NCBI RefSeq assembly: GCF_022458985.1
Contig: NC_061770.1
Coordinates: 34,267,599 to 34,331,598, forward strand
DNA: 64,000 nt
Direction: 5' to 3'
DNA from: Mugil cephalus
Lineage: Eukaryota; Chordata; Actinopteri; Mugiliformes; Mugilidae
Positions 1-64,000 of this stretch are shown here, in pieces. Numbering within the stretch: position 1 is the first letter of the stretch; every line of letters starts with the position of its first letter. The position numbers and the translations under genes were made by a program. The notes under the pieces are model-generated. The model saw only the letters and a list, made by a program, of their open reading frames with translations, had not been told where the DNA came from and did no database searches.

Positions 1-32
1 TTTATCGATAACGATAATTAATAATGTCTTCA

Positions 33-256
33 TTAACTGATCAGGCATAACATTATGCCAACTGAAAGGAGAAGTATATAACATTGACCATCTCATGACA
101 ATTCAGTGTTCTACTGGAAAACTTTTGGACCTGGCATTCATTGGTGTGGATGGATGGATGGACCAGACCAGACACCCCACCCCATAGCAATGACACTCTT
201 CCCAGCAAGATACAGCCTGACCTGGCCTCCAAATTCACTAGACTGTGGGATGATCA
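33..256 (+). repeat. Tc1-derived short element, copy 1
   Basis: Starts with a remnant of the family's terminal repeat (GATCAGGCATAACATTATG) and continues with body sequence shared with the copies near 1.75, 8.7, 10.4, 21.9, 35.4, 38.4 and 42.7 kb. The plus strand contains a block reading PPNSLD, which resembles the PPxSPDLNPIE region of Tc1-type DDE transposases. This copy is truncated. It lies in the first intron of the frem1-like gene, on the strand opposite that gene. Confidence 0.6.
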
Positions 257-1049
257 TTGTAATTTTCAACATGTTTGTACAACAACATAATTTTAGTATT
301 TGGGGTAAAGTTGCCAAAAATAAATTAATCCCAACCCCCAAAAGGTCTCAAAATTACATATGAGGTATAGCAAGTATTCAAATATAGTGACTCTTACCAA
401 AAGTCTCTGTCTCAATAAGAGCTTGGTGGTTAGATATGGGGAATGTTAGAATATCAAACTAAGTTAAAGTAAAAGTATAACTTATACTTATTCACTCAAA
501 TATAGTGAGGCGATGCCTTTAATACTGTTGCAAAGGGACAGTTTAAAGTTTCAGCCTAAACTTTTCTCAACAGCAAAGAGCTGCTTTGGGACACTCTGTG
601 GTTTGACTGTATCTGTCAGCACAGAGTTATTAGAGAGGAGACAGCCGGTCTACCTGCACAACAAAGGGACAGGTATGGAGCCGACTTCTCTTTCCCGAAA
701 ATCTTAGAGAGCTACCATATAAAAATTAAGGAATTACATGCATAACTGACAACACAGCATTACTGAAATGACGTTGTAGGGCTGTAGATTTACGCCACTT
801 GACAGTCTTGTACTTTATCTCACTGTATGAATTAAAGAAAAAAGTATATCACAAAATGGACAGAAGCCTATTAGGACGCTGAAAAATAAATGAGTTACAA
901 CCCATCGTAGAGCTCTTGTCATTATTACCACAACTCCAGTGATATATTAGGTGGTTTCCTTCATGTTAGCCGTCATGCAAGTGAAATGTGTGCGTTTAAA
1001 CCGTACACCGTTGCTGTACTTGTGCATTAAGGTTTTTTTTTTCCATTAC

Positions 1050-1283
1050 CTCAGGCATGAGCTTTCCCACTCGTTGAGTTATGGGCTCGTTCAACACCAC
1101 CTCCACCTTGCAGGCGTCCTTCTGGTGGGGAATATGGAACTGCAGGTCACCCTCCTGAAGGTAGGCCGACTGACCCCGCTTCACCTTTAAACCTTTGTTG
1201 ACTTTCACAAGAGAGGAAGAAGCCATTCCCAGTAGAAGCACTGGGAGGAACGTCCAGGCCAGAGTTTGACGACGCGAACCCAT
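1050..1283 (-). CDS. frem1: FREM1-like extracellular matrix protein, first coding exon (partial)
   Basis: This minus-strand exon encodes 78 residues and ends in phase 0 at a GTAATG donor. Residues 1-23 are a signal peptide with a hydrophobic LAWTFLPVLLLGM core. The mature N terminus carries KVNKGLKVKRGQSAYL, then DACKVEVVLNEPITQRVGKL. From memory this matches the start of vertebrate FREM1 (VNRGLKVMKGSSAFL, then EVVMNEPITQRVGKL) better than FREM2 or FRAS1. FREM1 is a secreted CSPG-repeat, Calx-beta and C-type-lectin protein that works with FRAS1 and FREM2 in epidermal basement membrane. All further exons lie left of position 1, so at least 1,049 bases of intron 1 are in the window. The ATG at 1283 is chosen because a signal peptide follows directly. 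Which teleost paralogue this is cannot be told. Confidence 0.85.
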
Positions 1284-1749
1284 TGCCGTCGGTCACAAGC
1301 CAATGTCCTGCAGAGTCTATATGGACTGGTTTCAGAAACACCCTCTCGTTTGGGAATTTAGTGAGCTAAAGTTTGCCTTTCTTGAGAAGAAGCTATACTT
1401 TCCTCTGGTTGCATAATGATTCTGCAGCATGTGGCTGGGATCTTATCCCAGGATCAATCAGGAGCTGTGGAGGAAATTAAAAAGATATTAGTCCTTCTAT
1501 CCTACAACCCTATCCTACCTCACCCTAACCCTACAACGTTCTATCCTAGATCTCTGCAGCATATAACAAAGTGCACAAAGGAAATTAAAGAAAAACATCA
1601 CAGAAGCAGTTCAAACAAAAGAGCAGAGTCTTTGCTACAAGAAGAGGTTGCACTTCGACAATAAAATCTTCTAGGGAGCGGTAACTCAAAAATAATAATA
1701 AGCATTTGATACAAGGTATTTAACCAACTGAGGTAGATACTACTGTATT

Positions 1750-2145
1750 TACACTGATCAGCCACATCATTATGACCACTGATAGGAGAAGTAAGTAACG
1801 TTGCCGATCTTGTGACAATTCAGTGTTCTGCTGAGAAACTTTCAGACCTGGCATTCATTGGTGTGGATTTTACTTAGACGTGTAGCACCCACTTAAACCA
1901 GACCAGACACCCCCCACACCCCATAGCAATGGCACTCCTTGATGGCAGCAGCTTAACAGTTTAGGAACAAATCACATAACATGAAGAACAGCACAAGGTG
2001 TTGTCCTGAGGTCCAAATTCACTAGATCTCAAAGTGATCAAGTATCTGTGGGATGATCCACAGAGGCCCCTCCCTTTGAAGACCTCCACTCCACAGGACA
2101 CCCTCAGAAGAACTATATAAAACTATTTTGGAGGTACAAGGGTTA
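1750..2145 (+). repeat. Tc1-derived short element, copy 2
   Basis: Begins with TACACTGATCAGCCACATCA, the family's terminal repeat, and includes the block TCAAGTATCTGTGGGATGATCC, equivalent to the transposase IEHLWD region. The plus strand is the former coding strand but is broken by stops. The right terminal repeat is not recognisable, so the right limit is approximate. Confidence 0.65.
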
Positions 2146-2919
2146 GGGTTAAACCATCTTCCAAATAATCAACGCATAACGTAGTAGGGACCTAACTTCG
2201 CAGTTTCACGACAAAGAAGCGGGTAATACCACAAAAACACAGACTGCTTGGTCTACATGCAGAAGCATGAATAAGCACTAGTATAAACACACACGCCCTC
2301 ACACAGGGATAGACCAACACTGGTGGTTTATTGCACCTGGAAACATAAATGTTGTTTTTCTTATTATAAGACAGAAAAGTAATAAACTCTTTTTTCAGTA
2401 AAAGCTCCAGGCTTGTTCCAGACCTCTATCTGTAGACTGTGGTTTATTCTGTGCTCAGCCTGCCAGGAAATGTGTTCATTATGAACAAATGTTGGCCTTT
2501 CCCCGAGGCTAAACGTTCATATAATGACACAATGTTTGTCAGTGACCTCTGACATTTATATAGACTTATGCCTAACACTATAGTAAACTGGCTATAATTA
2601 TTTAGAGCAGCAGGGGGACAGCTTTCCCATAAACCCTGGCTGTAAAATATTTTTTAATACAAACTATGGCTGAGTCATAGCAGCTCCTTTCTCCTCAGGT
2701 ATTAATAAAGTTGTCTTATCTCACTGAGGATCCCTCTGAGGATGTGTGGGGGAGCTGTTTTGTATCTGAAAACAAGCTTCTTATGTCATCCGGCTACATT
2801 CCTTCAACGCTCGCCTGGGACACCTACTCCAGACCTCACACAGAAAGCACCTTATTATCAACGTGTGCATTGGGGAACATGTTATAGCCTGTTCCCGTGA
2901 ACAATGCTTGTGTTCTTAG

Positions 2920-3240
2920 GGAGCAGAGAAGATCCCGTTCAAGGAGCTGCGTGTCAAAAAAAAGGATTTCAAATGGTCAGAGACCACCTCCAACTCAGGC
3001 TCTGTCATGAACATGTTCAATGGTCAAGTGTCTTCTCGGAAAATTACTTTGGTTTTCGTTATGTTGCTGAGTTTGAGGGTAACATGTTTCGCTAAAAAGG
3101 TATATTTTGGAGGTATATATTCCCTGACTGCAGTTAGTTTGACCTATATATCAGTATTTGTGCTGTACAATCAGTTGGATACTATTGGTTGGTATAAAGC
3201 TGTTTCCAAACCCAGAAATGATGATGAACGCCCTTAAAAA
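2920..3240 (+). other. Unidentified exon-like open frame after a consensus 3' splice site
   Basis: Directly after TGTGTTCTTAG at 2909-2919 a frame stays open for 106 codons to a TAA at about 3236-3238. Its first part reads GAEKIPFKELRVKKKDFKW, then SETTSNSGSVMNMFNGQ, which looks like ordinary charged protein sequence rather than chance translation. The second half is hydrophobic and less convincing. No start codon or clear donor was found and I do not recognise the family. It could be a lone exon of an unannotated gene, a pseudogene exon or transposon protein. Confidence 0.25.
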
Positions 3241-3816
3241 GTGAACAATACATCAGTTTATTTTAATAACCTTAACAAACGATCACTTTAAGAAGCTCTT
3301 AATGGTCAACATTAAGAGCTTTGATTTATTGGGAGTTTCATTGGGAGTTTTCAGGTTCTCCATTCGATCCGCCCCTAGCTCCTCCCTTTTATCCAACTTT
3401 GGGGCCTCCAAAAAAGCCAAATACCAAACTCAGTGCTTCAAGACAGTAGTCCACAACTCAGTGGTTGATCGGTCGACTTTACAGAAATCAAAGTCGTGCA
3501 ACTCCTAGTCGCCATGTCCATCCCTGTACAATACTGTGTATGAATTAGAGACATGACAACCGTGTTGAGACTGAACTAAATGTATGCATTTGTATGCATG
3601 CAAGTTTGCGTTAACCAAACCAACGTAAACAGCACATAAACTATAAAATATGGACAATAGGTGAAATAAAAGAGAAATCCAAGTGGAATAAAAGACAGAA
3701 ATTCAGGAAAACAGCTTCTCTGACAGGTCATTATTCACAATGGTGATGGTGACATTATGCTGTTGAAAGCAGACAGGCAATTGCCTGGGGCCCTGAGCTG
3801 TAAGGGGCCCCCCAGA

Positions 3817-4062
3817 GATGGATGACATTGGTCCGTATCAGTGACAATGATGGAACCCCTGTAGACACTGCAACGGCAGCATGTCATGTCTATGATGATT
3901 GAAGATGAAGTAAGCAAAGAAACAGGATTTGCTCTCCAGCTCAAAACATACCCCTGGGAGGACCAGGCTTTTCAACCTGTTGTGAAGTTGTTTGGGGTCA
4001 CTGAAGTCTTTTACCTCACCTATGACAAGAGAAATGGCGTCGTTAACCCAGCCATCAGGTGA
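3817..4062 (+). pseudogene. Unidentified coding-like sequence, apparently frameshifted
   Basis: Two adjoining frames look protein-like. The first, about 3826-3900, includes VRISDNDGTPVDTATAACHV and ends at a stop. The second, 3892-4059, has MIEDEVSKETGFALQLKTYP, then WEDQAFQPVVKLFGVTEV and FYLTYDKRNGVVNPAIR, and ends at a TGA inside a possible donor (ATCAG|GTGATT). Switching frame mid-way suggests a decayed gene or transposon copy, or an exon whose true limits I have not found. I do not recognise the family. The 65 bases before it resemble a GGGGCCC-type dispersed repeat. Confidence 0.25.
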
Positions 4063-6439
4063 TTTGTTAGTTTTTTACCAGGGTCAAGGTGTGAATGGAG
4101 CTGACTGCAAACCCTCTGTGTAATGAGGGTTGTTCCAGTTTCATAAAATTGTTTCTGCATCTGTGAAGGTTCCTAGTCGTCCAGGTCATGATATGATCCC
4201 AAAACAATAAATAAATAAATAAAGACGGATGTTTAACTATAATCCAAGTAGCTCCTTCAGTGACCGGTGGGGAGTTTGGGTTTTTATCAGGATATCTGTG
4301 GTTGTTGCTGAAAACTCACACTGATAGTCTCTGAAACAACCTGGTACTCACCTGCAATTGGAGTATTCTGTTTAGATTGTATATTTTTTCCTAGTGAATG
4401 ATACTCTAACGCCTCATTAAAAGCCAATCTTGAAGAAAATCCCAATTGCTTTGTTTTTCTTTGGATACAAATCTATGCATTGCTAATTGGATTGACTTGC
4501 ATGCACAACATGGGTACAGTTGTTGCCCTTTTTGACTCTTTCCATTCTAGTTTTTGTGGTTTTGAGCAGTCTAAGAGTTGTCTAAGGATCATTTAGGTTA
4601 GTGTTTTGTGTCAGTTTAAAATCACAATATGACATGCAATGAATGCATTCAACCCTCCTAATAGCCCCTCTGGGATTTTCTGATTCGCATTCAGTGTCTT
4701 TTGCCTGTTGCAATATGACGATGCCTGGTATGGAATTGGATGTTATATGTCACATGTCTCACACACCACATAGATGTTGGGTCCCTGTTCATCTCACAGA
4801 TGTTGGATAGTGTTAGGGTCAGGGTTTTGTCTCGGCAAGTTCCTCCACACCATAGTTTCTTGGAGTCAGTTGGTGAACTGAAGAAGCTATTTCGATGAGT
4901 TTTAGATATAGATTTGGTTATACCACGACCCCAGCAAGCAAGTTTACATGCACGTGAAATATATGAAATAATTGCCTTAATCTGACTTTAACTGGACAAT
5001 TTAAGCGCATGTAAACATGTTACTCTGACTAAAATCGGAGTTCTCCTTTTCTGATTTGGACACTGAGATAATGCGATTTGACATTGATTTTCTCCGGCAT
5101 GTATACGCTTAATCGGACTTTAACTAGACAACGCGTGTGGGCATGCTCCACAACTGCTGCTGTATCCAAGAAAGGTAAACAGAGCCGGTAGAAGAACCAT
5201 CTGAGGAATAGCATCATCTGACCTGCACCATAAGTAGCACACCCATTATGTACAAGATTAAAAAAGCTCAACTATTATCTATGTTGTTGTTGTTGTTTGA
5301 AATGCATGTGAACGACCCCAGTGGTTTATTATATGACATAATAGCTCAACCAGAATAGGAGCCATAATAACCCCCCGAAAAGACACATATCGCCACCTAG
5401 TGTGAAGGAGGAGGACATGTTCCTGTCAGTTATTCGATTTTCTCCACTGCATGGAAAACGGGACAAGGACTGTAGTCAGAAAGTCGAATTTTGAGCATAG
5501 CTCGATTAAAGCTCTGCATGTAAACGCACTGTGTGTGGTGTGGAGGAACTTGCCCAGACAAAGCCCTGACCCTTACCCTATTCAACATCTTCAGGATGGA
5601 CTGGAGCTTATCATCCAGCATCACTGCTATGTGTGAGATGTAGATCAAACCAAAGTCCAACTTCAATCCAGGATAGACAAAGAGTAGATCACATTTTCGG
5701 AGATAACACTCAATCCTGCATTGTATCAGATCGATTACTTCATGTTGCTGATATTTACTCCAAGTAACTGAGATGGCCCACTGGCTGATGTGGGAGGCAG
5801 AAGATGAGTTTGGGGAGTGCTGGGAAAGGTCCTAATGTTAAGCCGCCTGGATCACTCTGAGGGTCCCGTCCCTGCTTGCAGTTGACCCCTTTTCCTGTTT
5901 TGGCAGGGCCTCCTGTTACAGATGCTATGCAGTATATCAGCGAGATGCATCTAGTTAAGCCGTCACTATTTCCTGTCACGTTGGGAGCTGTGGAGTAAAG
6001 TAAAGATAAGTACAGACCACCAACCTCACCTTGAATTAACCTCACATGTCAGGAATGAGTTGTTTTCTTCACTGACATGTCATTCAGGAGGAGGCTCAGC
6101 ATCTGCTCAGCGTCTAATGACAGACTACATTTACATTCCCATGGTAAACCCACGGCAGTGCAACATGCACTCCCTAATCTTAACGCAACACTGTGTAGGA
6201 CGATATATAATAACACAACTCTCTCCACAGTTGATCCACAACCTCTTCACATAAATAATTTTAGGAAATCCAGCGCCAGATTAAATAGTTTCAGCTGGTA
6301 TTCTTCAGTCAGATGACATGAAAATTCAACTTGCAACAGGCCCTCTATTAACATTAACGCAAATCACTGCAACATTACATCAAAATAAAACACTACATTT
6401 CTAAAAACCTCTGAAATATCTAAAGCTAAAACATTTTTT

Positions 6440-7440
6440 CACTCTCATGAGGTGGTTTTCAGACTCTCTTTCAGTCACCGTCCTCATCAGAAATGACGCA
6501 GGGGGTCATGTGACCACTTTATTTGAAGTCTTCCTCAAAGTGAAGTCGACAATTTTACTTCCTGAGAGAATTTAAGAAAAATATGGGATATCGTGAGACT
6601 TTATGAGAGTTGCAGCTCATTTGCAAAACCCCTCTCAATAGAAACTCGAAATTCCTGCAATATTGCCTTTATTTTGCGAAAAACTGTAAAGGAAACACAG
6701 CTAGTGTTAGCCAGTTAGACAACTCAGAAGTCCATTAGGTTAGCTTACAAGCAGCAGCCTGCTAGCCTCGTTGCTAATGGTGTAACTGTCAGTGTAAAGT
6801 TACATAACTCCTCCTGAAGGAACCTAACTGCATAATAACATCTGGTTTGGAATAAAAGGTCTGTTCATCTCTATATAATCGAGGGGTTGCACGACTTCAG
6901 ATCTGTTAAAGTCGACCGCTGTGTGATGAAAGTCGAAACGACTAGTCTCTGATGACGTCACTCATAAAAACCCAGTAGAAAGTAATGAAATCTATATTCT
7001 CAAACTGAATACATGCACAATACCAGTCAAAACTCTGGACACACTTTGTCATTGAATTGAATGAGAAGGTGTGTCCAAGCTGTACTCCGTGTACTTCAGC
7101 TACAGGTTTAATTACTTTAACAAACAGTTGATGTGCAGCTTCCTTCTCTCTCGTTTAGTTAAGTTGTTAACTGACTCCTGTCCAGAGGATTTGGACCATT
7201 TCTCTGCTAGTGTTAGCGGACGTCTTTTCAGATGCATTGCAGTAGCACTTTAGTTGTATTCCAGGACTGACATGTCACGGTAGTATTGGCTTCATCTTTA
7301 GTGAAGTATATCCACACTCTTAGGGTTAGGACCTAGGGTTAGGGTTTAGGGTTATGATTTAGGGTTATCATTTAGGTTAGCATCTACGGTTATGGATTAC
7401 GTTTAGCGTTAGGGGTTCGAGTTAGCAATCAGAATTACCT
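6440..7440. repeat. Composite dispersed repeat, copy A
   Basis: Blocks here recur in rap1gds1 intron 7 near 33.0-33.8 kb: a TCACCG/ATGACGCAGG/GGTCATGTGA block, a TCTGATGACGTCAC block, and a block around GACGTCTTTTCA/GCATTGCAGTAG/ACTGACATGTCAC. The block order differs between the two places, so this is probably a mosaic of two or more mobile families. No coding content was recognised. Confidence 0.5.
7317..7425 (+). repeat. Degenerate telomere-like (TTAGGG) tract
   Basis: About 100 bases of imperfect TTAGGG/TTTAGGG units, for example TTAGGGTTAGGACCTAGGG and GGGTTAGGGTTTAGGGTTA, decaying to the right. Shorter TTAGGG pairs occur at about 44195-44206 and 60253-60268. It looks like an interstitial simple repeat rather than a chromosome end. 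Confidence 0.55.
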
Positions 7441-8730
7441 ATCTTCTAGGTGGCGTCCATGTTGTTATTATCACATGACCAGTGACTCTAGATTGTGAGC
7501 TCCGGCTTGAAAGATCTGATAGTTATCGTCCATCACCTACACATTTGCAGTTTGCTGTGATTTTGCTACATTACACCACACATTCGGATTGACTCTCAAA
7601 AAAGTGCCATCTCTGCTGACACCGCCCGGCTCCACCACAGGTCACACTTCCCCCAAATACCTCCTGCTATGGAACTCCTAAAAGGTCACAACAAACACTT
7701 TCCCTTCCGTCTTTTCCAAAGCTACCAAACAATTGGCACAAAACACATCACAGAGAGGAGGTGTCGTGATGTGTCACGTAACAACTGCCTCTTTCCTCCA
7801 CAGCTGGCACTGCCTGTTTCATCCATTCACAGCATCTTCTAATCTTAGTAATGACAGGGTCCTTAGCAGGCAGCAGTTTCAAAAGAAAGATGAGCCATCG
7901 GGAAGGGGCTGGGGGAGGCTTTTGGTTGAAAAAAAAAACAAAAAACACACAACGAAGCATAGAGAATAGAGTTAAAAAGCTCCCAAAAACTGTAATCCCT
8001 GACTGCTGCAGAGGTGGACGCTCATGTTACAGCAGAAGAGAAGGTTTGTGCCAAGAAGAGTTGAAATGCACCAGTGCTAATAATGGTCGTGTTAATGCCT
8101 GGAACCAGAGTATAAGAGGAAAGACTTTACACAGAAGATGCAGGTATATTCAATGAGGGGGTAGCTGTACACGGTGCACATATAAATACATGTAAAAAAT
8201 AATGAGGGAAGAGGGAAGAAGGCGACATACAAGCAAACATGATACCGAGTACCAGGACAAAAGAATCCCCAGCAAAGACCAGCACACACATTCAAACATG
8301 TCCTTACCTGAACATCTGGCGCTTCTTCTTCTTCTTCTTCTACTCTACCTGCTGTGTGCACTCCTCTCTGCATTCAACACACAAATGCCTCATTGAAAGA
8401 ATCTGGTTTACTTCACACTAAAAAAACTCCACCCCTGAGAGGGTGAGATAAGAAGAGAAAAGGGGAGGACGACTTCCTCCCCGTGTTGTGCTGTGGGATC
8501 ACTGATCTGAGCAGGGAAAAAAAAAAAAAAAACTAAAGACAAAGAAGTCCGAGGTCAAAGTTGAGTCCAAAGTGTCTCGTGGTTTGTCATTACTGAAAAG
8601 AAGTGGACAGAATAAAAGGCTGAACGTGGGCTAATGTAAGGAAACAGCTAGAGCATTCTACGATAGATTATAGTAAATACAAACTTTGACTTTTCACAGG
8701 ACACCTCAAAAATCTATCATATAAATGATG

Positions 8731-9041
8731 TACACCAATCAGGCATAACATTATGACCGCCTTCCTAATATTGTTTAGGTCTCCAGAACAGTTGTGACTC
8801 CCCAGAGAAGGCACATGGATCTTCTGAGGGTGTCCTGAATGTTTTGTTAGTGGGGGGGTCCTTGGGTCCTGTGAGTTGAGGGGAGGGGCCTCAATGGTGG
8901 ATCATCCCACACATACTTTTTTTTTTTTTGGTCTAGGTTGGTGGTACATGTCTAAGTAACATCCACATGAATGAATGCCAGGTCCAAAAGACGGTCAAAT
9001 TTACTTCTCCCATTAGTGGTCATAATGTTGTGGCTGTTAGA
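8731..9041 (-). repeat. Tc1-derived short element, copy 3 (both ends present)
   Basis: Left end TACACCAATCAGGCATAACA, right end GGTCATAATGTTGTGGCTG; these are imperfect inverted repeats of each other. About 310 bases long with no intact coding. Relative to copies 1, 2 and 4 it is reversed. Confidence 0.7.
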
Positions 9042-9825
9042 TGCTGTTTTTATGGATATGTTAAGGTTGACACCTTTGTGGATGCAAAGGTCTCAACGCT
9101 ATTGAACTGAGCTGAGCAGAAGTGCCTCAACGCCCCCTGCTGGGGGCTTTTATATATTCTGTTATTTAAAGTCAAAGTCAGATAAAGAGAGACATTATTC
9201 TATCATCCTATTAATGTATAAGTATAAAATAAAATAAAATAAATATTTGAGTAATTGAGTTCATACTTATTCTATTTTATGGTTTTCCAGGGCACTCAGC
9301 TGTTTTTTTCATGTAAAATTATGCTCCAATGATTAAGTTGATAGCACCGTTTTAATGTTACTTTCGTGTAAATTTTGTTTTGCAAGTGCAAAAATAATTT
9401 ACAAAATCATTTAAAAATGTTGACATCTTACTATTTATTGTCATTACACGCTTGCATATTGAAAGACTGACACTTTTTTCTTGTCATTCCTGAGTGTGAA
9501 CGCATTATTCTGACCCTGGAGCTGCAGCCGTTTGTGCGTAACGTTTGATTCAACTCACAGTGTTTGCTTGTTCTGGAGTGGGCAGCACTGTGGCTCATTA
9601 CGCTCCTCGGCGGAGGTGTTTGTCAAAGAGAAGTAACATTCCTCAGCTTCAGACGTGAACCGCTCCACTAAGTCCTGACAGCACCTGGGGTTCTTGAATT
9701 TCTGTTTCTCAGCACAAGCCGTTACGCTGGCCTGGCAGGTGGAGGCTTCGGCAGCAGCAGCAGTGGAAAAGAAAAGAATTACAGCATCAAATCAGAGCTG
9801 AAAACAGAGTAAATTCCCACTCAGA

Positions 9826-11265
9826 ATGGTCCACAGAGGGCAGCGTTTGGGCTCTTTGGACGTAACACTGGTTTTCCTCCTGGTCTGCTCCGTCACGGGC
9901 TTCCTGCTGATGGACGAACGTCGAGACGCAGAGGACGACCAGGAGCTCAACAAAGCTATTTTGGAAATGCTACACATCAAAAAAGTGTCAGCGAACCACC
10001 AGGCCAAACCGCATCCTTACATGAGGAGAATCTACCAGCATCTGGACTCACTAGAGGCGGAGGACCTCGGGAGATCGGACGGGACGCTGGTCCAGAGTTT
10101 CCGGAGCGTTGACGGTAAAGAATTGGAATTAAACTCAACTAACTGTTTTAGATCAACTTTACAGAGAACCATCAGTGTATAATCAGAAATGACTGAATGT
10201 CTTACTCTGGCGTGACCTTTCGTAGCCTTGGCAACAGGAGGAAGTCACGTGACTTTGTTATGGAGTGTAAGAGGAGGTTGGGGTGGATGGACGGGTTTAC
10301 AAAACATTGGACATAAGAGCCATAAGTTTTACACATGTCCAACCATGTCAGCTGCACTTTTACAATTGGAGTCATGAAAAATAAAGTACTTACACAGATC
10401 AGCCACAACATTATGACCACCAACAGGAGAAGTGAATAACATTAAAACCATCTTGTGACAGTTCATTGTTCTGTTAGGAAACTTTTGGACCTGATATTGA
10501 TTCATGTGGATGTTACTTAGACCAGACACCCCCCACCCTATAGCAATATCACACACACAAATGGATTAGGAACAACTAAAAACAAAACAAAACATGAAGA
10601 ACAGCACAAGGTGTTGACCTTTCTTCCAGATTCACTAGATCTTAAACTAATCAAGTATCTGTGGGATGATCCACCATAGAGGTCTCCCCAAAGACCGCCC
10701 CCTCCCCGCCACTAACAACATCACAGGACACCTTTAGAAGGTCCATGTCCATCCTCAGATCACAACTATTCTGGAGACCTACACGATATTAGGAAGGTAG
10801 TCATAATGTTATGCCTGACTGGTGCCTTTCATTCTTTGGATCATTCCAGGTCCACCTCACGCTCCCCAGGGCTGGATCTGGTTCAACGTCAGCAGCGTGA
10901 ACCCCTCCATGCTGGGAGCAGAGCTGGTTCTGTTCAGAAAGACCCTCCACCCCGATCCACTCAGCGTGACCGTCGCCCTCCACAGCGTCACTGCTTCACG
11001 GGGAACTCTCAGCGAAAGCCCTGCTCTCGAGGAGAGACAGCTGACCTTGGACCAGCGGCCCTCGTCCGGCTATGACGTGTTCGACGTGTCGGCCGTTCTG
11101 GCCGCGAAGCCTCTGGACGTGGTGGGTTTCCAGCTGCGATACACCGACGAGAGTGGGAGCCTGGTCCTCCATGAAGTGCTGACACAGAGCCTGTACTGTC
11201 TGAACAGAGGCTCTCTGAGTGAACCCTTGCTGGTGCTTTACCAGGCACACCCTCTTCAGATCTGA
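9826..11265 (+). CDS. TGF-beta/BMP-family prodomain-only secreted protein
   Basis: Two exons, 9826-10114 and 10850-11265, joined by a phase-1 intron (GACG|GTAAAG ... TTCCAG|GTCC), encode 234 residues. Residues 12-30 form a signal peptide core (LDVTLVFLLVCSVTGFLLM). Prodomain features follow: ELNKAILEMLHIKK, HPYMRRIYQHLDS (the usual PxYMxxLY position), DGTLVQSFRSV, GWIWFNVSSVNPSMLGAELV, GYDVFDVSAVLA and, at the end, SEPLLVLYQ. In BMP/GDF proteins this last block sits just before the furin site and mature ligand. Here the frame stops four residues after AHP, with no basic cleavage site and no cystine-knot domain. None is visible downstream on either strand. One Cys (LYCLNRG) remains outside the signal region. 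An ATTAAA lies 11 bases after the stop. The subfamily is not recognised, and function as a free prodomain is inference. It could also be a decaying ligand gene. Confidence 0.75.
10391..10822 (+). repeat. Tc1-derived short element, copy 4, filling the prodomain-gene intron
   Basis: Left end TACACAGATCAGCCACAACA; right end AGTCATAATGTTATGCCTGA. It occupies more than half of the 735-base intron and ends only about 27 bases before the 3' splice site at 10849. The former transposase strand matches the gene's strand but carries stops. Confidence 0.7.
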
Positions 11266-12240
11266 CTCTTTTTTTATTAAACCTAGTCTAATACGTTCGG
11301 TGTCGTCAACCTCTGATATGAGGTGTTTTAAGAAAAACTTCTCAAGGTACTTTGAAGGTGTCTAGATATGCAGACGATATGAAGGTTTATTTGCATTTAA
11401 GTTGTGCATGAGAGAAAACTTTAACACAAACAGTAGCTAAACGTAATCGATGAGCAGTTTAAATATGACATAAAATGTACAGTTCATAAGTCATGGGACC
11501 ATTTTAATTCCTTAATTTCCTCACATTTGTCCCCTTTAAAGACAAATCATCAGGGCCCAGCAGGGATCACGACCACATATTTTTGCAAGTAAACTATGTA
11601 TTAACTATGAAATATTGTTTTATATATATATATATTACTCTGGGATGTTTCACCTTTCATGTGTATTTCAGTATTATAGTGTGTAAAATATTGTAATCAC
11701 ATTTGTTTGTGTGTGTTTAATTTGGTCTATTCGAGAAGAATTCATGTAGCGTGCTTAGTGTTTTAATGTGTGGTTACTGCAGTGTGTGGACTTCTTATTA
11801 AACACAGAACTAATTTTCACCAACAGGCAGATTTGTTTATACGGATAACAGATGAGAGGAGATGAGACAGGACTTTATATAAAATACAATATTAAAATAA
11901 TACAAAAAAAAAAAAATAAAAATTAAAAAAAGAAATAAAAAACAAATAAAAAACAAAAAAAAATAGTATAGGGTAAGATAATACAAACGATATAAAAGTA
12001 AATATGTTAAGGTAGAAAAAATATACACATATTGCAACCATTAAGTAGCTAACCAAAAAGTTATCATTTTTTTTAATAATAAGAAAAATTTCCTATATAT
12101 TTAAATTTGCGCAACAAGTGTATTAAAATGTTCGATATACATTTAAAAAAGAAAAAGAAAGAAACTCCTAAAGCGTGTTAAATAATCCTTGGAAACGGTG
12201 TCGCTGTTTTTTTCCCAGTACTGTTACTATGGAAAACAAC
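11266..12240. other. 3' flank of prodomain gene and A/T-rich spacer
   Basis: Possible poly(A) signals are ATTAAA at 11276-11281 and again near 11797. From about 11880 to 12160 the sequence is A-rich low complexity. No cysteine-rich frame resembling a TGF-beta mature domain was found here. I see no gene. Confidence 0.5.
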
Positions 12241-12664
12241 ACCGGAAGTGCTTCAGCTCTCGCCTGATGTGATTGGTCGAGGTGGGTGCCACTCAAATCT
12301 CTCCCCAACCAATCAGCGACGACCTCCACCGCCATCAGCGTCACCGCCTCCTCGAAACCGCTATTTGCAGCAGGAGAGAAAAAAAAAGCGGAGGCTCGTT
12401 TCTTTTTCCTTTTTTCCCAAAAAATATTTTGCGGTTTGCGGCTTTTTTCCTTTTTTTCTTTCCTGGTTCGGGAGAAGAAGTGAGCGGGAGGAGTGCGCCC
12501 GTCTCTCGTCCTGCCGTCGTCATGGCGCAGAGGCGACTTTGAAGCCGAAAATAAAAATGCGTCCCCGGAGCGTTTGAACCTGTTCCCTCCCGCAGCCCCG
12601 CACAAAGCCTGTGGACCAGGCCCGTGTTTTCTCCACGCACCGGGACGCCGACGATGCTCGAACA
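12241..12664 (+). promoter_or_regulatory. Candidate CpG-rich TATA-less promoter and 5' UTR of tspan5
   Basis: GC-rich DNA directly upstream of the tspan5 start contains ACCGGAAGTG at 12241-12250, a good ETS/GABP-type motif. It also has an inverted CCAAT box (ATTGG, 12272-12276) and a direct one (CCAAT, 12309-12313). Long open frames on both strands are byproducts of base composition. The transcription start cannot be fixed from sequence. Confidence 0.5.
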
Positions 12665-15600
12665 ATGTCGGGGAATCACTACAAAGGGCACGAAGTCAGC
12701 TGCTGCATCAAATACTTCATTTTTGGATTCAACATCCTGTTCTGGGTAATTTATTATTATTATTACACCCCACGCATTCCCTGTCAGGCCCGTTATCTTT
12801 CAGCTCCCACCAGTGTAATTGTGACCGTGTTATCATGCCAGCGATAAAAGCTGCAGCTCAGTGCAACAGCAGCTAATCGGCTTTTTGCAGGGAACTGACA
12901 ACTCAGCTGACATCCATCCATAACACACAACACACACACACAACGCACAGCACAACACAACTAAAAGTGTGCAGCCATTTCCTTCTGTTGCATTGAAAAG
13001 TGATGCCGATTAACGCGTGTACCTCGGTACTTTTGAGGTTCACCGGTTCGGTTCGTCTACAAGTGCAACACACATAATAATTAGCTTTTGTCCTCATTAA
13101 AAATGTGTGTTTATACATTATGACATTCGACTTTTCAGGCTTTTAATGAACAATTAAAAACAACACGATGTTCTGTACGCTCACAGCAAGTAGAGCGCCC
13201 CCTGGTGGCTGGAGGCTGCAGTAAAAGTCATAAGCTCCACCCCCTTCATGTTAGTGGGTGGGATCTTTTTTGAGATTTTTTGATTTTTTTGTGGTTATTT
13301 GACGCCAGAGAAACAGGATGTGACATCATCATGATGATGATTGTCAGCTGCCCTGATGAAATATGCATTAAAAAGAAGTGATGTCACTCTCGTTTTTGTC
13401 CATATTTAAAAAGAAAAATAAATATATGTATAAATATATTAGTCATAATTCTTCAGTGAAAATTTATAAAACTGAGATTGTATACAAAGTGGACAAATGA
13501 CAACTTAAAAGTGAAGCCAAGGCAAGTAGAGCTCCCCCTGGTGGCTGGAGGCTGCAGTACAGGGCATGAGCTCCGCCCCCTCCATGTTAGTGGGTGGGAT
13601 CTTTTTCGAGATTTTTCTTTTTTTTGTGGTTATTTGACGCCCGAGAAACAGGATGTGACATCACGATTGTATAACATGTATAAATACATTAGTCTTAATT
13701 CATCGATGAAAACCTGAACAGAAATATGGTGTCTTATACGCTCAACTTAGAATGTATAAAAAAAACATGAGCTCTTCTTAAGTAGAGCTCCCCCTGGTGG
13801 TTGGAGGCTGCAGTACAGGTCATAAGCTCCACCTCCCTCCATGTTATATTGCTGGTGCATATTGAATTTTTTTTTTTTTTTTGAGGTTATTTGATGCAGC
13901 AGAAACAGGATGTGACATCGTGATGATGACGATTGCCAGATGACAAACACACAAAACACTTATTATGTTATTACGTAATATTAGTGAGAGGGTTAGCCCA
14001 TTTCTGAAGTAGAGAACACAGGTTTACTGGAGCCAAAGTACAAGCTACGATAAGCTAGCGATAAGAAAAGCCTTAATAAATCTCCAGGGGACGACATTTT
14101 TTGCTCATTTATGATTGGATGTGGACTCGAAACGGCCGACAATGAATATTAAACGATAGGATCGAGAGAGAAAAAATTTGATTCCTAGTTAACGGTGTTG
14201 AGAAACTACTTATGACAAGTTGAAAAGTTTTTTTTCTAGCCGATATTTGGTTTGGATACAGGATGAAACTTGGTGCCCTCCAACTAGAACTGCAACAATT
14301 ATGTTCTTATTGATGAGAGAATGGAAGTTTAACGAGATGTGTCTGTTTCCAGCTGCTGGGCATGGCCTTAGTGGGCATCGGACTGTGGGCATGGAGTGAG
14401 AAGGTGAGTCCACTCAGCTACTATTAGTCATAAAACCAAGTAATACCAACCTTACTGAATGCATTTGTCCGTCCTCTCCAGGGGGTTCTGTCCAACATCT
14501 CGTCCATCACGGATCTGGGGGGTCTGGACCCGGTCTGGCTCTTCATGGTGGTGGGCGGGGTCATGTTCATCCTGGGCTTCGCCGGATGCATCGGGGCGCT
14601 GAGGGAAAACACGTTCCTGCTCAAGTTTGTACGTCCCACGATGAGATCGGCTCAGCAGCGCGGAGAATTCACGGATGTTTTTCAAGTGTTTGTTTTTCTT
14701 CGCTGCAGTTCTCCGTGTTTCTGGGAATCATCTTCTTCCTGGAGCTGACGACGGGGGTGCTGGCGTTCGTCTTCAAGGACTGGATTAAAGACCAGCTCAA
14801 CCTGTTCATCAACAACAACATCCGGGCGTATCGGGACGACATCGACCTGCAGAACCTTATTGACTTCACTCAGGAATATGTGAGCAGGAGACGGCCGTCA
14901 CTTCCACCTCCTCCTTTTTCCAGCTTTTCCCAAAGCTTTCAGCCACATCTACTACTCTTTTAGTGTATAAATGTTGAACTTGGACCTCGGGATGTGCTGA
15001 AACTGAATAGCACCATTAGATTTCTGATGGTCCACATGTAATATTTATGTACTGATTAAAACGAAGCCAGATGTGACATGTGTTGGGACTAACTTCCCAT
15101 GAGGAAATTAGAAAAATAAGATCTTCTCCGTTTATTATTAGACTCAGACTGAGATCAGACAGTGATACATTTACTTCTCTTTTCTTTGGCAGATATCTGT
15201 AAAAATATAAAATATATCTCTGACTGATTTTAAATCTGTTGGTTCAGTCAATCACACAACAGCTCTTCACCTTTTTTAAAATAATTTTACAGTTTAGATG
15301 CTGTTAAAGTCTATGATTCAAGCTAATGCTGCTAATCTTCATGTTCAACTATCACTTTCTGCCACTCAGTGGCCGTAACCATGGAGACTTCATCCAGCTG
15401 TGACATCATGTTCATACCCTCTGTTATATTTCTATACATTTATTTTTTCAAATTTCATCATTGCTTCATTTCATTAACTGAAACCAGAAACAGTAACTGC
15501 TGTTCTTTGGTTTCACAGGAGTTATGGACATAACACCCAGACTTACACAGAAACTTGTTCATTAAATGTATTGTTCTTCTTTGCACTAAAACAAAGCTAT

Positions 15601-17149
15601 TTATAGGTTAATGTGCTGTTGTGGTATTACTCTGGTCTCCTTGGGATCAAACTGGACTGAATGTGGCCCCAGAGCTAAAATGAGTTCGACCCAAGGATCT
15701 AGAAGTTTAGAGCAGGCGTCTTCAACTTCTTTCAGGCCAAGGACTGATGGAGAGATTAAGTAGAGTCAGTGTGTAATATGTGGCCTTGTGATTGGCTCAG
15801 CACCAATAGGGGCGGAGTCATGTGTCATGTGTCCTTCTGCCTCCATTTATTCCGTTACTAAAAAGTATCTAATCAACCAACGTTTCTCCCCTGGCTGCAG
15901 TGGGAATGCTGTGGTGCGTTTGGAGCGGACGACTGGAACCTGAACATCTACTTTAACTGCACTGATGGAAATCCCAGCCGGGAGAAATGTGGCGTTCCCT
16001 TCTCCTGCTGCACCAAGGACCCAGCGGTACGAAACCCCGGCACTCACAGCTGACACATAGGACACACAACGTTAACACATTTCCCCTGTGAACCTTAACC
16101 TCCCGAGACCCGAGCTGTTTTATTTGCTAAACATTTTAAATTTTTCCAAGGTATTTGGGATCAGTAGGCCCTAAGAAGTATAAAAACTAAGCATCATCTG
16201 TGAACAGGAAGTGGTAGTTTTTGGAAAAAAGAACTATGTCCTCGTTAGGAGTGGGTATTGGTTAAGACTTCACGATACGTATCACGAGTTATGATACGAT
16301 ACATTATGATATTGCAACACGCTTCTTCAACTGCCTCGCTCACCAATGCAGAGAACGCCGCTCCACAAGGTGGCGCTACAGCAACACCTTGCAGAGTGGA
16401 GGCGCAGAAGTTGTTCAAAACCTTAATTTTTCTTTTAAAATCGATATGAAGACGTTCAAAATTGGTGTATCGAAACGCGATATATTGCGATATCGATATT
16501 TTTTCCCCAACCCTAGTCCTCATATGTGGACACTGGGATTATTCATTATTTGTATTATAATAAAGTCACCAATATGTAACAAAATATAACAGTTTATTTC
16601 AAAACCCTGAACAAAAACTTAATGTCCTCATATGGGGACGCAGGGTCTCAGGAGGTTAAAGCGTTGCTAGCATGCTAGCATGGCTAAACCTTTAGCGTAG
16701 CAGCTCCCTTCCTAAACAGGTTTCCTCACTGTGTCTCTAGGAGGATGTGATCAACACCCAGTGTGGATACGACGTCCGAGCTAAACCCGTGAGTAACAAA
16801 TGTTCATTCAGTCGTTTTCTAAGTTTTCCACTGTTTTTTAAAGACTAACCTAAAGTGATGTTTGCACAGGACGCGGAGCAGAAGGATCACATCAACGTGA
16901 AAGGCTGTGTGCCGCAGTTTGAGAAGTGGCTGCAAGACAACCTCACCTTAGTGGCCGGGATCTTCATCGGAGTAGCTCTGCTGCAGGTCAGCTCCATCGC
17001 TCTGCTACTCACTGAAACAAAATACGAACCAGTTGATTCTTCTGGTTTCCAACGTGTGTCGTTTTTTTTTTTTTTGTCTACAGATTTTTGGAATTTGTTT
17101 GGCCCAGAACTTAGTGAGTGACATCGAAGCCGTGAGGGCGAGCTGGTGA
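12665..17149 (+). CDS. tspan5: Tetraspanin-5-like TspanC8 protein
   Basis: Eight coding exons: 12665-12745, 14353-14403, 14482-14628, 14709-14879, 15901-16026, 16741-16788, 16870-16986 and 17084-17149. All lengths are multiples of three, so every intron is phase 0. The product is 268 residues, the length of human TSPAN5. It has four membrane segments, the Cys-containing N tail (EVSCCIKYF) and [11 protein letters not shown] after TM2. The large loop holds [33 protein letters not shown] and [11 protein letters not shown], giving the eight loop cysteines of the TspanC8 group. The tail is [10 protein letters not shown]. TspanC8 proteins take ADAM10 out of the ER and set its substrate choice, including Notch. 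Tail-to-tail placement with rap1gds1 supports TSPAN5 over TSPAN14 or TSPAN17. The stop codon overlaps a strong donor (AGCTG|GTGAGA). Intron 1 carries three copies of a short repeat. Confidence 0.95.
13185..13945 (+). repeat. Three-copy array of a short dispersed repeat with CTCF-like motif (tspan5 intron 1)
   Basis: Three related blocks, about 13185-13335, 13510-13670 and 13782-13945, share AAGTAGAGC(G/T)CCCCCTGGTGG, then GGAGGCTGCAGTA, CATAAGCTCCACC or a close variant, CATGTTAGTGGGTGGGA, T-rich sequence and GAAACAGGATGTGACATC. Other copies lie near 41.6-41.8 kb (reversed) and 55.67-55.83 kb. Spacing is about 270-340 bases. No coding capacity. Confidence 0.7.
16245..16520 (+). repeat. Dispersed repeat rich in GATACGAT/TATCGATATT, copy 1
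   Basis: Begins AGTGGGTATTGGTTAAGACT and ends CGATATCGATATTTTTTCCC. A second copy, about 30385-30812, has the same order: GGTATTGGCAAGGACTTCAC, CACGATAC repeats, TTTTCTTTTAAAATC, AAGACATTCAAAATCGATAT, ATCGATATTTTTCCCACCCC. No open frame. This copy is in tspan5 intron 5. Confidence 0.6.
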
Positions 17150-20100
17150 GAAAACCTCCACTGCTTCACTCCAGGAACTCATTCATCCTCATGCACGCAG
17201 CACTTTTCATCTTTTCTTTTGCATCCGTGTCTTTATGTCATTTTACGTTATGCATTAAAAGTCTGCAGTCTGTTTGAGAAAGGACAAACAAAACTACTGA
17301 GAAATACTACTGGGCTCTAAAGTAGTCAAAGTCCATTCATCTATTTTGCTTAAGATCATCCATTGAACATGTATGGACAGGATCCATAAATGCTGCACAG
17401 GTCATTCAATTATTTTAGCTTCATGTCTTTCACAGTGTGTGATGCCAGGTTCATCATATAGGAAACAGGAATCTAACCCAGCAGCTGCCAACTTTGACTT
17501 ATTTGGGGTGGTGAGTTGTTGGTTCTTTAGTTGGGATGTCGCAAGGCAACAATTAGGACGAACTAACACAGGCTAAAACCAGAAATCCAGAGTCCAGTTC
17601 CCATTCTTGGCTTGGTTGCCAACGTACGTTTTTCAGGGTGAACTGGGATGTACATCCTGTGCTCACCAGTTAAATAGAATGAATCTGTTAATTCACGTGG
17701 TATTTGAATTACCTTTACTCACAGTGTTTTGTTTTTATTGACAAAACTCACAGTGTTTCTGAATGCTGGGAAGTTGTGCTTTTGTGTTGAAGACTTTCAT
17801 GACATCTCGAGGGTCTAACTAACTTCATTTTTATCAACAAATTCCTCCAAAAAACTCTCTGGCAGCTTTTTGTTTCCAGTGTTCAGCCACACTTTGAATT
17901 TTGTCTGTTGGTCAATTACGGTAATTCAGATACCACAGGCTTTTTTTTTAATGTTTAGATCTTAAAGGGTCAAGGTTCTGTGGTACACAGTAACCTACGT
18001 ACGTAGCCTACATTGGTGTGAGCCATTTCTACTTCATCAGTCTGGCTTACTCTGTAACAACACCACCCAAACACTAGTTGGCGTTGTGTCTCCTTCATAC
18101 TTCTTAAGCGACAAGACGCAGAAAAAAAAGCTGTAAATCAGTCTAAAGTTTCGTAGAAAGTAAAAACTCACCCATAAATCGCAATTCACGCCAGATTAGA
18201 GGACCTCTGTTAGGAGAAGTATGGTGTTATTTTTACTTTACAAATCATGGACACGAATGATTCACACGGGATTAAGATCACAGATGACCTCAAAGCCAGC
18301 AAAGTTAGCAAACACCAGAGAACATAAGAAGTTATGATGGCAGTGTAAAGATAATTAAGGTAATTAACTGTGTAGAGTGAAGCAGCAAGAAAATACAGTG
18401 TCACAGAATGTCAGTGAATGCCACGTACGTAGTCTTGAAAAGGGGCGTCGTCTTATATTCAGGCCAATACGGTAGTTACATTTCGGGGGAGGTGTAGGTC
18501 AACTACAGCGCTAAGCTCTGCACTGTTGCCGTAGCTACAATGTCAAACTGACGTAGAAGCCTGATCCGCCTGTTACTACTACGTACGTTTGTCAATTGGT
18601 TTGATTGGTGTCTTGTTACCATAAGTCCAGTCAAAATGGGATGAGACAAAATAGATGAATGGACAAAAAAAAAAAAACAATCCAAGGCCCCAGTGAATCT
18701 CCTTTGAACTTTGAAGCAGAGATAAAGACGACAGACTTTCCATCACCAGCTTTCTTATCAGTGTCAATTCAAATCTTAGTTTGGGTTGTTTGAGCTCTCC
18801 ATCACAAATCACGCCTCATTCCTCCTCCTCCTTCATGCTTCATCAGGGTGCCCCCCCCTCTCTTCATGCGCCGACTCCCACCACCACACTCCAGCAAGAA
18901 AGCGTCGGCTTACTACTCATGAGAGGCGCACACATGCTGCATGTGTGTGTTTGTTTGCTGGTGGGTGTGATGGATCCATTCGCTCTTTTTGTGTTTTGTG
19001 TTGAGCGTTGCCGTCCCTGTGTGCTGTGTGGTGCGTTTGGGGTTGTCATGCTAACCCTACGAGTGTTGTGTGCTGTTGTCCCTATTTAATGATGTTTAAA
19101 CGGCAATCTCAAAGATTTTCATTTAAATAAATGAACTAAACGCACAGGATTAGTTTTACATGGGGACGTAATGTGAGAAAAAATGAACCTCCCTCTGAAT
19201 TCTCCATTTACTAGCTATGGTTCTGGTGGCTCTGCTACTTCCCACTTCGCTCCACCACCTGTCACAAGGACATTTACACCTCCTCACTTTCAATCTTTAA
19301 GTCAGTGTTTATGTCGTTACTGATGTGATGAACGCGTCAGTTCTTGACATAATAAAATCCAACATATCTAAATATATTTCCATCTCATCGTACACCACCA
19401 TTTCATTTTCCTGGTGTTTTTTTTTTTTTCCGCAAAATCTCAACTTTACACCCTAACATCCTTCCAGACTTTGACTTAGTTTGTCACTGTAACGTGGGTA
19501 ACTTGTATTTTAGAAATTACAGACATGGCCGATTCACATGAGATCAGGATCCCACACGACCTCAGCAAATATTCAAAATTACCAGCGTCCCCAGATAAAA
19601 CTAGTCCTGTGCAAACAGGACCTGAGACATAAGTGACAATAATCCAACCCGGACCAATGGCAGTAACTCAGTTAAAATTACAAGTGGTGTGGTTAGTGAC
19701 GCTTATTCTATCCTCCATCTTTCTGCTTTTGGGGAGTATGTAAAGCTAATATTTAAACATCCAACTGATGCCACACACTTAAAATCAGTGCCTATTCACA
19801 TAAGTTTAGTAAAAAAAAAATGGAAAGGAGATCTTGGAGATTGCCGCTCTGATCAGTGAACTGATTTTCTGAACTGAAGTTTCATAGATGAATTAATTAT
19901 TTATAATTAAACACTAAACTGTTCAGACTCCACATACGAGGTTAAAAAATAAAATCTGGCCTCCAGATGTTACTACTACCAATGGGCCTGTGAATGGGCC
20001 AATACTACCCATGTTGGGAACTAGTCTGTTGGGGAGTAGGTTAGAAACCTTGCTATCAAGTTTAAATGCAGATGTATGAAAAATATAAAATATGTTCAAC

Positions 20101-20972
20101 TAAAACTGATGACTTCAACACAAAATCCAAAACAAATGCAAACCAAAGTAGTGCTCAAGTAGAAAGCACATGTTGAGATAATGTGTGTTGAAGAAATAGA
20201 ACTGAGTCAGGTGTGTTCACAAAAAAATTCCCCGTTTTCTTTTCTTGCATCCTCCCACAGAGAAAAGTCATTTGTTTTAGTCCATATGAGGATAAAGGAT
20301 GTCACATGCTCCACGAGAAGCGACGCATTTATTCTCGACACATCAACTGGACAGAATCTTTTTCTGTGATTGGTTGGAAATTGGGATTGGGCGTGGTTAA
20401 TGTGGCCACTCCATTAGCGTCCAGGTGCTAATATTCACAGTGTGACCGCTAATCTCTCCCAAGTACAGATCCCAGGCGTGACCCAACGGACACGGCCGTC
20501 ACAATGACTGGCCGACATCCGCCAATAATAAGAAAAGTTCTGGCCTATCTCCTGCATCTCCCACAATGCCTTGCGTGTATACTGCAGTGGGCGGACCGTA
20601 TGAGGACTCAGCCACTTGAGTTTCTCGGGAATGACCAGACCTAACCAATTGCTCACTTCCTGTGGAGCTTGTAACAAGCTTAAAACGTGTTAGTGTAAAA
20701 ATGACAAAGTCCTCGCATGCCAGTGATCCTCCTACTGATCTGCATAATCAGCCCTGGAGTCTGAACAATCCTTTCTTTGTAGCCTTTGTGTCTTTTCCAC
20801 TCAGTCCAGTTCTCTCTTGAAATTCTCGTACGGTCTTCTCTCTCAGGCCCTAGCTAACCCTCCACTCCCTCCTCCGTTATCTGCCTCCTAAAACCCAGGA
20901 GTCTTGGATCCTTGTTTCTGATTTAACTCGTGTGTTATGTTTTAATAAACTCTCTTTCCATCTCTTTTCCAG
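17150..20972. other. tspan5 3' UTR and downstream spacer
   Basis: The 3' UTR probably begins at 17150; CATTAAAA at about 17253 and AATAAA near 19351 are possible poly(A) signals. The rest is repeat-like or unique sequence with no supported gene. A TACGTA/GTAGCTAC-rich segment around 18420-18600 resembles sequence at 46.5-47.0 kb and may be a short DNA-transposon relic. Confidence 0.4.
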
Positions 20973-21250
20973 CTTCTTTACCTAAAGCCGAGGCAGCGTT
21001 TCCATTCTAACAGGTAATAAAAATACAATTTAGAGATGAAAAGTGCGGAATCACGGACTAAAATTGTGGATATTCATTGTGTTTTTGTTTTGTCTTCAGC
21101 TCCATCCTTGAACTCGCCATCGGGGAGCGTTTGGAAGAACCTGTCACTTGCACCATTTCCCTCACTGAACCAGCACCTTTTAGCAAGGCACTAATGTGTT
21201 AAACAGCTCTGTATATATATATACACACACACATATATATGTATACATAT
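20973..21250 (+). other. Possible alternative 3'-terminal exons of tspan5
   Basis: CTCTTTTCCAG at 20962-20972 precedes a 41-base block (20973-21013) that ends in AACAG|GTAATA. TTTTGTCTTCAG at 21088-21099 precedes a further block of unknown length. If the donor overlapping the tspan5 stop (17146) were used, AGC TG| would join C TTC TTT ACC TAA, replacing the final Trp with Cys-Phe-Phe-Thr. The new stop would lie 28 bases before the last junction, so nonsense-mediated decay is not expected. This rests on splice-site appearance only. Confidence 0.25.
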
Positions 21251-21904
21251 ATACATACACTGTGCGTGACTACTGTAAGGGAAAAAAAGGAGAAAAGGAT
21301 GGTTTGACGTGCCCTACATGCGGTTTTGTCGTGTAGGGAGTAGGAGTTTTGATAAACCTTTTGATATTAGATCTGTATTTTTCACTAGTGGAAACTCATG
21401 ACCCGTCACTAAACTAAACACATCGTAGAGGACTGCGAATCTGTGCCTACGAGAAGCCGAGGCATTTTTAATTTTTTTTTTTTTTAACTGACGCACTGTA
21501 CGAAGGCGTCGCAAAGAAACTTGCACTACATGATTCAAGTAGTCTCTAGGAACCTGAACACAGCTGTTGTTGCACTAACCATGAATTTACCACGGTCCCG
21601 GTCGTCTTCAGTGGATGTTTAGTTGAATTAATTAAATGGAGGAGTATAGTAATAGTAGTAGTAGTAGTAGTACCACGGTTTGGACGACCAGTAGTTGATT
21701 TCTTTACCCCTCAGGTTCAAACTGTCCTGTCAACGCTACTAGACTAGAAACAATGTCCCTGCAAATATACAGACAAATACATCTGAAGGTAGTAGAAGGT
21801 TGCGGCAGGAGGTTTTCTAAATTGCGGCAAAACCTGTGAGCAACTAGCGAGGTGTACTACCTACACCTACTCAGCGTAGAAAAGGTTTCCTTCTAGATTA
21901 GTGA

Positions 21905-22607
21905 TGCACTGATCAGGCATGACATCATGACCACCTTCCTAATGTTGTCACGGTCTCCTATGTGACTCCACAACAGACGGGACTCATCAGGGAATGGACG
22001 TGGGACTTCTGAGGGTTGTTAGCAGAGGGTCTTTGGGTCCTGTGGGTTCCTACGGATACTTGATCAGTTTGGGATCTAGTGAATTTGGAGGACAGGTCAA
22101 CACCTTGACCATGTTGGCCCATTGCCCCTTTCCCGGTAACTAGTCTTCAAGAGCTGTGTTTGGTCCACTTGGTAGTAGCGCATTTCCTCTTTAGTATCTC
22201 CACCTGCTTCTCCATCTTCACCAATTGTCAAATTCATTGTCATGGATTAATAAAGATGGAACACGTGGAGGAAAGGTTAGCGGAGGAGGTTCCAAGGTAC
22301 AAACATTCGTACGACTCGGCTTCTACGAAAGTTTCAAATTTGCCGTTGTTGAAAGTGAAGCAGGAAGTAGATACAAATATTAACCGACTGTCAAAAAAAA
22401 AAAGACTTTGTGGAGTTGTTGTAGAGTGAGCCAGACTTACGAGGCTACGTACATAGATTACAGCGTCTATGTCACCTCCACTGAGCCTTAACATCCTAAC
22501 GAATGCCAGGTCCAAATGTTTCCCAGCAGAACACTGAACTGTCACAAGATGGTTTAAACGTCAGTAACTTCTTCCATCGGTGGTCATAATGTTGTGGCTG
22601 ATCAGCG
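21905..22607 (-). repeat. Tc1-derived short element, copy 5, with a nested insertion
   Basis: Left end CACTGATCAGGCATGACATC, right end GGTCATAATGTTGTGGCTGA. The family sequence runs to about 22130 and resumes at about 22495 with CTAACGAATGCCAGGTCC. The intervening block carries TTCACC/AATAAAGATGGA/GTGAAGCAGGAAGTAGA sequence, which recurs reversed around 46.6-46.85 kb, so another element inserted into this copy. Confidence 0.6.
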
Positions 22608-25600
22608 AGTGTTGTACTTTTGAATTCGTTGCCTGGTACGACGCCCCACTGAAGAATAACCAGGGTTCATTCTCCGTCCCGTTCACACCACGTTGTCACC
22701 GTAAAGTTTTCCAGTCGCCTTTTATCTCCCGTTGTATATAAAGTGTGTTTGAGGCTACGCTAACGTTTATAGCCGTTCATCCCTCTGACGTCTGTCTGTG
22801 AAGGTTCTCAGTCATCCAGGGTCACGGTGGCGTTTCCAGAGACATTAAAGACACGCAACTTTAAAGTCTGTGGATGCACCACACTTTACATTATTAGTAT
22901 TATTATTATTATTACTTTTACTACTACAGCCAGGAAGCTAATATTAGAACCATGAGTATTAGAGCATCATTAGAGGATTTTTAAGACATTGTTTTTTTTT
23001 TCACATTTTCTTTACTACAGCATTCATGCACTTAAGCAGATTTTGACACAGATCTGATCAACGCAATGAACGAGAAGCTGAAATCTGAGACCACAAGATA
23101 AAAACGTTTTTACTGTTTTGATTTAAAGTGATGATCTGAACTGAGCCTGCATTTGCAGTAAAGTGTTGTTTTTGAGAAATATTAAGCTACTTTAAAAGGT
23201 ACCAACACTGTTTTTTTGTTTTATACTAAATATTTATTAATTTGGTTTTCCGACACTGAAAACGTTCAGCATTGCCGAAGCAGATTTGCTTTTGGAGGTT
23301 TGGAGGATGTAAAATGTTTTTCTAACGAGGGTCACGCCGTAAAGACCGCTCACTCGTCCACTACCACCCGTCCCCACTAGCGTTCACCGATTGTCCCACG
23401 AGCATTGTACTGTAACTACCTCTTCTCATCTTCCTGTCTCATGTCCTGTTAAAAGAAGAAAAAATTGGCCTGATTTTAATATCAAGTCAAATTAATTAAT
23501 AAAGCAGACAAAAACACCGAGCGTGTTAGACTGTGTTTTTTTTTTCCTTTTCTTCTTGGCTCATGTGTTTATGTATTGCACCTCCCACACATCGTCTGTC
23601 CCTGGACGCCTGTGGTGTCTGTCGCCGCCGATACAAGCAGTCTGTCGACCGGGGGAAAAGAAAATGGAATATAAAAGTTAATTTACCTCCACAGGTGTCA
23701 AACATACAGCCTGCGAGCCAAAAGAGGTCCACCAGAGGGTCTAATCTGGGACGGGACATGAATTTGTAAAGTGTGAATATTACATAGGACATTGCTAATT
23801 ATTGCTAATTAGTTTTAGAAAGAGAAGTGGACAGAACAAAACATGTGACTCAGCAGACAAATAATTAGCCCAAATTCTACTTATTTTTCTTAATCCATTA
23901 GTGAAAATGCAATAAAGGCACATTTCACAAAACTGTATGACTTAAGTAAGACTGTATTCACACACCCATGTATTGCATTTTTACAAACAGAATAAAAGTT
24001 TCACTACGAGACTGCGTTATAATGGATCTCCAGGGTCTGTGATTACTCAAGATTAATCGAGATTAATCGCGATTAATCTAGGTACAGATTTAAAATAGTC
24101 TAGATACATCGTGAGGTCTAATCTCCCCTTTAGCATTTTCACAAATAAAATAAAAGTTTGACAAATACAATAGTGGGTGTCAGAAGTTAATGTCTCACCT
24201 AAAATGTCTCAAATGTTTTGAGAGGTTTCACAAAAAAACCATCAGTGGACAAACAGTCGCACTGCAAGTCAGTTAACTTCCCCTTGACTTTCCCCTTAAA
24301 GTACCGAATCGGAAGCCGACTTCAATGTAGTTTCTTCTTTGCACTAAAACAAATGGAAAAACACTGGAGTTGTCGTTATTTCTAGGTTAATGTGTCAAGA
24401 GAAGGACAAAAAAAAGACATGAACCATCTCCAGCTATCATCTTTTAATTATCTGCTGTGTTACAATCCTCCAAATGTACAACTCATGACATTTACAACAT
24501 TTATTTATGTTTATAATATTTGTACGCAATTACAATGGATACGTTTCCACTGGCGCCTGTCTCTAGAAGAGCAGAAATCTGATAAATAACCATTCATACC
24601 TTTAAAAAAAACAAACAAAAGAAAAAAAAACAACAACATAGCATGGGCCCAGACCAGGAAACTCACTGTGGCATGTTGGCAGAAATCCCTTCGACGGGGA
24701 GAAACCAAACCGTTGTAGGTAAAGAGAAACCGGTCCACTGGAAGGGGAGTGGTGGTGGTTTGAGGTGGAGGGGGGTGGGGGGCGTTTTTGCATTCACTTT
24801 ATTCTATTCACCCCCTGATTTTCTCACTTAACCCCGCCGCCTGTATTGAAATTCTTCGGGACTCTGCTATCGTGTTTCTCTAAATTTTTAATTTTGTTCT
24901 CGGCTGCTCTTCGTAATAGCTCACTTCGCTATTTTCCCTCCTATCTAAAAATATAAAACTGTATATTTCTATTAATATTTTCTTAAATTCTATCCAGAGT
25001 ACTACAAAAAAAAAAAAAAATTGGCTATGTGTCAAACACAAACCATGATTTAGTCCGAGCTATAGTCTCTACATGCTTGTGCCACCTTTGATTTCACGTG
25101 GCACAAGAGTTTTTCTAAATCGGGAGTTCGGAATCACTTATTTTGGGCTAAAGCCTGTCGGGTTTGCGTCGAGGACATTTGCATTGTAAAAGTTTGACAC
25201 TTCTGGGGGGAAAAACAAGCAACGCAAGACCGTGATATGTAGCGTGACGCGGTTAAGGGAAGTTCTCTACGTTATATTATTTCCACGAGGAAAGGCACTC
25301 CTCCGATCTACCATTTCAGTTCTCGCGCTGTAAATTTGGACTGAACTCGACTCCTTTCTGCTCCATTCTTCGCTGTTTCTTATATTTCCGCAGTGTGTAA
25401 GGGGGGGGAGGGGTGGAAATGTGCGTAGCCTCTTCTTAATCGTACAGCTTTAAGATCAAGATTGGGGGGAGGGGTGGGTGCGAATGGACGACCGTAAAAT
25501 CTGTAGAAGTCCTAAAGAACGAAAAAAATAAAAAAAATGGAGAGTACAAGACAGTAGTAGAGGAGGAGGAGGAGGAGGGGTGGTTAGAGGTAAAATGAAC

Positions 25601-26483
25601 ACTGGCACACCTTCAACGGGACTAAAACATGCACAGTTTCTAGTCAATTTATACTCGAGCTACATGGGACACGACTGGGAACACCATAGATGGCTGCTTC
25701 TCTTTCAAAAAGAAAAAAAAAAGAAAAAGATAGTTCACGACAGGTTTTTTTTTCTTTTTTTTTGTCTTGTTCTTTTGTGCACATTTTCACTGGTGGGTTA
25801 CCGGCGGATGGTGTCACAGCTATGGTCATAAAAGAGTGTCGTCTCTTTAAATCTATTGCGTTAGGCTGTCTATGGCGCCTCAGCTCCTGTCGCGGAGCTA
25901 CTTGTAGCAGGAGATGCATGCACAAGTAGAGGTGGGACGACATAGGGTTAGACTGGTGTATCCAAAAAAAAACAACAAAAACAAAAAAAAAAGAAGGAGG
26001 ACACTAGCATGCGATGTGATGTGCGAATCAATTCAACGGCCTGAAATGAAGCTGACCCACCGTACATGTATCTCATTATTATGGCTTTCAGGGGAGAGTT
26101 TTAGAGTCCCGTAGTTTAAAAAACAAAAAACAAACAAAAAACTGTTTCGTTCAGAGGCTTTTTCACCTTAACAAGTATTTAATTCTCATAGACAGTTACC
26201 GTTTAAAATAAAACACTTAATGATTTTTTATTTTTTTGTATTTTGAGTGTAAAGCACATCAGTCTAACCCTAGTGGAGGTGGGGTGGGTTTGGAGAGTCG
26301 GGGGACAGAGACATGGCTGTACGTCTGGCTGGCAGTTAACGTGACATGGTACCTTGGCACATGACGATGGGGCACTGGGGGGAGGGGGGGTCATGAGGTG
26401 TCACTGGGGGGTGATTAGGTGGTCAGGCAGGCATTAGGGTGGTCGGGTTTGGGCGGGGGGAGGGGGGAGTCGGACACAGTCAT
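22608..26483. other. Spacer and probable rap1gds1 3' UTR
   Basis: No coding exon is visible. From about 24.4 to 26.5 kb the minus strand is probably the rap1gds1 3' UTR. It is rich in A/T runs, with a (GGA)n tract at 25557-25578 and G-runs near 26370-26470. TTTATTTATG at about 24502 gives AATAAA on the minus strand. A dispersed repeat (GTGTCAAACATACAGCCTGC onward) covers about 23690-24380. Confidence 0.4.
23690..24380 (+). repeat. Dispersed repeat with 'tcaaacat..gcc..gagccaaaa' head, copy 1
   Basis: The head block (CAAACATACAGCCTGCGAGC, then AGAGGGTCTAATCTGGGACG, AAAGTGTGAATATTACAT) is shared with 29238-29620 and about 44840-45210, and partly with 49490-49900. Copies share the later blocks CTTTGCACTAAAACAAA and GGTTAATGTG. 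No open frame. It resembles a common teleost non-autonomous repeat; the family name is not known to me. Confidence 0.5.
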
Positions 26484-29400
26484 TTAGCTCTGGGCAGTTA
26501 GTCGCTGCTCTGTGAGTGACGCCTGGTGTGACACCGTCTTGTTTTCGTGAGCCCGTAACTTGGACACCACGTCGATGAACGCCAGGCTCTGGACTTCTTT
26601 GTGGAGAGGCTCTGAGAAAAGAGAAGAGCATGAGGTAGGTTTTCAGTTTCATCCAACCGACAGAAGCCTCAATTCTCTACTGGAGACTTCTGGTGTCCCA
26701 CAGGGCTCTGTTCTGGCTCCCCTGTTATTCTCCTTGTTATTTGACAGATTGATGACACAATTATTTTTTGTTGGTCTATCGATCAAGTGATGTTTTCAAT
26801 CCGTGTATCATTTGTTTTTTAAAATAAAAAACGAATAATGACTTTTTTTCCCCTCAATATTCCTTTCTGAAAATGCAAAAACGGATAACGGTCTAACGGA
26901 AATAGCAGAAAAATGTCAGCAATAACTTTAATGATAATTAATCCCTAGTCAAAACCACAGGCACAGGTAAAAATGAGTTGTTATCCATTTTTTCATTTTG
27001 GTTTTGGGAACGAATATTGAGAAAACAAGTCATTATTAATTTTTTAAGTTTTGGCTTGGTTTTGAAAAAATGAATGATACATTTGTTTTTTTAAAATTAC
27101 TGTAACAAAAAAGGAGATAAGTAAAAATACAAAAAATAGGTCGAAATTGGAGTTTGAAACTCTCTCCTGCTTTTTGTTTGACGTCGACTATAGTTTTAAT
27201 TTGATAGAAAAAAAATGATTTGCCGATACTACCATAGGTGCAGTATGTACCAGAAATAGACTAACGTGAATGGGGGTGAGGCGGGGTGTGGGGGGGGGTC
27301 TCATAACAAATTAGAAATAGTTTTACACGTTCCAGGCAACGCAAAGTTAGACTAAAATTCAACAGTTTACTGATGACACTTTATTTAATCTCACAGACAT
27401 CTGTCTGTAGGATTCAAAGCACCGGTGCAGCTCTCTGCATAATGTGGCGCATATGTTTGATTTAAAGAGTTGCAGTGAGCCTCACCTGAGCCCATGACTG
27501 CACAGATGAGGATCATGGAGTTGTACTTGATCTCCGGTGCACTCCTCTCATCCGACAGCAGCTTGTGAAGCACCGACACCAGGCTGGATCCCACAAAGTC
27601 CTTCTCGGCTGCAACTGAGAATCCAGAAAGAAAACAAGTCTCAGAGAGCGTGTCACTGCGCAGACTGTCGGATTTATTTTGGGGACGAGGTAAATAAAGA
27701 AAGAAATAAAAAGCTGAAACACAATCTGCTTCCATTTCTCAACACGTACTGCAACAGTTCTCTACAGTCAGACAGTTTGGCTTTGCTTTCCATTATCCAC
27801 CTTTTTTTTGCTTTGATATATCTCAGAAGAATTTTTCAGACGGTGCACACTATGATCCAAAGTGCACTTGTGCAAAAACTGGGAAACATTCAAAACCTTT
27901 TACTTCAGAAATACAAGTATGTCAATACAAATAATATCTAAAAAGCTAAAAGAAATATCCAAACATAAGACTCAAAGGAACAGTAACAACCTTGTAATTT
28001 TTTTTTACAAATCTTACCTAAATCCAGCCCTGCTATGAGGCCCAAAGCCACCAGCGCTTCGTTCTGCATGATCATATGCTCACTGGTTGCCATGGTAACT
28101 AAATGCTTGACTCCTCCTCCCTGGATAACGGTCCTGACCACTTCCTGAAATTAAAAAAATTATGATAATTATAACAAAAAAATACAATAAAAAAAATACA
28201 ATAAAACTCTGGCAAATCAATCCTGACATGTTAATACCTTAGTGCAGTCAAAATCTATTTGTAGAGACAGATTCATATAATCGCTCAAAGTAGTCGTATA
28301 TGCTCAAAGTAGGCTGGACAAAAACGAAAAAACTCATATCTCTAGATTTTAGGTACATATGTGATATATATCTCAATATTTTAACTATAAGATAATATGC
28401 ATTATATATACAAAGATAGATATTTTAATGCGATTTACGATAAATGTCTTGATATGTTTTCCCAAAGCAAAAGCCACAAACGTGAGCAGACACTTACACA
28501 TTTATGTGAAAGAAAGCTATAAAAATACATTTCTGTTGTATATTAAATAAAAATGATATTTAAATAAAATAAATCACACTTACATCTAGTGACAAAATAT
28601 ATCGATAAATCTAAAAAAATCGCGATACGTGGTCCAGCCCTGGCTCACAGTCTAAAGACGTTGTCCAACTTTTTTTTTTAAGGACAAAGTGTGGAGTCTG
28701 ACCTTAGACTTGCTGTGTCGAATGAGGGCCGACAGAAGCCTGTTGGACTCCCCCATCACACCTGCGTGATCTTTGGCTTCGCACCACTCCACCAGCCTCT
28801 CCACCAGTTTCCCGTTGGTTCCTAGCTGGTCGGCGGCCTCGGCTGAACCGACGCACACAGCAGGGAAAGAAAACATCGCTGTCGTTTATTCTGCTGCTAC
28901 TGTACTTATGTGACTCAGAGCTGAGCCTCTAATTCTCTGTGCTGATAAGAATCTGTCTTGCAAACTCAGACCAAATTAACTTGAGATGATATGAATCAAG
29001 GCAATTAAATATTGTGCATAAAATGTAAAGCGCATCAAATATTCTCAGTTTGTCAGAGGCTGATACCTTGTGTATCGATGAGCATACGTAACGTCCCCAG
29101 GAGTTTAAACTGGACCGGAGGCATCTCTGACTGCAAAAATTTCAACACCACATCCGCCACACCAGCTGACAGCATCTTGGATTTGTTTACCACTAGAGAG
29201 AAAGGAAACAGCAGAGTGGATTTACACCAGGGTTGTTAAACATGTGGCCCGGGGACCAAAAACAGACCGTGAGAGGATCCAATCTGGCCCCGCGGGATGA
29301 AATTGCAAAGTGCGAAAATTATTATTAAAATTATTAAGTTTAAGTTTTAATAGAATGACTTTCTATTCCCACTCCTACCACTAGGGGTCAGAAATGTGCT

Positions 29401-32400
29401 GAAATTGCATTTTTTTGTAAGAAATGTGACATTATTCATAAAATCTTTTTAAAAACATAGTTTATTAAATGTAAACACTTTCAAAACTACGTCTTTGCAC
29501 CAAAACAAAAGAAAATATTTGATGTTTTTCTAAATTTTTTAATTGTGAATATGCTATTATGTTACTGGTTCAACTTGGGATCAAACTGGACTCTATGTGC
29601 CCCCCACTGAAAACAAAACTAAAGCCTGCTAAAGATTTTACGCTTAGTAAGTATTTGTAGCCTTAATATTGACGGACTGTTGAGTTCCTCTGCGTCTACA
29701 TGCGTCTAATGCAGCCACTCACCAGGTATAGCCAGGTTCCTCAGCGCGCTCAGTGCCGCGTGTTGAACGGTGACGTTTCCTTCGTCAACGTGTCGATCCA
29801 GCAGCTCCAGGAGCTTCTGCACAATTCCAGTGTCCACCATGTGGATGCAGTTCCCATCTACGCACACAGCAGAACAAATGCAGGTTAAAAAAAAAAAAAA
29901 GAAAAGAAAAAGGAAACCTGAGATTCCCGGGGAGGCTGAGCAGCGTCGGGTGCAGAGTAATAACTGTCACATTATTCATGCAAGAATCAGGATTGTTATC
30001 TTGTAGAATTCTGAATTTATTGTCACAAATGTCACGAGATAAACTCAGTAAATAAGATTTTGCACGACACGCTGCAGATTCCTACAAACTGAGTAAAAGA
30101 ATGATAACACTCCCTTATTAGAACATGACGGCTGCTTTCCCTGGAACCACTGAAGCTTTTCTCCTTTTCCGGAGCCATATAGTCAATGTACTAGCAAAAA
30201 AGACACTTAATTATTTGCAGGATGAAAACTTTAAGATGCTTTCGGGCTAAGTGACGCAGTGAACTGAGTTTTAGTCACTTATGTTCAGGTGTAGATCAGT
30301 GGACAAACGTTAGGAGGTTTGGGACAAAGTGGACCAGTGTAAGAGCTAAAATAAAACCTGAACTGAACTGTATTCTAACTAAGGGAGGGTATTGGCAAGG
30401 ACTTCACAATACAATACGATACGTATCACGATACTAGAGTCACGATACGATACATGATTGCGATATTATGATTTGCGATATGTTGCAATATTCTACATAG
30501 TTCTCTGAGAAATTTCAAATGCAGCTTGAAATATGTAAAGTTGTATATATGTTTGACAGATGACATCAGTGATAATTCGTTGGACAAATCGAGTCAAAAA
30601 ACAAGATTAATCCAAATGATCCATTTCCAATTTATTGCACTTGTACAGGCAAAGTGGTGGTGGAGAAGGTGTGGAAGTCGTTCAAGTTTGGCCCAAAACA
30701 TGACTTTTTCTTTTTCTTTTAAAATCAATATTAAGACATTCAAAATCGATATTGTATCGAAAGAAAAAATATCGCGATATATTGCCATATCGATATTTTT
30801 CCCACCCCTAACTGTAAAACTATCTAAGACACTTAGATAGCTATTTTTTTCCTCTACGGTATCCTGGGACTTAAATGTGACATGGAGCTTACCATTGCGA
30901 GCAAAGTTAGCGATAGCCAGAGCTCCTGCCAGCTGGAGCTGGTGGTTGTGAGATGGTACCCAGGACAGAACCCTCTGGAAGACACTGCCCTTTCCTCCCT
31001 CAAACAGCTTCTGCATGGACTCATCTAAACAGAGGAGGAATAGATAAACTGTAGATAAACGTACATTTCCTTGTAATTAAAAAACACATCAGTCTGGAGG
31101 AAGTGCGGGAGGGGCAACTGTATCGTGGCTCTACCCTCAGACCGTACTAATCAGACTCTGACGCCAAAGTCACAAGATGGCACCGCCCTGTACCCCTGGG
31201 AAAACAGGATCAGTTTGGCCAATGCAAGGAAGCGGAGACGTGTTTAGTCCATATTTATATACAGTCTATGGCTGCAACAGTATGGACATGCAGGCACCTT
31301 TTTAAACTGTCAGATTATTCTCCAGCAATAAAATCTACATAAAGATTGACTTGCTATTTATGATCATACACAGTATGTGTGTAGGTGAAATGTCAGTCTT
31401 TTTGTTGCAAGATCCTCCGGTTAAATCAGTCACCAGGAGGCCTGATCTAAAGTTTGCATCAAACCCTGGTGTTTACCTCCCAGCAGCAGCAGAACCATGA
31501 GGTCGGACGCAGTCTTGAGCTGAGCGATGTCCTCCTCCCGCTCTCCGTCCACAGTCTGAGCCACCACGTCCAGGAGACACTCCACCAGGCCGGCCTCCAC
31601 CAGCTGCAGCTTTATCGCATCTAAGAGGAGGAGGAGGAGGAGGAGGAGGAACACTTGTCTTCAGTGGACTGGGAGTCAACAGCAAAAAATGTGGTGCAGA
31701 ATGAGTGGAACTTTAGGTCAGTTAAACACAATCTTCAGGTTCCCACATGAACGTTCGCCATTAAACTATATAAGATATAAAAAGAAAACACTTCACTGCT
31801 CCAAAGGAGTTGGTGTAGTCTTCTAATACCTTTAATATCTCACTGTAACCACTGAAATTACACATGTGACATAAAGCAACGTTTACCTGAGGGTAATGGG
31901 AAGAACAAGCCTCCGTCAGAAGAAGAAGAAGTCAAAGATGTAGAAGAAGAAGTAGAAGATGAAGATGTAAAAGAAGTCAAAGAAGAAAAGGTCGAAGATG
32001 TTCAAGAGATGAAGAAGAAGTCGATGTTGAAGTCGAAGAAGTTGCAGATGGAGTAGAAGAACTCAAAGAAGAAAAAGTCAAAGATGTAGAAGAAATAGAA
32101 AGAATAGAAGAAGATGAAGATGTAAAAGAAGTAAAAGAAGTCAAAGAAAAGGACAAAGATGCTCAGTAGATGGAGAAGAAATCAATGTTGAAGTCCAAGA
32201 AGAATTTGAAGAAGTTGCAGAAGATGTAGAAGAAGTCAAAGAAGAAAAAGTTGAAGATGTAGAAAAAGAAGAAGAAGTCGAAGATATAGAAGAAGTCTAA
32301 GATGCAGAAGAAGACGAAGACGTACAAGAAGAGTAAAAGTCAAAGATGATGTTTCTGAGCTACAAGGACATGGTTTTAGTTTTTGGTGGACCATAAATTT

Positions 32401-35400
32401 TAACGTAAATTAAAAGATTAGCCTTGGCTGAACCCAGATACCAATCTGATCATTTGTAAAATGCCTGGATCGACCCTGATACCGATTGGGCGTTCCCTGT
32501 TACTCTGGAATATGGAAACTCGCAAAGGGAACATTTTTAATTAATGAAATGTTACAGACCAAAAAGAATCATCAGATTAGCTGATGAAAGCAATTACTGC
32601 AAAATCTACAAAGTCATGTTACGTTAACACATTTGCATCAAAAAAGTACTCTTAAATTATTCACAGAGTCGCTGTTCCAGTAGAAATCTAATGCAGCGTA
32701 CGACACATGAAAGGAAGGGAGAGTCTCAGAGAGAGGTTTCTCCAGATTGGAGGTAAGTAGGATGTTGTCCTGGAGACTGTGTGGGAGCACTCAGAGCGCC
32801 TGGAACGGTGATAACAAAAGGTCAGGAAGAGACGCTCGGTGCTGCCGGAGCGTTTGAAAAAGAGCAGCTGAGCAGATGCAGGAGACGTCTGCCATGACTG
32901 TACAGTTAGCAGCTTGCCTGGAAAGCATGACTCTCGCTGAGGGGGATAAATCACTGTACAGTAGGCAGTGGGGGTAGAGTGACTTTTTAAGGTCGCCTGT
33001 CATGTGGTGAAAGTCAAGTCGACGCCGACTGGTCTCTGATGACGTCACCAATAAAACAGTGGAAAGCAATAAATCTATACTCTAGACCTGGATACACACA
33101 CTGAGAACAGACAGTTCATGCGCTACATACTGTGAGCTGCAGATATGTATAGCCTGTATAAAAACAGGCAGCAGCTCAGCACCATCAATTTATTAGTGCT
33201 CCACTTCCTCTGCTAGCATTAGCATTAGCATTAGACGACGTCTTTTCAAACGCATTGCAGTAGTTCTTTTTTTGTATTTCTGGACTGACATGTCACAGTA
33301 GTATGGGCTTCCTCACCTGTCTTCTAGCGGCACCCACGTTGTTTTTTGCCTAAATATCGCAATAAAATAAATGGTAATGGAAACGCCCACATTAAAAAAA
33401 AACAAAAAAACAAAAAAAAAAACTCTTTAATATTGCTAAGACGTATCGATACAGAAGTTTAGCACAAAAGTGCAATGGAAACACTTTATATCGCATTTTC
33501 CCATCACCGCTGTAACTGGGGATGACGCAGGTGGTCATGTGATCAGGTGTGATGTGGTCATTTGAAGTCCAGAATTATGGGATATTGCAAGGCGAGACTT
33601 GACAAAAGTTACAGCTCATTCGCGAAACACCTTCCGATGGAAACACGTACAAAGCACAGTTTATTTTGCAAAACAACAAGCTAAAACAGCTAATGTCAAG
33701 TGATCAGCGACTAATCGACACGGCGCTTAAATGCTGACGCCGACAAACTGACTAGTCCACTAGTCTGTACAACCCCTAGATTTTCAGTGGAATAGATATG
33801 GCTTTACCAATAAGCAAAATAATAATAATAATAATAAAATGTGTGGATAATCAATTTTTTTTTTACCATTTTCTGCAAGCGGAGCAAGAACTTCAAATAT
33901 CATTTCCTTCTTCTCGTGCTCCGTCTGCTTCTGGAAAAGACGCACCAGCTCCTCAGCAATGTTAGTGGAGGCGAACTGCTCTTTGCTGGACTCTGTAAAC
34001 ACAAGAGGTGTGATCGCATGCGTCAGAAATGCTGCACTGAAGCACCACTTTTCTGAGTGGTATCGAAGTCTAAACATTTAATCTGCGTTGTCCCAGTTCT
34101 CTAATGTAGTCTTCACTCTCTTAAGGGCGTAAGGCAAGAGACACTTCTAATGTAAGACAAAATGCAAATATGTGCAACAGAATGCAATTTCAGCTTCCAT
34201 CCTATCAGGAACAAATGTGGTTAACAATTGTGCTACATTTGTATGAAAGATTTTTTTCACTAATCCTAAAACACTCATGGACATGGAATCTTCTTCTGTC
34301 GGCCTGGCTAGAGTGTACTCACCAAGCTCGGCCAAATTCCCGAAGGCAATTAGACACATTTCTGTCAGGGCTGTGTTGTGAGAGTGGACGCCTAGCAGCT
34401 TCACCAGAGTGGGAATCACACCCATATTGATCAGCTGCGCTTGTAAGGAATCTGCAGATAATGAAAGACAGGAGAACGACAGGCGGTCGATATGTTGCTC
34501 CGAACGTAGGTCAAGTAAGTTCTGTGGAGGTCAAGAGACGTACATGTGCATGATGTCGTGGACACGCTATCCCAAAACAGTCCTAAGCCATTCGCACGGA
34601 TCTGATTTTAACAATCCAAAAGCATTTTACCTTTTAATAAGAAGCTCAGTATGTTAGAGACTTAACATTTCATTCAAGAGTGAAAACAAGGCTCAGTAAA
34701 ACTTAGAATAATGGGGGGACACAGTCTATTTTAGGTATTTTTACCATCAACTTCTGCAACACAATCTGCAAACACTGTACACAATGTATAACTTTAACTC
34801 ACAGTGAAGTCACCCAATAATAACTTGTGTCAAGGAAATTCTCTACGACAGCAGTACATGTGATGTTGTTAAAAACAGCCAAAGCAAACTGAGATTCCAG
34901 AAACTGTGAAAGGAAGAAGTGGTGGAGTTAGAAGCGCCTGGATGATATTTGTATTTTAGAGTCAACCAGATGTGAAGAATCATGAGCGAATGGATGAGCA
35001 GAGCGGAAGGAAGAAGGAAAACGATCAACTTGTGGTTTTTCTCTGCAACAAGTGGAACCGCAAACCGATGTAAATGGAAAAATGAACCTGCACTGTAAGA
35101 GGTTTTTGTGCTTGGAACCGACTGGATTGCTTCATGGTTACTTCCTTTCCAACTGGGACACTTAATGGAACTGAAGCATGAAAACGCCTGTTCTTTCTCT
35201 ACTGTGTCAGGCCTGTTGTGTTGTCGTTGTGTATACTATTGGGTTACACAGACGAACTTGATTACTTGATTAGAGCACAAAAACAGAGGAGGAAGCATTA
35301 GGGATTCTGAGAAACGCTACCAGTAAAAGAAACCATTAATCAGATTAATAAGTCAGAATAATGAATTATGATGATACAATAATGAGTAGTCATACCAACT

Positions 35401-38400
35401 GTGACTCATCAGAGAATGGACATGTGCCTTCTGAGGGTGTCCTGTGTTGTCTGGCAACAGGATGTTGTTAGTGTCTCTGTGGTGGATCATCCCATAAATA
35501 CATGATCAGTTTGGGATCTAGTGAATTTGGAGTACTGTTCTTAATGTTTTTTTGAGTTGTTCCTAAAGCGTTTTTGTTTGTGTGTCATTGTCATAGAGTG
35601 AAGGGTGCCTGGTCTGGTCTAGGTGGGTGCTACATGTCTAAGTAACATCCACACGAATGAATGAATGAATGAATGAATGAATGAATGAATGAATGCCAGG
35701 TCCAAAACTTTCCTAGCAGAACACTGAATCGTCACAAGATGGTCGATGTTATTTACTTCTCCTGTCAGCAGTCATAATGTTGTGGCAGATTACTGTATTT
35801 TGTTCCTACTTAAGACGACGTAGTTTCGGTTGATTCGGTGCAAATCAAATCAAATTGTCAAGTTAGAAGCCGAAAGCTGCAGAAAGCCCCGAAAATTCAT
35901 CCATTCTTTTAGTGTAACCCCAAAAACCTCCACCATTAAGCCATAACCTCAAACCACCCAACCAACCACCCAGAGCCACCAACAGACCAACCTTTGCAGG
36001 AGCTCTAAGCCTGCCACATCACATACTCGCTGCTCTCAACAAGCCTTAAGAAAACCCAGTCCTGCTTACTTACCACCAGACTGCTGGATAAATTTACTTT
36101 CACACAAGTAATCGCACAGCTTCACAGTCCTGCGACCTCAACAAGTGCAGAGCAGGAGTCAGAACGGGGTCAGTCAAGCTTAGCATCAAGTTGGGAAGGA
36201 GAGGGAAAGGCAGCTAGCTAGCAAAACATGGTACGGTTAATAGCTAACATATGATATCTATTTCTTCAACCCATAAACTAAATGTAATATACTAACAGCT
36301 CTATTAAAGAGCACATAGTGTCAGCCCAACGGTGTTTTGGGCATATCTTGGTGCTTCTTGCACTACCAAAGTTGATATATTCATATGTATAATACACTGC
36401 CCAAAAGTCTAAAGGAACACTTTTTAATCAGCACTTTAGCATGTTGAACCTCTGGGATATTGATCTGGGCAGTTAAGTGGCAGAGGGGGTTGTCAATCCA
36501 TTTCAGGTGAAATGTAGGGACAACGATGAGACAAAACCCAAAACAGGAATGGTTTTACATTTGGCTAAAGGTCGGGGTCACTACTGGTAGCATGGGGCGA
36601 TACCTGGACCCTACAGAGGCTGCAAACATCAATATGTTCCAATACCACAAGGTTTTGCTGTGTCTCCCAGTATAGTCTCAAGAGCATGGAGGAGATTCTA
36701 GAGGTCAGGGAGGCACTCCAGTAGAAGGTCTCCAAACCATAAACATCCGCTCTTTTGTGCAAGAAGGAATGGGACGAACACTACCAGACCTACAGCACTG
36801 GTGTGAATGTCTCTGACCAAACAATTGGAAAAAGACTTCATGACGGTAGCCTTAGGGCCCAACGTCTCCGTAGAGTTCGACTGGCACTGCTATGTAACAC
36901 CAGAATTAGCAGGTCTACCACTGGCGCCCTGTGCTTTTAAGGGTGGACAATGCCCGTCCTCATGTGGCAAGAGTATGCAGGGAGTCCTGGGAGGCTGAAG
37001 GAACTGACACCACTGACTGGCCCCCACACTAGCATGGCCTAAATCCAATAGTAAAAAAAAAAAAAAAACACGACAAAATTTTTCAGTCCATCCAACATCG
37101 GGCCAGGTTGCACCTCAGACTGTCCAGGGGCTCAAAGATGCCCTGGTCCAGATCTGGGATGAGATGACCTAGGACACTAGATCACTTTGATTTTCGGGGT
37201 ATCTTTGAATTCAGCCCTCTGTAGGTCGATAGTTTTCATTTCTGTCTTTATAACACTTTACCCCGTCCATATCAGTATAGATACATATTTTCAAGTGTTC
37301 CTTCTATTATTTTGAGCAGTATATTATAATTTTTACTCTTGTGGCCATCGGGGATTAGTATGTTAACATGTGAACAACTGCCTAGAAGCACTAAACACAA
37401 AGTAAAGGATGAGGATGAAGGTAATGTTCATGGCTTTGAAAAAAACAAAAATGTAAAACAAAATTTCTGATTCAATGATTTAGTAAGATTAAAAGTTGGA
37501 GATAGAGTTATTACTACTTTGACTAACAGGGGAGAATTTTTGCACCAATCCATCCAATGGCAGTACATTTACAATATTAAGGGGTTACTCAAAACCAAAA
37601 ATGTCTGCCCTGCGGTAGCTCTAAAGAAAATGGCAGATAATCACCAAAAGCCATTAGGAGAGGGAATGTGGACCTACTGAATGTTGAAATGTGCAGGGGA
37701 GCAAAATGTGACGTTTTATCCAAAACAATTAAAGACGTTTCAGTGGAAACCAAAGTGGCCAACCAAGAGATTGACACTCTCTTAGGCCATGCCATTAGCG
37801 TGGTTGAAGGAACAAGAAGTAGTCAAAGGTAATGACTATGCTCTACTTACTGAGTCTATAATCAATGTGAACTGAAATGGTAAGTGTTGGGAGGGAGGTT
37901 CTGATAGGATGAAAGCTAGATTTTAGAAAGCTGGCAGATTATCTCAGAGTGGGAAGTTGGAAAAGCATGAGAGCATGGTAGAAATCACAGGAGAAAAGTC
38001 CGAACCAGGGAATGAAAGAATATTCTGGTTCAGTTCAGACTCTTTACTGTCTGTGCAAGACGGAGAGAACATCCGCGGATTAGTTGAGATGAGTTAACAA
38101 TGGTTCTCGGGGAAGGATGGTCATTACCATTATCATTGCTATAGTTCATCAGCATGCCACAAAAGACAGTCAAGAGCTTCTCATTTTCCGGCTCAGTATT
38201 TTGGGAGAGGGATTTAATGTGTTCAGCTACTATCTGAGCCCCTCCTGCCAGGTCAACTGCACTCCTGCCCTCATCTGCAAAACAAAGAGGCCGGAACACA
38301 AATCAACCACAAAGCAAATTAAAAAAAAAGAAGAAGCAAAAAAAACAAAAACACAACCTGATAAATACATATGAGAGCAATGAGCAGTAGAATACATACA

Positions 38401-41400
38401 AATCAATGCAAACTGTTGCCCTGTTCAGACCTGGTGTTAACATACACAGATCAGGCACAACATTGTGACCACCTTCCTAATATTGTAGGTCTCCCTTGTG
38501 CCTCAAAACAGTTCTTACCAGAGAATGGACATGGACCTTCTGAGGGTGTCCTGTGGTGTCTGGAAACACAATGTTGTTGGATCTGGATCATCCCACAGAT
38601 ACTTGATCTTAGTCATCTAGTGAATTTGAACACCTGGAGTTGTTCTTCATGTTATTTTTGAGTTGTTGCTATGGGGCGTTGGTGTCTGGTCAGGTAAATT
38701 TCTAAGTAACATCCGCACGAATTAATGCCAGGTCCAAAAGTTTCCCAGCAGAACATTAAATTGTTAATCTTATTTACTTCCCCTGTTGGTGGTTTTAATG
38801 TTGTGGCTGGCAGCGTCGGCCACGCTGACAGACTGCCTATTCAACAAGAAACATCAACATAGTTTTGCCTAATTTATTCATTAAAAACAAAAAACACAAA
38901 ACCAACATTTTTATTTAATGCCAAAAAAAGCCAAAAGCACCGTAGGCGTTGTCTGCTCATTAGTATGGAAAACTTTATCGTTTGTCCCCGTGGCTGCAAC
39001 TATCTAATACACAAGGATTACCACATGTAATTATTGAATGTGAGTAGACTGTGTGTAATTCCATGTGGTAAATCTGCAGACTGTTCATGTTGATTTATGC
39101 AAAGCGGCCATGTGGAGTGGGTTTCCAGATATAAAGCTTTGCTGGGGGCTCAAAAATACATAACGTCAAGGCAGAGATAAACAATTACACAACCAAAACC
39201 GTGAATGAGAAAGGCTTCCCAATACGTTTGACATTTTGTAGCGTATCCCAATGCTTGGGGGGGGGGTCCAACCACACAACAACAAACAGGGCTGTTGGTG
39301 CTACCGCGCCTCAAATGATGTTGGTGTTTGTTGGCATACATGAATATGGATTGCGACCCATTTTAAAAGGCAAGTGTGGACACAGATACTTAAAGGTTGT
39401 GATGTGATCACTCATGTTAATACCAGGTCTGAACACAGCCCAAGGCTGTAACCCGTTACAAGGCTGAACAAAAATGAGTAAGGAAAGAATTTTGACAGCT
39501 ATGACTGTATATGATGCAGCTATTGGAACCTGGAGTATGATTTATCTCATGGTTGCCATAATTCTTTCCTTTTCTTATACAATTTGGGGTTTCCTGCAAA
39601 CACACCAACAACACACTTGCTATAGCCAAGAAAAATATTAAATAAAACTTCAAAATTAAAAGAACACCAAACTTTAAAACCTAAAAGAAGCCAATGTTCG
39701 AATGAGGTGTCCATTTCCATGGTGTCGCCCTTTGAAGACCAGTACAGCATGTCTTTAGTAGTCATGAGAAATTACTTTCCTTGTCCTGTTGTGGTTTCAT
39801 TTCTTTGTTTCTCGAAAGAGACAACAAATGCACATATTGGCAATTGTCTCTGTGGGAGGCCTTTGTCTGGCAGGACCGCTGCCAGGAGAAGCATATTAGT
39901 CAGTCTTCTCAATATCAACACATCCACTACATTCACTGGCTCATGACAGCATGCAATGCCTCAACTCTCAGCAGCACAGCAATGACACGTGTATGATATT
40001 GCTTTGCAGTTTCCGTTATGTGGAGCTTATACTGGAAGCTTATAGATAGGGAATCCCTTAAGCCCCTTTCACACTGCGTGAAAATCCCACCTTGACCCAG
40101 GTCGTCCCAGGTCTCTTCAGCAGTGTGAAAGGGCTGCCGCGGCATTTCTACCTGGGTCAAATGTCCCCCTTAATTACCCGACGACGCTGATGTACCTGTG
40201 GTGATTTCGTCACTGTGCAGTCTGTCAGACTGTCAAGCTCCAGGGCTGTGAGAGCTGCTCGCTGAGATCACTCAAAACAGAGCAAGGTTTTGGTCCACAC
40301 CAATAAGATCAATCTTGATCTTCTGGAGAACGATCTAGTCCTAGTCATCCTCTGGAAATCCTATAGACATATATACGTATATATGTCTATGTCATATGTA
40401 CGTATATATGTCTATCCTGGGGTGAACTGCGCATGCATGACTGTGTTTATATGCAGCTAAAGCGATATGGCACACCCATTTTTTTACCGATCATGGCAGG
40501 TGTCTGAGATTTTCCAGAGTCTGTCTGTATACCATAAAAAGGACAAAACTGCAATGCACGAAACAACAACGCTAACATTGAACTTGCTGACATCCATACT
40601 GTCCATTGTTTGCCTCACAGTGTTCCGGCGCACTTAAATGTGTAATGATGATGTTTCCAGGGAGGCCAGAGTGAAATTCCTTCAGGGCGGGTCGATCCTG
40701 GTCAGAAAATCCTGCGTTAGTTAAGATGCTATAGGCCTGGGCTGCTGAAGGATAATGCACCGAGCACCTGTCCTCTACTTTCTTCTTTCTCCTACCTACT
40801 CTCTAATTTTCTCTCTCCTACTAAATGGGCTAGCATGTTAATAGCAGTATATTCCTTTCTCCATCTCCCTTGTGATGCCGTGAGTCATCTTGTTTGGCGT
40901 TAGTTAAGATGCTGTAGGCCTGGGCTGCTGGGGGATGATGCACCGAGCACCTATCCTCTACTTTCTTCTTTCTTGCAACTATCCTCTAATTTCTTCTCTC
41001 GTGCTGAGTGTGCTAACATGTTAATAGCTGTATGTTCCTTTCTCCTTCTCCCTTGTGATGTCGTGAGACATCTTGTTTGAGTACTGAATTTGTTCACAGC
41101 TTGATGTGGCCACAGATTACACACTTCTTCAGACAAATTAATCTACAGTGTGGGGAACAGACTGACACACAAAATGTCAGTGTTTACATTGTGAATTAAA
41201 GCCATATACCTATAACCCAAAGCAGTACACAAACTTTCAAAATGTAATAACATAACACCAACCAGGGGCACTGGTTGTTAAGTTCCTTTAGCACAGTAAA
41301 AACAAAACCATCATTCACAATCCCAAAAAGGACAGTCAAATGATCACTTATCTGAATCAAAACACACAATTCTTAGAACTATGTCTTATCAGTTTTGTGT

Positions 41401-44400
41401 GTGCAGCCTTTAGACCGCAGAAAATATGGACAATGTGTCTCCAGTTCCTCCCACTTGTCAAACTGCATTAGTATCCCAGGGATAATGTCGCAGTACGGCC
41501 CAGTAACAAACTAATATTTGTGGAACCGCTTCAATTTCAGCTGGCAATCATCATGATGCTACACCCTGTTTCTATAGCGTCAAATAACAAATACTTCTAA
41601 GAATAGATACTTGTATCTTAACTACCTAAAATGGCCGAAACTGTCCTTGAAAAATATTTATTTGATTCTAGCTTTGGGCTCAAGTCCCGTCCACTAACAT
41701 GGAGGGGGTGGAGCTTATATGACCTATGGTGCAGCCAGCCACCAGGGGGAGCTCCACATGTCTTTGACTTTTTTCTTGAGCTGTCACATTGTCCATTGTC
41801 CACCAATGTGGACCACTTCATGTTGGTGTTACAGAAGTGATGGGAAAATTAAAGTATGTCTTATAGAGGGATTAGGAAGGTGGTGAGAAGCAGTGGGAAG
41901 GGGGCTATGATATGAGGCGTTTTTTAGATGATAATGGGTCTGAACACAAACACTTAGAACTAAAGGGTTATAAAATGGACACACTGAGAACTCATGATCA
42001 AAGATTTCAAATGTGGGACACTAATGAACCTGACACCGGAGCCACTGCCGCTGATGGCTAACCTATCCCAAGTGTGTGTGTGTTTTTTTTTAAGGTAGCG
42101 GTAGCAGCTGTTTCTCCACACTCTCCCAGGGCGTTGATCATAAAACCATGCCAGCTTACCGACGACGACGCCGCTGCCGTCCCCCCCTCCGCCTTCCACT
42201 CCAACAAATGTCACATCTCACCAGATTCCACAGATACCCGGCTCTTCAACGAGATGAGAAACCATGCAGCAGAACTGACAGCTGCGATTAAAGCCTCTAA
42301 ATCCGGCTGCGAAATCGGGCTTAAACTCTGCCGATCGTCCCGGGGGTCGACACTCAAATACCCCACTGGCGCACTCGGTAATTAAATTTCTTGGAGCAAA
42401 CATTTGAAAAGCTCTTCCTGAAGCATTTTCTGACAGTCGAGATTGTTGTCACATAAACAGTAATCCATTGGTTAATTAAAGAAACGCGTCATAGTTTCGT
42501 TACCAGGTGCGGCTCTAAATGTCCAGACGGCCACATATTCCCTGGCCCCGTCAAAACGAACTCATCACATAATCCAGAACATAGACGGCCCCACAGCACC
42601 TCATCTCTACTTCTGACTCTTCACTAGTTCACTGTGGTGTTCAGAATCCATTGAAAAAAAAAAAAGGTAGACAAGGACATACTGCACATTTGGGTAATAT
42701 AGATTATTAGGTATTTAACATACATTAATATTGTGTAGACCTCTCTTGTGCCTCCAAATAACTCATGAGAGAATGGACATGGACCTTCTGGGGGTGTCTG
42801 GTGACCGCATATTGTGGGGAAGGATCATCCCACAAGTACTTTGTGGGATCCAGTGAATTTGGAGGCCAGGTCAACACCTTGTGATGTTCTTCATGTTTTT
42901 TTTTTTGAGGTGTTCCTAAAGCATTTTTGTTTGTGTGTCATTGCTATGAGGTGGTGGGGTGTCTGGTCTGGTCTAGGTGGATGCTACATGTCCAAGTAAC
43001 ATCCACATGAATGAATGAATGAATGAATGAATGAATGAATGAATGAATGAATGCCAGGACTGAAAGTCTCCCAGCAGAATATTGAATTGCCACAAGATGG
43101 TTTAAATGTCATTCACTTCTCTTGTCAGTGGTTTTAATGTTATGGCTGACCAGTGTATTATAAAACTTTAGTCTGTAAAACAAAAGTAAATAAAATTCAC
43201 ATATTTCTCTATTTACCGTTGGATATTCATCATTTAAAGTAGCAGTAAAGAGATTTTTTTGAGAAGGAAAAAATTTTTCAGCCTTCAGTGTCTACAAGAG
43301 TGAGATGGGTTGTTGGTTTGTGTTGTAATGTAAATAATAATAATAATCACTATGTATTTATACATTTTGATAAGGACAAGATTTAAACAAGATTTTTCTT
43401 CATTAGACCTCAAACAAACCCCTTTGTGGTTGGAACACAACTACTGTCAAACCAAAGCAGCATCAGTTTTATTTCTCGACTTCTTTTGGCTCTCGCGGAC
43501 GGGTTCTTTTCCCTTAAGGAAAAAACGTATACTTACGGCTGTCGTAACAGATGTTGCCCAGAGCCCGGCCGGTCTGCAGCAAAACCTCCTGGTCGGTGGA
43601 GTTGAGCAGCTGAATTAGAGGAGGGATGAGGCCGGCTTCCACGCAGGGACTCCGCATGAACTCTAAACAGAAGCACAGCGTGGTCCAAGATGTGTGAATA
43701 TACTCGTCTCATTTACATCGAACCCAACCCTGCTTCATGCTGACCGCTTTATTTGTTTATTTATTTCAACTTTAAAACTTATGCTTCTTTAAGTAATCCA
43801 GCCACGCTGTCAGACAGAAAGGGAGTTGTCGTTAACGCAGCAGCCTCTTGGCTGATTGCAGGCATATCCGGAAGCGGTGACAGATAAATGCCAGCGGGTT
43901 GTTGCCAAGCTTGGCAAACTGCTGGGGAGTGATCATTAGCTGCGGTCTTGAGAGCTTCTAAGAGCCCGTTCATTATCCTAACCTTTTCTTGCCCCAAGCT
44001 CTTTTCTCGTCTGCTTCGTCTTTTTTTTTTTTTTACCCATTTTAAAAAGCTCTTGTGCTCACACAGAAATGATGGAAAATGGGAGCCCCTATGCAATAAC
44101 CTGCACCGTCTATGGCTCTGAAAAGTCAAGGAGCTATGCAAAAACTAGCCTTTTAGAATCAGAATGACTTTACTAATCCCTAGGGCAAAGTACTTAGGGT
44201 TAGGGTCACTCAAAGAGAAGCTGTGGGCATGGTTGTTGAGCAGGGGAAGTGAAGCTCACCATTTTTGGCCACCTCTGCGATGATGTTGGCTACTTTCGGG
44301 GTGCAGGAAGACTGGGGGTTCAGCAGGGTGGGGAGTAAGGGGAGAATGCCCATCTCTTGGATCTTCATACTGGCCTCAGTGTCTGCAGGAGGGAAAAAAA

Positions 44401-47400
44401 ACAAAACATATACAATGAATGTCAATCATGTTACTGCGAATGGTGTCTTAACATCAGATCACCAGAGACATTCGTGGGACTGGAGGGGTCTTTGTTGAAG
44501 GGGGGGTTGCCGCTCATCAATGAGGTGCCAGTCAAGATTTATTTGGGATTCGTGAAATGGGATACTTATTATTTGGAAGTATTGTGATCCAAAAGCTCGT
44601 GAAGCCCGAGATGCCAAGTAAATCATGGCCCATACGAGCCGAGCGCTACACGACCTCAACTTCTACCAAGCCTCCACCCACCATCAAGGATGTACTGCAC
44701 CACTTAGCTTAATTCATGATCATAAATCGGCTGTCAGTGTAGGATTGAGTGTTAGCGTCTCTGCGCTAGCCCCTTTGGTGGAGTGGAATGGTTGTACCCC
44801 GCCTTTTGTCCAATGCCCGAACTCTAGAGTAATCCATGGGATGGGGTCCAATCTGGCAGACGGGATGAGTTTGGAAAAAACTTTTCAATTTTTCAATAAA
44901 AATTTGCACCCATTCGTAATTTGTCCACTAGAGGCCGCTCTGTTTTAGTAAGAGTTGTGGATGAAACACAACGTGCAGACCCAGAACTAAACTGTAGATG
45001 GCAGAAATGAACCGACATTTTAAAAAATTCAGTTGTTCATAAAATGTTTTTCGTTAAAACGATGGTTCATTTAATGTTAACATTTCTATTACGTACTTCT
45101 TAGCATAGAAAAACAAATGGAAACATCTCAAGTCGTCTTTATTTACAGGTTATTGTGCTGTATTGTTACTGGTTTGGCCCCACTTCGGATCAAATTGTGC
45201 TGTATGTGGCGTTACTGCCACTTTATGAAAACCAGATGTTTGTGCTCTTGATTTTTTTTACACTATGGAGATTTTGAATTATTTAAAGAGAGTTGGTCAA
45301 AACCAGAAGGAAACGACTCTCTGCTTTTAAAAACATTCTATGCATTGTCAGATGCATTGTCAGAAGCACAGTATCGCCTTTGAGCACTTGTTGCATCTTT
45401 TGATGTGAAGTCCAGCCAATGTTTTGACCATTTTGAAGGTTCGGTTCCATCCATGCACCTCACATGTAGCGTGAAAACTCAACAGACCTAGCTACGTGAC
45501 TAGAGTAGGTGACACAACTAGCGATCATTTTAATTAACAGACAAGTCAGTTATTAATTATTTTACCTAAAATGCTAAAGAACAGTGAATAATGCTTGTAG
45601 CATTGCCATAAATGTGAAAATCGTGCAGTAGTTTTACCAAGAATACCAATAAACCCACTGTCCTGCATTATGGTACAGAGTATCGGTACCCATCACTACA
45701 TACAGTACACACTGACCATCTCAGGCCTTGTAATCAGTATCGGCCATCGTTCCCTCCCTGGTATTGATCCATGGCAGCCTCTGGTCCTGGTTCTTAAGCT
45801 TTTGCATCGGCGATGACTCAAAGAGCAGGCTTGCCGTACAGTAAGATAAGAGCGGATTGCTCATACCCATTATCATTAGTCAGCTGTCTGGCAAACACTG
45901 CCACGCTGTCCAAAAATGTGCTTTGTGGCAGAGAGGGGCAGACTCATTTTTAAGTAATGTGTACTGTACAATTCAAGCTGTTATTTAGATACTGAGTCAT
46001 GTGGGAAAACGGCACAATGCTGGCTCTGCACCGTGGGTCAGGGGTAGGCAAAGAAGAAGATGACGAGGTTCAGTTCTGATCCTCCACACTTACTGTTGTT
46101 GGCGAGTGCTTTGAGCAGACAGTCCAGGCAGCTCTCCACGCTGTCGGTGGCGCTGTCTGTAGACGCTAGCTTCAGCTTCTCCAGGGCTTCACTCAGGTTC
46201 TCTGTAAAAGTAGAAACGTTTCGTCACCACCACCACGTCTCGACAGTCAATGCAATTATCACATTAACATCTTCATCGGCGCTGAATGGACGTTTGTTCT
46301 GAAAGTGAGAAGATAACTGCGTCTCGTGTTTCGCCGGTTGATTTTCATGGTGGCGTCACGTGAGAGTTTCAGACATCATGTGCTGCTCCTAAAGAAAAAT
46401 AGACCATGAACCTGGAGGAGGTTTGATTTGGAACAGGGCAACATCTTGTGCTTTTTTACAGACTGATTTAATGACACAAACTATGTGAGATGTGGTTTTC
46501 CTGTACGATTCATTATAAATGCACATACATGGAGCTCTGATGCAAGTTAAGGCTCCTTTGAGATACTGCGGGACACAGACTCCGTAACCTACGTAGCTTA
46601 CGCCCGTGAGAGTCAATTATACGTGTGCTCTCGTCAATCTGTGTCTTTCTTTTGCCAGTCGGGTTCATTTTTATTTCTACTTTCTGCTTCACTGTCAACA
46701 ACGGCGACGGAAACTTTCACCGAAGTCGAGTCGCACAAATGCTTGTACCTTCCAACCTCCTCGGCCAACCTTTAACCTTTCCTAAACGTGTTCCATCTTT
46801 GTTGATCCAAAACAATCAATCGGAAAATTGCAAAGATGGAGAAGCAGTCTAGAAATACTAAAGGGGAAACACGCTGCTACCAAGTGGACCAATCACAGCT
46901 CTTGTGCGTCGCCGTGGTGCGTAGCGACATTTCTGGGGAGGTCAACCTCAGCTACGGCGTTGGGGTCTACGTAGGGGTCTGGACTTTTAAACCGCCTATT
47001 AGCATTCCTCCCCGTTAGGTTGATTGGTCTCTAAATTGAACCTAGGTGTGAGTGGTTGTTTGTCTATGTGTCGGCCCTGCGATAGACTGGTGACCTGTCC
47101 ATGGTGTACCCTGCCTCTCACCCGATGACGACCCTAGTGAGGATAATCGGTAGTAGGTAGCGTGAAGAGGGTCCCTCATACCTGGGAACCTTGTTCTCTA
47201 CTCCAGAAATAAGCTTGTTCTAACTTTCGACCCTCTATTTAACATCGTCCCAAGGAAACTTTTCTCTTCTTTTAAACATTGTTGTTTGGTCTTTGGATGA
47301 CGATCACGTACAACCGCCTCGCCTTCCAGGAATAAAGTTCTTCCACACAGCCAATGTTTAGTCACGTGATCTTGGTTCCTCTTCTTCTTCTACTTTGACT

Positions 47401-48896
47401 TTTGCCTGAAGAAGATGTTTCAAGGCTACAAGGACGTGTTTCTGGTCTAGGGTAGACTTAAAGCAAACTACAAAAGACGTATCAGATACAGAAAGCCTGG
47501 ATGGACCCCGATGTGACATGAAGCCACCGAGCGGCCAAAAGTACCAAGAACCTTTGATTTCGCCGTGTACCTCTTCGTCTTCTTCTTCTTCTTCTTCCAT
47601 CCATTACGAGCTCTGCCAAGTCATCAATGCAGCTGCGCCGCCGGAGGCTTCAACCACAGAAACTGAATCTCTTAATTGTGACCGGTGCGCATCCGTCACA
47701 TCACGATACATCAAACCGTACTCTTTCCAAGCAACCTTCATCCCACACGGAGACGCGTAAATCTCTGTAGATTTATTAACCGCCCGGTTTCATCACCTAA
47801 CCCCAAACGAGCGCCTAAGAAACAGGCCGCTTAAAAAAAAAACACAACATCTGCGTTATTTCTGATGCTACACTGCTCGGATTTTTTGGCTCGCAGCCCT
47901 GCTCTCGATTCACTCGGCCCTGACGAGGGGGGCTGCCCTGTCAGTTTCCACCTAGAACGCACAGTAATTACTCTTGAGGCTGACACATTTCTTTCTCACA
48001 ACCATTCCCCACGGGGAGGAACACTTATATTATATGAATGCTGACAGTTCCAGTCCAGCTTTATTCCTACAATCCCAAATGAGGAAAAAATTGCATAAGA
48101 TGTTGCGGTGACCTGGTTGTTGCTCCACAACCCACACAGTCATCCCCGCATCCCTGCATCCCTTCATCCCTGGATGCATTTTTATGTATTTGTTGCAGAG
48201 GATGCCTCTTCCTCCTCAAACGTGGATTCACACTTTTTGTGGTCAAGATTTCTTGCAGAAGATGCCGGTGGCGGCGGAGGAGAAGGAGAAGGAGGAGGAG
48301 AAGGAGGAGGAGAAGGAGGAGGAGGCCTGTGCACAGAAACATTGCAGAGTAGCGCAGCGTGATGAACAGCAAGACGAAGTGGGGCTGCTGGATCCTATTG
48401 CATAACAGCTGAGGACATGTTGGGGGGGGGGGATGCACATCCATTTAAACAAACCCCAGACTCTCGTGCAATTTCAATATTCAAATTTCAAATTCCAGGG
48501 AGGAGCTGGGGTGGGCATTTTGCAGAGAACATTTGCTAAAAGGCAATAAATACATACATAAATAAATAAATAAATAATAATCTGGAGCAGGCAGGAGTGG
48601 ATGGAGAGTCAGGGAGGCTACCCCACCCGAGAACCGAGCAGCGAGACGCACCCACGCACATTTAGCCACAGTCTGCTTTTCATATGACTGCTGAGCATAA
48701 CACAACCGCACAAACGCACAACCCCACAAACGCACAACCCCACACTCGCTGCCCCAAGTGGCACTAATGCAATTAAATGTGCATCCATAATCATCATCAT
48801 CATCATCATCATCATCATGATGATAATTTCACGCATCAACTAAATGTCGAGGCTCGGTCGCTAACTCGCTGAGCTAGCTGTCTACTACTCACCCAT
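26484..48896 (-). CDS. rap1gds1: RAP1GDS1 (SmgGDS) armadillo-repeat chaperone/GEF for small GTPases
   Basis: Fifteen coding exons on the minus strand, in transcript order: 48893-48896, 46094-46201, 44260-44382, 43537-43662, 38128-38274, 34323-34451, 33867-33992, 31477-31620, 30893-31024, 29723-29857, 29067-29192, 28703-28842, 28018-28144, 27486-27614 and 26484-26611. They total 1,824 bases, 607 residues plus stop, equal to human SmgGDS-607. Blocks include MENLSEALEKLKL, VANIIAEVAKN, LQTGRALGNICYDS, EKLLTVFCGMLMNYSN, MIFEVLAPLAEN, SVFQRVLSW and the end SLTEQRLTAQS. The armadillo solenoid binds RhoA, Rap1, K-Ras and other polybasic GTPases, escorting prenylated or unprenylated forms and promoting exchange on Rho. 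All introns are phase 1 except the phase-0 intron between 28703 and 28144. The first exon holds only ATG plus one base. The 147-base exon at 38128-38274 is exactly the 49 codons that separate the 607 and 558 isoforms. Confidence 0.96.
26641..26739 (+). repeat. Non-LTR retrotransposon reverse-transcriptase fragment
   Basis: The plus frame reads SLLETSGVPQGSVLAPLLF, the conserved SGVPQGSxLGPLLF block of LINE reverse transcriptases (Rex/L2/CR1-like). Only about 30-35 codons survive. It lies in rap1gds1 intron 14, antisense to the gene and about 30 bases from its last exon. Confidence 0.7.
29238..29620 (+). repeat. Dispersed repeat, copy 2 of the 23.7-kb family
   Basis: Shares GTTAAACATGTGGCCCGGGG, GAGAGGATCCAATCTGGCCC, TTGCAAAGTG, CTTTGCACCAAAACAAA and GGATCAAACTGGACT blocks with the copies at 23.7 and 44.8 kb. 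Located in rap1gds1 intron 10, stopping before the next exon. No coding. Confidence 0.5.
30385..30812 (+). repeat. Dispersed repeat rich in GATACGAT/TATCGATATT, copy 2
   Basis: Second copy of the 16.2-kb family, in rap1gds1 intron 9, with an internal difference of about 150 bases. It ends 80 bases from exon 30893-31024. Confidence 0.6.
31915..32345 (+). repeat. Long purine-rich GAA/GAAGTC low-complexity tract
   Basis: About 430 bases of imperfect AGAAGAAGT/CAAAGATGTAGAAGAAG units, almost free of pyrimidine runs on the plus strand. On the rap1gds1 transcript it is a UCUUC-rich intron 7 segment starting about 295 bases after exon 31477-31620 in plus coordinates, upstream of that exon's 3' splice site. 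It has stops in all frames. Confidence 0.8.
32990..33785 (+). repeat. Composite dispersed repeat, copy B
   Basis: Shares three blocks with 6440-7440 (TCTCTGATGACGTCAC; GACGTCTTTTCA to ACTGACATGTCAC; ATGACGCAGGTGGTCATGTG) in a different order. Ends near ACTAGTCTGTACAACCCCTA, which is the reverse complement of a motif near 6880. In rap1gds1 intron 7. Confidence 0.5.
35385..35796 (-). repeat. Tc1-derived short element, copy 6
   Basis: Body matches copies 3, 5, 7 and 8 (TCATCAGAGAATGGACATG; GTGGATCATCCCATA; GATCAGTTTGGGATCTAGTG; ATGCCAGGTCCAAAACTTTC) and ends in AGTCATAATGTTGTGGCAGA. It contains a (GAAT)n microsatellite at about 35655-35695 in the same place as copy 8 does. In rap1gds1 intron 5. 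Confidence 0.65.
36392..37323 (+). mobile_element. Decayed Tc1/mariner-type transposon, about 930 bases
   Basis: The ends are inverted repeats: left ATACACTGCCCAAAAGTCTA then AAGGAACACTT; right AAGTGTTCCTTCTATTATTT then TGAGCAGTAT. The interior matches, as I recall it, the fish and amphibian Tc1-type element with a transposase that begins near an ATG followed by RYLDP. Remnants on the plus strand include MGRYLDPTEAANINMFQYH (frame from about 36594), VNVSDQTIGKRLHD-type sequence near 36800 and WRPVL-like sequence near 36925. Internal stops and shifts make it inactive. It is distinct from the shorter GATCAGCCA-ended family. In rap1gds1 intron 5, antisense. Confidence 0.75.
38443..38811 (-). repeat. 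Tc1-derived short element, copy 7
   Basis: Left end TACACAGATCAGGCACAACA, right end GGTTTTAATGTTGTGGCTGG, about 370 bases; same body as copies 3, 6 and 8. In rap1gds1 intron 4, about 170 bases from the 147-base cassette exon. Confidence 0.7.
40063..40140. repeat. Short inverted-repeat element
   Basis: GCCCCTTTCACACTG at about 40064 is inverted as CAGTGTGAAAGGGCT about 40 bases later, enclosing a GACCCAGGTCGTCCCAGGTC core. Looks like an end of a CCC-TTTCACACTG-type miniature DNA transposon or a hairpin. Confidence 0.4.
40363..40390. repeat. Perfect 28-base palindrome
   Basis: The 14-base arm ATAGACATATATAC is followed with no spacer by its exact reverse complement. A partial third arm follows at about 40398-40415. 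A/T-rich and cruciform-prone; in rap1gds1 intron 4. Confidence 0.85.
40714..41079. repeat. Two-copy tandem repeat with a 183-base unit
   Basis: GCGTTAGTTAAGATGCT starts both units (40714 and 40897). The units then share GTAGGCCTGGGCTGCTG or a close variant, GATGCACCGAGCACCT, CTCTACTTTCTTCTTTCT, ACATGTTAATAGC, CTCCCTTGTGATG and CATCTTGTTTG. Differences are mostly substitutions and short indels. Confidence 0.85.
41590..41795 (-). repeat. Reversed copy of the CTCF-motif repeat
   Basis: Contains GCCACCAGGGGGAGC at 41738-41752, then, leftward, the GGAGCTTATATGACC and CCACTAACATGGAGGGGG blocks, the inverted counterparts of the tspan5 intron 1 array. In rap1gds1 intron 4. Confidence 0.65.
42712..43158 (-). 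repeat. Tc1-derived short element, copy 8
   Basis: Body as copies 3, 6 and 7, ending in GTTTTAATGTTATGGCTGAC. A (GAAT)n microsatellite, about 43009-43053, sits at the same internal site as in copy 6. In rap1gds1 intron 4. Confidence 0.65.
44840..45210 (+). repeat. Dispersed repeat, copy 3 of the 23.7-kb family
   Basis: GTCCAATCTGGCAGACGGGA, CACTAGAGGCCGCTCTGTTT, CAAATGGAAACATCTCAAGT and GGATCAAATTGTGCTGTATG correspond to blocks of the 23.7- and 29.2-kb copies. In rap1gds1 intron 2. No coding. Confidence 0.45.
47040..47165 (+). repeat. Common teleost repeat tail (GGTGACCTGTCC...CCTCTCACCCGATGAC)
   Basis: GCGATAGACTGGTGACCTGT, then ATGGTGTACCCTGCCTCTCA and GTGAGGATAATCGGTAG match the widespread fish repeat that usually reads CTGGCGACCTGTCCAGGGTGTACCC. 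A reversed relative is at about 53878-53955 (CCCATCCCAGCTGTCATTGG). In rap1gds1 intron 1. Confidence 0.6.
48266..48325 (+). repeat. (GGA)n-rich microsatellite
   Basis: Imperfect GGA/GAAGGA repeat of about 60 bases in rap1gds1 intron 1. A (CAT)n tract at 48791-48819 lies about 75 bases from the first exon. Confidence 0.85.
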
Positions 48897-49200
48897 CTCG
48901 GCAGGATGTCGCTCCGGAAAAATACAAAAATGAAACCGGGATGTCGAGCTCAGAAAGCCGGGGTGGTGCTAGCCGGAGGCCCCGCTGCTGCTGCTGCTAC
49001 TGCTGCTACTACCGCTGCTGCTGCCGCCGCCTCTTCTCCTAAAAAACCTCCTTCAGAGCTCAGGTGATTATGTAGCCGGTTCAGGAGCAGCCGGAGCCAC
49101 CAGGCCGCTCTCGGGTAGTCGGGTCCTCGGTCCTCGGGGTCGATGCTGCGGTGCAGCGGCCTGTGCTACGGGGACAGCCGAGTCAACACATCCGACTTCC
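48897..49200 (-). promoter_or_regulatory. Probable rap1gds1 5' UTR and CpG-rich promoter
   Basis: GC-rich DNA upstream of the minus-strand ATG. At 48983-49032 the transcript strand holds an interrupted GCA/GCG triplet run (GGCAGCAGCAGC type units), probably in the 5' UTR. No TATA box seen. The transcription start is not determinable here. Confidence 0.5.
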
Positions 49201-49397
49201 TCTCACATTCAACACTGGCTGCAGACCTGCGGGCTGCGAGGCTGCCGGAGCTCCCACCCACCCCTACAAGACCATGTACAAGACCGCTGACACGCCGCCG
49301 TCAAGCTACCCGGGAGGTTGTGGGGGAAGTGGAAAGCAGGACTTCCGCTCACAGCCTTCAAAATAAAACGCCCTTTTTTTTTTAAATGCAGCGAGGC

Positions 49398-49420
49398 GTG
49401 GCCGATAGGTGGCAGCAGAG
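49398..49420 (+). promoter_or_regulatory. Candidate CTCF-like site
   Basis: GCCGATAGGTGGCAGCAGAG resembles the CTCF core (AGRKGGCRS), with AGGTGGCAG matching well and weaker upstream bases. It lies between the head-to-head rap1gds1 and slc1a1 promoters, where an insulator would be plausible. Motif only. Confidence 0.3.
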
Positions 49421-49899
49421 CGCTACTGAGTGGAAATGAATGTTGCAGAGACCTCAAAGTTGGCAAATTTTAGGCATTTATATGGCACATTTCAACAATA
49501 ATGTGATTCACATTCAGACATTGAAACATCATGACAAAAAAAAATAAAAATAAATTGCCTCACAGCCACCGTCAGGAATTTTAGGCCCCATGAAAAAAAA
49601 TCACATGTACGTTTGGCCAAATGAAGACATTGTGATTTAAAATCATTAAACTGACTCATTTTAATAAAACGCATCGTCGTTATTTTGCAACATGTATTTA
49701 CAAAAGTGTGAAAATTACATAGGAGACTGCGATTTTTTAATTTCCTGAGAGCCAGGACTAAACAGCAGACAGCAACGTGACCAAATTGCACTTACTTTTT
49801 CTTTCTTCTTTTATTTTTTTTTTTAAAAAAGATAGTTTATTAAATGTAAACATTCTCTAACTGACTTGTTCTTCACTAAAACTTCTTTTCGCTAAAACA

Positions 49900-50760
49900 T
49901 ATATAAATAGATAGACAACTGTTTAGCTAAACAACTTATTATGTTTAGCCAGTCATTTTAGCCATTATGCTAATCAGTGACTTCTTTTTAAGGAAACCCG
50001 TTAGCTAGCTATTATTTTGTCTATTTCCTTTGGACTACTTTACTGATTTCATTTTATTATTTAGTTTGCCGTTTTGCTATTCAACTCGTTTTTTTAACTG
50101 CTTTTTTCTAGTCATCTTAGGAATTTATTTTATGCTAACCGCTGACTACTTAGCTAGCTATTATTCAAACTATTTCTTTCCTTTATCTAAAAAACACTAA
50201 ACATTAGACGTTAGAAGTAGTGTATTGGATTTATCTGGACAAAAAAGTGTAATTTATTAAAATTAGTGCTTGTTAAATGTGGCTATTTAATCCATTATTT
50301 TATCAAACTATATTTCAGTTTTAGCTAACCTTTGAGCTAACCAGTACAGTAGCTAACTGCTTTGAGCTAGTAATTTAAGCGTTTTGTTAGCCTAATAGCA
50401 TTATTGCCTAAGTCATTGTTTCAGTATCAATAAAATTATGCTAGATAAAAATTGTGTATTTTCTTCTCGCAACTACGCTATTAGGCTAACGATTTGGATT
50501 TTGATAAGTACTGATTACTTTTAAATAACCCTTTAGCTCGCCGTTATTTCAAGTATTAACTTTAGCTCAAAATAGGAAAATAGCACCAATTTAAGCCGTT
50601 AAAATGACAATTTATTAGATGTAGCTATTTAAGCCACTACTTTACCGAACTATTTTAATTGTAGCTAACCTTAGCCTTCAATTTAGTTTATTTTAGCTAA
50701 CCATGTAGCATGTAGTCCGTATAATATACAGTGCATTTGTTAATTCGTAATAACTATTTA
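49900..50760 (+). repeat. GCTAAC/AGCTAGCTATTATT-rich repeat block, copy 1
   Basis: A/T-rich block with recurring TTTAGCTAACC, AGCTAGCTATTATT and TTAGCCTAATAGCA motifs. About 50130-50420 is matched in the same orientation by 53330-53590 (for example TTAGCTAGCTATTATT, ATTAAATGTAGC-type, TTTTACCAAACTATA). Both flank the first slc1a1 exon. Confidence 0.6.
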
Positions 50761-51100
50761 AATAATGTACTTATCTCTACAGCTGAATATTTAGACTTTT
50801 ATTTTCAAATCAGTGGCGCTAGTCTCTGCACACATCGTTAGGAAACTGCGAATGAATAAATACATAAATAAATAAATAAATGAATCCCCCCGTTGGAACA
50901 AGTGCTAACTGGGCATCTTTAATTATTACACATCCATGCATTTCCTGTTCCATATGTTTGTGACACACCAGCTGGAGTCAGGCTTGAAAAAGGTGAAAAT
51001 GTCAGAACCACCTTGTAGGCTACATGTGGGGTGGGGGAGGGAGGGAGGTGGAAGGAGGAGGAAGCAAAGTCTCACCCTCCCCTTCTCAATTCTCCCCACT

Positions 51101-51155
51101 ATCACACACACACACACTGAAACACACACACACACACACTCCCTCCCTCCCTCAC
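51101..51155 (+). repeat. (CA)n and (TCCC)n microsatellites
   Basis: Two CA runs separated by CTGAAA and followed by CTCCCTCCCTCCCTCA, about 200 bases upstream of the slc1a1 start exon. Confidence 0.85.
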
Positions 51156-51324
51156 ACCGACGGTTGCCATCAGCAGTGTCTGACGGCTGCATCCTTCTCT
51201 GTAGCAACGCTGTCTCTGAAATCCAGACCGCAGGACACCCGCTTTTGTGTCCGAGCAGGAGCCATTGTTATTCCTCTTCCCCCTCCCTTTTTTTTTTTTT
51301 TTTTATAAATTTTTTGTTTTTCCA

Positions 51325-51348
51325 GCAGCAGCAGCAGCAGCAACAGCC
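51325..51348 (+). promoter_or_regulatory. CAG repeat and 3' splice-like site directly before the slc1a1 start
   Basis: A long T-rich tract ends in TTTTTCCAG at 51325, a strong-looking 3' splice site 24 bases before the ATG. About six CAG/CAA units (CAGCAGCAGCAGCAGCAACA) fill the gap. If spliced here, slc1a1 has a non-coding first exon upstream and the nearby in-frame ATG at 51247 is intronic. Confidence 0.4.
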
Positions 51349-54300
51349 ATGGACATGATGGGCAACAAAGAGCGACGAGGCGTGCATTTCAAAGGCTTGC
51401 TGAGGAGGAACTGGCTCCTGATTGCCACGATTGTGTCGGTGCTGCTCGGTACGTGCAAGCTCCTTAATGTCTGCCGGCGTGTGCATGCATGTATGCACGC
51501 AGCCGCCTTCACTGATGCCATTTTAGCCCTTCACTGCTGTAAATATTCATCTTTTATTTATTTCTTTAAATATATATATATATTTTTTTACCCAGTCACC
51601 CTTGGGTTTCTGCTGCTGTCAGTGTTGAATAAATGGGTCGTCATCACGAGCTCTCTTGGCTCATCAGCTCATACGTTATGTGTCAAATGTGTGTTAAGAC
51701 GAATGTGGACTTGATTCATTTGGTGTCAGAGTGTGAGAATCAAGAGACACAGCCTCTGTCGTCCTGCGTCTGGAGGTGTCTCAGTCAAACGTGACCAGAC
51801 TGAAGTGACAGCTGATGTTGGTCTGTGTGTGGCTGCAGTGCACAGCATATAAATAAATATATATATATATATATGTGTGTGTGTAAATAAAACCACTCTT
51901 ATCTTATCTTTCTTTCTATTTTGCGACAGAGCATGTGTAAGGAAGCTGATAAAACATTGTCGGATTCCTGTCTCGCTAACGCGTTAAAGTTTAACTTCCA
52001 GGTTTAAGGCTCAGGATTTTGCATTAACAAGAAATATCTGGTCAGCGTGATCTCAAGCATATTTCAAAGGCAGAAGCTGACGGATGATGTCGGGGTTTTT
52101 TGACGTGGCGCATGCAACAACAGCTTAACTTCTGCCTGGCTCTTGAGTTTTGATTCATGACTTAGGATGAATATCAGATCTCTGAACATCAACCCCCGAT
52201 TTCATATATGTTGTTCAGAGAGTGAGACGAGACGATGGATGTCGGGCTCAGGTCTGCGTGTTTCGGTGCAGAGCTGGAGTCAACAGGTTTTGGCTCATTT
52301 GAATATTTTATACATACCTTTCCACTAATGTGTCCTTTTTCAGTTTTAAAATTATATTATTTGCAGAGGATGTCAGTAGGGACCAAATTACATTTTTTCT
52401 GTCTCTATGTCCTCAAATTCACCAAAAATCTAATTATTTTGGATGATATACTGTGAGCTTTATGTCTGCGCAGCATGGAATATAATAATGGATCTTCCCG
52501 TTATTATTCTTCGTCTTATTCCTGTTTAGAGGATGAGTTCAGAATCTAATAAGACCACCATGAGTCTTGTGGTATTTTTTCATATTTCTGGCAAATTGTC
52601 ACAATTTAAAGTTGCCATATAAGATATAAGCAGCTATAACCGGTTTACTGTGGTGGCAAAAGAAGCTAAACATGTGATGACCTTTTTTCTGGGGTGTGAA
52701 TTCCAGTTCATGGGCAGACAATCTACAATATACAATATGTGGAAAATGGAGCTCTGCAAATCTGAAATAATCGCCTTTGTAAATCTTTGAGGTGTTTGTT
52801 TTTTTAAGAAATTCTCCATTGACTCTAGAGAATATTACATATTTGTTAATGGATTACTTCCTGGTACAGAGCGTCTCGTCTCGTCATGCAAGTCTGTCCT
52901 TTGTTTACCTCGATTGCCTCACACTCAACACACCTCCCTCGAAATACATGTTGGGACTTTTTTGTTCTTGGTCACTGTTTTTAAAATTATCGTCACATTG
53001 TAGAGAGGATGTTGATGTTGTAAAACGACAGTGTGATTCTTTACGATGTCCGCAGTCATACAGTTACTGAGGTTTTAAATGACCAATGAGCGTATGTATA
53101 CGCTGCATTAGCAGTGGCTACGCTAGCAAAGAGAGGTGCAGCTTCAGATTGATTATCTGTGATTTAAAATGTAAGATGAGCGTAGGATGTAACTGTAATG
53201 TAATATTGATTACTAATTTTATTTTCAATTCAATTTTAGTTTACCATTTTGCTCTTTAACTCGTTATTAAGTTTGGCTAGCGAACCAGTAGTCTAGCTAA
53301 CTGCCTTTGGCTAGTCATTTTAGCATTTATTTTGCTAACCACTCACTACTTTTGACAAACCCTTTAGCTAGCTATTATTTGAACTGTTTATTTTAGTTAA
53401 AAAACAAAATGCTAAACTTTACACAACTTAATAATGTATTAAATTTATCTGGATAAAAATGCAATCCATTAAGATTAGTTCTTGTTAAATGTAGCTTTTT
53501 AATTCATTATTTTACCAAACTATAGTTTTAGCTAACCTTTCAGCTAACCAAGCTCAAAGCATTTCATTAGCCTAATAGCAAGTCATTCTTCCAATATCAA
53601 CAAAAATACCAACAATGCTCGATAAAAATGTTTTTTCGTGATTTCCAAAAACGTTCAAGTATGATTAAAATATGAATTAATCAATCATGCTACTAGGCCA
53701 ATGATTTGTTTTTGCTAATCACTGATTACTTTTAAATAACCCTTTAGCTCGCACCTAAAGTACCAAAAAACTGCAGTTCCAAGAATGAGCACTAGAGGCT
53801 TGGCTTCAAAAAGTCAATCCACAGCAAAAATAAACAAGTTTACATTAATTCATCTTTTCATTTTCTTTAACTGCCTGTCCTCTGGGGTGTTGCAGGGGTT
53901 GCTGGAGCCCATCCCAGCTGTCATTGGGCAAGAGCTGGAAAGGTCTCCAGTCTAGGCAGGGCTAGCATGTTTATAGTCTGGTATAAACGCTAATTGTCTT
54001 TTATATTACTCACATGTTTCAAGTGTATTGTCAGGATTAGTGCTATGAATGGAAGGGTGTGGAAGCTTTTACGGTTTGACGGTTGACGATAAAGCATTGT
54101 CCATCTTTATAAATAATTTAATAATTTCTTGAGTTTAAAAGACCTGGGCTGTCATTTCTTGGAATTGGTTTATTGTGTTAATGTGTAAACACGAATAGCC
54201 ACTGTTAACTGTAAAGTTACATGAGTGCAGGTAGAAAGGTGCTATATAAACAGAAGACCATTTACCATTTAGCCTTGACTGGTAGTGTATGTCCTGGGGA

Positions 54301-57300
54301 GGTAAGACCCTTTGACCCTGTAGTTACTCCACTTATGAGTTCGTATTAGCAAAGTTAGAACTACATAGTCGACAAAGAGAGTGGAAACGTCAACAGAGAT
54401 GCAATACGAGATATAAAAAAGGGCCACAAACAGAAGTAAAAACTGCAAAGAGAAGCAACATTTTAACGAAGAGACATAAAAACGCAGAGAGAAGTTACAA
54501 CCGTTGCTTGTTGTTTCTTTTGGCTCTCATTCCGTGTAACTGATTTTCTCGTAATTCGTTCAAGGTGCTTCTCGTCTGCTGGGAGTTGGTGTGTGAGTTA
54601 ATGGGTAAAGGTGATGACAAGTATGATCCAAATGTTAATCAGCAAAACATTTGGAGATGGCACCAACGTTACTGGCAGGCACTGGTTACGCAGGGGTTCA
54701 GATTAGCTCGTCATTTTCAACCGGCTAAACCCTGAAAGACTGAGTGAGTCTGAGTGAGAAACACGATAAGTCCCAGGTGTCCACACAGGTTATTCGGCTC
54801 CAGTTTTATTTCCCAGGTCTGTTATTTTGTGATAACACATTTGGAAGAGTGCACCACGGAAAATCGCTGAGTGCACATATGTGGCGTTTACGGCCGGACG
54901 ATAAAGAAAGCGCGGTGTGAAGTATTAACCGTGCCTCATGAATTCCACATGACCTAACGGCACCGACTTGATATGAGAGCGAATGTTTTCACCCGCAGCT
55001 CGAACTCTGAATTCGTTTTGGCGATATTAGAGCAATTTAAATTTCGCCTCATGCTAAACTCTTTCTCCTCGTGTTTCAGGGATCAGTTTGGGGGTCGTGG
55101 TCCGAGAGTACGCGTCCCTCTCCAACCTCCACAAGCAGTACTTCGGCTTCCCGGGGGAGATCCTGATGCGGATGCTGAAGCTGGTCATCCTTCCTCTCAT
55201 CATTTCGAGCATGATAACAGGTAAATGTACAAAAGACCGTGATGCTTCCTTGTGCCTCATCGTGCCTTGTGACATTTGGGTCTGCACCATTCAGTCAGTA
55301 AAATCAACAAAATGTTCATGGATTTGCACCACTGGTCAAATATCACTACAAATACTGCTGATACGTTTTAAAAGTGTACCATTTACATTGACGAGCATTC
55401 CCCCGGGGTATACAGCACATCTTTTTATGCAGAACAGAGCTGGTTATGTCAGTAAACAGTGGCCATATGGTAGCTGCTCTCTGCAGACACACCGATCATC
55501 AAGGCTGTCCTCATTACAGCATTTCAACCATTCCTTATCTGACTCGTCTCTTTGGGAGTGGTCCTCGCTTGTGACTTATCATTCCCTGGCAGTTTCGATT
55601 ATTGTGTAATTTTCAAAAACTAGACTGCTCGTGGAGTTTTGGTTTCCTTATCTGCAGTGTTTCCAAAAGTGAAGCCAAAACAAGTAGAGCCCCCCCTGGT
55701 GGCTGGAGGCTTCAGTATAGGTCATAAACTCCACCTCCTCCATGTTAGTCGATGGGACTTGGGCCAAACTGAAACACTAAAATACGCATACTTTTTTTCA
55801 AAGATGATTTTGGATGTTTTAGGTAGTTAATGTAATGTTGATTCATGTTCATGTTCATGTCAAGTTCTGTTTTAGTTAGTTATGGCAACAGTTGCCACGC
55901 CAACCGCTCCATAAAGCTATCCCATGGGACTGTGAGAGATAGGAAAAAAAATATAAGAACAATGTACAATCCAACATGTCTTTCTAACTGGTGCAGGTAG
56001 AACACAGTGTAGTGTTAATTAAACAAAAACAGGAATGAGTATGGACAGTCTCTATACAGTCTATCATAACAACACTGTACCCTTACCCCCTAACCTTAAA
56101 ACTAACCATAACACAGGTTAAGCATCACCAGTGTACGTCAAAACAAAATAAAGATAAAACAAATGTCCTCCTCTAAAGAGATGCAATGCCAGACTATGCA
56201 AAGTTTAACTCTACTGTCAGGTAAGATCAAGATAAATGATACTGCACCGCTCCCTGCTGAAATGGAACAAGATGAGGAAGTGGCCAAGTCTATCGGCTCA
56301 TCAGTACAAAATCAAGAACGGTAACATGGAACATTTCACAGCTTCTGTAAAACGGTGATTTACCCTCAGTAAAACCAACTGAGCAGAATTCATAAATCCT
56401 TATTAGTTTTTTTTTATTATTATAGACAACGTTTCCATCTGGCATTTTTTTTTCCGTTGTTTGTCCATGATAATAGCTCCTGAGCTGGCTGTTGGAAACT
56501 ACTACGATTTGTTTTTCCCACCTGCATTTCCCTCGAGATTTTCCCCATCTGTCTACAATTACTTTTGGCTCGTGGCAACTGTAATTAATATAATATTAGG
56601 TACCAGGTTTAGATTGTTGACAGTAGTACAAAACCAATCCCAGGCCTCACTGGATGAGAAGCAGGTACTCCGGTCTATCACAGGGAGAACATGGAAACAG
56701 AAAGGCCGCAGCCAGCCAGCTGGTTCAAACCCTGAGCCTTCATTCACTGCAGTCAATCGTTGCACCTTGGTGATAAGTGAAGTTGTGCCAGAAATAAAAT
56801 TTTTTCTACTGCAGCCTTAAAAACCTTAAATTACCCTTCCTGTAAACCAAGCAATGAACCAAAGCTGTAAAATCAAGACCTTTCCTATTCTAGGAAAGTC
56901 ACACTCATGTGAGTCTAACAACTCGCCAATTGGATTTCATTACGAGGCGTGTTTCAGCTGACAAAAGAGACACGCAACTAGATAGTCCTACCGCCAATTG
57001 GAGTAATTTTGTTGTAAACTAATTCAGCTTCACTGCCGTCAGATGACATGTATGACTACATCACTCTTACTCTTTGGTCCAAGCCGATTCCAAACGATTT
57101 GATTGTTGGAGCGTAATCAGTTCCCAACTGAGCAACTCCAGACCAACTTCCCGCCACAAAATAAGTGTGGGTTCGTGTGTTACATCTCGTTGCCCTTAAT
57201 CCCGGGAACCTCCAGATGTTGCACCATTTTAGGGCACTATTTGGCATATCGATGGTTACAAGTCGAGTACCCAAACATAGCTGATAGTCCACGCTCAGTA

Positions 57301-60300
57301 GTGAGTACGCAGTTCCCAACTGAGCAACTCCATATCAGGTTTCTGCCTCAAAAACTTTGTGGGGAGTCAAATCTGCAGCCTTGTCTTATGATGCACGATA
57401 GAAACAAACGTTTCAGATACAGATATACAACACATACAGTATATACAGTCTTTGTGCTTTTTGTCAACAGGCGTTGCAGCCCTGGACTCTGAGGTGTCGG
57501 GAAAGATCGGTCTGCGAGCCGTTGTTTATTACTTCTCAACAACCATCATTGCCGTCATCCTTGGTGAGTTGGTACTAACATCCTGTTGTTTATTTTAGCT
57601 GCTTTAACATTCGTAAGTCAGTCAAAAGATGTGCGCAAAAAAAAGGGGGTTGGTGATTGAAGGGTTGTCATTCTCTGCAGGAATTATTTTGGTCATGGCT
57701 ATCAAACCCGGAGTGTCTCAGACGGCAGAACACATTGACAGAGCTGGGACCACGCCCAACGTTACCACGGTGGACACGCTCCTGGACCTGATCAGGTGAA
57801 CCTCTCGCCAGATGAATATCAGGAACATGAATATTGGGGAGATGAATTAAAAGAGCCTGCATGGAACAACAACAAGAAACGGAAGTCAACTACAAATTGC
57901 CAAACTAAAAGATAGTGACCACTTGAATTTGATTTACAGCGGTTGGTTTAGTTGTCATCACAGGACTATGGTGCACCTCAGTCATCTCCCATTCACCCCC
58001 TGTATTGTCTTTCTCATCAACAGAAACATGTTTCCGGAAAACCTGGTGCAAGCTTGTTTTCAGCAGGTGAGAGACTTTACGTATTCACTTCCTGCACATT
58101 TTCATGTACGCAGCGTGTGCAATTCTGAAGTTGTGCGATTTCACTCTAGTACAAGACCAAGCGCAAAGAGCTGGAGCCTCCGAAGGTTGTAGTCAACACT
58201 AACACCACCACAACAATCCCACCTCTCTCCACTACCATCATGGCAGCAGTGGAGGTAGGTGCACACATTATTTTGTACCTTAACGCTATCGATGTCTTTT
58301 TTTTTTAAAAAACTTGTAAAGTTGCTTTAAACTTGCAACAGAGACCACCAGTGTGCTCTGTCAGAAACCTCCAGGTGGGGTTTTCATCTTTACATGACAA
58401 CAGGGCGTCCTTGTGGCTTCATCTGCTCCACATTAGTTTCATGTTTCTGCACCTGGCAACCTGCATCCGATCTAAATGCAACGGCAGACCCAGTAACAAA
58501 CCTTAAGTAGCCACGGGTCAGCGAGCTTGTAATCCCATAGATAACGTTTGCACAGCTCATCAATGGGTCTTTTAGAGTCCGCTAATGCGGTCGTGAAAGC
58601 GACTTCCTGGCCTGGTCTTGGTTCGCCGGATGAATCGACTCTTTGTTTTTGTCTCCTGGCAGAACATCACCAAGGACTATAAAATCATCGGCTCATATTC
58701 GAGCGGAGTCAACGTACTGGGGCTTATCGTGTTCTGTGTTGCCTTTGGCCTCGTCATCGGGAAAATGGGAGAGAAGGGCCGCATCCTCCTGGAGTTCTTT
58801 GACGCCCTTAATGAAGCAACTATGAGACTGGTCCAGATAATTATGTGGTATGTTTGCAGCCATGGGCAAAGTGAAACATGCACGATGGAATGATGAACAC
58901 ACTCCCACACTCCAGCATGGGACTAGATCCTAGCCTTTACCATTTGTTTGAGATCTGTTTATCCCTATGTCCTTTCTGAAACACAACAAACTTGCATATG
59001 AACTGACAGGAAAGGCTTTCTTGTACTTGTTGTATCCCTGTATCTACTCTTAATCCAACATGCATACACTATACAAAGAATGGTCAAACTGACTATTTGC
59101 AACAAGCTTCAAGCTCAAAAATCCAGTTACTTATTTTATAAAACGAAGAATATCCACAAATCTATTCACATTTTGACTATAAAATGGTTCAGTCGCTGAT
59201 CACCCTATTATTTCAGCTGTCGTCCAACTCAAACTTTACGTTTTTCCCAGCTACATGCCAGTGGGGATCCTGTTCCTCATTGCTGCAAAAATCATTGAGG
59301 TGGAAGACTGGGAGATCTTCAAGAAGATGGGTCTTTATATGGTGACGGTGCTGAGTGGGTAAGCCGCCCCATTACTTTGTATCCGCCCACACCAGACACG
59401 GGAATTTATGGTTGACATTTGGGCCGATTCCTCCCTCCAGTGATACAGTTAAAGCCGAGCTGTGTATGGGCACTGATAAGGGCCAAGGACATTTAAAACT
59501 GCTCAACCTGCAGATGCAGTAATGAAAGCTTCGCTCATGCCTCTAAATCTAAGTGACACCATTAAAGACTGTACTGTAAATCCCCTCCTGTTAGGTCAGA
59601 GGGTGAGTCCAAGGTTCTGAGCGGTTCCTCTAATGACATCAGGCTTTTTTCACACAGTGTTCACACTTTCTGGCAATGCTCCTGATGCACAATACCAACG
59701 TCAAGGTTAACACAATTCTCTGCTGATGTGCCTGGTTTAAAAACAGCGTTCTGGCAAGTTAAGATTAATACCACCTCAAAATTGGAATACAGTCCTACAG
59801 TAGACATTCCTGTGAAGCTGGTATTATTCATGCTATAATACACCTGCGATTTTAATTTAAAGTGTAATTTGCCATGAAAAGGACTGAGTAAGGCCCATTT
59901 TATATCATATATAATTAGATTTATTTGTGATGATGGGACGGAAGAGTAACATTGATGTAGTAAGAAGTGTTTTTGTTTCTCTGTTTTGACTGAAACACGC
60001 CCCATAATGAAATAGAAAATGGTATGTGTTAATGGCGCTTGATTATACTGTAACTTAGGTTCAAAAGTCAAATGTTCAAGCACTGACCATATTAATCCTT
60101 TAACGTTTCAAGCCTTTTTTTCCTTCTTTTGACCATGAAAGGGTCAGAAAATGTCCTGTGAGTAAGTGCTTTTGCCCATTTTAAAAAATATAAATACAAT
60201 TTACTGCAAGTTATTAGTGTGTAGTAACCTTCCAGGAGAGGTGCAAGTGGAATTAGGGTTAGGGTTAGTGAAATTATCATAACGCCCTCTTATTGACTGT

Positions 60301-62134
60301 AAAGCACAACGTCTCAGCTTTCAGAAACCGTTGGATTTTTTCCAAAAGCATAAATCATTAAGTAATTACAGTAATCCAAAGTGAGTTTGCACATTCTGTT
60401 TTAAAAGTTTAAGTTAGCTAATGGGTTATCCATCATCTCACCCTATGTATATGTATATCTTTGGGATTAGAGTTAAACTTATTAAAGTAAAGTACTTCCC
60501 TGCAAATAAATGTTCTACAGAAACTGTATGCCTGTTTTTTTTTTTTTTTTTTTTCAGTCTAGCTATCCACTCCACCATCTGTCTGCCACTGATCTACTTC
60601 ATAATTGTGAGGAAGAACCCGTACACATTCACGCTGGGAATGGCTCAGGCCCTGGTAACGGCACTCATGATCTCCTCCAGGTCAGTAACCTCATAGAGTC
60701 TGTAAAGTCAAATTACCATCAACAGTAAAAAGGGCTAAGCTAATGGGGTGACTCACTGTTCAGCCTTTTTGAGGTGTCGTGGGTCTAACTTCACGAAATG
60801 GTGAAGGGAGGTGCCCACTTGAAAGCCCCAATGATGTGCCGCATGCTGCCTACTGCTGCTGGCTAGGCTAGTTAGCTGGTGCCTTCTTGTTGATTGCTAG
60901 TTTATAGCTGACTGCTAGCCTGCTGGTCAGTTTCAGTTGGACTGGGCTTCTAAATGTGTTTTACCTTGGATCTTGGCACAAGGGAATGTAACATCTTATC
61001 CTGTGTATTAATGAACACATATTTACATTCAAGATGGCGGAGACGATGGTAGCTACGGTGTTTTGGTGCCCAAGGCAAATTCATTGTATGTACAAACATA
61101 CTTGGCGATAAAGTTTATTCCGATTGAACAATTACACACAAAAGAGGCAGAAACTGTAACATATGCAGGTAGATGCAGACCATGCATCAGAACAGAATTT
61201 CTAAAAGGTAATATTACCACAAGGTAATACCCAGGCACAGAACAAAGTACTTTTCAGCCAAAACCACTAAAAAACAGACTGCTATTACTGAGTTTAGCAA
61301 CTAGTGCCCTTATGTCATCCAGCTCTGCCACCCTGCCCGTCACCTTCCGATGTGCCGAGGAGAACAATCGCATCGACAAGAGGATCACCCGCTTCGTCCT
61401 CCCGGTGGGTGCCACCATCAACATGGACGGCACGGCGCTGTACGAGGCGGTGGCCGCCATCTTCATCGCGCAGCTTAATGACTATGCTCTGGACGTGGGC
61501 CAGATTGTCACTATCAGGTACTTAATTGCTTCCGGACGCTATAAAACTTTACTGAAACTTGTCTGCGGCTCAGACTGCACGCATCATCGTACGTGACCAC
61601 ACCTTACGAGATATTGTGATTGCATGCCAAGAAGAATGCGGCATTTGTGTCATTGTGTCCTTTTCTTTCAGTATAACAGCTACAGTTGCCAGTATCGGAG
61701 CAGCCGGAGTCCCAAACGCTGGACTTGTCACCATGGTGATAGTCTTAACAGCTGTTGGGTTGCCGGCAAGTGATGTCACTCTGATAGTCGCTGTAGATTG
61801 GCTGCTGTGAGTTTGCCACTCTCTGCATTTGTGAAAATGTGCTACTTGCATGAGAGGAAATCATTTACATTTACTACGAATGTTGGGTTTCAGGGATCGC
61901 TTCCGCACTATGATCAACGTCCTCGGCGATGCTTACGGCGCCGGCATCGTTCAGAAGCTGTCCAAGAGGGAGCTGGAGAGAATGGACCTGACCTCCGACG
62001 TGGATGTCGCCAACCCTTTCGCCCTGGAGGCCACGCTGGACGACGAAGAGTGCGAGAAGAAATCGTACGTCAACGGGGGCTTCACCGTCGACAAGACCGA
62101 CGCCATCTCCTTCACGGAAACCTCCCAGTTTTAG
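51349..62134 (+). CDS. slc1a1: EAAT3/EAAC1 sodium-dependent glutamate/aspartate/cysteine transporter
   Basis: Twelve coding exons: 51349-51448, 55080-55220, 57471-57563, 57681-57795, 58024-58066, 58150-58254, 58663-58847, 59251-59358, 60558-60680, 61323-61517, 61672-61806 and 61894-62134. The sum is 1,584 bases, 527 residues (human 524). Order: N tail [22 protein letters not shown]1-3 with [20 protein letters not shown], the variable glycosylated loop (NTTTT and NIT sites), [16 protein letters not shown], the HP1 serine-rich tip [11 protein letters not shown] near 336-346, NMDGT at 371-375 (sodium site), the HP2 stretch [15 protein letters not shown], and DRFR, where Asp449 and Arg452 correspond to human Asp444 and Arg447 that bind substrate. 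The tail [10 protein letters not shown]...ISFTETSQF is diagnostic for EAAT3 and ends like its PDZ-binding C terminus. The transporter couples uptake to 3 Na+ and 1 H+ in, 1 K+ out, in neurons and in kidney/gut epithelium. Confidence 0.97.
53220..53760 (+). repeat. GCTAAC-rich repeat block, copy 2 (slc1a1 intron 1)
   Basis: Direct-orientation partner of 49900-50760, sharing AACCCTTTAGCTAGCTATTA, AAATTTATCTGGATAAAAA-type and TTTTAAATAACCCTTTAGCT blocks. No coding. Confidence 0.6.
55665..55835 (+). repeat. Copy of the CTCF-motif repeat in slc1a1 intron 2
   Basis: AAGTGAAGCCAAAACAAGTA, then GCCCCCCCTGGTGGC at 55689-55703, GGAGGCTTCAGTATAGGTCA, CTCCACCTCCTCCATGTTAG, and an end shared with the 41.6-kb copy (TTTTAGGTAGTTAA). 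Confidence 0.7.
56640..56790 (+). repeat. Common teleost repeat fragment
   Basis: GAGAACATGGAAACAGAAAG, then GCCAGCCAGCTGGTTCAAAC and CAATCGTTGCACC match the frequent fish repeat that normally reads CAGAAAGGCC...GGTTCGAACCC...CACTGCACCACC. The tRNA-B-box-like GGTTCAAAC is part of it. In slc1a1 intron 2. Confidence 0.5.
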
Positions 62135-64000
62135 CCTCTGGCTGGCTCAGAGGAGGAGAGAAAGTGCCACACTGCTATGGATGTAAAGTCGGAAAAACCT
62201 TTCATTGTGTGTGCGTATCAGCACCACAGTGAGAGAGAGAATAAAAAACTATCCAACCAGCCCCATCCAAGCTCAGACATCAGCCACAGAAGCAGCCCCA
62301 ATAAAGCTTATCCGAGATGATCACCCTTCACGTTGGACATTTACAACACCACTAGATTAAAGTGCTTCCTTGTTACACTCAAATTGTGCCAAGTTTACCT
62401 ATAGTGGTTACCTATCGAATAAGAGTGTGTTCACTCAAAACAAGAGCTGTGTGCTTGTATGTGTGTGTGTGTGCGCCTGTGTGCATGAGGATGCTCATTT
62501 TGGGTGTATCTGAAGCGAGTGTGCATATTCTGCAAATCAGTTTAACTAGACGACGCTCAAAAAAATGTCCTTTTTGGGTAGCCTTTGTTGAATGTCTGCG
62601 TCCCATAATGCACTGCTTGTATATCTATCTGTATATTTAAACTGTGCCAAACATATGAAGAGTTTTTTTTTTTGTTGTTGTTGTTTTTTTTTCGGCAAGT
62701 TGCATGAAGCAATATGTTAAAGAAACGTCAAGATCTTTGGCTGCAGACTCATTTTCGATGGGGACTACGCAGAGACTGGATACTAATATGTATGTTTATT
62801 AAGTCAATGAACACTGTGAAATCTGAGGACATTTTTAGAACCAAATCACTGGCATTTATTAATGCATCGCAGAAATACAATAATTATATGATGTGTCTGT
62901 GATTGCACAGTGTGGAGGAAACTAACAGTATAATATACATATATATATCCCAAAATGTACCTACTGTACCAAGGCCATTTTAACTGTCAGCTGTTTTATG
63001 TGTTTATAATCAGCCATGTCTTTGGAATTTCCTTATTACAGTTTTATTAGCATACTTTCACTCTGGTCCAAGACCATGTTCAAATGCTCTTAATCCATTG
63101 TCAGCTCAGCGTTCATTGTGCCGGTTAGAAAAACAAAAAAACTGTTGGTCAGTTTTTTAAAGGAATGGTTTGACTAATTGGGAAATACCTTTTTGGTGCA
63201 AAGATATAAGTTTATGACAAGAAAATAGATGCTTCTCATTTTTGTACATTACATTCAGAGCTACGGCCACGTAGCTGTTAGCTTAGCATGAAGAAAAGAA
63301 AGCAAAAAAACAAAAAAGTCTCAGACCCAGCTCAGTTGTCAGATTTGGAATTAATTTGATCGCACTCAGCTTAGATCGATGTGCTTTTGTAGTTAGAGGC
63401 AGCTTTTTGGCATTTAAGCTTAAAATTAAGACTATAAACCTGTACCACGCCGCCGTTTAACCGACTGTTTTGTGAAACATATAATTTATTTAAAAAGCTA
63501 AATTAAAACAAACTATTCCCTGACTTGCCCTTTGTGCAGTATTTAACTTGACATGGACTGTCTAAGCTGTATCTTTTGTCGACATTACCAATCGTAGTCA
63601 TAATGACTAGACACTGACTTTGAAATGAAGTTGATCAGCGTAGGCTTAGGCTAGCCTCGAAACCAACCCAACTTCTCCCGACTGTTCATTTTTATGCAAC
63701 AGAAAGTTAACCTGGGGTCGCTGTTGGGAACTGATTATGCTATATATTGGTTGCAGGACTATCCAATTGTGTGCAGAAGTATTACAAGTATTCCGGGCTA
63801 CCACTCAGCAAGACAGGAGATAAAAAAAAAAATTAAAAAAAAAAAAGGAACACATGCATGTATTTACAAACGCTCAGCATGGGAACGCAACCAATTATCA
63901 AACCATTGCAAAAACTAACCAGCAAGACGCCAAAGTAAATTCTTTTTGTATTTCTTCTGTGCTTCTTTTTCTTTTGTATACTTGAAGCCTAGATGCCTAC
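62135..64000 (+). other. slc1a1 3' UTR and downstream sequence
   Basis: AATAAA at 62300-62305 and AATAAA at about 62241 are possible poly(A) signals. Later A/T-rich sequence (ATTTATTAATGC, TATACATATATATATCC) suggests a longer alternative 3' UTR. A (GT)n tract lies at about 62459-62473. No further gene is visible to the right edge. Confidence 0.5.

Follow-up and report, generated by a model that had tools for sequence, protein, structure and literature searches.

As a rule, a TGF-beta-family prodomain and its ligand are translated as a single chain. The latency-associated peptide of TGF-beta1 and the prodomains of BMP9 and BMP10 hold the ligand in a non-covalent embrace, and each is cut from a precursor that carries its own ligand, unlike the predicted product of the gene described here. 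The nearest natural precedent that we have seen for such a product appears to be the sheep myostatin splice variant MSV, a TGF-beta-family product without the receptor-binding moiety, which is reported to be translated, to bind myostatin, and to block its signaling (PMC3846833). The gene behind MSV makes the ligand too, MSV being one of its splice forms, whereas the present case is a separate gene for which no ligand exon was found. MSV also has a C-terminus of its own, 65 residues long, and because this unique C-terminus bound myostatin when made alone (PMC3846833), MSV serves as an analogy and not as proof for prodomains. A gene coding for a TGF-beta-family prodomain alone did not appear in the titles and abstract openings of open-license PMC articles among the matches listed. 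A separate prodomain-only gene would let prodomain action in trans be asked directly.

The window, which is the whole stretch of 64 kb that was analyzed, corresponds to C1:34,267,599-34,331,598 of a searched genome of 635 Mb in 24 contigs, probably that of a fish judging from the genes present, and the gene lies at C1:34.28 Mb. Its 234-residue open frame is built from two exons (9826-10114 and 10850-11265) joined across a GT-AG intron, with exons, coordinates, frame, splice sites, and protein length all as the sequence-only reading had described them. The start ATG is in good context, with A at -3 and G at +4, and upstream of it the frame is closed after eight sense codons. Judged by eye, the N-terminus (about residues 1-28) resembles a signal peptide, with a hydrophobic stretch at about residues 13-28. 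The features of the gene and of the adjoining 3' sequence are as follows; the alpha1 helix label comes from homology and recall and not from a prediction.

9826..10114, plus strand: exon 1, with the start codon, the signal-peptide-like N-terminus, and the N-terminal part of the prodomain; ends in phase 1
9934..9984, plus strand: residues 37-53, which align with the N-terminal (alpha1) stretch of BMP prodomains
10115..10849, plus strand: intron, GT-AG, phase 1, with its donor 28 nt into the 'LVQSF' motif
10850..11265, plus strand: exon 2, with the remaining prodomain (arm-domain part) and the stop codon
10885..10887, plus strand: Asn109, in an N-glycosylation sequon (NVS)
11197..11199, plus strand: Cys213, the sole cysteine outside the signal-peptide-like region, 10 residues ahead of LLVLY
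11227..11241, plus strand: LLVLY block, residues 223-227, which aligns with the last conserved prodomain strand
11263..11265, plus strand: TGA stop, seven residues past the LLVLY block
11266..11875, plus strand: AT-rich stretch at the place expected for a ligand, with no ligand remnant and no other genome match reported

Two further features lie outside the coding sequence. An interspersed repeat at 10400-10833 fills over half of the intron and is not part of the gene; an inverted copy of it lies at 8724-9036, ending about 0.8 kb upstream of the start codon, and the two arms are 74-93% complementary. The motif CATAACATTATGNC, allowing at most one mismatch, occurs seven times in the window against 0.03 expected. 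The other feature is an ATTAAA hexamer at 11276-11281, 11 bases 3' of the stop, which as a poly(A) signal would imply a very short 3' UTR.

On sequence comparison, the encoded protein is a divergent BMP/GDF-type prodomain whose homology is weak but real. Scored with a model built on 13 prodomains of this genome (types BMP2/4/16, GDF5/6/7, GDF2/BMP10, GDF3, and nodal, assigned by eye on the ligand domains), the protein reaches 32.1 bits, whereas none of 2000 shuffled versions of it exceeds 7.8 bits; paralogs left out in turn and scored with the remaining model range from 24.1 (gdf3) to 173.1 bits. With a model of 10 own-genome prodomains, exon 2 outranks all others of the window's 2833 six-frame fragments (E 9.7e-5, with 2.3 for the runner-up). 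When a column is called conserved if at least 75% of paralogs share a residue class there, 52 columns result, and the gene keeps the class in 38 of them; the remaining 14 are changed or gapped, four being gaps. The fraction kept, 73%, compares with 66-94% in the 13 paralogs under leave-one-out scoring, and the sequon in the Asn109 column recurs in 8 of 13 paralogs. The terminal PLLVLY block reported earlier is borne out by the alignment of LLVLY with the last prodomain strand. The conserved tryptophans are not: W105 and W107 do not correspond to the family's conserved tryptophan, and the column in question ('WexFdV') reads Y in this gene. The prodomain had also been described as lacking any decay, which holds for stops and splice sites but goes too far given the 14 altered columns of 52.

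A comparison with Pfam TGFb_propeptide, the check proposed from sequence alone, favors the family by its E value (4.5e-4 over residues 31-197) and falls short by its score (20.4 bits against a curated cut-off of 25.8). The gene is also absent among the matches listed in a genome-wide TGFb_propeptide search at E <= 1e-3, as is the genuine gdf3 at C12:21.50 Mb. As a yardstick, the exon 2 pieces of four own-genome paralogs were scored in the same way: three pass, with 105.6, 41.9, and 37.8 bits, and the fourth, from gdf3, whose ligand is normal, does not (22.7). Because the gdf3 piece also lies below the cut-off, the Pfam shortfall is not disqualifying, and the score of the present gene, read at the level of sequence, marks a divergent member of the family. 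A search of PDB sequences yielded nothing useful, and viral contigs scanned for related DNA gave 12 pattern matches, none of them confirmed. In Foldseek, a model of exon 2 placed latent TGF-beta1 (two chains) and pro-myostatin (two entries) at ranks 1-4 with E 0.06-0.10; the model was built without relatives and is poor (pLDDT 56), and its weak resemblance to latent TGF-beta1 and to the BMP9 and BMP10 prodomains is suggestive.

The intron bears on the same question. All 14 paralogs measured have a phase-1 donor after the stretch aligned with 'TVRSF' (18 regions were fetched; L041 and L048-L050 were left out). The donor offset is 28 nt here, 25 nt in 11 paralogs, and 31 nt in three GDF5/6/7-type genes, the paralog donors having been picked by eye among several GTs without cDNA; the intron thus falls between the two paralog positions, one codon from each, preceding that of the three GDF5/6/7-type genes and following that of the other 11. 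Its phase and place lend independent support to a putative descent from a BMP/GDF/nodal-type gene. That the protein lies outside the TGF-beta family, as a chance frame or an unrelated secreted protein, is what a sub-cut-off Pfam score and absence among the genome-wide propeptide matches listed might suggest, but a genuine gdf3 shares that absence, and the 32.1 bits against 7.8 for shuffles, the 38 of 52 conserved columns, and the conserved intron phase and place argue the other way. We consider this explanation extremely unlikely.

What the gene does not encode is the second part of the comparison. In each of the 13 paralog models, the exon continues past the prodomain into a basic cleavage region and then into the ligand, at least as far as its beginning. 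Here the stop comes seven residues after LLVLY, the four gapped conserved columns are the basic (K/R) columns of the paralogs' cleavage region, and no furin-type site follows the prodomain, the sole RXXR being at residue 4. A model of 23 own-genome ligand domains detected no convincing ligand domain among the 2833 six-frame fragments of the 64 kb; its best match (E 0.46) is antisense, at 14213-14413, inside the tetraspanin-like gene and outside the gap region. The genome has at least 61 matches to PF00019, and among the 61 listed the nearest on the same contig are 16.8 Mb off, at C1:51.10 Mb, and 23 Mb off, at C1:11.22 Mb. All three frames past the stop run into stops within the first 240 bases and contain no ligand sequence. 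The base composition changes at the same place, with GC dropping from 0.61 in exon 2 to 0.287 in the 935 bases after the stop. These observations agree with the sequence-only reading that the frame ends where a furin site and ligand are due, that no ligand domain precedes the next gene, and that only the prodomain is encoded, and we regard a real ligand-less prodomain as highly probable.

Two simple origins for this arrangement were considered and set aside. A recent copy of an existing ligand gene was rejected when a genome protein search to E 10 returned only the gene's own two exons (three candidates passed); because the search missed the known paralogs as well, it rules out close copies only and not diverged ones. 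A repeat insertion at the stop was rejected because no other genome match is reported for the first 610 bases after it; the A-rich part further on has 41 other matches.

An assembly error, in which the ligand part was dropped or misplaced, would produce the same picture, and the evidence does rest on one assembly. The window is without N, however, and base errors cannot rescue a ligand because no downstream frame holds recognizable ligand sequence. Nor is any of the three modeled GDF5/6/7-type ligands the missing half, since each shares an open frame with its own prodomain. An assembly error is, in our view, very unlikely.

The parent gene was perhaps a BMP/GDF gene of GDF5/6/7-like type, as far as sequence affinities indicate. 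Among subgroup models, GDF5/6/7 scores 19.1 bits, followed by BMP2/4/16 (3.5), nodal (2.2), gdf3 (1.1), and GDF2/BMP10 (-2.3). In the tree the gene stands beside GDF5/6/7 with support of 81/86 (not starred), on a branch of 2.16 and with its placement flagged as unsure; the highest identity to any paralog is 24%, to bmp16. The points of likeness to GDF5/6/7 precursors are the best-scoring subgroup model, a tentative place beside them in the tree, a phase-1 intron near the same site, and a prodomain completed in a single second exon, but those precursors have a cleavage site and ligand domain, both missing here, and their intron is one codon off. GDF5/6/7-type ligands recognized by eye number three among the 30 translated of at least 61 ligand matches, and a fourth, gdf7, was not seen in that set. 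A truncated gdf7 was considered and rejected: LDAH, which we take to be the usual neighbor of gdf7, has matches solely at C17:2.15 Mb (4 of 4), and the present gene is on C1. No ligand match lies near the LDAH-type gene at C17:2.15 Mb among the matches listed.

Whether the frame belongs to a working gene or to a relic is less clear-cut. GC is 0.55 in exon 1 and 0.61 in exon 2 and falls to 0.41 in the intron, and GC3 is 0.71 and 0.74 in the two exons, compared with 0.62-0.91 in exon 2 of 10 paralogs. By codon score, the proposed frame leads all six frames in both exons (0.397 and 0.578; the next best, antisense, has 0.317 and 0.432). The exon 2 frame ranks second among 337 stop-free stretches of at least 60 codons in the window, with an antisense stretch of exon 2 fifth in the same set, and in 20000 trials, shuffling the bases left the two exons open 297 and 356 times. 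These codon and open-frame statistics are supportive of coding, not overwhelming.

The ligand is normally the best conserved part of a precursor. In a substitution-only simulation of neutral change, 635 of 1000 runs kept an open frame at 0.02 changes per site, and the number fell to 108 at 0.1, 2 at 0.5, and none at 1.0. A slow joint decay of prodomain and ligand is very unlikely because the simulated frame closes, yet the ligand is unrecognizable. The earlier argument against a simple pseudogene is therefore sound where slow decay is concerned (2 of 1000 open at 0.5) but does not reach a recent clean deletion (635 of 1000 open at 0.02).

Two histories remain that fit: an old loss of the ligand with the prodomain kept under selection, or a recent clean deletion of the ligand. 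The latter would make the locus a young unitary pseudogene, in which the cleavage site and ligand were removed and the prodomain was joined to AT-rich 3' sequence too recently for the frame to have decayed. The sequence directly after the stop, with GC of 0.35, 0.35, and 0.33 in successive 60-nt bins from 11270, has the character of ordinary 3' flank, which is what a deletion junction would give, and the simulated survival of most frames at 0.02 changes per site agrees with such youth. Against this, the lineage is long and fast-evolving (branch 2.16) and yet open, and the junction shows no repeat insertion, its first 610 bases having no other genome match reported. We hold a recent pseudogene to be rather unlikely; it would amount to ordinary gene loss. 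An old loss followed by selection is favored because the lineage is long and the frame open, and as a matter of judgment we place it at about twice the probability of a recent deletion. Overall we lean toward a working protein-coding gene.

We tentatively propose, at somewhat less than an even chance for the account as a whole, that an ancestral BMP/GDF-type ligand gene lost its cleavage site and ligand and now encodes a lone prodomain that would be expressed, secreted, and active in trans on ligands. The glycosylatable product would adopt the arm-domain fold with an N-terminal helix and would bind a BMP/GDF ligand or pro-ligand, perhaps of GDF5/6/7 or BMP2/4 type; the bound ligand could be held, shielded, or routed to matrix, making the protein mainly a modest antagonist or a carrier. 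Ligand binding is a likely mode of action given a working gene, and its most likely form appears to be one in trans that antagonizes the ligand or routes it to matrix. The sequence-only reading had likewise raised binding or chaperoning of other family ligands as a possible role. The N-terminal region of the BMP-10 prodomain is reported to be essential for efficient complexation with its growth factor (PMC11806408), and the stretch corresponding to this ligand-contacting region aligns in the present protein with its hydrophobic positions kept.

A different possibility is that the gene encodes a working secreted protein that has left TGF-beta-family ligands behind, its prodomain fold being kept for matrix binding or another role. 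Its strong divergence (24% highest identity) and the loss of the family tryptophan are consistent with this, as is the report that the processed BMP-10 prodomain-ligand complex binds fibrillin-1 (PMC11806408). The kept hydrophobic positions in the region that contacts ligands in BMP-10 speak against it, however, and nothing points to a specific other partner; we think such a role improbable. A separate prodomain-only gene would also offer a natural case in which a ligand gene, having lost its ligand, gave rise to a secreted BMP/GDF regulator. The wider version of the trans-prodomain proposal, a stable and conserved fish gene for a free BMP/GDF prodomain, a 'pseudo-precursor' serving the ligands of other genes as antagonist, folding aid, or matrix carrier, is at present doubtful. 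Conserved cysteines in 24 human prodomains are reported to lie in two exposed places, one of them a dimerizing region near the prodomain C-terminus (PMC9713452). Taken with this pattern, the remaining Cys213 makes disulfide dimers possible by analogy.

The neighbors of the gene on C1 are a FREM gene (minus strand) on one side and a TSPAN5-like tetraspanin on the other. The 5' part of the FREM-type gene lies at 999-1292 on the minus strand (Frem_N, 29.8 bits), from where it runs away from the prodomain gene, and its Cadherin_3 repeats are found in a separately fetched region, L051. The TSPAN5-like gene begins at 12.6 kb on the plus strand and was assigned by Pfam Tetraspanin and named by eye. 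Two tetraspanins have been linked to BMP signaling in C. elegans (PMC5261805), but the adjacency here is probably coincidence. A ligand-bearing partner beside the closest TSPAN5 paralogs, at C2:14.63 Mb and C5:17.19 Mb, was considered and rejected, the nearest PF00019 matches among those listed being more than 10 Mb and 1.9 Mb off, respectively. Elsewhere in the window, armadillo repeats at 34147-34530 on the minus strand look RAP1GDS1-like by eye (Pfam Arm, 20.5 bits against a cut-off of 20.6), and an SLC1A-like transporter, named by eye from its frames, occupies about 51-62 kb on the plus strand.
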